Source: Mycobacterium sp. M26
GTDB lineage: Bacteria; Actinomycetota; Actinomycetes; Mycobacteriales; Mycobacteriaceae
Length of the DNA: 64,000 nucleotides
Assembly (NCBI RefSeq): GCF_001494595.1
Contig: NZ_LN929907.1
Span: 1,896,246 to 1,960,245, forward strand
Reading direction: 5' to 3'
Each line of letters begins with the position of its first letter. Within the stretch, counting starts at the first letter, position 1. Below the pieces are notes generated by a model. That model did no database searches. It was not told the origin of the DNA and worked only from the letters and a program-made list of their open reading frames with translations. Shown piece after piece: positions 1 to 64,000 of this stretch. The translations under genes and the position numbers were made by a program.

Positions 1-468
1 CAGCCCGATGATCGTGATGAGCGTCCCGGTCACCACCGGGGGGAAGAACTTCAGCAGCTTGATGAAGATCGGCGCGATCAGGAACGTGAAGATGCCGGCG
101 ACGATCACGGCGCCGTAGACGTAGAGCATGCTCGCCGACCCGCCACCGTTGGCCAGCCCGATCGCGATGATCGGGGAGACACCGGCGAACGTCACACCCT
201 GCAGCAGCGGCAGCCGCACGCCGATCTTCCAGACCCCGACGGCCTGCAGGATCGAGGCGATACCGCAGGTGAACAAGTCGGCCGTGATGAGCTTGACCAG
301 CTCCTGCTGGGACAGCCCGACGGCACCGGCGATGATGATCGGCACCAGCACCGCGCCGGCGTAGAACGCCACCACGTGCTGGAAGCCGTACGTCGCGAGT
401 TGGGGGATGGGCAGCACCTCGTCGACCGGGTGCACGCGCTTTTTCGTGGTGACGACCGAGGTGGACAT
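1..468 (-). CDS. NCS2-family purine/xanthine-uracil permease, N-terminal part (cut by window edge)
   Basis: The 156 visible codons start at ATG (466-468) and run off the left edge. The protein begins with a short basic cytoplasmic tail, then QHV near residue 30 in the first membrane segment, a signature of nucleobase:cation symporter 2 proteins. At least four hydrophobic stretches follow, with the family's VGVWKIG and LPLLQG motifs and a GTLITIIG helix at the cut end. The likely role is proton-linked uptake of xanthine, urate or uracil across the inner membrane. The substrate cannot be told from this half. The divergent neighbour is a MobA-like gene of the kind often found near purine or molybdo-enzyme genes, which fits a purine-catabolic setting. 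Confidence 0.85.
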   Translation of the reverse strand, partial: MSTSVVTTKKRVHPVDEVLPIPQLATYGFQHVVAFYAGAVLVPIIIAGAVGLSQQELVKLITADLFTCGIASILQAVGVWKIGVRLPLLQGVTFAGVSPIIAIGLANGGGSASMLYVYGAVIVAGIFTFLIAPIFIKLLKFFPPVVTGTLITIIGL

Positions 469-502
469 GCCCCCAAGGATCGACCAGGAGGACAATGTTC
501 GC

Positions 503-1051
503 ATGTCGAAGCGTGGGCAGGCTGCCGGTGTTCTGCTGGCAGCCGGCGCCGGTGTTCGATACGGCATGCCCAAAGTGCTTGCCGCCCAGGGACAGTGGCT
601 GGCCGCAGCGGTGGCGGCGCTGACCGGGGGCGGCTGCGCTGAGGTGATCGTGGTCCTCGGTGCCGCGGTGGTGGACGTGCCGCCGCCGGCGCGGGCGGTC
701 GTGGCCGAGGACTGGCAGCAGGGGATGGGGTCCTCGCTGCGGGCGGGACTGGCCGCGGCAGGAGAGGCCGACCACGCGGTGGTGCTCACCGTCGACACCC
801 CCGACATCGGGGCCGATGTGGTGCACCGGGTGCTGACCGCGGCGCGCGAATCGGATTCCGGGATCGCCCGGGCGAGCTACGCCGGCCGGCCGGGACACCC
901 GGTGGTCATCGCGCGCCGGCATTGGCCCGCCTTGCTGGAGACCCTGCACGGTGACGGGGGTGCCCGCCGGTTCCTGGCGCCCCGCACCGATGTGGTGGCC
1001 GTCGACTGCGCGGATCTGGCCACCGGCGTCGACATCGACGAACCGGGCTAG
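503..1051 (+). CDS. MobA-like NTP transferase / molybdenum cofactor cytidylyltransferase family protein
   Basis: This 182-residue protein has the family's N-terminal nucleotide-binding motif LLAAGAG (residues 11-17) followed by R-x-G-x-P-K with Lys24, and an acidic VDTPD motif where relatives have DxP for metal binding. GHPVVIA near residue 133 is also typical. Members transfer CMP or GMP to molybdopterin during cofactor maturation for xanthine dehydrogenase or CO dehydrogenase type enzymes. I chose ATG 503 because AGGAGG (486-491) sits 11 nt upstream and the GVLLAAG fold begins at once; the longer frame back to 407 would overlap the divergent permease. Its last 4 nt overlap the end of the convergent small gene. 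Exact nucleotide and cofactor are inferred only. Confidence 0.8.
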   Translation: MSKRGQAAGVLLAAGAGVRYGMPKVLAAQGQWLAAAVAALTGGGCAEVIVVLGAAVVDVPPPARAVVAEDWQQGMGSSLRAGLAAAGEADHAVVLTVDTPDIGADVVHRVLTAARESDSGIARASYAGRPGHPVVIARRHWPALLETLHGDGGARRFLAPRTDVVAVDCADLATGVDIDEPG

Positions 1052-1368
1052 CCGATACCGAAAGCTGCGGCGAATCGGCCCACCGCGTCGGCGGCCACCG
1101 CTGCGGCGTCCTGCTGACCGGCTCGCGCCCTGCTGGCCAGTGCGCCACTGCGCGGGTCAAGTGTCACCTCGGCGAGTAACTCGCCGGTCGTCGGCTCGCA
1201 CACCGCCCACGAATAGCCGGTGTCGGATGCCCACGCGGCCAGGCTCTGCTCGACGTAGTCGGCCCGCGTCTCCCCGAGATCGGCCAGCGCAGGGCGGTCG
1301 TCGATGCGCTCATCGGCGCGCAGTGCCCGCAAATACCATGTGCCGGCGTTGATTTCGACGGGTTCCAC
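1048..1368 (-). CDS. Short GNAT-like protein (N-terminal half of an acetyltransferase fold)
   Basis: This 106-residue protein reads like the first half of a RimJ/RimL-type GNAT acetyltransferase: a strand with WYLRAL, an arginine/aspartate-rich helix, then YSWAVCEPTTGELLAEVTL, which matches the beta2-beta3 hairpin of that family. The region that would carry the acetyl-CoA-binding R/Q-x-x-G-x-G/A loop is missing, and the sequence ends in an alanine-rich helix. It is either a stand-alone small protein or a shortened relic. It lies just downstream of a DUF1707 gene on the same strand (1-nt gap), so the two are probably co-transcribed. No catalytic activity should be assumed. Confidence 0.6.
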   Translation of the reverse strand: MEPVEINAGTWYLRALRADERIDDRPALADLGETRADYVEQSLAAWASDTGYSWAVCEPTTGELLAEVTLDPRSGALASRARAGQQDAAAVAADAVGRFAAAFGIG

Positions 1369-1369
1369 G

Positions 1370-1726
1370 TCAGCGGCGCCGACCGTAGAGCAGCATGCCG
1401 ACCACCGGCAGCGCCAGCCAGGCCAGCCAGCCGTGCGGCACCAGCATGGTGAACCCCAGCGCGATCAGCGGGATCACCGCCATCGCGATGGCCCGCCAGT
1501 CGCGGGTGTGCTCGACGTCGGTGACGGGTTTGACCGGCAGGTCGGCGAAGATCGGTTCCAGGTCGGCGCGGGTGATGGCGGCGCTGACCGCCGCACTGCG
1601 CTCGGAGAACTCCTCCGGTGTCAGCCGCCCCTCGGAGAACTGCTTGCTCAGCAGTTGCAGCGCGTCCTCCCGTTCGGCCGTGCCGATCCGCACCCGTTCC
1701 AATTCCTCGCCCACGGGGTACATCAT
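1370..1726 (-). CDS. DUF1707 domain membrane protein
   Basis: The N-terminal half (about residues 8-60) holds the DUF1707/SHOCT-like signature: R-I-G-T-A-E-R-E-D, then L-x-x-x-F-x-E-G-R-L-T-P-E-E-F-x-E-R. Such domains are common in small actinobacterial proteins of unknown function. A loop with PVKPVTD leads to two hydrophobic stretches (about 78-98 and 100-113) ending in a basic GRRR tail, so it is likely a small membrane protein with the domain in the cytoplasm. Two adjacent ATG codons (1726 and 1723) could start it. The divergent NmrA-like gene begins only 5 nt away, so the promoters must overlap the opposite coding sequence. Confidence 0.8.
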   Translation of the reverse strand: MMYPVGEELERVRIGTAEREDALQLLSKQFSEGRLTPEEFSERSAAVSAAITRADLEPIFADLPVKPVTDVEHTRDWRAIAMAVIPLIALGFTMLVPHGWLAWLALPVVGMLLYGRRR

Positions 1727-1731
1727 GCTCT

Positions 1732-2454
1732 ATGAAGATTGCCCTGTTCGGTGCCAGCGGTCAGATCGGTACCGCGGTGTCCGAGTTCCTGAAAGCCGAA
1801 GGCCACGACGTGGTCGCCGCGTCCCGCAACACCGGCGTCGATGTACTCACCGGGGAAGGCGTGGCCGACGCCGTTGCCGGCGCCCAGGTGCTCGTCGACG
1901 TCCTCAACTCGCCGTCGTTCGAGGATGAACCGGTGATGGAGTTCTTCTCCACCGCCACCCGCACGCTCGTCGAGGCCGCCAGGACCGCGGGCGTCGGACA
2001 CTATGTGGCGCTGACGATCGTTGGCGACACCCGGCTGCCGGACAGCGGCTACATGCGGGCCAAGGTCGCCCAGGAGACGCTCATCGAGTCCTCCGGCGTG
2101 CCGTACACAATCGTGCGGGCCACCCAGTTCATCGAATTCGCCGACGCCATCGTCGCGAGCATGACCGACGGCGACGTGGTGCGGGTGCCGCAGGCCCGGA
2201 TCCAGCCCATGGCGGCCGCGGAGGTCGCCGCGCACGTGGCCCGCGCCGCGGTCGGGTCGCCGGCCGGTGTGGTCGAGATCGGCGGACCGGAGGCCATCAC
2301 CTTCGCCGAGCTCGCGCGCACCGTGCTGGCCCGCAGCGGCCAACAGCGCGACGTCGTGGTCGATCCCGCGGTCACCTACTTCGGCGCGCGGGTGGATGAC
2401 GACAGTCTGGTGACCGGTCCCGGGGCAGTGCTGGGGTCGGTGCGGTTCGGCTGA
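1732..2454 (+). CDS. NmrA-like / atypical SDR NAD(P)-binding oxidoreductase
   Basis: This 240-residue protein opens with MKIALFGASGQIG; the glycine motif GASGQIG (residues 7-13) is the Rossmann dinucleotide-binding signature of atypical short-chain dehydrogenases of the NmrA/NAD(P)H-binding type. A typical VLVDVLNSPSF segment follows, then HYVALTIVG, GYMRAKVAQE (Y-x-x-x-K-like) and the family's PYTIVRATQFIEF. It may act as a redox sensor or reductase; the substrate is not evident. I chose ATG 1732 because it places the Rossmann strand at residue 2; longer in-frame starts would run over the divergent DUF1707 gene. No clear ribosome binding site precedes it. Confidence 0.8.
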   Translation: MKIALFGASGQIGTAVSEFLKAEGHDVVAASRNTGVDVLTGEGVADAVAGAQVLVDVLNSPSFEDEPVMEFFSTATRTLVEAARTAGVGHYVALTIVGDTRLPDSGYMRAKVAQETLIESSGVPYTIVRATQFIEFADAIVASMTDGDVVRVPQARIQPMAAAEVAAHVARAAVGSPAGVVEIGGPEAITFAELARTVLARSGQQRDVVVDPAVTYFGARVDDDSLVTGPGAVLGSVRFG

Positions 2455-2463
2455 GCCGCGCGG

Positions 2464-3957
2464 TCATTCGCTGCGGCGCAGCACCGCCAGCACGGTGAGC
2501 GCCAGGATCTTCGCGTCCAGGGCCAGCGACCAGTTCTCGATGTAGAAGTTGTCCCATTCGGCCCGGTCGGCGATCGAGGTCTGCCCGCGCAGGCCGTGCA
2601 CCTGAGCCCAGCCGGTCATCCCGGCCTTGACGCGGTGCCGTTCGCCGTACCGCCGGATCTGGGCCTCGAAGACCTCGACGAACTCAGGACGCTCGGGTCG
2701 CGGACCGACGAGGCTCATCTCGCATTTGAACACGTTGATCAACTGCGGCAGTTCGTCCAGCGACGTCGCCCGCAGCACCTTGCCGATCGTGGTCCGCCGG
2801 TCGACGCCCTCCACGCCGCCGGGCGCGGCACCGCTGCGGAGTTCGAAGGCGGCGTCGGCCGCGCTGGGTACCCGCATCGTGCGGAACTTCAGGCAGTCGA
2901 AGACCCGGCCGTCGCGACCGACCCGCGGCTGGCGGAAGAGGATGGGCCCGGGTGAACTGAGCCGCACCAGTGCCACCAGGCTCAGGAACACCGGTGAGAT
3001 GACGAGCAAACCCAGTGCGCCGCACAGGCGATCGAGTGCGTGCTTGACGGTGAACTGCCAGCCGTGGGGATTGGTGCGCGGCATCGAGAACAGCGGCAGA
3101 CCGCCCAGGTGCTCGATCGTCGAGCGCTCGCCGATCACGTCGAACATCCGTGGGACCACCCAGACCCGGGCGCCGGTGCGATGCGCCAGCTGGACCACCC
3201 GGGCCAACAACTCGTCCTGGGTCCGGGAGAAGGCGATGACGATCGCCTCGGCGCCGGTCTGCAGTACGGCATCCTCGATGGTGTCCGGCGAGCCGATCCG
3301 GGGAACACCGGGCGGCGCCGATTCGCCGTGCAGGGGATGCCAGGGTGAGTCGGTGTCCAGAAGGCCGATCGGCCGCAGGCCGTATTCCGGTGACGCGCTG
3401 AGTCTTTCGATGATCTGGTGCGCGACGATCCCGTTGCCGACGATCAGGGTGGGCGAGAGCAGATGCCCCTGATGCCGGAGGCGGCGTTGGACGGTGGCCC
3501 GGATGAGGCGGCCGAGCAGGATGGCGCCGGTGGCACACATCCAGATCTTGGCCACCAGGTGCTCGGGATGATCGTGCCGGTCGGCCACCAGAATGCCGGC
3601 GCTGAGCAGCACCATCGACGCCAGCGCGACCGAGGCGATCACCGGGCCGATCTCGTGGATGAAGCGCCGGTTGAGCCGGCGGCGGTAGATGCCTCGCGCG
3701 GCCATCACGGTGATCACCGTCGGGACGAAGAGCAGGACCATCCACGCGGGCGCGTGTTCGCCGTGCGCAGCAGTCGTCCACCACAACACCAGCAGCAGGG
3801 CGACTCCGGCGGCCAGGACGTCGATGCCGACGGTCACCGTCGTGCTGAGCGGGTCCTGACGGATCAGCGCGGCGAAGCGTCGCGGGGAACCCCCGCCGGC
3901 CGCGTTGAGCGCGGCAGGCACCGATGACTCATCGGAGGGGGTGGTCCCCACTGACAT
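2464..3957 (-). CDS. Polyprenyl-phosphate sugar-1-phosphate transferase (exopolysaccharide initiating enzyme)
   Basis: This 497-residue membrane protein has several N-terminal hydrophobic segments (about residues 35-135), a central Rossmann-like domain (TLIVGNGIVAHQ) and a C-terminal bacterial sugar transferase domain from about residue 305. Diagnostic motifs are KFRTMR, the SLDELPQLINV helix, SLVGPRPERPEFV and KAGMTGWAQVHG. Such WbaP/WcaJ-type enzymes transfer a hexose-1-phosphate from a nucleotide sugar to a polyprenyl phosphate, starting synthesis of a surface glycan. The sugar is unknown. It lies downstream of accA3 on the same strand with a 98-nt gap, so separate transcription is possible. 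Start ATG 3957. Confidence 0.9.
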   Translation of the reverse strand: MSVGTTPSDESSVPAALNAAGGGSPRRFAALIRQDPLSTTVTVGIDVLAAGVALLLVLWWTTAAHGEHAPAWMVLLFVPTVITVMAARGIYRRRLNRRFIHEIGPVIASVALASMVLLSAGILVADRHDHPEHLVAKIWMCATGAILLGRLIRATVQRRLRHQGHLLSPTLIVGNGIVAHQIIERLSASPEYGLRPIGLLDTDSPWHPLHGESAPPGVPRIGSPDTIEDAVLQTGAEAIVIAFSRTQDELLARVVQLAHRTGARVWVVPRMFDVIGERSTIEHLGGLPLFSMPRTNPHGWQFTVKHALDRLCGALGLLVISPVFLSLVALVRLSSPGPILFRQPRVGRDGRVFDCLKFRTMRVPSAADAAFELRSGAAPGGVEGVDRRTTIGKVLRATSLDELPQLINVFKCEMSLVGPRPERPEFVEVFEAQIRRYGERHRVKAGMTGWAQVHGLRGQTSIADRAEWDNFYIENWSLALDAKILALTVLAVLRRSE

Positions 3958-4055
3958 GCTTCGCTCGATTCGCCGCCCGACCTAACGACGAGCAGCGTAT
4001 CTGTTTGCGATCGCACCTACTTCGTGAAGAGTGGGCGCGTCCGAAGATGTCGGTG

Positions 4056-5880
<1,825 letters not shown>

Positions 5881-5957
5881 TAAAAATAGGTTCGCACGGC
5901 AGTGTAAGCGGCGCCTAATCGACCGGGACCAGCCGGTACCCCTACTAATGAGTAAGT

Positions 5958-6377
5958 TCAGCCCGCGTCGCGTAGCCGCCGCTTGATCCGGGTCAGCATG
6001 GCCGACATTCCGCGCAGCCGCAGGGGACTGATCAGCGCTGCCAGGCCCAGTTCGGAGTAGAAATCATCGGGCACCGCGAGGATGTCCGCGGCCGATTGCC
6101 CGTCCAGGCCGGTGGCCAGGATCGAGGCGAACCCGCGTGTCGTCGGCGCTTCGGCCGGTGCGCTGAAAAACAGCCGCACATGCTCGGCGTCGGTGGCGTC
6201 GACATGCAGGAACAGCGGCGACTGGCACTCCGGCACCGGCTCCATGGCCGCCTCTTCGAGGTCGGCGGGCAGCGGCGGTAGCTCATTGGCGAACTCCAGC
6301 AGCAGCGTAAGCTTGTCCTGGCCCTGCACCTCGGCGAAGTCGGAGACCACCTCGGCCAGGGCCGCCGGCATGGTCAT
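5958..6377 (-). CDS. SufE-family sulfur acceptor protein
   Basis: This 139-residue protein matches SufE (Rv3284 position). It has the helix pair with [13 protein letters not shown], the conserved acceptor cysteine in the C-Q-S-P-L-F loop (Cys51), and the later [11 protein letters not shown] and [12 protein letters not shown] segments. SufE proteins take persulfide from a cysteine desulfurase and pass it on for Fe-S cluster or other sulfur-containing cofactor assembly. Its ATG overlaps the end of sseA by 4 nt (ATGA), so the two sulfur-transfer genes are translationally coupled. A gap of about 110 nt separates it from accA3. Confidence 0.92.
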
Positions 6378-7258
6378 ACGGACCCCGGTGCCTCACCACT
6401 GACAATGGGAACCCGCACGGTGTTGCCCCACTCGGTCCACGAGCCGTCGTAATTGCGCACGCCCGGGATGCCCAGCAGGTAGGTCAGCACGAACCAGGTG
6501 TGGCTGGAGCGCTCGCCGATACGGCAGTAGGCGATGATGTCGTCGCCCGGCTTGACGAAGGAGTACACGTCCTCGAGCGCGCCGCGGGTGCGGAAGCGCC
6601 CGCTGTCGTCGGCGGCCTTGGCCCACGGCACCGACACCGCGGTCGGGATGTGGCCGCCGCGCAGCGCGCCCTCCTCCGGGTAGTCGGGCATGTGGGTACG
6701 CTCGCCGGTGTACTCCTGCGGGGAGCGGACGTCGATCAGCGTCGAATGCCCCAGTGAGGCCAGCACATCGTCCTTGTAGGCCCGGATGGCGGCGTCGTTG
6801 CGCTCGACGACGGGATAGCCGGTGGTGGTCCGGCTCGGCACGTCCAGCGTGGTGTCACGGCCGTCGGAGATCCACAGATCCCGCCCGCCGTTGAGCAGTC
6901 GGACGTCCTGATGGCCGAACAGGGTGAACACCCACAGTGCGTAGGCGGCCCACCAGTTGCTCTTGTCGCCGTAGATCACCACGGTGTCGTCGCGGGCGAT
7001 GCCTTTGCGGTTCATCAGCTCGGCGAACTGCTCGCCGTCGATGTAGTCGCGCACATTCGGATCGTTGAGGTCGGTGTGCCAGTCGATCTTGACCGCACCC
7101 GGGATGTGGCCGATGTCGTAGAGCAATACGTCTTCGTCGGACTCCACGATGGCCAGGCCCTTGGTGCCCAGGTGCGCCGACAACCAGTCGGCGGTGACCA
7201 GGCGCTCAGGGTGGGCGTAGTCCTTGAGGGAGGGGCTGGGATCTGCAGGAAGCGGCAC
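6374..7258 (-). CDS. sseA: Thiosulfate/3-mercaptopyruvate sulfurtransferase (rhodanese)
   Basis: This 294-residue protein has two rhodanese domains. The first (about 20-140) is the inactive structural one; the second (about 165-285) carries the active-site loop C-R-I-G-E-R-S with Cys245. It moves sulfane sulfur from thiosulfate or 3-mercaptopyruvate to an acceptor, and its 4-nt overlap with the sufE gene suggests a shared sulfur relay. The start is GTG 7258. It has no ribosome binding site but a TAGGCT hexamer (minus strand, rc of 7265-7270) exactly 6 nt upstream, the arrangement of a leaderless transcript. An internal promoter after maf is therefore likely. Confidence 0.93.
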
Positions 7259-7277
7259 CAGACGAGCCTACCGTCGA

Positions 7278-7919
7278 TCAGCCCACCGGATTGGCGGCCC
7301 ACAGTTCGCCGATGGACAGCCCGACGGTGCTGAACAACTCGTGGGTCAGCGCCAGGCCGAGGCCCACCACATTGGACGGATCGCCGTCCACACCGTCCAG
7401 AAACCAGCCGCCCAGGCCGTCGAGGGTGAATGCCCCGGCAACGTTCAGCGGTTCGCCAGTGGCGATGTAGGCGGCCAGATCGGTGGCGTTGGGGGTGGAG
7501 AACCGCACGGTGGTGACCGCAGCCCGGGTTTCGGTCCGGGTGGTGACGCCGTCCAGCACCCGGATCACGCAATGCCCCGTGTAGAGGTGCCCGTCCCGGC
7601 CCGCCATCGAATTCCATTGCTGCGCAGCGTTTTCCGGTGTTCCGGGCTTGCCGCGCAGTCGGCCGTCGACGTAGAGCATCGAATCACAGCCGATCACAAC
7701 GCAATCGGCGGCGACGCCGTCGTCGAGAACCTCGCGGACGGCCTCGGCTTTCGCCCGGGCCAGCGCGTTGACCACGTCACCCGGATCGGCCCCGGGGCCG
7801 AGCCGGTCGACGATGGCGTCCTCGTCGACCCCGGACACCACCACCAGCGGGTCGATTCCGGCGTGCCGCAGCACCCGCAGCCGACCGGAGGAGGCCGAAC
7901 CGAGAACGACTCTGGTCAT
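7278..7919 (-). CDS. maf: Maf-like nucleotide pyrophosphatase
   Basis: This 213-residue protein has the Maf/Ham1 fold signatures: the N-terminal [13 protein letters not shown] loop, [22 protein letters not shown] with the catalytic aspartate, GKPGTPENA, and the C-terminal GDPSNVVGL. Maf proteins hydrolyse non-canonical or methylated nucleoside triphosphates, releasing pyrophosphate. It follows accE5 by 3 nt on the same strand, the same order as Rv3281-Rv3282 in M. tuberculosis. The ATG at 7919 gives the usual N-terminus. Confidence 0.92.
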
Positions 7920-7922
7920 ACC

Positions 7923-8194
7923 TCAGCGACGCATGTGGGTGCGCGCCAGCAGCGTGACCCGCTGCCAGCTGGTCACCGTGTAGCGCAGCTTGTCGACCGG
8001 GTGGCCCCACAGGTTGATCTCCTGCGGGCCGGGGTCGGGCCGTCCGCCGCTGGCGCCGGCCAGCACCGTCACCAGCGCGGCGATCTCCTCGTCGGTCGGG
8101 TTGCCCCGGTCGATGCGGATCTCGGGTACCCCCGGCTCCGGATTGTCCAGCGTCATGTCGCGCGGATCGCTGAACTCGATGATGTCCTCGTGCT

Positions 8195-8198
<4 letters not shown>
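7923..8198 (-). CDS. accE5: Acyl-CoA carboxylase epsilon subunit
   Basis: This 91-residue protein matches the actinobacterial AccE/PccE epsilon chain: an acidic N-terminus, then [18 protein letters not shown], which forms the conserved G-x-P-T-x-E-E-x-A-A-L helix, and a C-terminal WGHPVDKLR basic segment. Epsilon subunits bind the AccD/AccA complex and raise its activity. The GTG start (8198) has AAAGGG 8 nt upstream on the minus strand (rc of 8207-8213). Four 45-bp tandem repeats separate it from accD5, and the stop of a repeat-encoded frame overlaps this start as GTGA. Confidence 0.92.
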
Positions 8199-10660
<2,462 letters not shown>

Positions 10661-11334
10661 CCGAGCGCGCCGCGCCGGCGCCGCCGCAGCGGGGTGACGT
10701 TGCCGCGTTCGTGGGTGGCTTCGTACTCGTCCTCGAGCACCTCGGCCAGACCGCCTGCGGTGAGGGACTCCAGCGCCTTGTCGTGATCGCCGGCGAGTTC
10801 GTCGGGGAACACCCAGCGCCGGAACGCCCAGAACCGGAACGCCATCTGTAGCAGGTTGCCGATGATGTAGGCCGAGATGAAGTCGGCGATGTTCTCGACG
10901 GTCAGCGTGACGTGCGGCACCCGCAGTTCCAGCACGTAGCTGGAGAACCACAGCGGAGCCATGCTCAGCAGCACGCCGACACCGCTGAACGCGAAGAACA
11001 GCAGCGCCTCGTGGCTGCGCTCGCGGCCGCCGCGGTTGCGGAAGCTCCATTCCCGGTTGAGCACGTAGGAGGCGATGACCGCGACGATGCCGGCGATGAC
11101 CTTGGCGGTGACGGGCTTGGGCTCGAGGATCGTCAGCTTCAGCGTGTAGAAGATCGCCGAATCGATGACGAACGTCGTGGCGCCGACGATCGCGAACTTG
11201 ATGAGCTCGTGATGCCGGTCGGCGAAGGGCCGGATCGGCCGGGGGAGCCGGGCGATCGTGGCATCAGCGAAAGACACAATCGTCGAGTCTACGGAAATCG
11301 GGCCAGGTGTGCGTACTCGCGCAGGTCTGACACC

Positions 11335-12537
11335 ATGATGGCCGTGCCGAACGACCCCAGACCTCCGATTGTCGCCATGGTGGGCGGCGGACAGCTCGCC
11401 CGGATGACGCACCAGGCCGCGATCGCCCTCGGCCAGAGTTTGCGGGTGCTGGCCGTCAGCCCCGACGACCCGGCCGCCCAGGTGGCCCCCGACGTGGTGA
11501 TCGGCACCCATACGGACCTAGAAGCCCTGCGTAAGGCCGCTTCGGGTGCCGCAGTGCTCACCTTCGATCACGAGCACGTGCCGACCGAGATGCTGGAGAC
11601 CTTGGTTGCCGAGGGGGTGGCGGTGGCCCCGCCGCCCGAGGCGTTGGTGCACGCCCAGGACAAATTGGTGATGCGCCGCAAGCTCGAGGCGCTGGGCGCC
11701 CCGATCCCGCGCTTCACCGCCGTGGCGGGCGTGGCGGACGTCGACGCCTTCAGCGAACACATCGGTGGTGCGCCCATCGTCGTCAAAACCGTGCGGGGCG
11801 GCTACGACGGCCGCGGTGTGGTGCTGACCCGCGACCTCGCGCACGCCCGCGAGACCGTCGAGGCCTACCTGGCCGATGGGGTGGCGGTACTGCTGGAGGA
11901 ACGGGTGTCGATGCGCCGCGAACTGTCGGCGCTGGTGGCCCGCTCGCCGTTCGGGCAGGGCGCGGCGTGGCCGATCGTGGAAACCGTTCAAGAAGACGGA
12001 ATCTGTGTGACGGTGCTGGCGCCGGCGCCGGGCTTGTCCGAAGAAGTGGCGTCGTCGGCCGAACAGCTGGGGCTGCGGCTGGCCGCCGAGCTGGGTGTGG
12101 TGGGCGTGCTGGCGGTGGAGTTGTTCGAGACGACCGAGGGGGAGCTGTTGGTCAACGAACTGGCGATGCGGCCGCACAACTCCGGGCACTGGACCATGGA
12201 CGGTGCGGTCACCAGCCAGTTCGAGCAGCACATCCGCGCGGTGCTGGACTATCCGCTCGGTGACACCAGCGCCGTCGCACCGGTGACGGTGATGGCCAAT
12301 GTGCTTGGCGCCCAACAGGAACCGTCGATGGGCCTGGACGAGCGGCTGCACCATCTGTTCGGCCGGATCCCGGAGGCCAAGGTGCACCTGTACGGCAAGG
12401 CCGCCCGGCCGGGCCGCAAGGTGGGCCACGTCAACATCGTGGGCAGCGACCCGGACCGTGTTCGTGAGCGTGCCGAACGGGCGGCACACTGGTTGTCGAA
12501 CGCGCAGTGGACCGACGGATGGGATGGACATGCCTGA
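11335..12537 (+). CDS. purK: N5-carboxyaminoimidazole ribonucleotide synthase
   Basis: This 400-residue ATP-grasp enzyme converts AIR, ATP and bicarbonate to N5-CAIR in purine synthesis. It shows the N-terminal VGGGQLARM (about 16-24), TFDHEHVP, the [12 protein letters not shown] hinge, [14 protein letters not shown] in the ATP loop, [26 protein letters not shown] near the active site (in pieces) and a C-terminal YGK. Adjacent ATG codons at 11335 and 11338 could both serve. It overlaps purE at its 3' end, so the two consecutive steps are coupled. Confidence 0.96.
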
Positions 12538-13033
12538 ACCTGTTGTCGGCGTGATCATGGGCAGCGACAGCGACTGGCCGGTGATGGAGGCCGCCGCGAT
12601 CGCGCTGGCCGAGTTCGAGGTGCCGTTCGAGGTGGGCGTGGTCTCGGCGCACCGCACGCCGGGCCGGATGCTCGACTACGCCCGCAGCGCGGCCGATCGC
12701 GGCATCAAGGTGATCATCGCCGGCGCGGGCGGAGCCGCCCACCTGCCCGGCATGGTCGCCTCGGCCACGCCGCTGCCGGTGATCGGGGTGCCGGTGCCGT
12801 TGGCCAAGCTCGACGGGATGGACTCGCTGCTGTCGATCGTGCAGATGCCGGCCGGGGTGCCGGTGGCCACGGTCTCGATCGGCGGCGCCCGTAACGCCGG
12901 ACTGCTGGCGGTGCGGATTCTGGCGTCGGCCGATGCCGCGCTACTGAAGAAGATGCAGAACTTCCAGGACGACCTCGAGGCCCAGGTGCTGGCGAAGGAT
13001 CGTGCGTTGCGGGAGCGATTACTCGGTGAGTGA
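12530..13033 (+). CDS. purE: N5-carboxyaminoimidazole ribonucleotide mutase
   Basis: This 167-residue protein has all class I PurE motifs: [10 protein letters not shown] at residues 7-16, SAHRTP near 40, [12 protein letters not shown], and the C-terminal [15 protein letters not shown] helix. It converts N5-CAIR to CAIR, the step after PurK. The start overlaps the purK stop (8 nt from ATG 12530; an in-frame ATG also lies at 12524), indicating coupling. fadE25 follows 41 nt downstream on the same strand, as in M. tuberculosis (Rv3276c-Rv3274c). Confidence 0.96.
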
Positions 13034-13074
13034 GGCCCGCGGTAAAGTTACCAGCGAGTAGCAAGGAGGCTGTG

Positions 13075-14241
13075 ATGGCTGGTTGGAGCGGTGATTCGTC
13101 GTTCGACGTGTTCAAGCTGCCCGAAGAACATGAGGAACTCCGGACGGCGATCCGGGCGCTGGCGGAGAAAGAGATCGCTCCGCATGCCGCCGACGTCGAC
13201 GAGAACTCGCGATTCCCGCAAGAGGCTCTGGAAGCGCTGAACGCCTCGGGCTTCAACGCGGTCCACATCCCCGAGGAGTTCGGCGGTCAGGGTGCCGACT
13301 CGCTGGCGGCGTGCATCGTGATCGAGGAGGTCGCCCGCGTCGACGCCTCGGCATCGCTGATCCCCGCGGTGAACAAGCTCGGCACGATGGGCCTGATCCT
13401 GCGCGGCTCCGATGAGCTGAAGAAGAAGGTGCTGCCCGAGATCGCCGAGGGTGCGATGGCGTCCTACGGCCTGTCCGAGCGCGAGGCCGGCTCGGACGCC
13501 GCCGCCATGCGGACCCGGGCCAAGGCCGACGGTGACGACTGGATTCTCAACGGTGCCAAGGCCTGGATCACCAACGGCGGCAAGTCCACCTGGTACACCG
13601 TGATGGCGGTGACCGACCCGGACAAGGGTGCCAACGGCATCTCGGCCTTCATGGTCCACATCGACGACGAGGGCTTCTCGATCGGCCCCAAGGAGCGCAA
13701 GCTCGGTATCAAGGGCTCGCCGACCACCGAGCTGTACTTCGAGAACTGCCGCATCCCCGGTGACCGGATCATCGGCGAGCCGGGCACCGGTTTCAAGACC
13801 GCGCTGGCCACCCTGGACCACACCCGCCCGACGATCGGTGCGCAGGCCGTCGGTATCGCGCAGGGCGCGCTGGACGCCGCGATCGCTTACACCAAGGACC
13901 GCAAGCAGTTCGGCCGTCCGATCACCGACAACCAGGGCGTGCAGTTCATGCTCGCCGACATGGCGATGAAGGTCGAAGCCGCCCGGTTGATGGTGTACTC
14001 GGCCGCGGCGCGCGCCGAGCGCGGTGAGGGCAACCTCGGGTTCATCTCGGCGGCTTCGAAGTGCTTCGCCTCCGATGTGGCGATGGAGGTCACCACCGAC
14101 GCCGTGCAGCTGTTCGGTGGCGCGGGCTACACCATCGACTTCCCCGTCGAGCGGATGATGCGCGACGCCAAGATCACCCAGATCTATGAGGGCACCAACC
14201 AGATTCAGCGGGTCGTGATGTCCCGCGCGCTGCTGCGCTGA
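13075..14241 (+). CDS. fadE25: Acyl-CoA dehydrogenase
   Basis: This 388-residue FAD enzyme has the full three-domain acyl-CoA dehydrogenase layout: N-terminal helical domain, YGLSEREAGSDAAAMRT FAD/substrate loop, WITNGG, the RKQFGRPI helix, and the C-terminal IYEGTNQIQR, in which the glutamate (about Glu372) is the catalytic base of short/medium-chain enzymes. It introduces the alpha-beta double bond in acyl-CoA breakdown. The start ATG 13075 is fixed by AAGGAGG (13063-13069) 5-6 nt upstream. Length equals M. tuberculosis FadE25. It ends 1 nt from the convergent birA. Confidence 0.95.
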   Translation: MAGWSGDSSFDVFKLPEEHEELRTAIRALAEKEIAPHAADVDENSRFPQEALEALNASGFNAVHIPEEFGGQGADSLAACIVIEEVARVDASASLIPAVNKLGTMGLILRGSDELKKKVLPEIAEGAMASYGLSEREAGSDAAAMRTRAKADGDDWILNGAKAWITNGGKSTWYTVMAVTDPDKGANGISAFMVHIDDEGFSIGPKERKLGIKGSPTTELYFENCRIPGDRIIGEPGTGFKTALATLDHTRPTIGAQAVGIAQGALDAAIAYTKDRKQFGRPITDNQGVQFMLADMAMKVEAARLMVYSAAARAERGEGNLGFISAASKCFASDVAMEVTTDAVQLFGGAGYTIDFPVERMMRDAKITQIYEGTNQIQRVVMSRALLR

Positions 14242-14242
14242 C

Positions 14243-15046
14243 TCAGTCGGCCGGGCGCAGGTGGGTAATGTCGCCCGCAGAGACCGTCACGACCTCGGTG
14301 TCGGTGTCGATCAGCAGACGCCCGAGTTCGTCGATGTCTGTTGCGGTGCCGATGATGTCGTGGTCGCCCGGCAGGATGGCCCGGACCCGGCTGCCCAGCG
14401 TGCTGCTGGCGCGCCGGTAGTCCTCGATCAGGGTCGCGTCCGGGCCCTGGGCCTGCTGCCAGTGCCGGATTCGGCGGGCGAGTTCACCCACGATCGTCTG
14501 GGCCAGGTGGTCGCGGTCGAGCATGGTGGCGCCGAGCATCTGCAGTGAGGTGGCCCGCGGGTCAGGGGCCTCGTCGGCCGTCAGGGTGACGTTGAGACCG
14601 AGGCCGACGACGATCACCGGATCCGGGGCGGCCACCTCGGCGAGGATGCCGGCCAGCTTGCCGGTGCCGACCAGCACGTCGTTGGGCCATTTCACCCCGG
14701 CCGCAATGCCGGTGGCCTGCCGCACCGCGTCAACCAGAGCCACCCCGGTGAGCAGCGGTAGCCACCCCCACGCCGACGGCGGCACGCCCGCGGCGTCGAC
14801 GCCCATCGACAGGGCGATCTGCGAGCGGGGCGGCGCCGACCAGCTGCGGCCGTTGCGGCCGCGCCCGGCGCTCTGGTGTTCGGCGAGCAGCACGGTGCCG
14901 GTGATGTCCTGCCCGGCGGCGTGGCGGGCCAGCAGGTCGGCGTTGGTGGAGCCGGTCTCCTCGACGACGTCGAGCTGGCGCACGGGGCCGTCGGGTCCGA
15001 TCAGGTTGGCCCGTAAGGCGGCCGGATCAAGTGGTGGGCGTTGCAT
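14243..15046 (-). CDS. birA: Biotin--[acetyl-CoA carboxylase] ligase
   Basis: This 267-residue protein has the biotin-ligase core: STNADLL near 33-39, the biotinyl-AMP loop GRGRNGRSW (61-69), KWPNDVLV, GKLAGILAE and GLGLNV, then a small C-terminal SH3-like domain. No N-terminal helix-turn-helix is present, so it is a ligase without the repressor function of E. coli BirA. It would biotinylate Lys561 of AccA3. In M. tuberculosis birA lies next to accD5; here it is about 4.2 kb away, downstream of a CDF-like gene whose end overlaps its start by 20 nt. Confidence 0.94.
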   Translation of the reverse strand: MQRPPLDPAALRANLIGPDGPVRQLDVVEETGSTNADLLARHAAGQDITGTVLLAEHQSAGRGRNGRSWSAPPRSQIALSMGVDAAGVPPSAWGWLPLLTGVALVDAVRQATGIAAGVKWPNDVLVGTGKLAGILAEVAAPDPVIVVGLGLNVTLTADEAPDPRATSLQMLGATMLDRDHLAQTIVGELARRIRHWQQAQGPDATLIEDYRRASSTLGSRVRAILPGDHDIIGTATDIDELGRLLIDTDTEVVTVSAGDITHLRPAD

Positions 15047-16010
15047 GGATGGGGAACTTACTGAAGACCATGGTGAGCCGGAGCGGCCCGATCCGGTTCT
15101 TGAGCTCTTCGTAGGTGTGCGCGCGCAGGTCGTCCTGCTCCTCGACCGACATCGTGCCGGTGTAGGACACCCGCAAGTCGACTTCCGTCGCCTTGCCCCG
15201 GCTGATCGCGAGCGCGTCGACCAGCGTCAGGTCGTGGGCCAGTTCATGGCCGTGCTCCTCGGAGACGGCGGCGATCGCGGCGCGCACCGTGGCATCCAGA
15301 TCGGGGTCGGCTCGGCGCCCGGAGAGGCGACCGAACTCCAGTCGGATCTGCCGGATGGGGTCGCCCACCAGCAGCGCGCAGAGGATCAGCACGATGATGC
15401 TGTCGGCAATGTCCTTGATGTTGAACGATTCTGAGGTGATGACGGTGCCCTCGGGCAGGACGGCGACGAGGACCAGCGAGGCGCAGATACCCCCACTGAT
15501 GAAGGCCTCCATCTTCGCGGCGGTGGCCTCCACTTTCAGCAGGGCGGACGCGCCGCCGACCGAGCGGTTGTTGCGCTCGTGGTTCCACTTGAGCGCGAAG
15601 CAGATCAGCACGCACACCGCGGTGTAGACGGCGGCCACCCCGAACTCGGGCTCCGAGCCCTTGCGGGTGATCAGGTAGTCGATCACCTTGATCGAATTGG
15701 ACACCACCCCGACGATGACGACGCCCATGATCATCAGCGAACGGAACAGCGCGTAGAGGTTTTCCAGCGCGAGACGACCGTAGGGGCTGTCGACGTCGGG
15801 TGGCCGGGATGCGGTGACGGCCAGCCGGGCGGCGATGAACGCGGCCCCCGCGTTGATCAGCGAGATGACACCGTCGAGCTGGGTGGCCGACACCCGGGTG
15901 ATGGCGTACACGGCGAAGCCGAGGACCGCGAGGAACAGCATCGTGACCATGTAGGTGTAGAGGCTGCGTCGTTCAGCCTGCAGGACGGCGGTTTCCGACC
16001 CGGTCGTCAT
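15027..16010 (-). CDS. Cation-diffusion-facilitator-like membrane protein with altered metal motifs
   Basis: This 327-residue protein has about six membrane helices arranged like CDF transporters, a YGRLALENLYALF segment where CDF proteins have their post-helix HxYGxGKxE region, and a soluble C-terminal domain of the CDF type (VRAAIAAV, LTLVDALAI, VDLRVSYTG). The usual (H/D)xxxD metal pair of helix 2 is reduced to Asp46 with Ser50, and no matching pair is clear in helix 5. It may have lost or changed its metal specificity. Its ATG overlaps the stop of the preceding TIGR03089-family gene (ATGA), and its end overlaps birA by 20 nt, so it belongs to the lcp1-to-birA operon. Confidence 0.75.
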   Translation of the reverse strand: MTTGSETAVLQAERRSLYTYMVTMLFLAVLGFAVYAITRVSATQLDGVISLINAGAAFIAARLAVTASRPPDVDSPYGRLALENLYALFRSLMIMGVVIVGVVSNSIKVIDYLITRKGSEPEFGVAAVYTAVCVLICFALKWNHERNNRSVGGASALLKVEATAAKMEAFISGGICASLVLVAVLPEGTVITSESFNIKDIADSIIVLILCALLVGDPIRQIRLEFGRLSGRRADPDLDATVRAAIAAVSEEHGHELAHDLTLVDALAISRGKATEVDLRVSYTGTMSVEEQDDLRAHTYEELKNRIGPLRLTMVFSKFPIHATPTT

Positions 16011-16711
16011 CGGTCGCGGGTCACCTTCTCGGTCTGCCGGCGCCGATCCAGCGCGGCGGGATCGGGGTTGGCCACCTGAACCAGCGAGGCTCCGGCGACG
16101 AACACGGCCAGCAGGTTGTCGACGATCTCCTGCGGTGTCGACCAGGGCAGTGACGACATCACCCGATCGCCGGCGCTCAGGCCGGCCGCGGCTGCGGAAT
16201 CCTGTGCTGCTCGCAGGATGTCGGCGACCAAGCGGCCGTCGAGGGCTGGGCCCGGGCTGGTTTCGCCCGCCACCTGATCGCCGTGTACCCGCACCGCGGT
16301 CGCGTAGTCGGTGACCCCGATCGGCAGATCGGGGACCGGCTTGCCGAACGGATCCAGCGACAGCACGGCAACCTCGCCGCCGGCCACCGCCTCATCGGCC
16401 TCGTCCAACCGATCCAGCGTGCACAGCGCCACATCCGCCGAACCAGAAAGCACCACCTCGGCGCCGATCCACCACACCCCGAGCAGTACCGCGGCGGTCT
16501 GCCAGTGCGCGGGCAGCAGCACCGCCACCCGGGAGCCCGCACTCGCACCGAGTTCGTCGCGTAATAGGTTGGCGGTCTTGGCCGCCCAGTTCGCCAGCGT
16601 CACCGTCGACAACTCGATGCGCTCACCGGTGGCGTCGTCGTAGTAGGTGACGCGCGGACCCATCGGATCGGCGCGCAGCAGCGGATCCAGAACGGCGTCA
16701 GCGAGATTCAT
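16007..16711 (-). CDS. TIGR03089-family protein (truncated AMP-binding-like fold)
   Basis: This 234-residue protein (Rv3268 position) looks like the first part of an adenylate-forming enzyme: it starts like an acyl-CoA synthetase (TYYDDATGERIELS, NLLRDELGA, VAVLLPAHWQTAAVLLGVWWIGA) and later has AAGLSAGDRVMSSLPW, but lacks the AMP-binding P-loop and C-terminal lid. It is conserved in mycobacteria, function unknown. I chose ATG 16711 because it overlaps the lcp1 stop as TGATG; a GTG at 16723 is also possible. Its stop overlaps the next gene as ATGA. Confidence 0.8.
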   Translation of the reverse strand: MNLADAVLDPLLRADPMGPRVTYYDDATGERIELSTVTLANWAAKTANLLRDELGASAGSRVAVLLPAHWQTAAVLLGVWWIGAEVVLSGSADVALCTLDRLDEADEAVAGGEVAVLSLDPFGKPVPDLPIGVTDYATAVRVHGDQVAGETSPGPALDGRLVADILRAAQDSAAAAGLSAGDRVMSSLPWSTPQEIVDNLLAVFVAGASLVQVANPDPAALDRRRQTEKVTRDR

Positions 16712-18210
16712 CAGTTGACGCACTTGGGGTCGTCGGACCCCGCGGTGATGATCGGCGACGGCGGCGGAGGGGTCCCGTCACCGGCCTGCCCGGCAGCCTG
16801 GTCCACCGTCGCGGCCGTCGGCAGCGTCCCGTCCAGGCCGGAGCCGGGTCCGGTGTAGTCCGACGCGAGGATCACGCGAACCGTGCCCGCGGGGATCGAC
16901 CCGTCTGCCGCGACCGGCAGACCGCCGAGTTCCTTGGCGACGGCCTGGGCACCCAGATCGTCTTCCTTGGCGGCCTGGACCTGGCTCTTGATCACGTGGT
17001 CTTTTTCGTTGTTGCCGACGTTGCCCTCGGCGAAACCCTTGGTGGTCAACACTTCTGAGACCGCTGCGGCCAGGCCGTTGATATCGGTGTCGTTGATCAC
17101 CTCGACGGTGGTCTGGTCGGGCGAGTAGGCGATCTTCTCGGTCTTGCCTTCGTCCTGGTCGTGCAGCAGGCCGGCCACCCACTGCTGCACCTGCGACGGA
17201 TCGACCCGGACCACGGACTGCATCCCGTCGTCACTCCAGCCGGCTTCATCGAGCACCGGGATGGTGGCGAACGCGACGTTGCCGCCGGCCAGGTTCTGCA
17301 GCTGCTTGATGAAGTCCATGATGTCCCAGCCCGAGGAGATCACCACGGACCGCTGGATCGCGTCCTGCAGCTGATTCAGCGTCGACGGGCTGGTCAGCGT
17401 CTTGCTCGAAATGACTTGGTGGGCAAGAGAAGCCATCACCACCTGCTGGCGCACCACCCGGTCCAGATCGCCGCGGGGCAGGTCATGGCGCTGGCGCACG
17501 AAGCTCAGAGCCTGCGCACCGTTCAGCTTCTGCCAGCCGGCCGGGAAGTCGGCACCCGAAAGCGGTTCGTAGACAGCGTCTTTGAGGCAGACGTCGACAC
17601 CGCCGAGGGCGTCAGTGATCAGGGCGAAGCCCAGCAGGCCGATCTCGGCGTAGTGGTCCACGGTGACGCCGGTCAGGTCGGCGACGGTCTTGATGAGTGC
17701 TTCGCGGCCCGCCTCGACGGCCTTGGGCTCGGCCTCGGCGGGATCCATGCCCTGCTGCTCGACGAGCTCCTTCATCTTCTCGAGCTTGACCTGCCCGTAG
17801 ACACCGTTGATCTTCGTCTTGTCCAGGCCCGGCGCCTTGACGTAGGAGTCGCGGGGGATCGAGATCGCGGTCGCCGACTTCCCGTTGTTCGGGATGCGCA
17901 CCAGGATGATCGTGTCGGTGTTGGTCGACACGTCGTCGCCGGCATGCAGGGTGGCCAACTCGTCCTCGGACAGCGGGTTGCCGTGGGCGTCGGTACGGCT
18001 GTCCATCCCGACCAGGAGGATGTCGATCGCGCCGTCGTCCTCACCGCCGCCGCCGAGCGCTGCCGTGCTCAGGTGGAAGATGCCGTCCTCGAACGACCGG
18101 ATCTTCCCCCAGGCGACACCGGTGCCGACCATCACCATCACCGCGATCAACGCGAGCACGGTGCGAGCCACCCGCCGGGCGCCCGTCACTGCATCGGTGT
18201 CAGCAGGCAT
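16711..18210 (-). CDS. lcp1: LytR-CpsA-Psr ligase, arabinogalactan attachment
   Basis: This 499-residue protein (Rv3267 position) has a short cytoplasmic tail, one membrane helix (about 13-33), an LCP catalytic domain (about 60-310) with DILLVGMDSR, SIPRDSYV, the KINGVY motif, and FVRQRHDLPRGDLDRVVRQQ with its conserved arginines, then a LytR_C domain (about 385-470, VEVINDT). Lcp1 joins arabinogalactan to peptidoglycan at the cell surface in mycobacteria. The setting fits: rmlD and wbbL, which make the rhamnose linker of arabinogalactan, are divergently encoded 67 nt away. The C-terminus is proline-rich. Confidence 0.94.
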   Translation of the reverse strand: MPADTDAVTGARRVARTVLALIAVMVMVGTGVAWGKIRSFEDGIFHLSTAALGGGGEDDGAIDILLVGMDSRTDAHGNPLSEDELATLHAGDDVSTNTDTIILVRIPNNGKSATAISIPRDSYVKAPGLDKTKINGVYGQVKLEKMKELVEQQGMDPAEAEPKAVEAGREALIKTVADLTGVTVDHYAEIGLLGFALITDALGGVDVCLKDAVYEPLSGADFPAGWQKLNGAQALSFVRQRHDLPRGDLDRVVRQQVVMASLAHQVISSKTLTSPSTLNQLQDAIQRSVVISSGWDIMDFIKQLQNLAGGNVAFATIPVLDEAGWSDDGMQSVVRVDPSQVQQWVAGLLHDQDEGKTEKIAYSPDQTTVEVINDTDINGLAAAVSEVLTTKGFAEGNVGNNEKDHVIKSQVQAAKEDDLGAQAVAKELGGLPVAADGSIPAGTVRVILASDYTGPGSGLDGTLPTAATVDQAAGQAGDGTPPPPSPIITAGSDDPKCVN

Positions 18211-18277
18211 CAGCCCAGGCTACTGGCGAGAAGGGCGCATACCCGGTAGCCGAAACCGGCGTGCCAGACTCGAAGTC

Positions 18278-19135
18278 ATGGCTGAGCGGATCGTCATCAC
18301 CGGTGCCGGAGGCCAGGTTGGGGCATTTCTCGCAGGTGAGGCCGCCCGCCGGGGCTATCAGGTCAGCGCCTTGACCCATGACGACTGGGACATCACCGAT
18401 CCGCTTGCCGCGGAGCGTTTCGTCGCGCGTGACGACCTGGTGGTCAATTGTGCGGCCGTCGCCAACGTCGACGCCGCCGAGGCCGACCCGGAACGGGCCC
18501 ACGCCGTCAACGTCACCGGCCCGGAGAACATCGCGCACGCCTGCGCCCGGGTGGGCGGCCGCCTGGTGCACGTCTCCACCGACTACGTTTTTGGTGGTGA
18601 GAAACGTCACCCCTACGACGTCGGCGACGCGACGAACCCGCTGAGCGTCTACGGCCGCACCAAGCTCGCCGGCGAACTGGCGGTGCTGGCCGCCCAGCCC
18701 GACGCCGTCGTCGTCCGAACCTCCTGGGTCTACACCGGCGGCAGCGGGGACGACGTCGTCGCGGTGCTGCGCCGGCGGGCCGCGGCCGGGGACACCGTCG
18801 AGGTGGCCGATGACCAGATCGGCTCGCCGACCTACGTCAAAGACCTGGTCGGTGCCCTGATCGAAGCGGGTGACGGCCGTATCCGGGAGCCGATCCTGCA
18901 CGCCGCCAACCTCGGCGCGGTGAGCCGCTACGAGCAGGCCCGGGCCGTGTTCGAGGAACTCGGCGCCGACCCCGAGCGGGTCCGTCCGGTCAGTTCCGCG
19001 GCCTCCCCGCGGCGGGCTCGTCGGCCGGCGTACTCCGCGCTGTCCATGGCGACATCGGTACAGGCCGGCCTCACGCCGCTGCGGCCGTGGCGGGATGCCC
19101 TCGCCGAGGCGCTTGCGGAGGCGAGCGCGCACTGA
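18278..19135 (+). CDS. rmlD: dTDP-4-dehydrorhamnose reductase
   Basis: This 285-residue SDR enzyme has the GAGGQVG nucleotide-binding loop near residue 8, NCAAVANVDAAE, STDYVFGG with the catalytic serine/threonine region, and the YGRTKLAGE motif holding the Y-x-x-x-K catalytic pair. It makes dTDP-L-rhamnose, donor for the rhamnose residue linking arabinogalactan to peptidoglycan. I chose ATG 18278, which begins directly before the Rossmann strand. CAGACT lies 7 nt upstream and no ribosome binding site is seen, so the mRNA may be leaderless. wbbL follows 16 nt downstream. Confidence 0.95.
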   Translation: MAERIVITGAGGQVGAFLAGEAARRGYQVSALTHDDWDITDPLAAERFVARDDLVVNCAAVANVDAAEADPERAHAVNVTGPENIAHACARVGGRLVHVSTDYVFGGEKRHPYDVGDATNPLSVYGRTKLAGELAVLAAQPDAVVVRTSWVYTGGSGDDVVAVLRRRAAAGDTVEVADDQIGSPTYVKDLVGALIEAGDGRIREPILHAANLGAVSRYEQARAVFEELGADPERVRPVSSAASPRRARRPAYSALSMATSVQAGLTPLRPWRDALAEALAEASAH

Positions 19136-19151
19136 CCGCTAACCTCTAGCC

Positions 19152-20039
19152 GTGACCTCCGCCCGCTCCCTCACCGTCGTGACGGTGACGTACTCGCCGG
19201 GGTCACATCTGGACCGCTTCCTGTCGTCGCTGACCGTGGCCACCGACCGGCCGGTGACTGTGGTGCTGGCCGACAACGGGTCGGTGGACGGCACCCCCGA
19301 GGAAGCCGTCGAGCGGTATCCGGGGACCACGCTGCTGCGCACCGGCGGCAACCTGGGCTACGGCAGTGCGGTCAACCGGGCCGTCGCCACCGTGCCGGTC
19401 GACGACGAGTTCGTGATCGTCGCCAACCCCGACGTGGTGTGGGGACCGGGCAGTATCGACGCCCTGCTGGAGGCCGCGGAGCGCTGGCCGCGCGCCGGAA
19501 CGCTGGGCCCGCTGATCCGCGACCCGGACGGCTCGGTGTACCCGTCGGCGCGGCACCTGCCCAGCCTGATCCGTGGCGGCATGCACGCGGTGGTCGGGTT
19601 CGCCTGGAAGAACAACCCGTGGACCAAGGCCTACCGCCAGGAGCATCTGGAGCCCAGTGAGCGGCCGGTGGGCTGGCTGTCGGGGTCCTGCCTGCTGATC
19701 CGCCGGGCGGCATTCGAGCAGGTCGGCGGCTTCGACGAGCGTTACTTCATGTACATGGAGGACGTCGACCTCGGTGACCGGATCGGCCGGGCCGGCTGGC
19801 TCAACGTCTACGTCCCCACCGCGGAGATCCTGCACGACAAGGGCCACTCCACCGGGCGTGATCCGGCCCGCAACCTGCGGGCCCACCACGACAGCACCTA
19901 CATTTATCTCTCCGACCGCCATTTCGGATGGTGGCGGGCACCGCTGCGGTGGACGATGAAGGGCGCGCTGAAGGTGCGCTCCCGGGCGGCGGTACGCAAG
20001 TCGAAACGGGAACGGGGGAGAGGGGTGAACACTCGATGA
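19152..20039 (+). CDS. wbbL: Rhamnosyltransferase (linker unit of arabinogalactan)
   Basis: This 295-residue GT2 enzyme has VVTVTYSPG at the start, LADNGSVDGTPEEA, NLGYGSAVNRA, the acidic NPDVVW metal motif, WLSGSCLLIRRAAFEQVGGFDERYFMY (in parts) and MEDVDLGDRIGRAGW, the classical layout of rhamnosyltransferases. It adds rhamnose to decaprenyl-PP-GlcNAc. The GTG start at 19152 is exactly 6 nt after TAACCT (19140-19145) without a ribosome binding site, as in leaderless genes. Its stop overlaps the next gene (ATGA). Confidence 0.95.
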   Translation: MTSARSLTVVTVTYSPGSHLDRFLSSLTVATDRPVTVVLADNGSVDGTPEEAVERYPGTTLLRTGGNLGYGSAVNRAVATVPVDDEFVIVANPDVVWGPGSIDALLEAAERWPRAGTLGPLIRDPDGSVYPSARHLPSLIRGGMHAVVGFAWKNNPWTKAYRQEHLEPSERPVGWLSGSCLLIRRAAFEQVGGFDERYFMYMEDVDLGDRIGRAGWLNVYVPTAEILHDKGHSTGRDPARNLRAHHDSTYIYLSDRHFGWWRAPLRWTMKGALKVRSRAAVRKSKRERGRGVNTR

Positions 20040-21121
20040 GTGATGTGAACCCGGGCGCGGTAGACGCGGTCGTCCTCGTCGGCGGCAAGGGCACCCGGCT
20101 TCGGCCGCTGACCCTGTCGGCCGCCAAGCCGATGCTGCCCACCGCCGGGCTGCCGTTCCTGACCCATCTGCTGTCGCGGATCGCCGAGGCCGGGATCGAA
20201 CACGTCATCCTCGGTACCTCGTACAAGGCGGCGACCTTCGAGAACGAGTTCGGCGACGGCTCCAAGCTGGGCCTGCAGATCGAATACGTCACCGAGGAAC
20301 ACCCGCTGGGTACCGGCGGCGGCATCGCCAACGTGGTGCCCAAGCTGCGCAACGAGACGGTGATGGTGTTCAACGGCGACGTGCTCTCCGGTATGGACCT
20401 GCGCGACATGCTGACCGCACACCACTCGCGGGAAGCCGATCTCACCCTGCACCTGGTCCGGGTCAGCGACCCGCGGGCGTTCGGCTGTGTGCCCACCGAT
20501 TCCGAGGGCCGGGTGCTGGCGTTCCTGGAGAAGACCGAGGATCCGCCGACCGACCAGATCAATGCCGGTACCTACATCTTCAAACGCGAGATCATCGACC
20601 GCATCCCGCGCGGACGCGAAGTGTCGGTGGAGCGCGAGGTGTTCCCGGCGCTGCTGACCGACGGTGTGAAGGTGTGCGGGTACGTCGACTCCAGCTACTG
20701 GCGCGATATGGGTACGCCGGAGGATTTCGTGCGCGGCTCGGCGGACCTGGTTCGCGGGTTGGCGCCGTCGCCTGCTTTGGGCGGGCGGCGCGGTGAGAGC
20801 CTGGTGCACGACGGCGCCTCCGTGGCGCCCGGCGCGGTGCTGGTCGGCGGCACGGTAGTGGGCCGCGGCGCGGAGATCGGGCCGGGCGCACGACTGGACG
20901 GCGCGGTGATCTTCGACGGCGCCAAGATCGAGGCCGGGTCGGTGGTGGAACGCTCCATCATCGGGTTCGGTGCGCGGATCGGGCCGCGGGCGCTCGTGCG
21001 CGACGGCATCATCGGCGACGGCGCCGACATCGGAGCGCGCTGCGAACTGCTGCGCGGGGCGCGGGTGTGGCCCGGCGTGCTGATCCCGGACTGCGGCATC
21101 CGCTACTCATCGGACATCTAG
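20036..21121 (+). CDS. manC: Mannose-1-phosphate guanylyltransferase-like sugar nucleotidyltransferase
   Basis: This 361-residue protein (Rv3264c position, there called manB or manC) has the N-terminal nucleotidyltransferase domain with VLVGGKGTRLRPLT, KPMLPTAGLPFL, GTSYKA, FNGDVLSGMD and INAGTYIFKREI, and from about residue 250 a left-handed beta-helix built of hexapeptide repeats (GAVLVGGTVVGRGAEIG and similar). It makes GDP-mannose, the donor for phosphatidylinositol mannosides, lipomannan and protein mannosylation. ATG 20036 overlaps the wbbL stop. A 55-bp hairpin element begins 8 nt after the stop codon. Another nucleotide sugar as product cannot be excluded. Confidence 0.88.
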   Translation: MSDVNPGAVDAVVLVGGKGTRLRPLTLSAAKPMLPTAGLPFLTHLLSRIAEAGIEHVILGTSYKAATFENEFGDGSKLGLQIEYVTEEHPLGTGGGIANVVPKLRNETVMVFNGDVLSGMDLRDMLTAHHSREADLTLHLVRVSDPRAFGCVPTDSEGRVLAFLEKTEDPPTDQINAGTYIFKREIIDRIPRGREVSVEREVFPALLTDGVKVCGYVDSSYWRDMGTPEDFVRGSADLVRGLAPSPALGGRRGESLVHDGASVAPGAVLVGGTVVGRGAEIGPGARLDGAVIFDGAKIEAGSVVERSIIGFGARIGPRALVRDGIIGDGADIGARCELLRGARVWPGVLIPDCGIRYSSDI

Positions 21122-21128
21122 CTCGTTC

Positions 21129-21183
21129 GAGCGGCCACTTACGTCACGCTTTCTGGCCGATTCCGTGGCATAAGTGGCCACTC
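21129..21183. repeat. 55-bp hairpin element, left copy
   Basis: The arms are GAGCGGCCACTTACGTCACG (21129-21148) and its near complement (21164-21183), separated by a 15-nt loop. Each arm end contains the self-palindromic AGTGGCCACT (left arm with one change). A second copy with the same arm and loop sizes lies at 22105-22159. This copy stands directly after the manC stop and could also act as a terminator. Confidence 0.85.
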
Positions 21184-21240
21184 GTGGCGGGCTGTGGATG
21201 GTGGACACGTCATCGGGCACTCACGTGACAGGGTGCCGTC

Positions 21241-22149
21241 GTGGCAGAACTCGACGGCCCGTTTCGGGGATCGGCGGCGCTGGCTGCCGGGCTGCTCAAC
21301 CGACGCTCGCTGGCTCGTGACTACCGGGCGATCCATCGCGATGTGTACCTACCCCGCGACTGCGTGGTGACACCTGCGGTCAAGGCGCGGGCCGCGTTCA
21401 TGTGGTCGGGAGGTACAGCGACGGTGGCCGGGCTCTCGGCGGCTGCGTTGCTCGGAAGTCGCTGGATCGACGATCACCACCCAGCCGAGCTCATTCGCCG
21501 CAACGGCAAGCCGGTGGCAGGCATCGTCATCCATCGTGACGAGCTTCGGGGCGATGAGGTTCTGCGCGTGGGGGACGTCGCGGTGACCACGCCCGCGCGC
21601 ACAGCGTTCGACCTTGGTCGTCGGCGGGGCATCGACACCGCGGTGTTCCGCCTCGATGCGTTGTGCAACGCCACCGGTCTGCGGCGGGCAGCCATCGACG
21701 AGGTCGTTGCCTGTCATCCTGGTGCTCGGGGCCTCACCCAGCTTCGGCAAGTTCTCGGTCTGGTGGACGGCGGAGCGGAGTCACCACAAGAGACCCGGAC
21801 CAGGCTGCTGCTGATTCGTTCCGGGCTGCCGGAACCGACGACGCAGATCAAAATCTTTGACGAGTGCGGTCACTTCATCGCGCGGGTCGATATGGGCTGG
21901 GAACAGTGGAAGGTTGCGGTGGAGTTCGACGGCGCCCAGCACTGGACCGACCCGGCGCAGCGGGCGCGCGACATCAATCGCCTGGCTGAGTTGGAGTCGT
22001 GTGGGTGGCGCGTCATCCGGGTGAGCAACGACCTCTTGCGCAACGCCCCCGGAGTGATCGTCGACCGCGTCGTGGCTGCGCTGATCGCGGCGGGCTGCCC
22101 GATCGAGTGGCCACTTACGCCACGGTTTTCGCGCAAACTCGTGTCATAA
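21241..22149 (+). CDS. DUF559 / AbiEi-like protein with C-terminal PD-(D/E)XK nuclease fold
   Basis: This 302-residue protein has an N-terminal region like AbiEi-type antitoxins (YRAIHRDVYLP, GGTATVAGLSAAALLG, VGDVAVTTPARTAFDLGRR) and a C-terminal DUF559/Vsr-like domain from about residue 180. The latter shows S-P-Q-E-T-R, then RVDMGW, VAVEFDGAQHW, RDINRLAELESCGWRVIRVS: the acidic D and E-x-D residues expected of a PD-(D/E)XK nuclease. Such genes are numerous in mycobacteria and their role is unknown; defence or toxin control is inferred from the family names only. It replaces the DNA methylase gene (Rv3263) found here in M. tuberculosis. The start is GTG 21241. Its last 15 codons and stop lie inside the right hairpin element. 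Confidence 0.8.
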   Translation: MAELDGPFRGSAALAAGLLNRRSLARDYRAIHRDVYLPRDCVVTPAVKARAAFMWSGGTATVAGLSAAALLGSRWIDDHHPAELIRRNGKPVAGIVIHRDELRGDEVLRVGDVAVTTPARTAFDLGRRRGIDTAVFRLDALCNATGLRRAAIDEVVACHPGARGLTQLRQVLGLVDGGAESPQETRTRLLLIRSGLPEPTTQIKIFDECGHFIARVDMGWEQWKVAVEFDGAQHWTDPAQRARDINRLAELESCGWRVIRVSNDLLRNAPGVIVDRVVAALIAAGCPIEWPLTPRFSRKLVS

Positions 22150-22159
22150 GTGGCCACTC
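22105..22159. repeat. 55-bp hairpin element, right copy, shared by two convergent genes
   Basis: The arms GAGTGGCCACTTACGCCACG (22105-22124) and 22140-22159 surround a 15-nt loop; the left copy at 21129-21183 has the same dimensions. The stop codons of the DUF559 gene (TAA, 22147-22149) and of the convergent Nudix gene (TGA, complement of 22144-22146) both fall in the right arm, so the element supplies the end of both genes and could terminate transcription from both sides. Confidence 0.85.
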
Positions 22160-22698
22160 GGCGGAGAAGTCAGGGCCGCGCTCACCAGGTGCGCCAGTGC
22201 GCTGTCGGTGCCGGGCGGCAGTTCGGTGGCCGGCCACCACCGCAGATCCAACGATTCGTCGCTGATCGCGATCTCGGCGTCCTTAGGCGCGCGGGCGATG
22301 AACTGCAGATCGAGATGACGGGTCGGCACGCCCAGTGAGCAGGTCAACGCATGCACGTGGATGCGCCCGAGATGAGCGTCGATGGTCAGCCCGTCGATCC
22401 CGGACTCTTCGGTGGCTTCCCGGAAGGCGGCCGCCATGATGTCGGAATCCTCATCCTCGCAATGCCCGCCGAGTTGCACCCATCGCCCCAGCCGCGGATG
22501 CAGGGTCAGCAGAACCTGATCCCCGGAATCGGCGACCACCAATGCCGAGGCGGTGATATGCCCGGGCACGCAACTGCGTTGGCAGGCATCAGGCCGGGCG
22601 AGCACGAAGGCCAGCACGGCCTGCCGCAGCGCGTCCTGCTCATCGCTGGGGGCCTGCCAGTCGGTCAACAGCTCGATCGTGGAGTCCCGGACGCTCAT
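22144..22698 (-). CDS. Nudix hydrolase
   Basis: This 184-residue protein contains the Nudix box in [15 protein letters not shown] followed by [10 protein letters not shown], with the R-E-x-x-E-E metal-binding core (about residues 77-99). Nudix enzymes cleave nucleoside diphosphate derivatives; the substrate is unknown. Its ATG overlaps the fbiB stop by 4 nt (ATGA), so it is the third gene of the fbiA-fbiB operon, and it might act on F420 precursors or guanine nucleotides, but that is only context. The last four codons (G-H-L and stop region) are encoded by the right hairpin element. Confidence 0.88.
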
Positions 22699-24038
22699 CG
22701 GCGTACCAGCAGATCGCCGACTGCCGCCGGGTTGCGCGGCTCCGGGGATTCGACGGGATATCCGATGGCGATGGCGCCCAACGGTTCCCAGTCGGCGGGC
22801 AGATCGAGGATCTCGCGGACCAGATCGGGAGCGAAGATCGTCGAGCCGATCCAGCAGCTGCCCACCCCGCGAACCGCCAACGCCACCAAGAGTCCTTGCA
22901 CGGCCGCCCCGACCGCGACGGTGAACATGGTGTGCTCGGCGGCGGTCCGCACCGGGTCCGGATAGCTGTGTGCGCCTTCGGGAACCAGGAACGGGATGAC
23001 GACCTCGGGAGCGTCGTAGAGGATCTGGCCGCGGGCCACCCGCTTCTCGACGCTCTCGGCGGATCGCCCGTCACCGGTCAGATCGGCGCGCCAGGCATCT
23101 TTCATCCGGTCCAGCAGCGTGATCCGTCTGCCGTGGTCCTGAATCCAGACGAAACGCACCGGGCGGGTGTGGTGCGGTGCCGGGGCGGTGAGGGCCTCAG
23201 CGACCGCCTCCTCGATGAGCAGCGGATCGACCGCTTCCTCACTGAACCGGCGCACCGAGCGGCGCAGGAGTTGGGCCTGGCGGCGGCCCAGCTCGATCGA
23301 CTCGGCCGTACCGAGCCAGAACAGATCGTCCTCGCCGCCGCGCAGCAGTCGGGCCGCGGTGGACCCGTCGTCGGCCAGGTGAAGTCCGCGGACCACCGCG
23401 ATCGGCACGGCGGTCAGCTTGCCCTTGACCAGATCAGCGGCTGCCGCGATCTCGTCGGCGACGGCGACTTCGGTGACCAGCAACTCGTTTCCGTGGGTGT
23501 CCACCGCGCCGGCATAGGCATACAGCACCGGCAGGCCGGCCGCGCCGATGGCGGCGTCGGTCTGCCCGTTGCGCCACGCGCGGCCCATGGTGTCGGTGAT
23601 CAGCACGCCGACGTCGACGCCCAACCGCTCCCGCAGCGCCGACCGCAGGGCGGCTGCGCTGGCGTCCGGATCCACCGGAAGTAGCGCCAATTCCGTTGTC
23701 CCGATGTTGGACCCGTCCACCCCGGCGGCGGCCTGCACCAGACCGTTGCGGTTCTCGGTGATCAAGGTCTTGCCCTTGCGGGCGAGCACCCGCACGGCCT
23801 CCTCGTCGATCAGCCTGCGGCGCAGCGCGTCCCGCTCCTCGGGGTCAGCAGGCGCGGCCACGATCCGGCCCTCACACTTGGAGACCACCTTGCTGGTGAC
23901 CACCAGGATGTCGCCGTCGCGCAGCCACGGCGCGGCGTCGGCCACGGCGGCGGCCAGGTCGTCGCCGGGCCGGAACTCGGGAAGCCCGGTGACGGGCAGG
24001 ATTTCGATCGGTGCGGCACTGCCGTGCTCCAGGCTCAC
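22695..24038 (-). CDS. fbiB: Coenzyme F420:L-glutamate ligase / dehydro-F420 reductase (bifunctional)
   Basis: This 447-residue protein joins a CofE-like gamma-glutamyl ligase (about 1-245; [49 protein letters not shown]) to a nitroreductase-like FMN domain (about 250-447; [31 protein letters not shown]). FbiB adds glutamates to F420-0, and its C-terminal domain reduces the dehydro precursor. Length matches M. tuberculosis FbiB (448). The GTG start at 24038 overlaps the fbiA stop as GTGA. Confidence 0.96.
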
Positions 24039-25036
24039 GGGGTCACGCCCGCGAGTTCCAGTCCGGCGCGCACCATCTGGGCACTGGCGTCCGGGTCCGA
24101 CATCAGCAGCGGGATGGATGCCACCGTGACACCGGGGATTTCGGCGTGGTCGGTCTCGGAGACCAGCCAGTAGTCGAGGATGCCGGTTGCCGAGCGCGCA
24201 CCGTAGTGCCGGCCGACAGCTTGCGAGGAGGTCTCGACACCGATCACCGACAGGCATTCGTCAGCCATGCCCCGCAACGGCTTTCCGGCGATGATGGGGG
24301 AGTAGCCCACCACCGGCGCGCCGGTGGAGCGCAATGCGGCGCGGATACCCGGGATGTTGAGGATCGCGCCGATGCTCACGACCGGGTTCGACGGTGCCAG
24401 CATGACGACGTCGGCCTCGGTGATCGCGTCGGCCACACCCGGTCCGGCCTTGGCGGTTTCGGCGCCGACGAACGCGAAACTGTGGGTGGGCACCTGGGCG
24501 CGATAGCGGACCCACCACTCCTGGAAGTGGATTGCCGCGCGGTCGCCGGTCTGCGGGTCGTCGATCACCACATGCGTCTCGCAGCGATCGTCGCTGGCCG
24601 GCAGCAGTCGCGCGCCGGGCGACCAGCGGTCGCAGAGCGCGTCGGTCACCTGGGACAGCGGGTATCCCGCCCGCAGCATCTGGCTGCGCACCAGATGGGT
24701 GGCCAGGTCGCGGTCGCCCAAGCCGAACCAATCCGGCTGCACGCCATAGGCTGCGAGTTCCTCTTTGGCGTTCCAGGTCTCGTTGCGATGCCCCCAGCCG
24801 CGTTCGGGGTCGATTCCACCGCCCAGGGTGTACATGCAGGTGTCGAGATCGGGGCAGATTCGCACGCCGTGCATCCAGGCGTCGTCGCCGATGTTGACCA
24901 CGGCGGTCAGCTCATGATCAAGATCGCCTGCGGCCCCGGATATCTGGCCGGCGAACTGACCCAAACCGAGCAGTCGTTGCACCCCGAGCAGGAATCGGGC
25001 GCCTCCCACGCCGCCGACCAGAACGGTGATCTTCAC
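24035..25036 (-). CDS. fbiA: 2-phospho-L-lactate transferase (F420 synthesis)
   Basis: This 333-residue CofD-family enzyme begins [15 protein letters not shown], then shows [21 protein letters not shown] (in pieces), [35 protein letters not shown], and the C-terminal [13 protein letters not shown] and [13 protein letters not shown]. It transfers the phospho-lactyl/phosphoenolpyruvyl moiety to the Fo chromophore. I chose GTG 25036: it starts just before the conserved strand and gives near the usual length (331). TAGTGT lies 8 nt upstream on the minus strand. whiB2 is divergent, with 295 nt between the two starts. Confidence 0.96.
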
Positions 25037-25165
25037 ACCGATCGACACTAGGCGGTCGGCTGTTCGGGCGTGCACGCGGTCACGATCGCGTCACCCCCGA
25101 GACACGCCGGGGCATCGACTCGCCGAAATGTCAGAGGAAAGTGGTATCAATTTCTGTTCTTTCGC

Positions 25166-25194
25166 TTGACCGCACCGGCCCAGGCGTGTCTAAT
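25166..25194 (+). promoter_or_regulatory. SigA-type promoter of whiB2
   Basis: The -35 box TTGACC (25166-25171) and the -10 box TCTAAT (25189-25194) are separated by exactly 17 nt. Both match the vegetative consensus at 5 of 6 positions. The predicted start near 25201 leaves a 5' leader of about 130 nt before the whiB2 ATG, long enough for regulation. The rest of the 295-nt fbiA-whiB2 gap shows no gene I can support. Confidence 0.7.
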
Positions 25195-25331
25195 CACATC
25201 AGTGTCATTTCGCGGTCCACCTGCCGTTTTCGGTGTCGCAGACCGAGATTCGACCAAATGTTCGAATTGGGATGGCCACACTCGAATAGTGGGCGACATA
25301 GAGATCTACGAAACCAGGTGAGGAGGCGGAC

Positions 25332-25685
25332 ATGTCCTATCAGCACTTCATTGGAGCGCTCGGGGCGCCGCACACCATTACCGGCTCGGAGAACACGGGG
25401 GTAACGGCGCGCGCTCACCTGAGTCTGGTGCCTGATCCCGTCGATGTGACACCGATGGAACCGGGGGACGAGCAGTGGCAGGAGAAGGCGCTGTGCGCCC
25501 AGACTGACCCTGAGGCGTTCTTCCCGGAGAAGGGCGGCTCCACCCGTGAGGCCAAGCGAATCTGCTTGGGCTGCGAGGTGAAGGATGCGTGCCTCGACTA
25601 TGCGCTTGCGCATGACGAGCGGTTCGGCATCTGGGGCGGGCTCTCCGAACGGGAGCGCCGTCGCCTCAAGCGCGGCATCATCTGA
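25332..25685 (+). CDS. whiB2: WhiB2/WhmD Fe-S regulator of septation
   Basis: This 117-residue protein has the four WhiB cysteines (Cys55, Cys78, Cys81, Cys87) that hold a 4Fe-4S cluster, the GIWGG turn (99-103) and a basic C-terminal helix (ERRRLKRG) for DNA or sigma-factor contacts. WhmD of M. smegmatis is needed for septum formation. The N-terminal 45 residues are variable. AGGAGG (25321-25326) lies 5 nt before ATG 25332. A strong promoter lies about 140-165 nt upstream, giving a long leader. Confidence 0.95.
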   Translation: MSYQHFIGALGAPHTITGSENTGVTARAHLSLVPDPVDVTPMEPGDEQWQEKALCAQTDPEAFFPEKGGSTREAKRICLGCEVKDACLDYALAHDERFGIWGGLSERERRRLKRGII

Positions 25686-25689
25686 CGCG

Positions 25690-26184
25690 CTAATCCTCTT
25701 CCAGGCTCGGGTCGATCACCGACGGTTCGACCCCGAGATACGTGGCCACCTGTGCCACCAGGATGTCATGCAACAGATCGGTCAGGTCGATCGAGTCTTT
25801 GGCTCGACGCTCGATCGGCTTGCGGAACAGCACAATTCGGGCTCGCGTCGAGTTGCCGCGCACGTCGACACCGGCTGGGATCAATCGAGCCAGCGCAATC
25901 GGCCCGTCAGCCACTACTTCCGGTGGCCACTGCACACTGTCCGGGTCCTTCGGCGCGATCCGGGGGATCTCGTCGACCGCGACATCCAAGATGGCCAGTC
26001 GTTGTTGCCAGCGCCGCTCGATAGGTTCGTAAGCCTCCAGCACGGCCATGTCGAACCGCTCGGCCCGGCTGCGCCAGCCCGGAACCGTCGGCGGCAGCAA
26101 CGGGCCGCGCATCTCGCGCCCACGGCGGGAGCCGGCGGCGCCCCCGGATCGACCACCTCGCCGGGAACTGCGGGAATCGGCCAC
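25690..26184 (-). CDS. Zincin-like metallopeptidase-family protein with degenerate active site
   Basis: This 164-residue protein (Rv3259 position) starts with a basic, glycine/arginine-rich tail and then follows the small actinobacterial family related to zincin-like metallopeptidases: FDMAVLEAYEPIERRW, LAILDVAVDEIP, RIVLFRKPIERRA, LLHDILVAQVATYLGVEP. At the place of the HExxH zinc helix it has H-D-I-L-V-A-Q, so the catalytic glutamate and second histidine are missing; peptidase activity is doubtful. Start GTG 26184. It is convergent with whiB2 (4 nt apart). Confidence 0.75.
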   Translation of the reverse strand: MADSRSSRRGGRSGGAAGSRRGREMRGPLLPPTVPGWRSRAERFDMAVLEAYEPIERRWQQRLAILDVAVDEIPRIAPKDPDSVQWPPEVVADGPIALARLIPAGVDVRGNSTRARIVLFRKPIERRAKDSIDLTDLLHDILVAQVATYLGVEPSVIDPSLEED

Positions 26185-26273
26185 CGAGCGATCGTAACGG
26201 TTGGGAATCGACGGCTCCGCTGCTGCGCGTGTCCGCCGCTCACCTGCAATTGCCGCGCGATAGCCTCACACGC

Positions 26274-26699
26274 GTGAATGTTCCCCGTCGCTGCTGCAGG
26301 CCCGCGTGCCCCCATTACGCGGTGGCGACATTGACGTTCGTCTACTCCGACTCCACAGCAGTCGTCGGACCGCTGGCGATCAACCGCGAGCCGCACTCGT
26401 GGGATCTGTGCATCACCCACGCCAACCGGATCACCGCGCCGCGCGGGTGGGAGCTGGTGCGCCACGCCGCCCCGCTGCCGGAATATCTGGAAGACGACGA
26501 TCTGGTCGCCCTGGCCGATGCCGTCCGAGAGGGCCGTGAGCTGCCGTCGGGGCCGCCGATCGCAGGGTTCTCCGACCCCAGCGGCGCCGCGCACGCCACC
26601 GCACCGGGTGCCGGGATGATGCCATCAGCGGTTGCGCGGCCCACCACCTCGGGTCGGCGGCGTGGGCACCTGCGGGTACTGCCCGATCCCGCAGATTGA
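26274..26699 (+). CDS. DUF3499 cysteine-containing protein
   Basis: This 141-residue protein (Rv3258c position) has an N-terminal cysteine cluster (RRCCRPACPHYA) and a later WDLCITHA, probably a zinc site, followed by TAPRGWELVRH and an unstructured C-terminus. Function is unknown, but it is conserved beside manB in mycobacteria. The GTG start at 26274 follows TAGCCT (26261-26266) by 7 nt with no ribosome binding site, which suggests a leaderless message. The gap to manB holds a terminator-like hairpin. Confidence 0.8.
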   Translation: MNVPRRCCRPACPHYAVATLTFVYSDSTAVVGPLAINREPHSWDLCITHANRITAPRGWELVRHAAPLPEYLEDDDLVALADAVREGRELPSGPPIAGFSDPSGAAHATAPGAGMMPSAVARPTTSGRRRGHLRVLPDPAD

Positions 26700-26731
26700 T
26701 TCACGCCTGACGCCAGACTGAGGCGATAAGG

Positions 26732-26749
26732 ACGCCGCTACCGCGGCGT
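26732..26749. terminator. Hairpin between the DUF3499 gene and manB
   Basis: ACGCCGC (26732-26738) and GCGGCGT (26743-26749) form a perfect 7-bp stem with a 4-nt loop, 33 nt after the upstream stop codon. There is no U-tract, which is usual for mycobacteria. A TAGGCT hexamer (26758-26763) beyond it could be a -10 box for manB. Confidence 0.45.
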
Positions 26750-26799
26750 GTGAACAGATAGGCTGGCGGCCAACAGTTGCCTCAGTCAGGAGATCCGCC

Positions 26800-28194
26800 A
26801 TGTCCAGGGCCGCCGCCGCGGTACGTCGTGTCATCAAGGCCTACGACGTGCGTGGTCTGGTTGGGGAAGAGATCGACGAGGCCTTTGTCGCCGACGTCGG
26901 TGCGGCCTTCGCGCGGCTGCTGCGCAGCGAGGGCAGCCAGGCCGGGCGGGTTGCCATCGGCTATGACATGCGGGAGAGCTCACCGGCGCTGGCCGCAGCG
27001 TTCGCCGACGGTGTCACCAGCCAGGGTCTGGATGTGGTGCGGATCGGACTGGCCTCCACCGATCAGCTGTACTTCGCCTCCGGATTCCTTGACTGCCCCG
27101 GCGCGATGTTCACCGCGAGCCACAACCCGGCCGCCTACAACGGCATCAAGCTGTGCCGGGCCGGTGCCAAGCCCGTCGGGGACGACACCGGGCTGTCGAT
27201 CATCCGTGAGGAGTTGATCGCCGGTGTGCCCGCCTACGACGGTGCCGCCGGGCAGGTGCACGACCAGGATGTGCTGGCCGACTACGGCCAGTTCCTGCGG
27301 TCGCTGGTGAACCTCACCGAGCTGCGGCCGCTGCGGGTGGCGGTGGACGCCGGCAACGGGATGGCCGGCCACACTGCGCCCGCGGTGCTCGGCCCCATCG
27401 AGGCGCTGACGCTGCTGCCGCTGTATTTCGAACTCGATGGGTCGTTCCCCAATCACGAAGCCAATCCGCTGGAGCCGGCCAACCTGGTGGATCTGCAGAA
27501 GTTCGTGGTCGAGACGAAGGCCGATATCGGTCTGGCCTTCGACGGTGACGCCGACCGCTGTTTCGTCGTCGACGAAAAGGGAAAACCGGTGTCGCCGTCG
27601 GCGGTGACCGCGCTCGTCGCCGGCCGGGAGCTGGCGCGGGAGATCGGTGCCACGGTGATCCACAACCTGATCACGTCGCGTGCGGTGCCCGAGCTGGTGA
27701 TCGAGCGCGGCGGCACGCCGGTGCGTTCGCGCGTCGGCCACTCCTATATCAAGGCCCTGATGGCCGACACCGGCGCGATCTTCGGCGGTGAGCATTCGGC
27801 GCACTACTACTTCCGCGATTTCTGGGGTGCCGACTCGGGGATGCTGGCCGCTCTGCATGTCCTGGCCGCCCTCGGTGAACAGGACCGCTCGCTATCGGAC
27901 CTGATGGCCGACTATCAGCGCTACGACGCCTCCGGCGAGATCAACTTCCGCGTCGACGACGCCCCGGCCTGCGTCGAGAGTGTGCTGAAATCCTTTGGTG
28001 AGCAAGTGATCTCACTGGATCACCTGGATGGCGTGACGGTCGATCTCGGCGACGGCGCCTGGTTCAACCTCCGTACCTCCAATACCGAGCCGCTGCTGCG
28101 GCTCAACGTCGAGGCGCGCACGGCCGCGGAGGTCGACGACATCGTCACCCGTGTCGGCGAGCAGATATCAGCGCACAGCGAGACGGTCACATGA
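26800..28194 (+). CDS. manB: Phosphomannomutase/phosphoglucomutase
   Basis: This 464-residue protein (Rv3257c position, also called pmmA) has the four domains of alpha-D-phosphohexomutases: an N-terminal IKAYDVRG, the catalytic phosphoserine loop TASHNP (Ser107), the metal loop DGDADR (248-253), GGEHSAHYYFRDFW in the sugar-binding loop, and RTSNTEPLLRLNVE for phosphate binding near the C-terminus. It interconverts mannose-6-phosphate and mannose-1-phosphate, linking ManA to GDP-mannose synthesis. CAGGAG lies upstream of ATG 26800. It overlaps the next gene by 4 nt. Confidence 0.95.
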   Translation: MSRAAAAVRRVIKAYDVRGLVGEEIDEAFVADVGAAFARLLRSEGSQAGRVAIGYDMRESSPALAAAFADGVTSQGLDVVRIGLASTDQLYFASGFLDCPGAMFTASHNPAAYNGIKLCRAGAKPVGDDTGLSIIREELIAGVPAYDGAAGQVHDQDVLADYGQFLRSLVNLTELRPLRVAVDAGNGMAGHTAPAVLGPIEALTLLPLYFELDGSFPNHEANPLEPANLVDLQKFVVETKADIGLAFDGDADRCFVVDEKGKPVSPSAVTALVAGRELAREIGATVIHNLITSRAVPELVIERGGTPVRSRVGHSYIKALMADTGAIFGGEHSAHYYFRDFWGADSGMLAALHVLAALGEQDRSLSDLMADYQRYDASGEINFRVDDAPACVESVLKSFGEQVISLDHLDGVTVDLGDGAWFNLRTSNTEPLLRLNVEARTAAEVDDIVTRVGEQISAHSETVT

Positions 28195-29267
28195 GTTCGC
28201 CCCACGCGACGGTGGACTTCGACGACACCGAAGGGCTGCTGGAAGCCGACCGCGACGGATTGTTGCGGGCGGCGGCGATGGCCGGGGCGCAGGTCCGGGC
28301 CACGGCGGCTGCCGTCGACGAAGGGGCACTGGAGTCGGTGAGTGCTGATCACCGACCCCGCACCGTGGTGTGGGTGGCCGGGCGTGGGCCGGCCGAGACC
28401 GCGGGCACGATGCTGGCCGCCTGCCTGGGTGGACTGGCGGGGGAGCCGATCGTGGTGGCCGCCGAATCCCCGCCCTGGATCGGGCCGTTGGACGTTCTGG
28501 TCGTCGCCGGCGACGACCCCGGTGACCCGGCGTTGGTGAGTGCGGCGGCCACCGCCGTGCGTCGCGGCGCCCGCGTGGTGGTGGCCGCACCGTACGAGGG
28601 CCCGCTGCGCGACGCCACCGCCGGGCGTACCGCCGTGCTGGCGCCCCGGCTCTGGGTGCCCGACGAATTCGGGCTGTGCCGGTATCTGGCCGCCGGGCTG
28701 GCCACGCTCGCCGCCGTCGACCCGGCATTGCAGTCCGACCTGTCGGCGCTGGCCGACGAACTCGACGCCGAGGCACTGCGCAACAGCGCGGGCCGGGAGG
28801 TATTCACCAATCCGGCCAAGTCGCTGGCCGAGCGGATCACCGGCAGGCAGACCGTGATCGCCGGCGACGGCGCCGCCACGCTGGCACTGGCCCGGCATGC
28901 CGCCGCGGTGCTGCTGCGGGTCGGGCACGTCGCGGTGGCCGCGGCCGGTCTGGCCGATGCGCTGGTGGCGCTGCGGGCCGGTGCGGCACGGGGTTTCGCC
29001 GACCCGGTCGATGCGCTGTTCCACGACGAGGAACTCGACGGTCCACTGCCGAGCCGGATGCGCGTACTCGCCCTGACGCTGGCCGCCGAGCGTGCGGTGG
29101 TAGGTGCTCGGGTGGCCGGCGTGGACGACGTCCAAGTTGTGGGTGCCGAGGACATCGGGGAAGCTGGTGCCGTTCAGGTGCCGACTGGGCGGGCCGAACA
29201 ACAGCTGGCGACGCTGGCTGTCCGGTTCGAAATGGCAGCGGTCTACCTGAGATTGGCAGGGGGATAG
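28191..29267 (+). CDS. TobH-like SIS-domain protein (Rv3256c family)
   Basis: This 358-residue protein begins with an overlap on manB (ATGA) and is followed 7 nt later by manA, an order conserved in mycobacteria. It has two SIS-like halves: TVVWVAGRGPAETAGTMLAACLGG and IVVAAESPPW in the first, GRQTVIAGDGAATLALARHAA in the second. SIS domains bind phosphosugars, so a role as phosphosugar isomerase-like enzyme in mannose metabolism is plausible; no catalytic residues can be assigned. It is alanine-rich, with no membrane segment. Confidence 0.8.
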   Translation: MSSPHATVDFDDTEGLLEADRDGLLRAAAMAGAQVRATAAAVDEGALESVSADHRPRTVVWVAGRGPAETAGTMLAACLGGLAGEPIVVAAESPPWIGPLDVLVVAGDDPGDPALVSAAATAVRRGARVVVAAPYEGPLRDATAGRTAVLAPRLWVPDEFGLCRYLAAGLATLAAVDPALQSDLSALADELDAEALRNSAGREVFTNPAKSLAERITGRQTVIAGDGAATLALARHAAAVLLRVGHVAVAAAGLADALVALRAGAARGFADPVDALFHDEELDGPLPSRMRVLALTLAAERAVVGARVAGVDDVQVVGAEDIGEAGAVQVPTGRAEQQLATLAVRFEMAAVYLRLAGG

Positions 29268-29274
29268 CGGGGCA

Positions 29275-30501
29275 GTGGAACTGCTACGAGGAGCGATACG
29301 CACGTACGCGTGGGGGTCGCGCACAGCCATCGCCGACTTCACCGGGAGGCCTTCTCCCACAGCACATCCCGAGGCCGAGCTGTGGCTGGGTGCCCATCCC
29401 GGCGATCCGGCCTGTCTGGAGACCGCCGATGGTGAGCAGTCCCTGCTCGATGCCGTGCGGTCCGATCCCGAGGGTCAGCTCGGCCCGGCGGTGCGGGCCC
29501 GCTTCGGCGACGTGCTGCCGTTCCTGGTCAAGGTGCTGGCCGCCGACGAACCCCTGTCGCTGCAGGCCCACCCGAGCGCCGAGCAGGCGGTCGAGGGTTA
29601 CGTGCGGGAAGACCGGATGGGGGTGCCGCTGAACTCCCCGGTGCGCAACTATCGCGACCGCAGCCACAAGCCCGAATTGCTGGTGGCACTAAGCCAATTC
29701 GAGGCCCTCGCCGGATTCCGGCCAGCTGCCCGGACGGTGGAGTTGCTGCGTGCTTTCGGGGTGGCGGATCTGGATCCCTATATCGCCCTGCTGTCCGGAC
29801 AATCCGACGCCGATGGCCTGCGCGCGCTGTTCACCACCTGGATCACCGCCCCGCAGCCGGATCTCGATGTCCTGATCCCGGCTGTGCTTGAAGGTGCCGT
29901 CAATTATGTGCGTTCGGGGGCAACGGAATTCGCTGCCGAAGCCAGGACGGTGCTCGAACTCGGGGAACGCTACCCCGGTGATGCCGGTGTGCTGGCAGCA
30001 CTGCTGCTCAACCGGATCAGCCTGGCCCCCGGCGAGGCGATCTTCCTGTCGGCGGGCAACCTGCACAGTTATCTGCAGGGTGTCGGCATGGAGGTGATGG
30101 CCAACTCCGACAACGTCCTTCGCGGCGGGTTGACGCCCAAGCACGTCGATGTCCCGGAGTTGTTGCGCGTTCTGGACTTCACCCCGGCCGACAACGCCAC
30201 GCTGCATCCGCCCACCCACCGCGACGGAATCGAACTGGTCTACGACACCCCGGCGCCGGAGTTCGCCACCTCGGTGCTGGTGCTCGACGAATCGCAGGTG
30301 GGCCACGAGGTCGACGCGCCGTCGCGCCATGACGGGCCGCAGATCCTGGTCTGTACCGAGGGCAGCGTGGTGGTGCGCGCGAAATCCGATGTCGTGACGC
30401 TGCATCGCGGATCCTCGGCCTGGGTGGCCGCCGACGACGGCCCGATCCGGCTCGAGGCGGGTGAGCCCTCGAAACTGTTCCGGGCTACGGTTGGCCTCTG
30501 A
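29275..30501 (+). CDS. manA: Mannose-6-phosphate isomerase, class I
   Basis: This 408-residue enzyme interconverts fructose-6-phosphate and mannose-6-phosphate. It has the type I cupin motifs: YAWGSRTAIADFTG, ELWLGAHPGDPA, the zinc-site LSLQAHPSAEQA, HKPELLVALS, and LSAGNLHSYLQGVGMEVMANSDNVLRGGLTPKHVDV read in parts. Length equals M. tuberculosis ManA. The start GTG 29275 lies 7 nt after the TobH-like gene. A CDF transporter gene follows after 14 nt. Confidence 0.95.
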   Translation: MELLRGAIRTYAWGSRTAIADFTGRPSPTAHPEAELWLGAHPGDPACLETADGEQSLLDAVRSDPEGQLGPAVRARFGDVLPFLVKVLAADEPLSLQAHPSAEQAVEGYVREDRMGVPLNSPVRNYRDRSHKPELLVALSQFEALAGFRPAARTVELLRAFGVADLDPYIALLSGQSDADGLRALFTTWITAPQPDLDVLIPAVLEGAVNYVRSGATEFAAEARTVLELGERYPGDAGVLAALLLNRISLAPGEAIFLSAGNLHSYLQGVGMEVMANSDNVLRGGLTPKHVDVPELLRVLDFTPADNATLHPPTHRDGIELVYDTPAPEFATSVLVLDESQVGHEVDAPSRHDGPQILVCTEGSVVVRAKSDVVTLHRGSSAWVAADDGPIRLEAGEPSKLFRATVGL

Positions 30502-30515
30502 ACAAGGAGGACGCC

Positions 30516-31436
30516 ATGTCGACCGAGGGCAGTACCCGGGCCATTCTGGCCGCGTTGGCCGCCAATGCCGGTATCGCGGTGGCGAAGTTCGTCGGCTTCC
30601 TGATCACCGGCAGTTCCTCGATGCTGGCCGAGTCGGTGCACTCGGTGGCCGATACCTCCAACCAGGGTCTACTGCTGTTCGGCCAGCGTCAGGCCCGTAA
30701 AGAAGCCGACAGTCTGCATCAGTTCGGCTACGGCCGCAGCCGCTACTTCTACTCATTCGTCGTGGCGCTGGTGCTGTTCTCGCTCGGCGCGATCTTCGCG
30801 CTTTACGAGGGCTACCACAAGATTTCGCACCCCGAGCCGCTGACTTCACCGCTGGTGGCGGTCGGGATCCTGGCGGTGGCGATCGCCCTGGAGACCTATA
30901 GTTTCCGCACCGCGATGGTGGAATCCCGGCCGCTGAAGGGGTCGAGCACCTGGTGGCAGTTCATCCGCCGGTCGCGTAACCCTGAACTGCCCGTGGTGCT
31001 GCTGGAGGACACCGGTGCGCTGATCGGCCTGATCTTCGCCCTGGCCGGCGTGGGTCTGACGATGCTGACCGACAACCCGATCTGGGACGGGGTGGGCACC
31101 CTGCTCATCGGCGCACTGCTCGGCGTGATCGCGGTGGTGCTGATGATCGAGATGCATAGCCTGCTGATCGGCGAGGGTGCCACTGCCGAGGAGTGCAAGG
31201 CCATCCAGACCGCCTTGGAACAGACACCGCATGTCGACCGGGTGATTCACCTGCGCACCCAGTACCTCGGGCCGGAGGAGATGCTCGTCGGCGCGAAGAT
31301 CGCGCTGGCGCCCAACACCGATCTGGCGACCGTGGCGGCCACCATCGACAACGCCGAAGCAGCCGTGCGGGCCAAGGTGCCCGCGGCGGCGGTCATCTAC
31401 CTGGAACCGGATCTCGATCGCGCGGTTCGGAGCTGA
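30516..31436 (+). CDS. Cation diffusion facilitator transporter
   Basis: This 306-residue protein has the CDF layout: helix 2 with the H-x-x-x-D metal pair in AESVHSVADTSNQ, HQFGYGRSRYFYSF after it, a second metal pair region around LLEDTGALIGL in helix 5, and a C-terminal cytoplasmic domain (VDRVIHLRTQYLGP). It probably exports Zn2+, Fe2+ or Mn2+ in exchange for protons. An AAGGAGG site (30504-30510) precedes ATG 30516. Unlike the CDF-like gene at 15027-16010, its metal residues look intact. It is the last gene of the manB-manA run. Confidence 0.88.
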   Translation: MSTEGSTRAILAALAANAGIAVAKFVGFLITGSSSMLAESVHSVADTSNQGLLLFGQRQARKEADSLHQFGYGRSRYFYSFVVALVLFSLGAIFALYEGYHKISHPEPLTSPLVAVGILAVAIALETYSFRTAMVESRPLKGSSTWWQFIRRSRNPELPVVLLEDTGALIGLIFALAGVGLTMLTDNPIWDGVGTLLIGALLGVIAVVLMIEMHSLLIGEGATAEECKAIQTALEQTPHVDRVIHLRTQYLGPEEMLVGAKIALAPNTDLATVAATIDNAEAAVRAKVPAAAVIYLEPDLDRAVRS

Positions 31437-31583
31437 CCCGGGCAGGAACCATTCCGCGGGAACGGGATCCGCGTCGGCGGCGGGAAGGCTGATGTCGTTT
31501 CGCGGGATTCGCCGGTCCGCCCATGCCGATCCACGTAACCTCCTGCATCACCGGCTCATCCGGTGAACAGAAGGGACGCGATG

Positions 31584-33062
31584 ATGACCCGCAACTGGCG
31601 CACCAAGTCGGTGGAGCAATCCATCCTCGACACCGACGAACCGGGCACCCGGTTACGCAAAGATCTGACCTGGTGGGATCTGACCATCTTCGGGGTCTCT
31701 GTCGTGGTCGGCGCCGGCATTTTCACCGTCACCGCATCGACTTTCGGCAACATCACCGGCCCCGCGATCTCGGTGTCGTTCATCATCGCCGCGGTCACTT
31801 GCGGGCTGGCCGCGCTGTGCTACGCGGAGTTCGCCTCCACTCTGCCGGTCGCGGGCAGCGCCTACACGTTCTCTTATGCCACCTTCGGTGAGTTCGTCGC
31901 GTGGATCATTGGCTGGGATCTGGTGCTGGAGTTCGCGGTCGGTGCCGCGGTGGTGGCCAAAGGCTGGTCGAGCTATCTGGGCACGGTCTTCGGGTTCTCC
32001 GGCGGCGTGGTGGACGTGGGGCCGTTCGACTTCGACTGGGGCGCCCTGCTGATCATCGCCGCGGTGGCCACCCTGCTGGCCCTGGGCACCAAACTGTCGT
32101 CGAACTTCTCCTTCGCCATGACCGCGATCAAGGTGTCGGTGGTGCTGCTCGTCGTGGTTGTCGGCGCCTTCTACATCAAGACGGCCAACTACTCGCCATT
32201 CATCCCGCCCGCCGAGGGCGGCAAGGGCAGCGACGCCAGCGGGATCAACCAGTCGGTGTTCTCCTTGCTCACCGGAGCTGAGGGAAGCCACTACGGCTGG
32301 TACGGCCTGCTGGCCGGTGCCTCGATCGTGTTCTTCGCGTTCATCGGGTTCGACGTGGTGGCCACCACCGCCGAGGAGACCAAGAATCCGCAGCGCGACG
32401 TCGCCCGCGGCATCCTTGCCTCGCTGGCGATCGTCACCGTGCTCTACGTCGCGGTCTCGGTGGTGCTCTCCGGGATGGTGAATTACAAGGATCTGGCGTC
32501 CGGGGGGCACGGCCAGGCCAACCTCGCCACCGCGTTCTCGATCAACGGGGTGAACTGGGCGGCGAAGGTGATCTCGATCGGGGCGCTGGCCGGCTTGACG
32601 ACCGTCGTCATGGTGCTGGTGCTGGGCCAGTCCCGGGTCCTGTTCGCGATGTCGCGGGACGGCCTGCTGCCGCGGGGGCTGGCCCACACCGGGTCGCACG
32701 GAACCCCGGTGCGCATCACCGTCATCGTCGCCGTCCTCATTGCGGTGGCGGCCACCGTCTTCCCGATCGCCAAACTCGAGGAGATGGTCAACGTCGGCAC
32801 CCTGTTCGCGTTCGTGCTCGTGTCGGCCGGCGTGATCGTCCTGCGGCGCACCCGACCCGACCTGGAACGCGGGTTCAAGGCACCGTTCGTGCCGGTGCTG
32901 CCGATCCTGTCGATCGTCGCGTGCGTGTGGCTGATGCTCAACCTCACCGGCCTGACCTGGATCAGGTTCGGCATCTGGATGGTCATCGGCGTCGTCATCT
33001 ACCTCGCCTACGGGCGCAGGCACTCGGTACTCGGGCAACGGCAGGCCGCCACCAGCAGCTGA
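31584..33062 (+). CDS. APC-superfamily amino acid permease
   Basis: This protein of 492 residues (Rv3253c position) is a 12-helix transporter of the cationic amino acid type: the first helix has TIFGVSVVVGAGIFTVTAS, then GLAALCYAEFAS, GSAYTFSYATFGEFVAWIIGW (in pieces) and FFAFIGFDVVATTAEETKNPQRD. It likely imports arginine, lysine or related amines. AAGGGA (31571-31576) serves ATG 31584 (7 nt) or the adjacent ATG 31581. A small hairpin, CACCGG and CCGGTG around 5 nt (31549-31565), lies just before the ribosome binding site. Confidence 0.9.
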   Translation: MTRNWRTKSVEQSILDTDEPGTRLRKDLTWWDLTIFGVSVVVGAGIFTVTASTFGNITGPAISVSFIIAAVTCGLAALCYAEFASTLPVAGSAYTFSYATFGEFVAWIIGWDLVLEFAVGAAVVAKGWSSYLGTVFGFSGGVVDVGPFDFDWGALLIIAAVATLLALGTKLSSNFSFAMTAIKVSVVLLVVVVGAFYIKTANYSPFIPPAEGGKGSDASGINQSVFSLLTGAEGSHYGWYGLLAGASIVFFAFIGFDVVATTAEETKNPQRDVARGILASLAIVTVLYVAVSVVLSGMVNYKDLASGGHGQANLATAFSINGVNWAAKVISIGALAGLTTVVMVLVLGQSRVLFAMSRDGLLPRGLAHTGSHGTPVRITVIVAVLIAVAATVFPIAKLEEMVNVGTLFAFVLVSAGVIVLRRTRPDLERGFKAPFVPVLPILSIVACVWLMLNLTGLTWIRFGIWMVIGVVIYLAYGRRHSVLGQRQAATSS

Positions 33063-33080
33063 TTTACAAAAGCATGCTGT

Positions 33081-33114
33081 TTGTCTAGACAACCGACAAA
33101 TTCACCTCTATAGT
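33081..33114 (+). promoter_or_regulatory. Promoter and palindromic operator of the alkB operon
   Basis: A perfect 12-bp palindrome TTGTCTAGACAA (33081-33092) covers the -35 box TAGACA (33086-33091). The -10 box TATAGT (33109-33114) follows after exactly 17 nt. A looser repeat TTTGTC ... GACAAA spans 33080-33100. A repressor bound here would block RNA polymerase; the TetR gene ending the operon is the obvious candidate. Confidence 0.75.
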
Positions 33115-33156
33115 CAACTCATCAACGGTGATGGCACTCACATGGAGGTAATAGTC

Positions 33157-34404
33157 GTGACGTCTCAGCTAGATACCGGCACGGCCCGGGTCGAACCCAC
33201 GCAGTGGCGTGACAAGAAGCGCTACCTGTGGCTGATGGGTCTGATCGCACCCACCGCGTTGTTCGTGGTGCTGCCGATCGTCTGGGGCATGAACCAACTC
33301 GGTTGGACCGCTGCGTCGCAGGTGTTCTTCTGGGTCGGTCCGTTCCTGATCTACATGCTGCTGCCGGCGCTGGACCTGAAGTTCGGCCGCGACGGGCAGA
33401 ACCCGCCCGATGAGGTGATGGAGTACCTGGAGAACGACAAGTACTACCGGTACTGCACCTACATCTTCATCCCGTTCCAGTACGCCAGCCTGATCTTCGG
33501 TGCCTACATGTTCACCGCGTCGGACCTGAGCTGGCTGGGCTACGAGGGTGGCCTGAGCTGGTTCGCCAAGATCGGTCTGGCCCTGTCGGTCGGCGTGCTC
33601 GGCGGAACCGGTATTAACACCGCCCACGAACTCGGCCACAAGAAGGAGTCGCTGGAGCGTTGGTTGTCCAAGATCACGCTGGCCCAGACCGCCTACGGCC
33701 ACTTCTACATCGAGCACAACCGTGGCCACCACGTCCGCGTCGCCACTCCGGAAGACCCCGCATCGTCGCGCTTCGGTGAGACGTTCTGGGAGTTCCTGCC
33801 GCGCAGCGTGTGGGGCAGTGCCCGCTCGGCCGTCAAGCTCGAGGCCGCCCGCATCCGCCGGCTCGGCAAGAGCCCGTGGGACCCGCGCACCTGGCTGGGC
33901 AACGACGTCCTCAACGCGTGGCTGATGACCGTCGTGCTGTTCGGCGCCCTGATCGCGGTGTTCGGCCCGGCCCTGATCCCGTTCCTGATCATCCAGGCGG
34001 TGTTCGGCTTCGCGATGCTGGAGTCGGTCAACTACCTCGAGCACTACGGCCTGCTGCGGCAGAAGAACGAGAACGGCCGCTACGAGCGGTGCACCCCGGA
34101 GCACAGCTGGAACTCTGATCACCTGGTGACCAACCTGTTCCTGTACCACCTGCAGCGGCACAGTGATCACCACGCCAACCCCACCCGGCGCTACCAGACG
34201 CTGCGCAGTATGGACGGTGCTCCCGAGCTGCCGACCGGCTACGCGACCCTGATCGGCGTGACCTACCTGCCGTGGGTGTGGCGCAAGATGATGGACCACC
34301 GGGTCCTCGAGCACTACAACGGCGATATCACCAAGGTGAACATCGACCCGCGTCGCCGCGAGAAGATCCTGGCCCGCTACGGAGCAGCTGGAGCCAACGC
34401 ATGA
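33157..34404 (+). CDS. alkB: Alkane 1-monooxygenase
   Basis: This 415-residue integral membrane diiron enzyme oxidises medium/long alkanes to 1-alkanols. The histidine boxes are HELGH (157-161), EHNRGHH (186-192) and LQRHSDHH (332-339), plus NYLEHYGL, with six hydrophobic helices between. The GTG start at 33157 is fixed by GGAGGT (33144-33149) 7 nt upstream, giving the usual 416 codons. Two rubredoxins and a TetR regulator follow with 4-nt overlaps, the standard actinobacterial alk operon (Rv3252c-Rv3249c). Confidence 0.96.
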   Translation: MTSQLDTGTARVEPTQWRDKKRYLWLMGLIAPTALFVVLPIVWGMNQLGWTAASQVFFWVGPFLIYMLLPALDLKFGRDGQNPPDEVMEYLENDKYYRYCTYIFIPFQYASLIFGAYMFTASDLSWLGYEGGLSWFAKIGLALSVGVLGGTGINTAHELGHKKESLERWLSKITLAQTAYGHFYIEHNRGHHVRVATPEDPASSRFGETFWEFLPRSVWGSARSAVKLEAARIRRLGKSPWDPRTWLGNDVLNAWLMTVVLFGALIAVFGPALIPFLIIQAVFGFAMLESVNYLEHYGLLRQKNENGRYERCTPEHSWNSDHLVTNLFLYHLQRHSDHHANPTRRYQTLRSMDGAPELPTGYATLIGVTYLPWVWRKMMDHRVLEHYNGDITKVNIDPRRREKILARYGAAGANA

Positions 34405-34574
34405 GCGCCTACAAGTGCCCGATCTGTGACTACGTGTACGACGAGGCCACAGGTGCCGCCCGGGAAGGTTTCCCGGCCGGCACCGCCTGGGCCGACATCC
34501 CCGACGACTGGTGCTGCCCGGACTGCGGGGTCCGAGAGAAGATCGACTTCGAAGCCATGGAGGTAAAGCAGTGA
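34401..34574 (+). CDS. rubA: Rubredoxin (first)
   Basis: This 57-residue protein carries one Fe(SCys)4 site: CPIC (Cys6, Cys9) and CPDC (Cys39, Cys42), with the conserved tyrosine and WADIPDDW. It passes electrons from a reductase to AlkB. Compared with the second rubredoxin it has an acidic arginine-containing AREGFPAGT loop, a difference typical of the AlkG1/AlkG2 pair, so it may be the less active AlkG1 type. ATG 34401 overlaps the alkB stop (ATGA). Confidence 0.95.
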
Positions 34575-34759
34575 GCGAGCAGGCGTACAAGCTGTTCATC
34601 TGCGTGCAGTGCGGATTCGAGTACGACGAAGCCAAGGGCTGGCCGGAGGACGGCATCGCCCCCGGCACCCGGTGGGACGACATCCCGGAGGACTGGAGCT
34701 GCCCGGACTGCGGCGCGGCCAAGTCGGACTTCGAGATGGTGGAAGTCGCGCGCGGGTGA
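34571..34759 (+). CDS. rubB: Rubredoxin (second)
   Basis: This 62-residue rubredoxin has C-x-x-C at 11-14 and 44-47 and the [20 protein letters not shown] body of AlkG2-type rubredoxins, the form able to reduce AlkB in other bacteria. The GTG start (34571) overlaps the rubA stop (GTGA), and its own stop overlaps the likely GTG of the TetR gene, so the whole operon is translationally chained. Confidence 0.95.
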
Positions 34760-35400
34760 CAACGGCTGTTTCGACTACGCTCGCGCGTGTGACGAGGCCT
34801 CGGGTTCCCTATCCCGAGGCCTCGCGTGCGCTCTTGCGGGATTCGGTGCTCGACGCCATGCGCGAGGAGCTGCTGACCAAGGACTGGTCGGCGATCACGC
34901 TGTCCGACGTCGCCCGCACCGCCGGCATCAGCCGGCAGACCATCTACAACGAGTTCGGCTCCCGGCAGGGCCTGGCGCAGGGATACGCCTTGAGACTGAC
35001 CGATCGGCTGGTCGACGCCATCGACGACGCGATCACCTCGAACGTCGGCAACGTCTTCGCGGCCTTCTCCGAGGGCTTCCGGGTGTTCTTCACCGAGTCG
35101 GCCGCCGACCCGCTGGTGATCTCCCTGCTCACCGGGGTGGCCAAGCCCGACCTGCTGCAGATGATCACCACCGACAGCGCCCCGATCATCACCCGGGCCT
35201 CCGAGCGGCTGACCGAGGCGTTCATCAACAGCTGGGTCGGGGCCAGCGACTCCGACGCCGGCGTCCTGGCCCGCGCGATCGTCCGGCTGGCGATGAGCTA
35301 CATCTCGATGCCGCCGGAAGCCAACCACGACGTGGCCGCTGACCTAGCCCGTTTGATGACGCCGTTCGCCGAACGCTACGGTGTTATCGATATTCCCTAG
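34756..35400 (+). CDS. TetR-family regulator of the alk operon
   Basis: This protein of 214 residues (Rv3249c position) has an N-terminal TetR helix-turn-helix: [30 protein letters not shown] read over about residues 43-73. The C-terminal helical domain should bind a ligand, probably an alkane oxidation product. AlkX of Dietzia, in the same place, represses its own operon. The palindrome over the alkB -35 box is its likely operator. GTG 34756 overlaps the rubB stop; a second GTG at 34789 also fits. Confidence 0.9.
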
Positions 35401-35455
35401 CTGTCAGAGCGCCCACTGCGCCTGTCCCGCGAGCCCGCAGGCTGGGGATGTCGCC

Positions 35456-35473
35456 TGCGCGCGTCTGCGCGCA
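35456..35473 (+). other. GC-rich hairpin in the sahH leader
   Basis: TGCGCGC and GCGCGCA form a perfect 7-bp stem with loop GTCT, 33 nt before the sahH start. Upstream, AGCC-CGC-AGGCT at about 35432-35443 makes a second small hairpin. The 105-nt gap between the TetR stop and sahH is thus structured. I could not match it to the SAH riboswitch consensus. Confidence 0.35.
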
Positions 35474-35505
35474 CACCGGCAATGACGAACGAAGAGGGCT
35501 CTTAC

Positions 35506-36966
<1,461 letters not shown>

Positions 36967-36976
36967 AGCGCGCGCC

Positions 36977-37030
36977 GAGGCGGCGCACGGATCGGGCCCG
37001 GATGGGACAACTCGATCTGTGCGCCGCCTC
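36977..37030 (+). terminator. Long hairpin after sahH
   Basis: GAGGCGGCGCACGGATC (36977-36993) pairs with 37014-37030 over 17 bp with one G-U pair; the loop is 20 nt. It begins 11 nt after the sahH stop. There is no U-tract, but the stem is long enough for a mycobacterial-type terminator. It ends 21 nt before the lipase gene start. Confidence 0.65.
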
Positions 37031-37050
37031 AATGCCGTAATCTGCGCCGC

Positions 37051-38349
37051 ATGGGATTGCGGTTTTTCGTTGTAATTGTCTGCGCCGCAACATTGTTCGC
37101 GCCGGTCGCGCATGCCGACCGCAACTGGGACCCGTACTACAACGAAGACGAGTACACCGAGTTCTACACCCCGCCCAACCCGATCCCGCCGCAGTTGCAA
37201 CCGGGTGACGTGGTGCGCAGCGAGCCGTCGCGGCTGGTGCTCGAACCCTCCGGGCAGCTCGGCGCGATCATGGCCACCGGAACTCGCGTCATGTACCGCA
37301 GCACCGACGGGCGCGGTAACCCGGACGTGGTCACCGGCACCTACTTCGAGCCGTTCAACGACTGGCCGGGCCGTGGCCCGCGGCCGCTGATCGTCTACGG
37401 TCCCGGGACCCAGGGGCAGGGCGACCAGTGCGCACCGTCGCGGCAGTTCAACCAGGGCATCCACTGGGCGCCGTACCTGGATCTGACGTTCAACTACGAG
37501 GAGATGTTCGTCGCGACGATGGTGGCCCGCGGGTTCGCCATCTTCATGACCGACTACGAGGGCCTGGGCACCATCGGGGTGCAGCACACCTACGTCAACC
37601 GGCTCTCCGAAGGCCACGCCATGCTCGACGGCGCCCGCGCCGCCATGCGGCTTCCCGACACCTCACTGAATCCCCATGGGCCGGTGGCCTTTTGGGGCTA
37701 CTCGCAAGGGGGCGGGGCGGCGGCCTCGGCGGCCGAGCTGGCCTCGACCTACGCCCCCGAGCAGCACGTCGTGGGCAGCTACGCCGGTGCGCCGCCCGCC
37801 GACCTGAAGGAACTGTTTCCCTACGCCGACGGCAGTGCCCTGGTGGGGGTGGTCGGCTACGCGCTGAACTCGGTGATCGCCGCCTACCCCGAGCACGCCG
37901 ACGAGATCCGGGCCACCCTGACCCCGCGCGGAGAAGACCTGCTCGCCAAGGTCGCCGACCAGTGCGTGGCAGAAACATTGACCAAGTTCATGTTTCGGCA
38001 CCTACAGCCCTACTTCAACCGCGACATGACCGAACTGGTGAACTCCGAGCCGTTCTCCAGCCTGTTCGACGAGCAGCGGATCGGGCGCCTCAAACCCAAT
38101 GCGCCCGTGTTGATCAACAGCAATCGCTACGACCCGTTGGTGCCGTGGGCGGCGGCCAACCAGCTCGGCCGCGACTGGTGCGCGCAGGGGGCCGACGTCG
38201 AGTTCCGCACCAACGAGGAACCGCCGTTCCTGAACAAGGCGGTGGTCAACCATGCCCTGCCCATGCTGGTCGACGGCGAGGCCGCGATGCAGTGGATCGC
38301 CGACCGGTTCAACGGCGAACCGACCACACCGAACTGCGGGCAGTTCTGA
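37051..38349 (+). CDS. Secreted lipase-family protein
   Basis: This 432-residue protein has a Sec signal peptide (hydrophobic core FFVVIVCAATLFAPV, cleavage after AHA near residue 22) and the secretory lipase (LIP) fold: YGPGTQGQGDQCAPS, TDYEGLG, the nucleophile elbow GYSQGG with Ser218, and C-terminal Asp/His candidates in NSNRYDPLVPW and NHALPML. It probably hydrolyses ester bonds in lipids outside the membrane. M. tuberculosis has no such gene between sahH and tmk, so this is accessory. Confidence 0.85.
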   Translation: MGLRFFVVIVCAATLFAPVAHADRNWDPYYNEDEYTEFYTPPNPIPPQLQPGDVVRSEPSRLVLEPSGQLGAIMATGTRVMYRSTDGRGNPDVVTGTYFEPFNDWPGRGPRPLIVYGPGTQGQGDQCAPSRQFNQGIHWAPYLDLTFNYEEMFVATMVARGFAIFMTDYEGLGTIGVQHTYVNRLSEGHAMLDGARAAMRLPDTSLNPHGPVAFWGYSQGGGAAASAAELASTYAPEQHVVGSYAGAPPADLKELFPYADGSALVGVVGYALNSVIAAYPEHADEIRATLTPRGEDLLAKVADQCVAETLTKFMFRHLQPYFNRDMTELVNSEPFSSLFDEQRIGRLKPNAPVLINSNRYDPLVPWAAANQLGRDWCAQGADVEFRTNEEPPFLNKAVVNHALPMLVDGEAAMQWIADRFNGEPTTPNCGQF

Positions 38350-38352
38350 GCC

Positions 38353-39840
38353 TCAGCTCTCGATTCGGCCGCTGATGGTCTGGTAGGCCGCACCGATCAT
38401 GCCGCGTAGTGCCTCGGTTTCGCGTGCGCCGGCGGGCGGCAGCACCAGCGACGCCATACCGGCCGGGCCTGCGTTCGCGGCGATGGTGCGCTTGTGGCTG
38501 AACTCGTCGAAGCCGACCTTGCCGTGGTAGGCGCCCATCCCGCTGCGGCCGATACCGCCGGCCGGCGCCCCCGGCGTCGACCAGTGGAAGCCGACGTCGT
38601 TGCGGGTGACCCCACCACTGGTGGTGCGGGCGATGAACCGCTGGAACTGCGGGCCGTCGGAGCCGAAGAAGTAGGCGCCCAGGGGACTGGGGAAGGAGTT
38701 GATGTAGTCGATCGCCTCGTCGAGGTCGGTGTAGGGGTACACGACGATCACCGGGCCGAAAATCTCCTCGGTCGCGATATGCATATCCGGGGTGACGTCG
38801 AGCAGCACCGTCGGGGCGATCCGGCGGGTGGCCGCATCCGGCAGCGACTCGGCCTCGTCGGCGGGGGCGATCGTCACCACCCGGGCGCCCTTGGCTGCGG
38901 CGTCCTCGACGAGGCCGACCACACGGGCGAAGTTGCGGTCATTGACGATGGTGACGACGTTCTCGTTGTTCACGTAGGTGGGGAAGCGGCGCTCGACGGA
39001 CTCGCGGTAGAGCGACACGAACTCCTCCACCGCAGCGGCCGGCACGAACACGTAGTCCGGGCACAGGCAGATCTGTCCGCCGTTCATCAGGCGAACACCG
39101 GAGATCCGGTCGGCGGCCAGCGCCAGATCCGCATCGTCGGCGATCACCACCGGATTCTTGCCGCCCAACTCCAGCGTCACCGGCACCAGGTTGCGGCCGG
39201 CTGCCTGGGCGACGATTGCTCCGACCGAGGGTGACCCGGTGAAGATCAGGTGGTCGAACGGCAGGTCGGAAAACGCTGCAGCAGTGTCGATTCCGCCGCG
39301 AACCACCTCGACTTCGTCTGGGCGCATCCGGCTGTTGACCGCTTCGGCGAACACCGCCGCGGTGCGCTCGGGGATATCGGAGAACTTGATCATCAGCCGG
39401 TTGCCGGCGGCCAGTGCCTCGATCGCGGGCTGAATCACCAAGAGCACCGGGAAGTTCCACGGCCCGACGATGCCGACGACACCTTTGGGGCGGGTCTGCA
39501 CAAAGGCCGGGATGCCGGCCATGGTGGCCACCGGCAGTTCCTCATCGGCCATCCAGTCCTCGATGCCGGCCCGGATCACGTCGATCTCCGGCAGCACGCT
39601 GACGATCTCGGCGAAGTAGCTCGTCAGCGCGGGCCGGTTGCCGAAGTCGGCGCTGAGCGCGGCGACCAGGTCGTCGGCGTACTCCAGAACACCGGCCATG
39701 AACCGATCGATGCGGTCCAGTCGCTCCTGGGCGCTCGGCGACCCCGCGGCGATGTGCGCCGCCCGTTGCATGTCCAGGGCGGCGCGCAACTGGGTCACCG
39801 AGGGATCCACACCGAGATGGGACGGTGCTGTTGTGGTCAT
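38353..39840 (-). CDS. Aldehyde dehydrogenase (coniferyl-aldehyde-dehydrogenase-like)
   Basis: This 495-residue NAD(P)-dependent enzyme has PKGVVGIVGPWNFP, FTGSPSVG in the cofactor-binding region, ELGGKNP with the general-base glutamate, the catalytic cysteine in GGQICLCP (Cys258), and EEIFGPV near the C-terminus. It resembles class 3-like ALDHs acting on aromatic or medium-chain aldehydes. It is convergent with the lipase (3-nt gap). A possible link with AlkB, whose alcohols become aldehydes, is only contextual. Confidence 0.9.
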   Translation of the reverse strand: MTTTAPSHLGVDPSVTQLRAALDMQRAAHIAAGSPSAQERLDRIDRFMAGVLEYADDLVAALSADFGNRPALTSYFAEIVSVLPEIDVIRAGIEDWMADEELPVATMAGIPAFVQTRPKGVVGIVGPWNFPVLLVIQPAIEALAAGNRLMIKFSDIPERTAAVFAEAVNSRMRPDEVEVVRGGIDTAAAFSDLPFDHLIFTGSPSVGAIVAQAAGRNLVPVTLELGGKNPVVIADDADLALAADRISGVRLMNGGQICLCPDYVFVPAAAVEEFVSLYRESVERRFPTYVNNENVVTIVNDRNFARVVGLVEDAAAKGARVVTIAPADEAESLPDAATRRIAPTVLLDVTPDMHIATEEIFGPVIVVYPYTDLDEAIDYINSFPSPLGAYFFGSDGPQFQRFIARTTSGGVTRNDVGFHWSTPGAPAGGIGRSGMGAYHGKVGFDEFSHKRTIAANAGPAGMASLVLPPAGARETEALRGMIGAAYQTISGRIES

Positions 39841-39908
39841 GGACTACATCCCTTCGCCGGGGCTTCGATGCGCCGAACTCTACCGGCGGCACGCACTAGG
39901 CTCGCGGG

Positions 39909-40541
39909 GTGCTGATCGTCATCGAGGGACTCGACGGAGCCGGAAAGCGCACGCTGACCCGCGGCCTACAGCAGGCCTTCGAAGCCGACGGCTGCTCGGT
40001 GACCACGCTGGCGTTCCCGCGCTACGGCGACTCGATCCACGCCGATCTGGCCAGCGAGGCCCTGCACGGCCGGCACGGCGACCTGGCCGAGTCCGTCTAC
40101 GCCATGGCCGTGCTGTTCGCCCTCGACCGGGCCGGCGCCAAAGACCTCATCGCGGATCTGGGCGCGCGCTACGACGTCATCATCCTGGACCGCTATGTCG
40201 CCTCCAATGCTGCCTACAGCGCCGCGCGGCTCCACCAGGGCGCGACCGGCGAGGTGGTGTCGTGGGTGGGTGAGCTGGAGTACGGGCGGTTCGCCCTGCC
40301 CCGGCCGGACCGGCAGCTGCTTCTCGACGCCTCCGTCGAGCTGGCGGCCCAGCGCGCCCGGCAGCGCGCCGAGCAGGAATCCGACCGAGCGCGTGACGCC
40401 TATGAGCGCGACGACGGGCTCCAGCAGCGCACCGGAGCGGTCTACGCCGAGTTGGCTGCCGCCGATTGGGGCGGTCCGTGGTCGGTCATCGCCCCCGACG
40501 TCAACCCGATTGAGCTCGCCCGGTCATTGCACGCAGGGTAA
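39909..40541 (+). CDS. tmk: Thymidylate kinase (mycobacterial type)
   Basis: This 210-residue enzyme phosphorylates dTMP. It has the P-loop GLDGAGKRT (7-15), in which an arginine replaces the usual serine as in mycobacterial TMPK, the DRYVASNAAYSAAR segment with DR(Y) and the mycobacterial asparagines, and the LID region RARQRAEQE. The GTG start at 39909 follows TAGGCT (39897-39902) by exactly 6 nt with no ribosome binding site, suggesting a leaderless mRNA. mtrA lies 53 nt downstream. Confidence 0.95.
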   Translation: MLIVIEGLDGAGKRTLTRGLQQAFEADGCSVTTLAFPRYGDSIHADLASEALHGRHGDLAESVYAMAVLFALDRAGAKDLIADLGARYDVIILDRYVASNAAYSAARLHQGATGEVVSWVGELEYGRFALPRPDRQLLLDASVELAAQRARQRAEQESDRARDAYERDDGLQQRTGAVYAELAAADWGGPWSVIAPDVNPIELARSLHAG

Positions 40542-40594
40542 ATGTCGTGACGCGCCCGTGTGGTAGCCGGGGTTTGTCGCGATTCGGTGACACC

Positions 40595-41281
40595 ATGGAC
40601 TCCATGAGGCAAAGGATTCTGGTTGTCGACGACGATCCGTCGTTGGCCGAGATGCTCACCATCGTGCTGCGGGGTGAGGGTTTCGACACCGCGGTGATCG
40701 GCGACGGGTCGCAGGCGCTGACGGCGGTGCGTGAACTGCGCCCCGATCTGGTGCTACTGGACCTCATGCTGCCCGGGATGAACGGCATCGACGTATGCCG
40801 GGTGCTGCGTGCGGACTCCGGTGTGCCGATCGTGATGCTGACCGCCAAGACCGACACTGTCGACGTGGTGCTGGGCCTGGAGTCCGGCGCCGACGACTAC
40901 GTGATGAAGCCCTTCAAGCCGAAGGAGCTGGTGGCCCGGGTTCGTGCGCGGCTGCGTCGCAACGAGGACGAGCCGGCCGAGATGCTGTCGATCGCCGATA
41001 TCGACATCGACGTGCCCGCCCATAAGGTGACCCGCAATGGTGAGCAGATTTCGCTGACACCGCTGGAGTTCGACCTGCTGGTGGCGCTGGCACGCAAACC
41101 GCGGCAGGTGTTTACTCGAGATGTGCTGCTCGAACAGGTGTGGGGTTACCGTCACCCCGCCGACACCCGTTTGGTGAACGTGCATGTCCAGCGGTTGCGG
41201 GCCAAGGTCGAGAAGGACCCGGAGAACCCGCAGGTGGTGCTGACCGTTCGAGGAGTGGGATACAAGGCCGGACCTCCGTGA
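40595..41281 (+). CDS. mtrA: Response regulator MtrA
   Basis: This 228-residue OmpR-type regulator is nearly identical to M. tuberculosis MtrA. The receiver domain (about 7-120) has DDD at 12-14, the phosphoacceptor Asp56 in LLDLMLPG and the MLTAKTD lysine. The DNA-binding winged helix (about 130-226) contains [14 protein letters not shown] and [15 protein letters not shown]. It controls cell division and wall genes (dnaA, ripA, fbpB in other species) and is essential in M. tuberculosis. ATG 40595 reproduces the known MDxMRQR start. mtrB follows after 7 nt. Confidence 0.98.
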
Positions 41282-41288
41282 GCCGCGC

Positions 41289-42953
41289 ATGATTCGAGCT
41301 CGTGTTCGCGGTCCCTGGGGGCGTTCGGGCCCCCTGGTTCGGGGCACGAGCGCGCTGAGCCGGGCGGTCGCGCAGATCTGGCGCCGCTCGTTGCAATTGC
41401 GTGTCGTCGTGCTGACGCTGGGGCTGTCGCTGGCCGTCATCCTGGTGCTCGGATTCGTGCTGACCAGTCAGATCACCAACCGGGTGCTCGACGTGAAGGT
41501 GCACGCCGCCACCGAGGAGATCGACCGGGCGCGCAACACCGTCAGCGGCATCGTCAGCGGTGAAGAGGCCCGCTCCCTGGACAGCAGCCTGCAGCTGGCC
41601 CGCAACACTCTGATCTCCAAGACCGGCCAATCGTCGGGTGCGGCGCTGGCCGGCACGTTCGACGCGGTACTGATGGTGCCCGGTGACGGGCCGCGGGCGG
41701 CGACGGCGGCAGGTCCCGTCGAGCAGATTCCGAAGTCGTTGCGCGACTTCGTCAAAGCCGGACAGGTCAGCTACCAGTACTCGACGGTGCGTACCGAATC
41801 GTTCTCCGGCCCGGCGCTGCTGATCGGTACCCCGGTGCCCGCGCGGGTGCCCAATCTCGAGCTGTACCTGGTGTTCCCGCTCAACAGCGAGGAAAGCACC
41901 ATCACGCTGGTGCGCGGCACCATGGCCACCGGTGGCCTGGTTCTGCTGGTGCTACTGGCCGGCATCGCGCTGCTGGTCTCGCGGCAGGTGGTGCTGCCGG
42001 TGCGCTCGGCGTCGCGGATCGCCGAACGTTTCGCCGAAGGACACCTCTCGGAGCGGATGCCGGTGCGCGGCGAGGACGACATGGCCCGGCTCGGGGTGTC
42101 GTTCAACGACATGGCCGAAAGCCTGCAGCGCCAGATCACCCAACTCGAAGAGTTCGGAAACTTGCAGCGCCGCTTCACCTCCGACGTCAGCCACGAACTG
42201 CGTACACCGCTGACGACGGTGCGGATGGCGGCCGATCTGATCTACGACCACTCCGAGGAACTGGACCCGGCGCTGCGCCGCTCGATCGAGTTGATGGTCA
42301 ACGAACTCGACCGGTTCGAGACGCTGCTCAACGACCTGCTGGAGATCTCCCGGCACGACGCCGGTGTCGCCGAGCTGTCGGTGGAGGCCGTCGACCTGCG
42401 CTCCACGGTCAACAGCGCGCTGGGCAACGTCGGCCATCTGGCCGACGACGCCGGTGTCGACCTGCAGGTCGAGATGCCCGAGCAGGAAGTGATCGCCGAG
42501 GTGGATCCCCGCCGGGTCGAACGCATCCTGCGCAACCTGATCGCCAACGCGATCGACCACGCCGAGCGCAAGCCGGTGCTGATCCGGATGGCCGCCGACG
42601 AGGACACCGTGGCCGTCACGGTCCGCGACTTCGGCGTCGGGTTGCGGCCGGGCGAGGAGAAGCTGGTGTTCAGCCGGTTCTGGCGATCCGACCCGTCCCG
42701 GGTGCGCCGCTCCGGCGGAACCGGACTCGGCCTGGCGATCAGCATCGAGGATGCCCGGCTGCACCAGGGCCGGCTCGAAGCGTGGGGAGAGCCCGGTAAG
42801 GGCGCCTGCTTCCGGTTGACCCTGCCGCTGGTGCGCGGCCACAAGGTGACCACCAGCCCGCTGCCGCTGAAACCCACTGCGACACCGCGCCTGGAGGGCC
42901 GCAAGGAACAACGCCAACTGCGGCAGCGCGAGCCCGCGCAGGAGAGCGTGTGA
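41289..42953 (+). CDS. mtrB: Sensor histidine kinase MtrB
   Basis: This 554-residue kinase pairs with MtrA. It has two membrane helices (about 42-62 and 212-234) around an extracellular sensor domain, a HAMP linker, the dimerisation helix with the phospho-accepting His302 in [10 protein letters not shown], and the ATPase domain with N-box ([13 protein letters not shown]), DFGVGL and [11 protein letters not shown]. It localises to septa in other mycobacteria. Its stop overlaps the lpqB GTG (GTGA), consistent with LpqB acting on MtrB. Confidence 0.97.
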
Positions 42954-44719
42954 CACGCCGGTTGCTGACCGCAGTTCTGGTCGGCCTGGTTGCCCTGTCG
43001 ATCGGTGCGTGTGCGGGAGTCCCCAATTCCTCGGCGCCGCAAGCGATCGGGACCGTGGAGCGGCCCCAGCCCAAGAACCTGCCCAAGCCCACTCCGGGTA
43101 TGGACCCCGACCAGCTGTTGCGCGAATTCCTCAAGGCCACCGCCGACCCGGCCAACCGGCACCTGGCCGCGCGCCAGTTCCTGACCGAGTCGGCGTCCAG
43201 CGCCTGGGACGACCAGGGCAGCGCCCTGCTGATCGACAAAGTCGTGTTCGTCGAAACCCGCACGGTGGACCGGGTTTCGGTGACCATGAAGGCCGACATC
43301 CTGGGCTCGCTGTCCGATATCGGGGTGTTCGAGACCGCCGACGGCCAGCTGCCCGACCCCGGGCCCATCGAGCTGATCCAGACCGCCGACGGCTGGCGGA
43401 TCAACAAGCTGCCCAACGGGGTGTTCCTGGACTGGCAGCAGTTCCAGGCCACCTACAAGCGCAACACGCTGTACTTCGTCGATCCCACCGGTAAGACCGT
43501 CGTGCCCGACCCGCGCTACGTCGCGGTGTCCGATTCCGACCAGCTGGCCACCGAATTGGTGACCAAACTCATCGGCGGCCCGCGGCCCGAGATGGCCAAG
43601 ACGGTGCGCAACTTGATGGGCGCGCCGCTGAAGATGATCGGTCCGGTGAGCCGGGCTGACGGCGGGAAGACCGGCATCGGCAAGGGCTACGGCGGCGCAC
43701 GCATCGAACTGGAGAACCTGACCACCACCGACCCGCACAGCAGACAACTGCTTGCCGCACAGATCATCTGGACGCTGGCCCGCTCCGACATCAAGGGCCC
43801 GTATGTGATCAACGCCGACGGCGCGGCGCTGGACGACCGGTTCGCCGACGGCTGGAGCACCACCGATGTGGCCGCCACCGATCCCGGTGTGGTCGACGGC
43901 GCGTCGGCCGGGGTGCACGCCCTGATCGGCGGGTCGATGGTGTCGCTGGACGGCCAGCGCGCCACGCCGGTGCCCGGTTCGTTCGGCGCGATGGGCGACC
44001 AGATGTCGGCGTCGCTGTCGCGCACCGGACGGGACATCGCCTCGGTGGTGGCGCTGCGGCCGGGTGCGCCGGATATGGCGTCCTCGTTGTGGATCGGACC
44101 CAACGGGGGTGCCGCCGCGCAGGCCACCGATTCACGCTCGCTGACCAGGCCGTCGTGGGCGTTGGACGACGCGGTGTGGGTGGTGGTCGACGGCAACAGC
44201 GTGGTGCGGGTAATCCAGGAGGAGGCCTCCGGCCAGCCGGCTCGCATCCCGGTCGATGCCGCGGCGGTGACCTCGAAGTTCCCCGGTGCCATCACCGAAT
44301 TGCAGCTGTCCCGGGACGGGACCCGCGCCGCGATGGTGATCAACGGGCAGGTGATCCTGGCCGGGGTGGAGCAGACCCCGGTCGGCGAGTTCGCCCTGAC
44401 CTATCCGCGCCGCCTGGGCTTCGGCCTGGGGTCCTCGGTGGTGTCGCTGTCCTGGCGTACCGGTGACGACCTGGTGGTGACCCGCACCGATCCGGCCCAC
44501 CCGGTGTCGTACGTGAACCTCGACGGGGTGAACTCCGACGGGCCCAGCGGCAACGTGTCGATGCCGGTGACCGCGGTGGCCGCCAACCCGTCTGCGGTCT
44601 ACGTCTCCGACGCCCGCGGTGTGCTGCAGCTGTCCGGGACGAATGCGGAGAACGGCCAAACCTGGTCGGATGTACGGCCTTTCATGGTTCCCGGTACCGT
44701 TCCCGTGCTGCCCGGCTGA
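42950..44719 (+). CDS. lpqB: Lipoprotein LpqB
   Basis: This 589-residue protein has a lipoprotein signal with lipobox ALSIGAC, lipid-modified at Cys21. The mature part has a GerMN-like domain (about 120-330) and a C-terminal beta-propeller-like region ([29 protein letters not shown]). LpqB interacts with the extracellular domain of MtrB and influences MtrA phosphorylation. It completes the mtrA-mtrB-lpqB operon, overlapping mtrB by 4 nt. Confidence 0.96.
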
Positions 44720-44733
44720 CAAGGAGAGCTCCG

Positions 44734-45261
44734 ATGCCCGGACCTGTGCTGCCCGGACCGATCCGCCAGATCGGCTACATCGTCAACGATTTCGACGCGA
44801 CGCTGAATCAATGGGTGCAGCTCGGGGTCGGCCCGTGGTACGTGATGCGGGGCATCACGCAGACCGGGGTGTACCGGGGTGAGCCGTGCACGGTGACGCT
44901 GACAATCGGCTTCGCCAACAGTGGCGACATGCAGATCGAGGTCATCCACCAGGACGATGACACTCCGTCGATCTATTCGGAATTCACCGATGCCGGCGGC
45001 GACGGCTATCACCAGCTGGCGTACTGGGCGGAGAACTTCGACGAGGCGCTGGCCGCGGGGCAGGCCGCCGGCTGGCCGGTGGTGTGGTCGGGCGGGGACG
45101 AGCAGTCGGCGCGCTACGCCTACTTCGTGCCGCCGGCGGGAACGGCGACGATCGTGGAGCTGATGGAGCTCACCGAGTCCTCGGCATGGCTGGCCGAGTT
45201 CGTGCGTTCGGCCGCCGCCGATTGGGACGGCAGCGACCCGATCCGTTCCCTGATGGGATAA
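44734..45261 (+). CDS. VOC/glyoxalase-superfamily protein
   Basis: This 175-residue protein has the two beta-alpha-beta-beta-beta modules of the vicinal oxygen chelate fold: IRQIGYIVNDFDATLNQW at the start, MQIEVIHQ, GYHQLAYWAENFDEAL and TIVELMELT near the end, with potential metal ligands (His/Glu) in the last two. It resembles methylmalonyl-CoA epimerase-like and glyoxalase-like proteins; the substrate is unknown. AAGGAG (44721-44726) precedes the ATG by 7 nt. It follows lpqB by 14 nt but has its own ribosome binding site. Confidence 0.85.
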   Translation: MPGPVLPGPIRQIGYIVNDFDATLNQWVQLGVGPWYVMRGITQTGVYRGEPCTVTLTIGFANSGDMQIEVIHQDDDTPSIYSEFTDAGGDGYHQLAYWAENFDEALAAGQAAGWPVVWSGGDEQSARYAYFVPPAGTATIVELMELTESSAWLAEFVRSAAADWDGSDPIRSLMG

Positions 45262-45271
45262 CCGCGCTCGA

Positions 45272-46093
45272 CTAGAGGTGGTTCAGGATGCGCTGCGCGA
45301 ATTCCTCAGGATGTTCGCGGTGCAGGAAATGTCCGCCAGGAAAGTCCTCGACGATGTAGTCGCCGTCGAACTTAAGGGCGGCGGCTCGAAAGTCCGATGG
45401 CTCGGCAACAGGGTCATCGCTTCCGGCGAAGACCACAGTCGGCACGGTGATCCGCGCTTTCAGTGATGCCGAAGGGATGGGCGAGAGTTTCCGGTAGTAG
45501 CCGAAAGCGGCATTCAGGCTGCCGGGACTCGAGAAGCACGCTCGGATGGCGTCGAACTCGCCCGGGGCGGGACTCCACGTGGGCGACCACCGCCGATAGA
45601 TCGCGGGTAGCGCCGCAAAATCGTTACGTGCGAAGCGTTTCGGGGCTCCCGGGAGTTTGTATGTCGCGAAATGACGTATGCCCCAAAGTTTTCGCAACGA
45701 CGGTTTCAAGGCTCCCGGGTGCGGAATGGCGATTGTGATCAGCTTCGCGACTCGGTGCGGACCGAGCGCTGCGGCACCGTAGGCGGCCGCGGCGCCCCAA
45801 TCGTGGCCGACGACGATGGCCTCCTGCGCCCCCAGGGCGGGTATCAGTGCGAGGACGTCGCGCGCCAAGGTCTCCTGATCTGGGTCTGCGTTCGGGACGC
45901 CGGTCGGGTGATATCCGCGCATGAACGGGCTGACGGCGCGATAGCCCTTTGTGGCGAGCCGGGAGCGAAGATCGTCCCACGTATGTGCGGTGTCCGGGAA
46001 CCCGTGGAGCAACAGCACGAGCGGGCCCGAGCCCTCGTCGAGATAGGCAAACCTGAGTCCGTTTGCGTCGATGTAATTGAGCTCGTCGGCCAT
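45272..46093 (-). CDS. Alpha/beta hydrolase (epoxide-hydrolase-like)
   Basis: This 273-residue protein has LLLHGFPDTAHTWDDL (oxyanion HGFP), the nucleophile elbow GHDWGAAAA with an aspartate nucleophile typical of epoxide hydrolases and haloalkane dehalogenases, GSDDPVAEP for the acid and GGHFLHREHP for the catalytic histidine. It could open epoxides or act on halides or esters. I chose ATG 46093; the longer frame adds a basic, unconserved tail. The coding sequence looks somewhat less GC-biased at third positions than its neighbours, which may hint at separate origin. Confidence 0.87.
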   Translation of the reverse strand: MADELNYIDANGLRFAYLDEGSGPLVLLLHGFPDTAHTWDDLRSRLATKGYRAVSPFMRGYHPTGVPNADPDQETLARDVLALIPALGAQEAIVVGHDWGAAAAYGAAALGPHRVAKLITIAIPHPGALKPSLRKLWGIRHFATYKLPGAPKRFARNDFAALPAIYRRWSPTWSPAPGEFDAIRACFSSPGSLNAAFGYYRKLSPIPSASLKARITVPTVVFAGSDDPVAEPSDFRAAALKFDGDYIVEDFPGGHFLHREHPEEFAQRILNHL

Positions 46094-46206
46094 GTTGCGA
46101 CCGTAACCCTCGTCACACGTCCGCCGCACCCGGCAGCGAATCACCTAGCTGAGCTAAATTTCTCGGCCTACCGTGGCGTTGTACGGGGGCAACGAGGAGG
46201 CAACCC

Positions 46207-46374
46207 ATGAGCCCGTTGATGACATCGGTGGACATCATCCGCTACGCGATCGGCGATCAGGTGCGTGAACTCGGCGGCAACGAGGACACCGTCGACCAGA
46301 TCGCCACCTCGGCGGCCTACGCCGTCTGGATCGGCGCCGCCGCCGACGTGGAGAGGCGCTCGGCCGGTCTGTAG
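46207..46374 (+). CDS. Small 55-residue protein of unknown function
   Basis: The frame runs from ATG 46207 to TAG 46372-46374. A full AGGAGG (46195-46200) lies 6 nt before the ATG, much better than for most genes here, which argues that it is translated. The product (MSPLMTSVDIIRYAIG start) is predicted to be mainly helical and acidic, with an AYAVWIGAAADVERR helix at the C-terminus. No family recognised. It lies between the divergent hydrolase and the comF-like gene. Confidence 0.6.
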   Translation: MSPLMTSVDIIRYAIGDQVRELGGNEDTVDQIATSAAYAVWIGAAADVERRSAGL

Positions 46375-46406
46375 ACCTGTCACACCCCCGCGGCACACTG
46401 CCGACC

Positions 46407-47036
46407 ATGCTCGACCTGGTCCTGCCGCGGGAGTGCGGCGGCTGCGGTGCACCGTCGACCACCTGGTGTGACACCTGCGCCACCGCCCTCGATGTCCAGT
46501 CCGACGAGCCGCACCTGGTCACCCCGCGCGTCGACCCCGAGGTGCCCGTCTTCGCGCTCGGCCGCTACGCGGGCGCCCGCCGCCAGGCCATCGTCGCGGT
46601 CAAGGAACACGGCCGCCGCGACCTCGTCGCACCCCTGGCCCGGGCGCTGGCCCTCGGCCTTCACCACCTGACTGTCTGGGGCATCCTCGACACCCCGCTG
46701 ACCCTCGTCCCCGCACCGACCCGCGCCTGGGCCGCCCGCCGCCGCGGGGGAGACCCGGTCACCCGCATCGCCGCGGCGGCCACCGAACATCACCCGGACC
46801 TCGCCGTCGTCGCCGCCCTGCGCACCAAGGCCCTGGTCCGTGATTCCGTCGGACTCACCAGCACCGCGCGCGAGCACAACCTGCGCGGCCGGGTCCGCCT
46901 CACCCGCCCCGTCACGGGTCCCGTCGTGCTGATCGACGACATCATCACCACCGGTGCGACCGCCCGGGAAGCCGTGCGCACCCTGCACGCCGTCGGGGCG
47001 CAAGTGACGGCTGTGCTCACCCTCGCGCACGCCTGA
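46407..47036 (+). CDS. ComF-family phosphoribosyltransferase-like protein
   Basis: This 209-residue protein (Rv3242c position) has an N-terminal zinc ribbon (Cys10, Cys13, Cys21, Cys24), a helical middle part with AIVAVKEHGRRDL, and a C-terminal phosphoribosyltransferase domain with PRPP loop VLIDDIITTGAT. ComF proteins act in DNA uptake in competent bacteria; the mycobacterial role is unknown and may concern nucleotide salvage. Length is typical. Confidence 0.88.
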   Translation: MLDLVLPRECGGCGAPSTTWCDTCATALDVQSDEPHLVTPRVDPEVPVFALGRYAGARRQAIVAVKEHGRRDLVAPLARALALGLHHLTVWGILDTPLTLVPAPTRAWAARRRGGDPVTRIAAAATEHHPDLAVVAALRTKALVRDSVGLTSTAREHNLRGRVRLTRPVTGPVVLIDDIITTGATAREAVRTLHAVGAQVTAVLTLAHA

Positions 47037-47200
47037 GGCACCGATGTCATTGGTCCTTGTAACGAAGGTCCTAAGAACTGGAAACAGGTGCGTCGAAAAG
47101 GTGGCATCACCGAGTGAACACGGACTACCGTCGGGGCCAACACACCGTGAACACATCACGGGGGCGGCCTAGGACCAGGCCCGCCACTTCGCCGAAACGG

Positions 47201-47224
47201 TAGGAGGTGATTTCTTCGACCTCT
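47201..47224 (+). other. Strong anti-SD match inside a hairpin in the hpf leader
   Basis: AGGAGGTGAT (47202-47211) is complementary to the 3' end of 16S rRNA over ten bases, yet no ATG, GTG or TTG lies at a usable distance. GGAGGT (47203-47208) can pair with ACCTCT (47219-47224). The sequence is 120 nt upstream of the hpf start codon. It may be a regulatory ribosome-standby or sequestering element, or chance. Confidence 0.3.
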
Positions 47225-47330
47225 GGCGCCGGCGGGCGAGAGTCCGTGCCTTTCCTGTCCGGCGCAGTTATCGATGACAGGCCGGGCACGCTCCGTGCGT
47301 GCAACCCGTAAGAGAAACGAGTTGTCAAGC

Positions 47331-48005
47331 ATGTCAATCCAATCCGTGAATGAAGATCAGCTGACCGACACCGATGAAACCTCCGAAGCCGGGCCCAGCG
47401 CCGAAGTCCAGGTGACAGGCCGCAACGTCGAGGTTCCCGACCACTACCGCGTGTACGTCTCCAACAAGCTCGCCCGTCTCGAGCGGTTCGATCGCTCGAT
47501 CTACCGCTTCGATGTCGAGCTCGAGCACGAGCGCAACCGCCGCCAGCGCAAGAACTGTCAGCACGTCGAGATCACCGCGCGCGGACGCGGTCCTGTCGTC
47601 CGCGGCGAGGCCTGCGCCGAGAGCTTCTACGGAGCCTTCGAGGCGGCCGTGCACAAGCTCGAGAACCGGCTGCGCCGCAGCAAGGACCGGCGCAAGGTGC
47701 ACTACGGCGACAAGACCCCGGTTTCGCTGCACGAGGCCACCGCCGTCATCGACGCCGCCGCCGCATTCACGCCGAAGGCCGATACCGCGCCCGCCGTCGA
47801 GGAGATCGCGGTCGAGGACCACGAGCCGGGCCGCATCGTGCGCACCAAGGACCACCCGGCCACGCCGATGACCGTCGACGATGCGCTCTACGAGATGGAG
47901 CTGGTCGGCCACGACTTCTTCTTGTTCCACGACAAGGAGAGCGACCGTCCGTCGGTCGTCTACCGTCGGCACGCCTACGACTACGGGTTGATCCGGCTCG
48001 CGTAG
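47331..48005 (+). CDS. hpf: Long-form ribosome hibernation promoting factor
   Basis: This 224-residue protein (Rv3241c position) has an N-terminal S30AE domain (about 27-125: VTGRNVEVPDHYRVYV, VELEHERN, HVEITARGRGPVVRGE), a linker, and a C-terminal dimerisation domain (about 165-222: IVRTKDHPATPMTVDDALYEMELVGHDFFLF, in parts). Long HPF binds the 30S decoding site and pairs ribosomes in stationary phase. ATG 47331 has no clear adjacent ribosome binding site. The 294-nt gap upstream has a GGTCCT direct repeat (47052 and 47067) and the leader element noted separately. Confidence 0.93.
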   Translation: MSIQSVNEDQLTDTDETSEAGPSAEVQVTGRNVEVPDHYRVYVSNKLARLERFDRSIYRFDVELEHERNRRQRKNCQHVEITARGRGPVVRGEACAESFYGAFEAAVHKLENRLRRSKDRRKVHYGDKTPVSLHEATAVIDAAAAFTPKADTAPAVEEIAVEDHEPGRIVRTKDHPATPMTVDDALYEMELVGHDFFLFHDKESDRPSVVYRRHAYDYGLIRLA

Positions 48006-48094
48006 GCCTGCCCGGTCCAGGCTGACGGGGACCGAACAGCGCTTCACCTAGGATGGAGGGCGCTCACGCCTCCAATCCACGAGGGAACACAACT

Positions 48095-50899
<2,805 letters not shown>

Positions 50900-51367
50900 T
50901 CAGCCGATGTGCAGTGCGACCACCTGCCAGCGCAGGCCGGTCGGCGTTGCTACCTGCTGCACCCGGCAGGCGATCGCGTGCACCCGGTCATCGCGGGTAT
51001 AGGTTGCCGCGACTTCGGCAGCGGTTCCATCGGAACCGACCGGCTGTACCCGCAGCCGGCGTAGTCGGGCCGGGGAGCGACGGTCGTGGCGCAGAACTGC
51101 GGGTAGCAGCGAGTCGACCAGACCGCCGGCCAGCAGTGGGCGGAGTTGCCCCAGTGGGCGACGCCGGTCGATGACTTCCAGAACCCGGCGCAGCGCGGCG
51201 TCGGCGAACCCGCCGGCGGCCCGCATCGGGGCGCCGTCCGGCGCCGGCAGCGGCCGCGGTGGCGATCCGGGTACTCGTCTGCGGGACAGCCGGACCGGTT
51301 CCGCGGCAACGTCGGATGTGGGGGGCTCGTAGTCGATGACGGGAACGACGGGAACGACGCTGGGCAT
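50900..51367 (-). CDS. DUF6459 (Rv-type secA-linked) protein
   Basis: This 155-residue protein has a proline-rich N-terminus (VVPVVPVIDYEPP) and a C-terminal alpha/beta domain with ADAALRRVLEVIDRRRPLGQLRPLL, RLRRLRVQPVG, AEVAATYTRDDRVHAIACRV and RWQVVALHIG. This family lies beside secA in many actinobacteria and has no known function; older databases sometimes label relatives as 3-hydroxyacyl-CoA dehydrogenase, which this sequence does not support. ATG 51367 has GGAGAG 4 nt upstream. The gene is convergent with secA1, with no bases between the stops. Confidence 0.8.
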   Translation of the reverse strand: MPSVVPVVPVIDYEPPTSDVAAEPVRLSRRRVPGSPPRPLPAPDGAPMRAAGGFADAALRRVLEVIDRRRPLGQLRPLLAGGLVDSLLPAVLRHDRRSPARLRRLRVQPVGSDGTAAEVAATYTRDDRVHAIACRVQQVATPTGLRWQVVALHIG

Positions 51368-51574
51368 GGCACTCTCCGGTGATCGGTCGATCAGGGACCG
51401 GCCGCTGGAGAGGAGCGGGCCGTTGGCGTCATGATGGCACAGTCGGCGCCGTCGCGTGTGCACCCGTCATGCGGGATGGCGGCGACGGCGGTTACCGTGG
51501 CGGGACGGATCCGGGTGCTTGGCGGGCGGAAGTTCCCCGGGAATGGTTGAGCCGACGAGGGGAATAGCGCAACG

Positions 51575-52984
51575 ATGGTGACTCGGTTGTCAGCATCGGA
51601 CGCGTCGTTCTACCACCTGGAGAACACCGCGACGCCGATGTACGTCGGCTCGCTGTCGATCGTGCGCAAGCCGCGCGCCGGGCTGAGCTACGACACTCTG
51701 CTGGAGACCATCGAACACCGGCTGCCGCAGATTCCGCGCTACCGGCAGAAGGTCCGCGAAGTCACCCTCGGGCTGGCCCGCCCGGTCTGGGTCGACGACC
51801 CCGACTTCGACATCACCTATCACGTGCGCCGCTCGGCGCTGCCGTCGCCGGGCAGCGACGCCCAGCTGCACGAGCTGATCGCCCGGCTGGGCTCCCGGCC
51901 GCTGGACCGCTCCCGGCCACTGTGGGAGATGTACCTGATCGAGGGCCTGGCCAAGAACCGGCTGGCCATCTACACCAAAACGCACCAGGCCCTGGTCAAC
52001 GGGATGACCGCCTTGGAGATCGGCCACGTGATCGCCGACCGCACTCAGCGGCCGCCGGCCTTCGGTGAGGACATCTGGATCCCGGGACGCGAACCCAGCA
52101 GCCGTCAGCTGCTGCTCGGCGCGGTCGGGGACTGGCTGGCCCGGCCCGGTCAGCAGCTCGACGCGGTCCGCTCGGCGGTCACCGACGTCGCCACCAACAG
52201 TGCGGAGCTGGCCGACCTGGCCCGCCGGCTGACCGACGTCGCCCGCACCGTCGCCCGCGGCACCGCCCCGGACAGTCCGCTGAACACCAAGGTCTCGCGC
52301 AACCGCCGGTTCACCGTGGCCAGCGGGTCGCTGGCCGACTTCCGCAAGGTCCGGTCGCGCTATGACTGCGACGTCAACGACGTGGTGCTGGCCGTGGTCG
52401 CCGGTGCGCTGCGCAACTGGCTGCTGTCCCGCGGTGAGCCGGTGACCACCACCTCCACCGTGCGGGCGATGGCACCGACGTCGGTGTATCCCGAGGCGGA
52501 TCTGGAGGCCTCCGGCCCTGGGCAGGCGATCAGTGAGGTCGCCCCGTTCCTGGTGGATCTGCCGGTGGGGGAGGGCAATCCGGTGGTGCGGCTGTCGCAG
52601 ATCGCGCACGCCACCGAGTCCCACTCGGCGGCGGCCAGCCTGGTCGACGCCCGCACCATCGTCACGCTGTCCGGGTTCGCGCCGCCCACCCTGCACGCGA
52701 TGGGCACCCGGGTGGCCACGCAGTTCTCCGCCCGGCAGTTCAACCTGCTGATCACCAACGTGCCCGGCCCGCAGTCGCAGATGTACCTGGCCGGCACCAA
52801 GCTGCTGGAGACCTACGCCGTGCCGCCGCTGCTGCACAACCAGGTGCTCGCCATCGGGGTGACGTCCTACTGCGGCATGCTCTACTTCGGGATCAACGCT
52901 GACCGTGAGGCCATGAGCGACGTCGACGTGTTCCCGGCGCTGCTGGCCGAATCGCTCGAGGAGCTTCTCGAGGCCGCCCAGTAA
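51575..52984 (+). CDS. Wax ester synthase/diacylglycerol acyltransferase-like protein with altered active site
   Basis: This 469-residue protein follows the WS/DGAT family in full: LSASDASFYHLENTATPM at the start, IPRYRQKVRE, PLDRSRPLWEMYLIEGL, CDVNDVVLAVVAGALRNWL, SVYPEADLEASG region, and the NVPGP motif with LLITNVPGPQ. The catalytic HHxxxDG reads H-Q-A-L-V-N-G at residues 137-143, so the second, catalytic histidine is glutamine and the aspartate is asparagine. Acyl transfer by the usual mechanism is therefore doubtful. The start ATG 51575 has GAGGGG upstream. It lies in the Rv3233c/Rv3234c neighbourhood. Confidence 0.85.
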   Translation: MVTRLSASDASFYHLENTATPMYVGSLSIVRKPRAGLSYDTLLETIEHRLPQIPRYRQKVREVTLGLARPVWVDDPDFDITYHVRRSALPSPGSDAQLHELIARLGSRPLDRSRPLWEMYLIEGLAKNRLAIYTKTHQALVNGMTALEIGHVIADRTQRPPAFGEDIWIPGREPSSRQLLLGAVGDWLARPGQQLDAVRSAVTDVATNSAELADLARRLTDVARTVARGTAPDSPLNTKVSRNRRFTVASGSLADFRKVRSRYDCDVNDVVLAVVAGALRNWLLSRGEPVTTTSTVRAMAPTSVYPEADLEASGPGQAISEVAPFLVDLPVGEGNPVVRLSQIAHATESHSAAASLVDARTIVTLSGFAPPTLHAMGTRVATQFSARQFNLLITNVPGPQSQMYLAGTKLLETYAVPPLLHNQVLAIGVTSYCGMLYFGINADREAMSDVDVFPALLAESLEELLEAAQ

Positions 52985-53029
52985 TCCACTTGGTCAGCGC
53001 ACGACGGCCCGTGGTCGTACGATGCGGCG

Positions 53030-53902
53030 ATGGGTGACGTCGAGACCAACGGTTCGCCACCGAAGGGTAAACCGAAGAAGAAGCCGGTTCGCCGGATTCC
53101 CAACGAGGCCTACGAAGCCGAGTTGTTCAGGCTGCAAACCGAGTTCGTGAAACTCCAGGAGTGGGTCCGCCAGACCGGGGCGCGCATCGTGGTGATCTTC
53201 GAGGGCCGCGACGCCGCAGGCAAGGGCGGCACCATCAAGCGCATCACCGAGTATCTGAGCCCGCGCGTGGTGCGCATCGCGGCCCTGCCCGCACCGACCG
53301 AACGTGAACGCGGTCAGTGGTACTACCAGCGCTATATCCAGCACCTGCCCGCCAAGGGTGAGATCACCCTGTTCGACCGGTCCTGGTACAACCGGGCCGG
53401 TGTGGAGAAGGTGATGGGATTCTGCACGCCGCAAGAACATTCGCTGTTCCTGCGGCAGACGCCGATTTTCGAGCAGATGCTCATCGACGAAGGCATCATC
53501 CTGCGCAAGTACTGGTTCTCGGTGTCCGACGAAGAACAGCTGCGCCGGTTCCGGTCGCGCCTCAATGATCCTGTGCGGCAATGGAAACTCTCACCGATGG
53601 ACCTCGAGTCGATCTACCGCTGGGAGGACTATTCGCGCGCCAAGGACCAGATGATGGTCCACACCGACACCCCGAACAGTCCCTGGTACGTGGTGGAGTC
53701 CGACGTCAAAAAGCACGCCCGGCTGAACATGATGGCCCACCTGCTGTCCACCATCGACTACACCGAGGTCGAGCTGCCCAAGGTCGACCTGCCCGAACGG
53801 CCGGTGATCAGCGGCAGCTACTACCGGCCGCCGCGGGAGTTGTCGACGTATGTGCCCGACTACGTGTCCACCCTGATCGGCGATCCGGAGAACGGCGGCT
53901 AA
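53030..53902 (+). CDS. ppk2: Polyphosphate kinase 2
   Basis: This 290-residue protein (Rv3232c position) has the PPK2 Walker A in FEGRDAAGKGG (58-68), the lid residues, Walker B FDRSWYNRAGVEKVMGF (read in parts) and the C-terminal KKHARLNMMAHLL. It makes GTP from polyphosphate and GDP in M. tuberculosis. A basic, lysine-rich N-terminus (KGKPKKKPVRR) precedes the fold. ATG 53030 comes exactly 6 nt after TACGAT (53018-53023) with no ribosome binding site, suggesting a leaderless mRNA. Confidence 0.95.
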   Translation: MGDVETNGSPPKGKPKKKPVRRIPNEAYEAELFRLQTEFVKLQEWVRQTGARIVVIFEGRDAAGKGGTIKRITEYLSPRVVRIAALPAPTERERGQWYYQRYIQHLPAKGEITLFDRSWYNRAGVEKVMGFCTPQEHSLFLRQTPIFEQMLIDEGIILRKYWFSVSDEEQLRRFRSRLNDPVRQWKLSPMDLESIYRWEDYSRAKDQMMVHTDTPNSPWYVVESDVKKHARLNMMAHLLSTIDYTEVELPKVDLPERPVISGSYYRPPRELSTYVPDYVSTLIGDPENGG

Positions 53903-53911
53903 TCTGCGTGG

Positions 53912-54421
53912 GTGCGGGTGTACATCCCGGCCACCTTGGCCATGCTCCAACGGTTGGTCGTCGACGGGTCCATGCAGCCGCTGTCCGGGACGGCTTTCGC
54001 CGTCACGCCGACGCTGCGGGAGTCCTACGCCGAGGGTGACGACGAGGAACTGGCCGAGGTCGCCCTCGGTGAGGCAGCCCTGGCCTCGCTGCGGCTGCTG
54101 GCCACCGAGTCCGACTCAGGTCCCGGACTGCCGCTGCGCCGAGCGGTCCTGGTGGCTGATGCCCCCGACGCCGCAGTGACGGCCCGCCCCGATCTCGACG
54201 ACGCTGTGGTGCGCCTCGACGGACGGGTCGGGCTCGACCAGGTGGTGGCCGCCTACGTCGACAACGCCGCCGCGGAATCTGCAGTCGAGGCGGCCATCGC
54301 TGTGATCGACGACGCGGATCTGGGTGACGAGGACGCCGAGTTGACCGTCGGGGATGCCCAGGACCACGACCTGGCCTGGTACGCCACTCAAGAGCTGCCG
54401 TTCCTGCTCGAGCTGCTGTGA
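53912..54421 (+). CDS. DUF6912 family protein
   Basis: This 169-residue protein (Rv3231c position) starts [16 protein letters not shown] and has alternating acidic helices and strands, with [33 protein letters not shown] and [18 protein letters not shown] at the end. Function is unknown; it is conserved between ppk2 and the DesA3 reductase gene. The GTG start at 53912 is 6 nt after TAATCT (53900-53905), again without a ribosome binding site. Confidence 0.8.
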
Positions 54422-54430
54422 GCTCCTGGA

Positions 54431-54457
54431 TACGGAACCGTAAGTTACGGTACCGTA
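54431..54457. promoter_or_regulatory. Tandem TACGGnnnCGTA operators before the reductase gene
   Basis: TACGGAACCGTA (54431-54442) and TACGGTACCGTA (54446-54457) are palindromic 12-mers spaced 15 bp apart. The same motif, again twice and again 15 bp apart, lies before desA3 (55643-55669). The pair ends 23 nt before the start codon, so bound protein would cover the promoter. Confidence 0.75.
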
Positions 54458-54480
54458 GGTTGGACACGGCAGGAGTCGAC

Positions 54481-55623
54481 ATGGCGAAGAACGACGTCAA
54501 GATCAGGGCACATGTGGCCGACACGGTGCGGCCGCAGGTCGCCGGGGCGGGCAGGCGACCGGCGCTCGACGCGGTCCGTGCGCTGGTCGGACGCATCACC
54601 ACCCCACTGCTTCCGGATGACTATCTGCAGCTGGCCAATCCGCTGTGGTCGGCCCGCGAGATGCGCGGCCGGGTGGTCGACGTCCGGCGGGAGACCGAGG
54701 ATTCGGCGACGTTGGTGATCAAGCCCGGCTGGGGCTTCACCTTCGACTACGAGCCGGGCCAGTACATCGGAATCGGCCTGCTGATCGACGGCCGGTGGCG
54801 CTGGCGGTCCTATTCGCTGACGTCGAGTCCGGTGACGGCCGGCCCGAGCCGGACCATCTCCATCACGGTCAAGGCGATGCCCGAGGGCTTCCTGTCCAGC
54901 CACCTGGTCGGCGGCGTCGCCCCCGGCACGATCGTGCGGTTGGCCGCCCCGCAGGGCAATTTCGTCATGCCCGATCCGGCCCCGGCTCAGGTGTTGTTCC
55001 TCACCGGCGGCTCCGGGATCACCCCGGTGATGTCCATGCTGCGTACCCTGGCGCGCCGCCATCAGGTCGGTGACATCGTCCACATCCATTCGGCGCCAAC
55101 ACAATCCGACGTGATGTTCGCCGCGGAGCTGGATCAGCTGGCGCGTGAGCACGACTCCTACCGGTTGACGGTGCGCACCACCCGCACTGAGGGCCGGCTG
55201 GATCTGCAGCGTCTCGGCGAAGTGGTGCCGGACTGGCGTGAGCGCCAGACCTGGGCGTGTGGCCCGGAAGGCATGCTCGACGACGCCCACGCCCTGTGGG
55301 CGGCCGCCGGGCTGGCTGATCGGCTGCATCTGGAGCGGTTCGCCGCCTCCCGGGCGGCCGGCCACGGCGAGGGCGGCACAGTGACCTTCGAGCGCAGCGG
55401 CAAAACCGCCACCGTCGACGCGGCGACGTCGCTGATGGAGGCCGGCGAGCAGGTCGGGGTCCGGATGCCGTTCGGCTGCCGGATGGGGATCTGTCAGTCG
55501 TGCGTGGTGAGCCTGGTCGACGGGCATGTCCGCGATCTGCGCACCGGCGTCGAACACGAGCCCGGAACCCGGATTCAGACGTGCGTGTCGTCACCGTCCG
55601 GCGACTGTGTGGTGGACGTTTAA
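54481..55623 (+). CDS. Ferredoxin-NAD(P)H oxidoreductase for DesA3 (Rv3230c type)
   Basis: This 380-residue protein carries electrons to the DesA3 desaturase. It has an FAD domain (about 55-155; [21 protein letters not shown]), an NAD(P)H domain (about 160-280; [27 protein letters not shown]) and a C-terminal plant-type 2Fe-2S domain with Cys333, Cys338, Cys341 and Cys368. Length equals Rv3230c. ATG 54481 has CAGGAG 5 nt upstream. A tandem operator shared with desA3 lies directly before it, so both genes should respond to the same regulator. Confidence 0.95.
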
Positions 55624-55642
55624 GGTTTACTGACTAGTAACC

Positions 55643-55669
55643 TACGGGTACGTAGGTTACGGTAGCGTA
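55643..55669. promoter_or_regulatory. Tandem TACGGnnnCGTA operators before desA3
   Basis: TACGGGTACGTA (55643-55654) and TACGGTAGCGTA (55658-55669) repeat the motif found before the reductase gene with the same 15-bp step. The first copy is embedded in a perfect longer repeat, AACCTACG and CGTAGGTT around 4 nt (55639-55658). Confidence 0.75.
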
Positions 55670-55694
55670 GGCAGCTGAAGGGAGGCATGAACTT

Positions 55695-56942
55695 ATGGCA
55701 ATCACCGACGTCGACGTATTCGCGCATCTGACCGACGCCGATATCGAGAGCCTGGCCGTCGAACTCGACACCATCCGGCAGGACATCGAAGATTCCCTGG
55801 GTGAGCGCGACGCGCGCTACATCCGTCGCACGATCGCCGCCCAGCGTGGCCTGGAGATCGCCGGCCGGCTCATGCTCGCCGCGAGCTCGAAGCGCTCCGC
55901 GTGGTGGGCCGGGGCGACGACCCTGGGCGTGGCCAAGATCATCGAGAACATGGAGATCGGCCACAACGTCATGCACGGCCAGTGGGACTGGATGAACGAT
56001 CCCGAGATTCACTCCTCGACGTGGGAGTGGGACATGAGCGGGGCGTCCAAGCACTGGCGGTTCACCCACAACTTCATGCACCACAAGTACACCAACATCC
56101 TGGGCATGGACGACGACATCGGCTATGGCGTCATCCGGGTCACCCGCGACCAGAAGTGGAAGCGGCACAACGTCTTCAACCTGTTCTTCAACACCCTGCT
56201 GTGCGTCGCCTTCGAGTGGGGCGTGGGCCTGCAGCACCTAGAACTCGGCAAGATCTTCAAGGGTCGCGATGACCGCAAGGCCACGCTGATCCGGGTTCGC
56301 GAGTTCGGCGTCAAGGCCGGTGCGCAGGTGTTCAAGGACTACGTGGCCTTCCCGGCGATCACCTCGCTGTCTCCGCGGGCCACCTTCCGCTCGACGGCCA
56401 CCGCCAACGCGCTGGCCAACGTCATCCGCAACGTGTGGGCCAATGCCATCATCTTCTGCGGCCATTTCCCCGATGGCGCAGAGAAATTCACCAAGACCGA
56501 CATGGTGGGCGAGAGCAAGGGGCAGTGGTACCTGCGCCAGATGCTCGGCAGCGCCAATATCGACGGCGGTCCGGTGATGGACTTCATGAGCGGCAACCTG
56601 TCCTACCAGATCGAGCACCACCTCTATCCCGACCTGCCGAGCAATCGGCTCGCCGAGATCTCGGTGCGGGTGCGCCAGCTCTGCGAGAAGTACGACCTGC
56701 CCTACACCAGCGGGCCGTTCCTCGTGCAGTACGGCAAGTCGTGGCGGACGATCGCGAAACTGTCACTGCCGGACCGGTTCCTGCGCGACACCGCCGACGA
56801 CGCACCGGAGACCCGCAGCGAGCGGATGTTCGCCGAACTCGAGCCCGGGTATGCCGGCGTCGATCCGCAGACCGGCCGCAAGCGTGGTCTGAAGACCGCG
56901 ATCGGCGCGGTCCGGGAGTGGCGCCGGTCCAGGTCCGCTTAG
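55695..56942 (+). CDS. desA3: Membrane stearoyl-CoA delta-9 desaturase
   Basis: This 415-residue diiron membrane enzyme introduces the delta-9 double bond to make oleate. Histidine boxes are GHNVMH (89-94), HNFMHH (125-130) and QIEHH (305-309). Hydrophobic segments lie around residues 70-85, 165-185 and 235-255. It works with the oxidoreductase encoded upstream. M. tuberculosis DesA3 carries a C-terminal degradation tag; here the end is arginine/serine-rich (RRSRSA) and differs. GGAGG (55681-55685) is 9 nt before ATG 55695. Confidence 0.95.
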   Translation: MAITDVDVFAHLTDADIESLAVELDTIRQDIEDSLGERDARYIRRTIAAQRGLEIAGRLMLAASSKRSAWWAGATTLGVAKIIENMEIGHNVMHGQWDWMNDPEIHSSTWEWDMSGASKHWRFTHNFMHHKYTNILGMDDDIGYGVIRVTRDQKWKRHNVFNLFFNTLLCVAFEWGVGLQHLELGKIFKGRDDRKATLIRVREFGVKAGAQVFKDYVAFPAITSLSPRATFRSTATANALANVIRNVWANAIIFCGHFPDGAEKFTKTDMVGESKGQWYLRQMLGSANIDGGPVMDFMSGNLSYQIEHHLYPDLPSNRLAEISVRVRQLCEKYDLPYTSGPFLVQYGKSWRTIAKLSLPDRFLRDTADDAPETRSERMFAELEPGYAGVDPQTGRKRGLKTAIGAVREWRRSRSA

Positions 56943-57119
56943 GGACAGTCGCTTTCGCCCACCTCACGCTCGCCGCGCCAAGATGACGGTTCGCCATTAC
57001 GCTGATGAACAATTGGTGACTGACCGGCGAACACAGTCTCTCGCTGTCTGGCATCGGGAGGCGACGTTATCGGAACATATGTCGGCTACGTCCGGCGTGA
57101 CGACAGGCTGCACGGGTTC

Positions 57120-58076
57120 TTGAGCGGAATCGTCCGCGATCACCTTGGCGTGCATACGTCCTCGCCGGCGTTCCGGGCGTTCCGGTTGCGCGGCAGCAAC
57201 GAGGTGTACGGCTACGAGGAGAAGCACAGCCGGGCCCGGGTGATCTGCAAGTTCTACGGCCCCCGGTACGGCTGGGACCGGGACCGGGCCGCGGGCATGG
57301 CCTACCGTGAGTTCGACAGCCTGCAGCGGCTGCGGGGTTACGACCTCGTCGGCTCGCCGCACCATGTGATCCGTCCCCTCGGCGTGGCCCCGGACATCAA
57401 CGGCGTGATCGCCCTGGAGTTTTACTCCGGTGAGCAGTTCAGCCAGGCCATCGAACGCTCGATCCGCGACAACGATCATGCCCACCTGTACTGGCGGCTG
57501 AAGGCGCTCGCGTATTTCCTTGCCACACTGCACAATCGGACCGCGAACGGAAAGTCGGTGGATTTCGACGTCGACTGCCACTACTTCGGGCAGATCGTCG
57601 ACCGGCTGGCCCGCCACCATCGGATCGGGCAGTGGGACGTCGACGAACTACTGTGGCTGCAGGGCCTGTGGCGGGACCGTCCCGCCATGTGGCAGGACCG
57701 CCAGGTGTGGTTGCACGGTGACGCCACTCCGGCGAACTTCCTGTTCGGCCACGGGTTGGACGTCGCGGCAATCGATTTGGAGCGGATGAAGCGCGGAGAC
57801 CGGATGTTCGACGTCGGCCGGGTGGCCGGCGAACTGCAGCATGCGTTCATGCTCGCCACCGGCTCGCGCAAGCGGGCCGAACCGTTCATCGGGCACTTCC
57901 TGTGGGAGTACAGCTGCCACTTCCCGGACCGCGGCGCCGCGTTCGCCTCGATCACCGCCCGGCTGCCGTACTACATGGCGCTGAACCTGCTGCGCATCGC
58001 GCGCAACGACTACATCGCCCCGGACTACGGCGCGCGGCTGGTGCGCAAGGCCAAGCTGCTGCTGCAGGCGCCGTAG
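57120..58076 (+). CDS. Aminoglycoside-phosphotransferase-like kinase of unknown substrate
   Basis: This protein of about 318 residues has the APH/choline-kinase fold: RLRGSNEVYGYEEKHSRARVICKFYG in the N-lobe with the ATP-binding lysine, and the catalytic loop VWLHGDATPANFLF (Asp201, Asn206), followed by AAIDLERMKRGD with the metal-binding aspartate. TTG 57120 is the only canonical-type start in this open frame, but protein-like sequence (TYVGYVRRDDRLHGF) continues upstream to about 57066 behind a GGAGG, so the true N-terminus is uncertain. The HAD gene follows after 4 nt. Confidence 0.78.
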   Translation: MSGIVRDHLGVHTSSPAFRAFRLRGSNEVYGYEEKHSRARVICKFYGPRYGWDRDRAAGMAYREFDSLQRLRGYDLVGSPHHVIRPLGVAPDINGVIALEFYSGEQFSQAIERSIRDNDHAHLYWRLKALAYFLATLHNRTANGKSVDFDVDCHYFGQIVDRLARHHRIGQWDVDELLWLQGLWRDRPAMWQDRQVWLHGDATPANFLFGHGLDVAAIDLERMKRGDRMFDVGRVAGELQHAFMLATGSRKRAEPFIGHFLWEYSCHFPDRGAAFASITARLPYYMALNLLRIARNDYIAPDYGARLVRKAKLLLQAP

Positions 58077-58080
58077 CGGT

Positions 58081-58812
58081 ATGGACCTCGCCGCCATCGC
58101 ATTCGACGTCAACGGCACGTTGATCGAGATCCGCACCGACGACCACCTGCAGGATGCCTTCCGGGCGGTCGGCCACTACCTGACCTACCAGGGCATCGAT
58201 CTGCGCCGCCACCACCTCAGTGAGCTGTACTTCGACCGGCTCAAGGCTCAGCAGCGCGCCAGCCCGGAGGTGCATCCGGAATTCGACGGGCCCGGGATCT
58301 GGCGCTCGATCGTCGAGGACTTCGCCAGCGACTACACCCGTGCGCTACCACCCCAACGGCTCGCCGAACTACCGCTGACCCTGGCCGAGATCTATCGCGG
58401 CGTCACCCGGCGCAAGCTCAAGCTGTACCCGCACGTGCGCTCCACGCTGCGCATCCTGCGCCAGCACTTTCCGCTGGCCATCGTCAGCGACGGCCAGAGC
58501 ACCTACGCCCGCGGAGAACTGCACAAGGTGGGCCTCACCGAGTTCTTCGACCCGATCGTGGTCTCCGGTGACCACGGGTTCCGCAAGCCCGACCGCCGGC
58601 TGTTCCAGTTCGCGCTCGACGGCATGGGGGTACCCGCCGAGCAGACCCTCTACGTGGGCAATGACATGCACCGCGACATCTTCGGCGCCCAGGAGGCCGG
58701 GATGCGCACCGTCATGTACGACTCCGATCAGGGCACCAAGGAGCACAACGGCTGCCAGCCCGACCATCGGATCACCGACTTCCGGGACCTGCTGGGCATC
58801 ATCGGACTTTAG
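58081..58812 (+). CDS. HAD-superfamily hydrolase-like protein
   Basis: This 243-residue protein has motif I D-V-N-G-T (Asp9, Asn11), motif II in LAIVSDGQS, motif III lysine in HGFRKPD and motif IV in YVGNDMHRDIFGA, with a helical cap between about residues 20 and 115. The second aspartate of the usual DxDGT, the acid/base of phosphatases, is Asn11, so it may be a dehalogenase-like or altered enzyme. It is 4 nt downstream of the kinase gene and probably in one transcript with it. Confidence 0.82.
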   Translation: MDLAAIAFDVNGTLIEIRTDDHLQDAFRAVGHYLTYQGIDLRRHHLSELYFDRLKAQQRASPEVHPEFDGPGIWRSIVEDFASDYTRALPPQRLAELPLTLAEIYRGVTRRKLKLYPHVRSTLRILRQHFPLAIVSDGQSTYARGELHKVGLTEFFDPIVVSGDHGFRKPDRRLFQFALDGMGVPAEQTLYVGNDMHRDIFGAQEAGMRTVMYDSDQGTKEHNGCQPDHRITDFRDLLGIIGL

Positions 58813-58820
58813 GTCATTTG

Positions 58821-58859
58821 TTTCAGGTAGTTGAATACCGGAAATCTACGTCGTATGAT
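58821..58859 (+). promoter_or_regulatory. Promoter and operator of the cupin-P450 operon
   Basis: The -35 box TTGAAT (58831-58836) and the -10 box TATGAT (58854-58859) are exactly 17 nt apart, a strong SigA-type promoter. An inverted repeat, TTTCAGGTA (58821-58829) and TACCGGAAA (58836-58844) with one mismatch and a 6-nt centre, covers the -35 box, so repression is likely. No regulator gene is adjacent. Confidence 0.7.
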
Positions 58860-58899
58860 GTGGGCCACATCCGCAGTTCCCGCGAGAGAGGCGACATCA

Positions 58900-59355
58900 A
58901 TGACGACGTTCGACATCCCCACCGCCGTTCACATCGGAGCCGACGAACTGCCGTTCGTCGAGCTGCCGGACGGCTCGCAGCTCAAGGTGATCCAGGTCAA
59001 GGAGGCCGAGGGTCTGTGGATCGTCGAGAACGTCTTCCGCGCGGGCTACGAGGTGCACCGGCACAAGCACACCGGGCCGGTGTACGCCTACACCACCTCC
59101 GGTGCGTGGAAGTACAAGGAATACGACTACGTCAACCGCGCCGGGTCATTCCTCTATGAGCCCGCCGGTTCGGTGCACAGCCTGCAGGTCCTCGAGGATG
59201 ACACCCACGTCTGGTTCCAGATCTACGGCGCCAACCTCAACATCGACATCGACGGTCAGGTCGAAAGTGTCGTCGACGGCTCCACCGCGCTGAGCACCTA
59301 CCTCGCCCTGTGCCAGGCGGCCAACCTGCCGGTCCCCAACGTCCTCATCGGCTAG
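58900..59355 (+). CDS. Cupin protein, 2,4'-dihydroxyacetophenone dioxygenase family
   Basis: This 151-residue protein is a single cupin: FRAGYEVHRHKHTGPVYAYTTSG holds the first metal-binding motif (His residues at about 53, 55 and 57), and SFLYEPAGSVHSLQV the second (Glu and His). It resembles ChrR-like/DAD dioxygenases that cleave C-C bonds of hydroxyacetophenones using Fe(II). GAGAGG lies 8 nt before ATG 58900. The P450 gene starts 4 nt downstream of its stop, so the two enzymes are co-translated. Confidence 0.8.
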   Translation: MTTFDIPTAVHIGADELPFVELPDGSQLKVIQVKEAEGLWIVENVFRAGYEVHRHKHTGPVYAYTTSGAWKYKEYDYVNRAGSFLYEPAGSVHSLQVLEDDTHVWFQIYGANLNIDIDGQVESVVDGSTALSTYLALCQAANLPVPNVLIG

Positions 59356-59359
59356 CGCC

Positions 59360-60574
59360 ATGACCGATATCGCCACTGCACCAGTCGATCTCGCCGATCC
59401 CGACACGTTCGTCGGCGGCGTCCCGCATGAGGCGCTCGCCGAGCTGCGCCGCACCGACCCGGTGCACTGGCAGCCGATGGACGGCGAACCTGGGTTCTGG
59501 GCGGTGCTGCGCCACGCCGACGTGGTCCACGTCGCCCGCAACCCGGAGATCTTCTCCTCCTCAGCCGCCGGCATCGTGGTCGAGGACTGCCCGGAAGACA
59601 CCCTGGGCCGGGTCCGCAACATGCTGATCGGGATGGACCCGCCGCGCCATCACATCCACCGCGCACCGCTCTCGCCGCACTTCCGGCCCAGAATCGTGGC
59701 AGCCATGGAAGGCCGGGTCCGTGAGATCTGCCGCGATATCGTGGCCGACGCCCGCGAGCGACGGGACGTCGAGTTCGTCCATGACGTCGCCTCCCGGCTG
59801 CCCACCCAGGTGATCGGGGAGTTGTTCGGCCTGCCCCGCCAGGACTGGGCCTACCTGCAGAAGCTGGCCGAGATCACCACCTCCAGCCAGGATCCCGACC
59901 TGTACAGCCCGGAGGTCGCCGAAGGCCAGGCGGGCGCCGAAATGGCCGTCTACGCCATGGAATTCGCTCGGGTACGCCGGCAGTCCGAGCCGACCGAGGA
60001 CCTCACCGACGAGATCCTGCGGGCCGACTTCGGCGGCCGGCCGATGAGCGATATCGAGTTCGGCGGCTTCTTCGTCCAACTGGTCACTGCGGGCAACGAC
60101 ACCACCAAGGGCATGCTGTCCTCGGGACTGCTGACCCTGCTGCGCCACCCCGACCAGCTGGCCGCGCTGCGCGCCGACCCCGATCTGCTGGCCGGGGCCG
60201 TCGAGGAGATCATCCGCTACGACAACCCGCTGCACTACTTCCGGCGGACTGCCGTCGTGGACACCGAGCTGTCCGGGGTGCCGATCACCGCCGGCGACAA
60301 AGTGGCGATGTACTACACCTCGGCCAACCGTGACGAGCTGGTCTTCGACCGCCCGCAGGAGTTCGACATCATGCGGCGGCCGAATCCGCACCTGTCCTTC
60401 GGGATGGGCGGGCACTTCTGCCTGGGGGCGCATCTGGCCCGGTTGGAGGGCCGGGTGTTCTTCGGCGAGCTGCTGGCGGCGTTCCCGCGGATCGAGCTGG
60501 CCGGCGAGCCGGTGCGGGTGCGCTCCAATCTGAACAACGCCCTGAAGAAACTGCCGGTGCAGTTGGACGGCTAG
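59360..60574 (+). CDS. Cytochrome P450
   Basis: This 404-residue soluble P450 has the I-helix oxygen-activation motif AGNDTT, the K-helix E-x-x-R (EEIIRYDNP), and the haem-binding loop FGMGGHFCLGAHLA with Cys354. It has no membrane anchor and needs an external ferredoxin and reductase; none is encoded next to it. It follows the cupin gene by 4 nt. The substrate is unknown; coupling with a dioxygenase-type cupin suggests an aromatic or acetophenone-like compound. CYP family could not be assigned by eye. Confidence 0.92.
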   Translation: MTDIATAPVDLADPDTFVGGVPHEALAELRRTDPVHWQPMDGEPGFWAVLRHADVVHVARNPEIFSSSAAGIVVEDCPEDTLGRVRNMLIGMDPPRHHIHRAPLSPHFRPRIVAAMEGRVREICRDIVADARERRDVEFVHDVASRLPTQVIGELFGLPRQDWAYLQKLAEITTSSQDPDLYSPEVAEGQAGAEMAVYAMEFARVRRQSEPTEDLTDEILRADFGGRPMSDIEFGGFFVQLVTAGNDTTKGMLSSGLLTLLRHPDQLAALRADPDLLAGAVEEIIRYDNPLHYFRRTAVVDTELSGVPITAGDKVAMYYTSANRDELVFDRPQEFDIMRRPNPHLSFGMGGHFCLGAHLARLEGRVFFGELLAAFPRIELAGEPVRVRSNLNNALKKLPVQLDG

Positions 60575-60578
60575 CGAC

Positions 60579-61436
60579 TTACTTCGGGACCCAGTCGAAG
60601 GTGTCCGGATTGGGGCCGCGACGGCCGGCCTCACCCTTGTCCAGGGCGGTCAGCTCCTCGATCTGGTCCTCGCTGAGCTCGAAGTCGAAGACGTCGAAGT
60701 TCTCCCGGATGCGCTCGACGCTGACCGACTTGGGGAACACGATGTCGCCGCGCTCGATGTGCCAGCGCAGCACCACCTGAGCCGGGCTCTTGCCGATCTT
60801 CTCCGCGATCTGGCCGACCACCGGGTCGCCGAGGACAGCGCCCTGGGCGATCGGCGACCAGGCCTCGGTGAGGATGGTGTGCTCGATGCCGTAGGCGCGC
60901 ACCGCATCGTTGGTGAAGTACGGGTGCACCTCGATCTGGTTGACCGCGGGAACGGTCTCGGTGTCGCGGGCCAGCTGCTCGAGGTGGGGGATCTGGAAGT
61001 TGGACACCCCGATGCTGCGGGCCCGGCCGTCGGCCTTGAACTCCTCCAACGTCTTCCACGTCGAGACGAAGTCGCCGTCATACAGGGTCGGCAGCGGCCA
61101 GTGGATGAGGAACAGGTCGACGTAGTCGAAACCGAGCGCGTCGATGGTGGCGTCGAACGCCCGTCGCGCGTCATCAGGCTTGTGGAAGCTGTTGTTGAGC
61201 TTGCTGGTGATGTACACCTCGGAGCGGTCGATCCCGGAGTCGCGGATGCCCTGCCCGACGCCCTTCTCGTTCTGGTACATCTCGGCGGTGTCGATGTGGC
61301 GGTAGCCGATCTCCAGCGCGGTACGGACGGCCTCGGCCGTCTCATCGGGCGGAATCTGGAACACCCCGAACCCGAACTGGGGGATGGTGGTGCCGTCGTT
61401 GAGGGTGAGCTGGGGAACCTGGGAGCTTACGGTCAT
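60579..61436 (-). CDS. Aldo/keto reductase (AKR5-like)
   Basis: This 285-residue NADPH-dependent enzyme has the full catalytic tetrad: Asp49 and Tyr54 (HIDTAEMYQ), Lys79 (ITSKL) and His112 (FLIHWPLP), and the C-terminal phosphate-binding IVFPKSVSVERIRENFDVFDFELS region. Relatives reduce methylglyoxal, prostaglandin-like or diketo compounds. I chose ATG 61436, which gives the usual MTVSSQVPQ start; a longer frame begins at 61469. It is convergent with the P450 (4 nt apart). Confidence 0.92.
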   Translation of the reverse strand: MTVSSQVPQLTLNDGTTIPQFGFGVFQIPPDETAEAVRTALEIGYRHIDTAEMYQNEKGVGQGIRDSGIDRSEVYITSKLNNSFHKPDDARRAFDATIDALGFDYVDLFLIHWPLPTLYDGDFVSTWKTLEEFKADGRARSIGVSNFQIPHLEQLARDTETVPAVNQIEVHPYFTNDAVRAYGIEHTILTEAWSPIAQGAVLGDPVVGQIAEKIGKSPAQVVLRWHIERGDIVFPKSVSVERIRENFDVFDFELSEDQIEELTALDKGEAGRRGPNPDTFDWVPK

Positions 61437-61479
61437 GACTGCGGTGTGCCTCTCTGTCGCCGATATCAAACAACGCTAG

Positions 61480-62469
61480 TCAGTACGCGGCCGCTTCGCT
61501 CAGGGCAGCCAGCAGCCGGCGGGCCGCCGCCACCCGCCGGGCCTGCGGCCCGGTCAGGGCGTCCAGCGCGCATTCCGGGTCTGCGGGCGGCCCCAGATGC
61601 CCGCAGCCACGGGGGCAGTCGTCGATCGCATCAGCCAGATCGGAAAACGCGGCCAGCACGTCATCGGGTTCGACATGGGCCAGCCCGAACGAGCGGATGC
61701 CCGGGGTGTCGACCACCCAGCCGCCGCCGGGCAGGGGCAATGCCACCGACTGAGTGGAGGTGTGCTTGCCCTTGCCGACGCCGGACACCTCGCCGGTGGC
61801 CCGATCCGCTTGCGGGACAAGCCGGTTCACCAACGTCGACTTGCCGACACCGGAATGGCCCAGCAGAACCGTGACCTCACCGGCCAGCAGGGGCAGTACC
61901 TCGTCGAGCGGGTCGTCACGGCCGGCGGTGATCACGGTGAGGTCCAGGTCGGCGAACTGGCTCGCGAACGGTTCGGCGGGTGCGAGGTCACTCTTGGTCA
62001 GGCACAGGATCGGCCGCAGACCGCCGACGTAGGCGGCGATCAGCGTGCGGTCCACCAGACCGGTGCGCGGCGGCGGGTCCGACAGGGCCACCACGATCAG
62101 CAACTGGTCGGCGTTGGCCACCACCACGCGTTCGGTCGGATCGGTGTCATCGGCGGTGCGCCGCAACACCGTTCGGCGCTCGGCGCGCCGCACGATGCGG
62201 GCCAGCGTGTCCGGCCGGCCGGACAGGTCACCGACGACGTCGACCTGGTCGCCGACGACGATCGGGGTGCGGCCGAGTTCGCGGGCGCGCATCGCGGTGA
62301 CCGGGCGATCCGGATCACCGCCGAGCACACAGCCCCAGCGGCCGCGGTCGACGGTGACGACCATGGCCGATTCCGCGTCGGCGTGCTCGGGGCGGGTCTT
62401 GGTGCGGGGACGCGAGCCACGGCCCGACCTGATCTTGACGTCGGACTCGTCGTACTCGTGTCGTCTCAA
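61480..62469 (-). CDS. rsgA: Ribosome small-subunit-dependent GTPase A
   Basis: This 329-residue protein (Rv3228 position) is a circularly permuted GTPase that aids 30S maturation. It has an N-terminal OB fold, the G4 motif TKSD before the G1 motif [10 protein letters not shown]3 DTPGIRSF, and a C-terminal zinc site CPRGCGHLG with a further cysteine (PECA). I chose the TTG start at 62469, which overlaps the aroA stop as TTGA and gives [10 protein letters not shown], the expected length; the upstream frame in aroA adds only unconserved residues. Confidence 0.92.
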
Positions 62470-63755
62470 TCGCGCCCCAGCATCTCGGCCCACATCCGCG
62501 GGAAGTCGGGCAACGTCTTGCCGGTGGTGGCGATGTCTTCGACCTCGACGCCGGCGGCTCGCAGTCCGACGATCGCCCCGGCTGTCGCCATCCGGTGGTC
62601 GGCGTAGGAGTGCCAGGTGCCGCCGTGCAGCGGGCGGGCCGTGATGACCAGTCCGTCCTCGGTCTCGGTGCAGTCTCCGCCCAGGCCGTTGATCTCGGCG
62701 CTCAGCGCGGCCAGCCGGTCGGTCTCGTGGCCGCGCAGATGCGCGATGCCGGTCAGCCGCGACACCGAGCCCGGTTGGGCCAGCGCGGCCAGGGCCGCCA
62801 CCGACGGTGCCAGCTCGCCGACGTCGTTGAGGTCGACGTCGAAACCCGGGTAGCCGTCGCCGGCGCCGCGGACTTCGAGCGAGGAATCTGTTTGGTGCAC
62901 CGTCGATCCCATCAGCTTGAGGATCGACAGGATGGTGTCAGCGGGCTGCACGCTGACACTCGGCCAGCCGGTGATGCGCACCGTACCGCCGGTGGCCACC
63001 GCGGCCGCCAGGAACGGCACCGCATTCGACAGGTCCGGTTCGACGTCCCAGTGCCGCGCCGCCACCACGCCGGGGGAGACCCGCCACTCGTTGTCCTGGG
63101 TGTCGTCCACCTCGACGCCGGCCTCACGCAGCATCGCCACCGTCATCGCGATGTGCGGGGCAGACGGCAGCGACGACCCGGTGTGCACCAGCGTCAAGCC
63201 GATTCGGAACGACGCGCCCGACAGCAGCAGGCCGGAGACGAACTGGGACGACGCGGAGGCGTCGATGTAGACCGTCCCGCCGCGCACACCGCCGTGACCG
63301 CGCACCAGGAAGGGCAGCCCGGTGCCCTCGACGTCCACGCCCAGCCCGCGCAATCCGTCGAGCAGCGGCGCGATCGGCCGGGCCCGGGCCTGGTCGTCAC
63401 CGTCGAACTCGACGGCCGCCGAACTCAGCGCCGCCAGCGGCGGTACGAACCGCAGCACCGTGCCGGCCAGCCCGCAGTCGATGCGGGCCTGCGCGCCGGG
63501 GTTCAGTGTTCCGCTGACGGTCAGCTCAGTGCCGTCGCCGTCGATCGACAGGCCCAGCGTCTGTAGTGCACCGATCATCAGGTTGGTGTCGCGGCTGCGC
63601 AGCGCCCCGCTGATGGTCGGGGTGCCCTGACCCTGGGCGGCGGCCAGCGCAGCCAGGATCAGGGTGCGGTTGGTCTGCGATTTGGAGCCCGGCACCGTGA
63701 CGGTGGCGTGGACCGGTTCCGTCGTGCTCGGTGCCGTCCACAGTTCGGTGCTCAC
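62466..63755 (-). CDS. aroA: 3-phosphoshikimate 1-carboxyvinyltransferase (EPSP synthase)
   Basis: This 429-residue enzyme makes EPSP in aromatic amino acid synthesis. It shows [18 protein letters not shown] at the start, the RSRDT and [11 protein letters not shown] loops, [22 protein letters not shown], and [17 protein letters not shown] with [15 protein letters not shown] (parts) near the C-terminus. Start GTG 63755. Its stop overlaps rsgA. A short gap (63756-63811) separates it from a partial glycine-rich gene on the same strand. Confidence 0.96.
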
Positions 63756-63811
63756 GGGCTACATCCTGCCTTGTCCGGCCCGCAGGACTCTAAGCAGACA
63801 TTGCCTCCGTT

Positions 63812-64000
63812 TCAGCCATTGGTCCCGGGGATGCCCGGCGCGCCGGTGCTGCCTGCACTGCCCGCGCCGACCGCCGTGCCGCCGGGCCCGCCGTTGCCGG
63901 CGGTGCCACCGGTGCCGCCGGACCCGTCGAGGGCACCGGCTCCTGCCGTGCCACCCGCGCCACCGTCACCGCCGCTGGGGCCTTGACCGCCGTCGCCCCC
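63812..64000 (-). CDS. C-terminal end of a PGRS-like glycine-rich protein (cut by window edge)
   Basis: Reading the minus strand from the window edge gives 62 codons and a TGA stop (complement of 63812-63814). The product is over 40 percent glycine, in GGxGGx repeats (GGDGGQG, GGDGGAGGT, GGTGGTAGNGGPGGT) and ends in GAPGIPGTNG. This resembles the PGRS part of PE_PGRS proteins or other mycobacterial glycine-rich surface proteins; whether a PE domain exists lies outside the window. The proline-rich frame on the plus strand is its antisense. Confidence 0.7.
   Translation of the reverse strand, partial: GGDGGQGPSGGDGGAGGTAGAGALDGSGGTGGTAGNGGPGGTAVGAGSAGSTGAPGIPGTNG

What the first reader, a model, noticed from the sequence alone, without database searches (positions are those of the whole stretch)
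21129..22159. Nuclease-fold gene flanked by two matching 55-bp hairpins: a possible mobile or exchangeable cassette
Two hairpins with equal arm (20 nt) and loop (15 nt) sizes and nearly equal arms stand 976 bp apart and bracket one DUF559/AbiEi-like gene. The arms end in the self-palindrome AGTGGCCACT. The right hairpin provides the last codons and stop of the gene, and also the stop of the convergent Nudix gene, so gene end and repeat evolved together. M. tuberculosis has a DNA methylase (Rv3263) at this place. The arrangement looks like a cargo gene moved with palindromic ends but without a transposase. Seen: repeats and motifs. Inferred: mobility.
Basis: partly seen in the sequence, partly recalled or inferred. 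Interest (0 to 1): 0.75.

Follow-up and report, generated by a model that had tools for sequence, protein, structure and literature searches.

The report
Nuclease gene with its own palindromes
In mycobacteria and their relatives, genes for a predicted DNA-cutting enzyme often lie between two copies of a palindrome that match each other but differ from one enzyme subfamily to the next, and stray copies sit at the ends of unrelated genes, so enzyme and palindrome likely form a kind of mobile element that seems not to have been described.

Summary
The two 55-bp hairpins and the gene between them are real. The hairpin is also scattered: at least 17 full copies in this genome. But the link to the gene is strong. 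Of 154 homologous DUF559 loci from Mycobacteriales, 100 carry upstream and downstream palindromes that match each other, against 0 of 153 shifted controls (1 of 153 in another control). Palindrome sequence changes between subfamilies while the two copies at one gene stay alike. The protein is predicted to join an AbiEi-fold DNA-binding part to a Vsr/EDxHD-fold nuclease; residues 88-91, 99 and 101 of the AbiEi part best tell which elements share a palindrome. The palindromes have the geometry of paired sites bound by an AbiEi-type antitoxin. Across species, gene junctions are found empty, with one palindrome, or with a whole cassette; at some sites cassettes face opposite ways. Best reading: a REP/RAYT-like selfish element driven by an unrelated enzyme. 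Cutting and transposition are inferred; no target duplication and no recent jump to a new site was seen, and 40 of 154 loci lack a convincing pair. The main rival is an autoregulated nuclease with dispersed operators.

The parts
21129..21183 (.). upstream palindrome of the cassette (TGGCCA type; extended 57 bp 21128-21184), starting 8 nt after the end of the mannose-1-P guanylyltransferase-like ORF
21241..22149 (+). DUF559 gene, 302 aa, GTG start; predicted AbiEi-fold DNA-binding part plus Vsr/EDxHD-fold nuclease
21241..21768 (+). [not shown]
21496..21543 (+). residues 86-101, stretch that holds the columns whose identity best predicts palindrome type between elements (likely specificity determinant)
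21775..22098 (+). [not shown]
22105..22159 (.). downstream palindrome (extended 22104-22160); holds the last codons and TAA of the DUF559 gene and the stop of the Nudix ORF
22144..22698 (-). convergent Nudix ORF; context, its 3' end lies in the palindrome
19928..21121 (+). mannose-1-P guanylyltransferase-like ORF (NTP_transferase + hexapeptide); context, left neighbour of the insertion site (called manB in the text; that name is recalled)

Best explanation
The cassette is likely a minimal selfish mobile element: a gene for a predicted nuclease lies between two copies of a palindrome of about 57 bp that the nuclease's own AbiEi-like domain is predicted to bind, and single palindromes elsewhere in the genome are likely its non-autonomous derivatives. 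Shown: the paired palindromes, their change of sequence along with the enzyme subfamily, the scattered solo copies at gene ends, and empty, solo, full and inverted states of sites in different species. Predicted: the fold (AbiEi antitoxin part, Vsr/EDxHD nuclease part) and, from covariation, that residues 86-101 help to read the palindrome. Inferred and untested: two protein copies would bind one palindrome as AbiEi-type antitoxins bind paired inverted repeats, the nuclease would cut or nick there, and repair would copy the cassette or a solo palindrome into tolerated spots at gene 3' ends. The upstream palindrome would also serve as an operator for autoregulation.
For: Position: in 157 DUF559 loci, 70 strong hairpins fall in the single 50-bp bin at the gene end and 69 in the three bins 50-200 bp before the start; the other bins hold 0-9, mostly 0-4. 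Cognate match: upstream against downstream score >=16 in 98 of 153 loci, against 1, 0 and 0 of 153 in three shifted controls (maxima 17.5, 13.5, 15); 100 of 154 against 0 of 153 in a second run. Specificity: between elements with 60-65% identical proteins only 14% of 250 sampled upstream-downstream comparisons reach 16, and 0-3% below 55% identity. Covariation: with the non-coding upstream palindrome alone and only pairs at different sites (2109 pairs among 114 loci), the six best of 270 protein columns are 89, 90, 88, 101, 99, 91, and 22 is seventh. Fold. Geometry: median span 58.5 and 61 bp, arm 22, gap 14-15, against Rv2827c's 23-bp repeats 13 bp apart (PMC7319586, passages read). Site states: manB-Nudix junction full, solo or empty; a second junction empty in 5 and carrying at least four palindrome types in 7 of 14 classifiable loci, 5 of 8 of those palindromes matching a cassette's. 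Cassettes in opposite orientation in 16 locus pairs at 4 sites, both flanks matching in 10 pairs at 3 sites. No Y1 transposase found in this genome, and in only 6 of 34 hairpin-rich genomes. Named record: two of three Tsukamurella tyrosinosolvens loci show the pair.
Against: No target-site duplication or exact junction was found. Of 293 locus pairs with cassettes >=72% identical, 182 share both flanks, 101 one, and 10 first looked different on both; of 4 of these 10 inspected, 2 share a flank, 1 is an inversion in place and the fourth falls into one site cluster by transitivity. So inheritance is mostly vertical and no fresh jump to a new site was caught. 40 of 154 loci show no convincing pair. 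In 12 of 34 hairpin-rich genomes no cassette of the same type was found among the loci fetched. Outside Mycobacteriales only 1 of 8 testable loci has the pair. 4 of 13 solo palindromes compared match no cassette in the set. Among same-site pairs other columns lead (229, 292, 9). RNA-level covariation in the 12 own-genome copies is no better than shuffles. Foldseek gave no PDB match at E <=0.001; the best, 3r3p, has 3.9e-3.
Confidence: 0.66

Rival explanations
1. An autoregulated nuclease with dispersed operators: the palindromes are AbiEi-type binding sites. The upstream one represses the gene, the downstream one and the solo copies act as roadblocks or terminators at gene ends, and the protein is a defence or regulatory nuclease rather than a mobility enzyme.
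For: AbiEi and Rv2827c bind paired 23-bp inverted repeats upstream of their own genes and the geometry here is like that of Rv2827c. In all 14 solo loci examined in this genome the 3' end of a likely ORF lies within 25 nt of, or inside, the repeat (heuristic ORFs).
Against: A matching second site at the gene's 3' end is not part of the AbiE arrangement described in the passages read. The same junctions are empty, solo or full in relatives, cassettes are inverted at other sites, and one junction carries different palindrome types in different species, which fits insertion better than a conserved regulon. No T-tract terminator was found in 20900-22500.
Confidence: 0.2
2. An ordinary dispersed REP or terminator repeat, spread by some other enzyme such as a Y1 (RAYT/TnpA) transposase; the DUF559 gene merely sits among copies.
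For: The hairpin is scattered at ends of unrelated genes and found in at least 82 of 198 genomes of the genus.
Against: The upstream-downstream match is found at DUF559 genes, not in shifted stretches of the same loci, and changes with enzyme subfamily. Y1_Tnp was not found in this genome nor in 28 of 34 hairpin-rich genomes, this one included. No Rfam family matches the window.
Confidence: 0.05
3. Concerted evolution without mobility: two palindromes of common descent are kept alike and flipped by homologous recombination between them, and solo palindromes are scars of lost cassettes.
For: Most close cassettes share both flanks (182 of 293 pairs). One inversion in place with a cassette still 81% identical (L245/L253). 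A remnant CGAGTGGCCACTCG could come from recombination between the two arms (L313).
Against: It does not explain why protein residues covary with palindrome type across different sites, nor several palindrome types and empty junctions at one site, nor cassettes 70% identical between flanks 92-93% identical (L260/L274).
Confidence: 0.09

Closest known systems
REP elements with REP-associated tyrosine transposases (RAYTs)
   Same: One enzyme gene flanked by two related palindromes, with many more copies scattered outside genes (PMC2817692, passages read; trees of enzyme and REP are mentioned there, their outcome was not seen).
   Different: The enzyme is not a Y1/HUH transposase; none was found in this genome. 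The palindromes are longer (about 57 bp, arms of about 22) than the 20-40 bp REPs of the PMC3733652 abstract (search listing).
AbiEi-type antitoxins (AbiE type IV toxin-antitoxin; Rv2827c)
   Same: Predicted fold of residues 1-176; paired inverted repeats of like geometry upstream of the gene.
   Different: Joined to a nuclease domain; a second site at the 3' end; dispersed solo sites; no other gene between the palindromes.
EDxHD / Vsr-fold endonucleases (I-Bth0305I, Vsr, DUF559 proteins)
   Same: Predicted fold of residues 179-286 and conserved acidic and histidine residues.
   Different: Lies between genes, not in an intron, intein or interrupted gene; neither neighbour is a methylase here; bears an AbiEi-like domain.
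DUF559/VsrA of Caulobacter
   Same: DUF559, Vsr-like (PMC12907096, passages read).
   Different: Proposed there as a methylation-linked mismatch nuclease; 'palindrom' does not occur in that main text.

Membership tests
REP-RAYT | enzyme gene flanked by two cognate palindromes | tested here: met
   98 of 153 and 100 of 154 loci; position
REP-RAYT | related palindromes dispersed outside genes | tested here: met
   at least 17 full + 1 partial in this genome; at least 82 of 198 genomes; tested for the TGGCCA type only
REP-RAYT | enzyme is a Y1/HUH tyrosine transposase (PF01797) | tested here: not met
   the protein matches DUF559/MTES_1575 only; no PF01797 found in this genome
EDxHD/Vsr-fold endonuclease | nuclease fold | tested here: met
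   [not shown]
EDxHD/Vsr-fold endonuclease | catalytic-type residues conserved | tested here: met
   E184, D217, D244 invariant; E228, D230, H234 at least 90% in 68 sequences; that these are the EDxHD residues is recalled, activity untested
Homing endonuclease element | gene inside an intron, intein or interrupted target gene | tested here: not met
   the window cassette and its relatives at this site lie between two genes
AbiE toxin-antitoxin | AbiEi antitoxin fold | tested here: met
   [not shown]
AbiE toxin-antitoxin | adjacent AbiEii nucleotidyltransferase toxin gene | tested here: not met
   no other gene between the palindromes; neighbours are a mannose-1-P guanylyltransferase-like gene and Nudix
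Intrinsic terminator | stem followed by a T tract | tested here: not met
   0 found in 20900-22500 by a consensus scan
Known RNA families | Rfam match | tested here: not met
   0 matches at gathering score in the window
Classical insertion sequence | target-site duplication | tested here: inconclusive
   junctions too diverged in species-level comparison

The most novel reading that the evidence does not exclude
A new class of mobile element widespread in Mycobacteriales: an AbiEi-EDxHD nuclease reads its own 57-bp palindrome through residues 86-101, cuts there, and seeds itself and solo palindromes into gene 3' ends, with enzyme and palindrome diversifying as lock and key into many subfamilies that displace one another at the same sites.
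Probability: 0.5. Interest if true: 0.92.

Novelty: categorically new. Interest (0 to 1): 0.84.

Why it matters
DUF559/AbiEi-like genes are common (196 of 198 genomes of the genus), and no paper listed in my searches assigns this kind a function. Their palindromes give them a predicted substrate that can be tested in one binding and one cutting assay. If the element moves, it would be an independent invention of the REP-RAYT way of life with a different nuclease, and would explain a class of scattered palindromes at gene ends in mycobacteria. The covariation of a short protein stretch with palindrome sequence also offers a natural set of matched nuclease-site pairs.

Tried and rejected
Ordinary dispersed repeat: rejected because of the locus-internal match. 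RAYT-driven spread: rejected. T-tract terminator: none. Rfam: none. RNA-level covariation of the 12 own-genome copies: no better than shuffles, so the palindrome is treated as a DNA site. Named relatives through the Nudix protein gave 28 loci, mainly Nocardia and Actinoplanes, with three weak Mycobacterium-type hits (L069, L072, L073); not used. Phages: 2 weak partial matches, not followed. Plasmids: 9 weak matches; three Tsukamurella loci read, two with the pair (scores 45.5 and 38; the third 14; controls 11, 17 and 13). Phylum search PF18741: 30 loci, 19 skipped (long ORF, or too near a contig end), 11 tested, pair in L301, L304, L306, that is 1 of 8 outside the order (two of the 8 are short ORFs of 75 and 159 aa) and 2 of 3 inside the genus. 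A ten-sequence alignment of a second palindrome type was made for a second model that was not built, so dispersal of other types was not counted genome-wide. Selection of loci: the 157 come from the best hits, from other hits of these calls chosen for good assembly or for lying in a few genomes (G000, G004, G011, G065), and L074 and L075; not a random sample. L076 was dropped as the same place as L098. Of the 157, 154 or 153 had enough flank. The 37 loci overlap that set (24 of 37 with score >=14) and were not added. At the second junction 25 loci were looked at; 11 could not be classified (a flank missing or poorly aligned). Copy counts are lower bounds (150 and at most 27 candidates scored per genome; both strands of one place count twice). 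Absence of other folds proves nothing.

Literature: held PMC library only. Searches: DUF559+palindromic, DUF559+mobile+endonuclease+Mycobacterium, RAYT, DUF559 alone, 14 papers, REP+mycobacteria, Vsr+palindrome+AbiEi, AbiEi+inverted repeats, EDxHD, palindromic+selfish+actinobacteria. No listed paper links DUF559 genes to flanking palindromes, judging by titles and abstract starts in the listings. Passages read: PMC2267715, PMC12907096, PMC7319586, PMC2817692. PMC2267715 lists M. tuberculosis stem-loop families (Myt-1, Myt-8); whether they are of this kind was not tested.

Full report
What is there. Two hairpins of 55 bp, arms 20, loop 15, stand 976 bp apart around one ORF of 302 aa. The right hairpin holds the end of that ORF and of the convergent Nudix ORF. 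The protein matches DUF559, and its N-terminal half matches AbiEi models.

The hairpin alone is a dispersed repeat. A covariance model built from 12 copies in this genome finds 17 full places and one partial in the genome and matches in 82 of 198 genomes of the genus; both are lower bounds, since only part of the candidates was scored. Of the 15 full copies outside the window 14 were examined: all have the 3' end of a likely ORF within 25 nt of the repeat or inside it (ORFs chosen by length and third-position GC, so heuristic; one locus, L020, also has a spanning ORF of the same quality). Only 1 of the 7 PF04480 genes of this genome has a hairpin of this type beside it. That alone would have made it ordinary.

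But close hairpin pairs recur. In three other genomes, pairs 938, 957 and 1007 bp apart each enclose one homologous DUF559 gene, at two different sites. I therefore collected DUF559 loci: homologs are present in 196 of 198 genomes of the genus and in 100 of 150 genomes sampled across the order. A scan for any palindrome, whatever its sequence, showed that many homologs have one upstream and one at the gene end, and that the two are often alike within a locus but differ between subfamilies: TGGCCA type, CGAACGTCGACTTGTTG type, GAATGTGGACTT type and others.

Numbers. In 157 loci, strong hairpins (at least 15 of 18 pairs) fall 70 times in the 50-bp bin ending at the aligned gene end and 69 times in the three bins 50-200 bp before the start. 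The other bins hold 0 to 9 (9 in the bin just after the gene end, otherwise at most 4), and only 2 lie inside genes. Best local alignment of 200 bp upstream with 200 bp downstream reaches 16 in 98 of 153 loci. Three controls with one or both stretches shifted by several hundred bp give 1, 0 and 0 of 153 (maxima 17.5, 13.5, 15). In 44 loci less than 43% identical to the window protein, 26 still match. A second run with slightly other limits gives 100 of 154 against 0 of 153; a hairpin of at least 14 of 16 pairs upstream in 63 against 2 and downstream in 74 against 4; and 114 against 6 by a weaker joint criterion. 40 of 154 show nothing convincing. In this genome 7 of 10 DUF559 genes fetched have the matching pair by score, and an eighth, L244, has both palindromes of one type by another comparison.

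The two palindromes of one element resemble each other far more than they resemble those of related elements. Upstream-against-downstream scores of at least 16 occur in 14% of 250 sampled pairs of elements with 60-65% identical proteins and in 0-3% of those below 55%, but in 65% within a locus, a level reached between loci only at 70-80% identity. So the pair changes in concert as the enzyme diverges.

Which residues go with which palindrome. Among the 114 loci with a pair, 3324 element pairs were compared; in those 50-80% identical, after removing the effect of overall identity, the columns whose identity best predicts a shared palindrome are 99, 89, 88, 90, 101 and 22, then 295, 91, 288, 301. 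Columns 288, 295 and 301 lie at or in the stretch encoded by the downstream palindrome itself and serve as a positive control. Repeated with the non-coding upstream palindrome alone and only pairs at different genomic sites (2109 pairs), the six best of 270 columns are 89, 90, 88, 101, 99, 91, then 22. All seven lie in the AbiEi-like part. TGGCCA-type enzymes such as L094 read RRNGKP...GIVIHRDEL there, CGAACGTCGAC-type ones such as L112 RRSRDK...GIILHSDTL. Among same-site pairs, which are close relatives, the picture is weaker and other columns lead. Relatedness of the sequences was handled only by regression on identity, not by a tree.

Geometry. The palindromes have median span 58.5 bp (upstream, 110 loci) and 61 bp (downstream, 109 loci), arm 22 and gap 14-15. 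Rv2827c, an AbiEi-family antitoxin, binds pairs of 23-bp inverted repeats 13 bp apart in its own promoter, and AbiEi binds two 23-bp repeats 3 bp apart; neither bound the other's sites (PMC7319586, passages read). So each 'hairpin' may be a double-stranded paired site rather than an RNA hairpin. RNA covariation gives no support for pairing beyond sequence conservation.

Sites. At the manB-Nudix junction, 30 loci show five cassettes of the window's kind, the window's own included (L144, L145, L146, L155, L158), two with other DUF559 relatives (L164 at 44%, L161 partial at 31%), two single TGGCCA palindromes (L151, L169), six with short other palindromes (L162, L163, L165, L166, L167, L172), 13 junctions of 6-44 bp without a recognised palindrome, and two not classified (L171, L173). 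At the junction of solo L016, 25 loci were looked at and 14 could be classified: 5 are empty (gap 4-31 bp: L318, L322, L324, L326, L327), two hold the TGGCCA type (L309, L310), one a remnant (L313), five hold other palindromes (L311, L312; L314, L320; two in L316), and one a 1464-bp insertion (L315). Of the eight palindromes, five match a cassette palindrome in my set; for G000, G009 and the second one of G004 the matching cassette is in the same genome; three have no match in the set. Of three short palindromes of the manB-Nudix junction tested, those of L163 and L167 match cassette L240 (66%, E 8e-4; 75%), that of L165 matches none.

Cassettes of one site occur in opposite orientation in 16 locus pairs at four sites; both flanks match in 10 pairs at three sites, one flank in the other 6. 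L260 against L274 has flanks 92-93% identical around cassettes only 70% identical, inverted, with different palindromes, which looks like replacement; L261 is similar (flanks 94% and 88%). L245 against L253 is an inversion with the cassette still 81% identical. The 157 loci fall into 48 site clusters, the largest with 26 and 20 loci, and TGGCCA-type cassettes occupy at least three clusters. On the other side, most similar cassettes share their sites (of 293 pairs 182 share both flanks and 101 one), so movement to new sites is slow and no fresh case was caught.

Enzyme and solos. Of 34 genomes with at least 10 matches to the model, a cassette with the same type was found in 22 (one of them, G094, weakly), in G049 and G187 with homology to only part of the gene, and not found in 12 among the loci fetched, three of which (G071, G117, G137) have weak relatives of the type. 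A Y1 transposase domain was found in 6 of the 34 and not in this genome. So solo copies may outlive or lack a detectable enzyme, and RAYTs do not explain them.

Reach. In the named species Tsukamurella tyrosinosolvens two of three loci read have the pair. Outside Mycobacteriales one of eight testable loci has it, with two palindromes on each side (L304). The literature searches named in Tried and rejected show no report of the association; the library lacks most subscription journals.

Verdict. 'Exchangeable cassette' is right, 'cargo' is probably wrong: the gene is the likely enzyme of a palindrome-based element. Binding is predicted from fold, geometry and covariation; cutting and copying are inferred. 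The regulatory rival is real and may be partly true as well, since an AbiEi-type site upstream would be expected to regulate the gene.

Noticed in passing
L313 (G020), junction shown: Remnant CGAGTGGCCACTCG where relatives hold a full palindrome: what recombination between the two TGGCCA cores would leave.
   Followed up: no
L315 (G003), same junction: A 1464-bp insertion of another kind between the two flanking genes.
   Followed up: no
L006 1520-1660 (G000:C9:2463569): The right half of a solo palindrome and its neighbour sequence are duplicated in tandem.
   Followed up: no
L304 (G411, another family of the phylum): DUF559 gene with two palindromes in tandem on each side, all of one type.
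   Followed up: partly
L162, L163, L165, L166, L167, L172: Short palindromes, mostly in pairs, at the manB-Nudix junction; of three tested, those of L163 and L167 match the palindromes of DUF559 cassette L240.
   Followed up: partly
L274: A run of G and N sits inside the downstream palindrome, perhaps a sequencing or assembly failure at the palindrome.
   Followed up: no
NZ_LR134464.1, NZ_LR134451.1: Tsukamurella 'plasmids' that carry purB and gatA, so they may be chromosome pieces filed as plasmids.
   Followed up: no
Mycobacterial genomes carry several DUF559/AbiEi-like genes each (up to 15 matches in G187), and in the genomes looked at different genes bear different palindrome types.
   Followed up: partly
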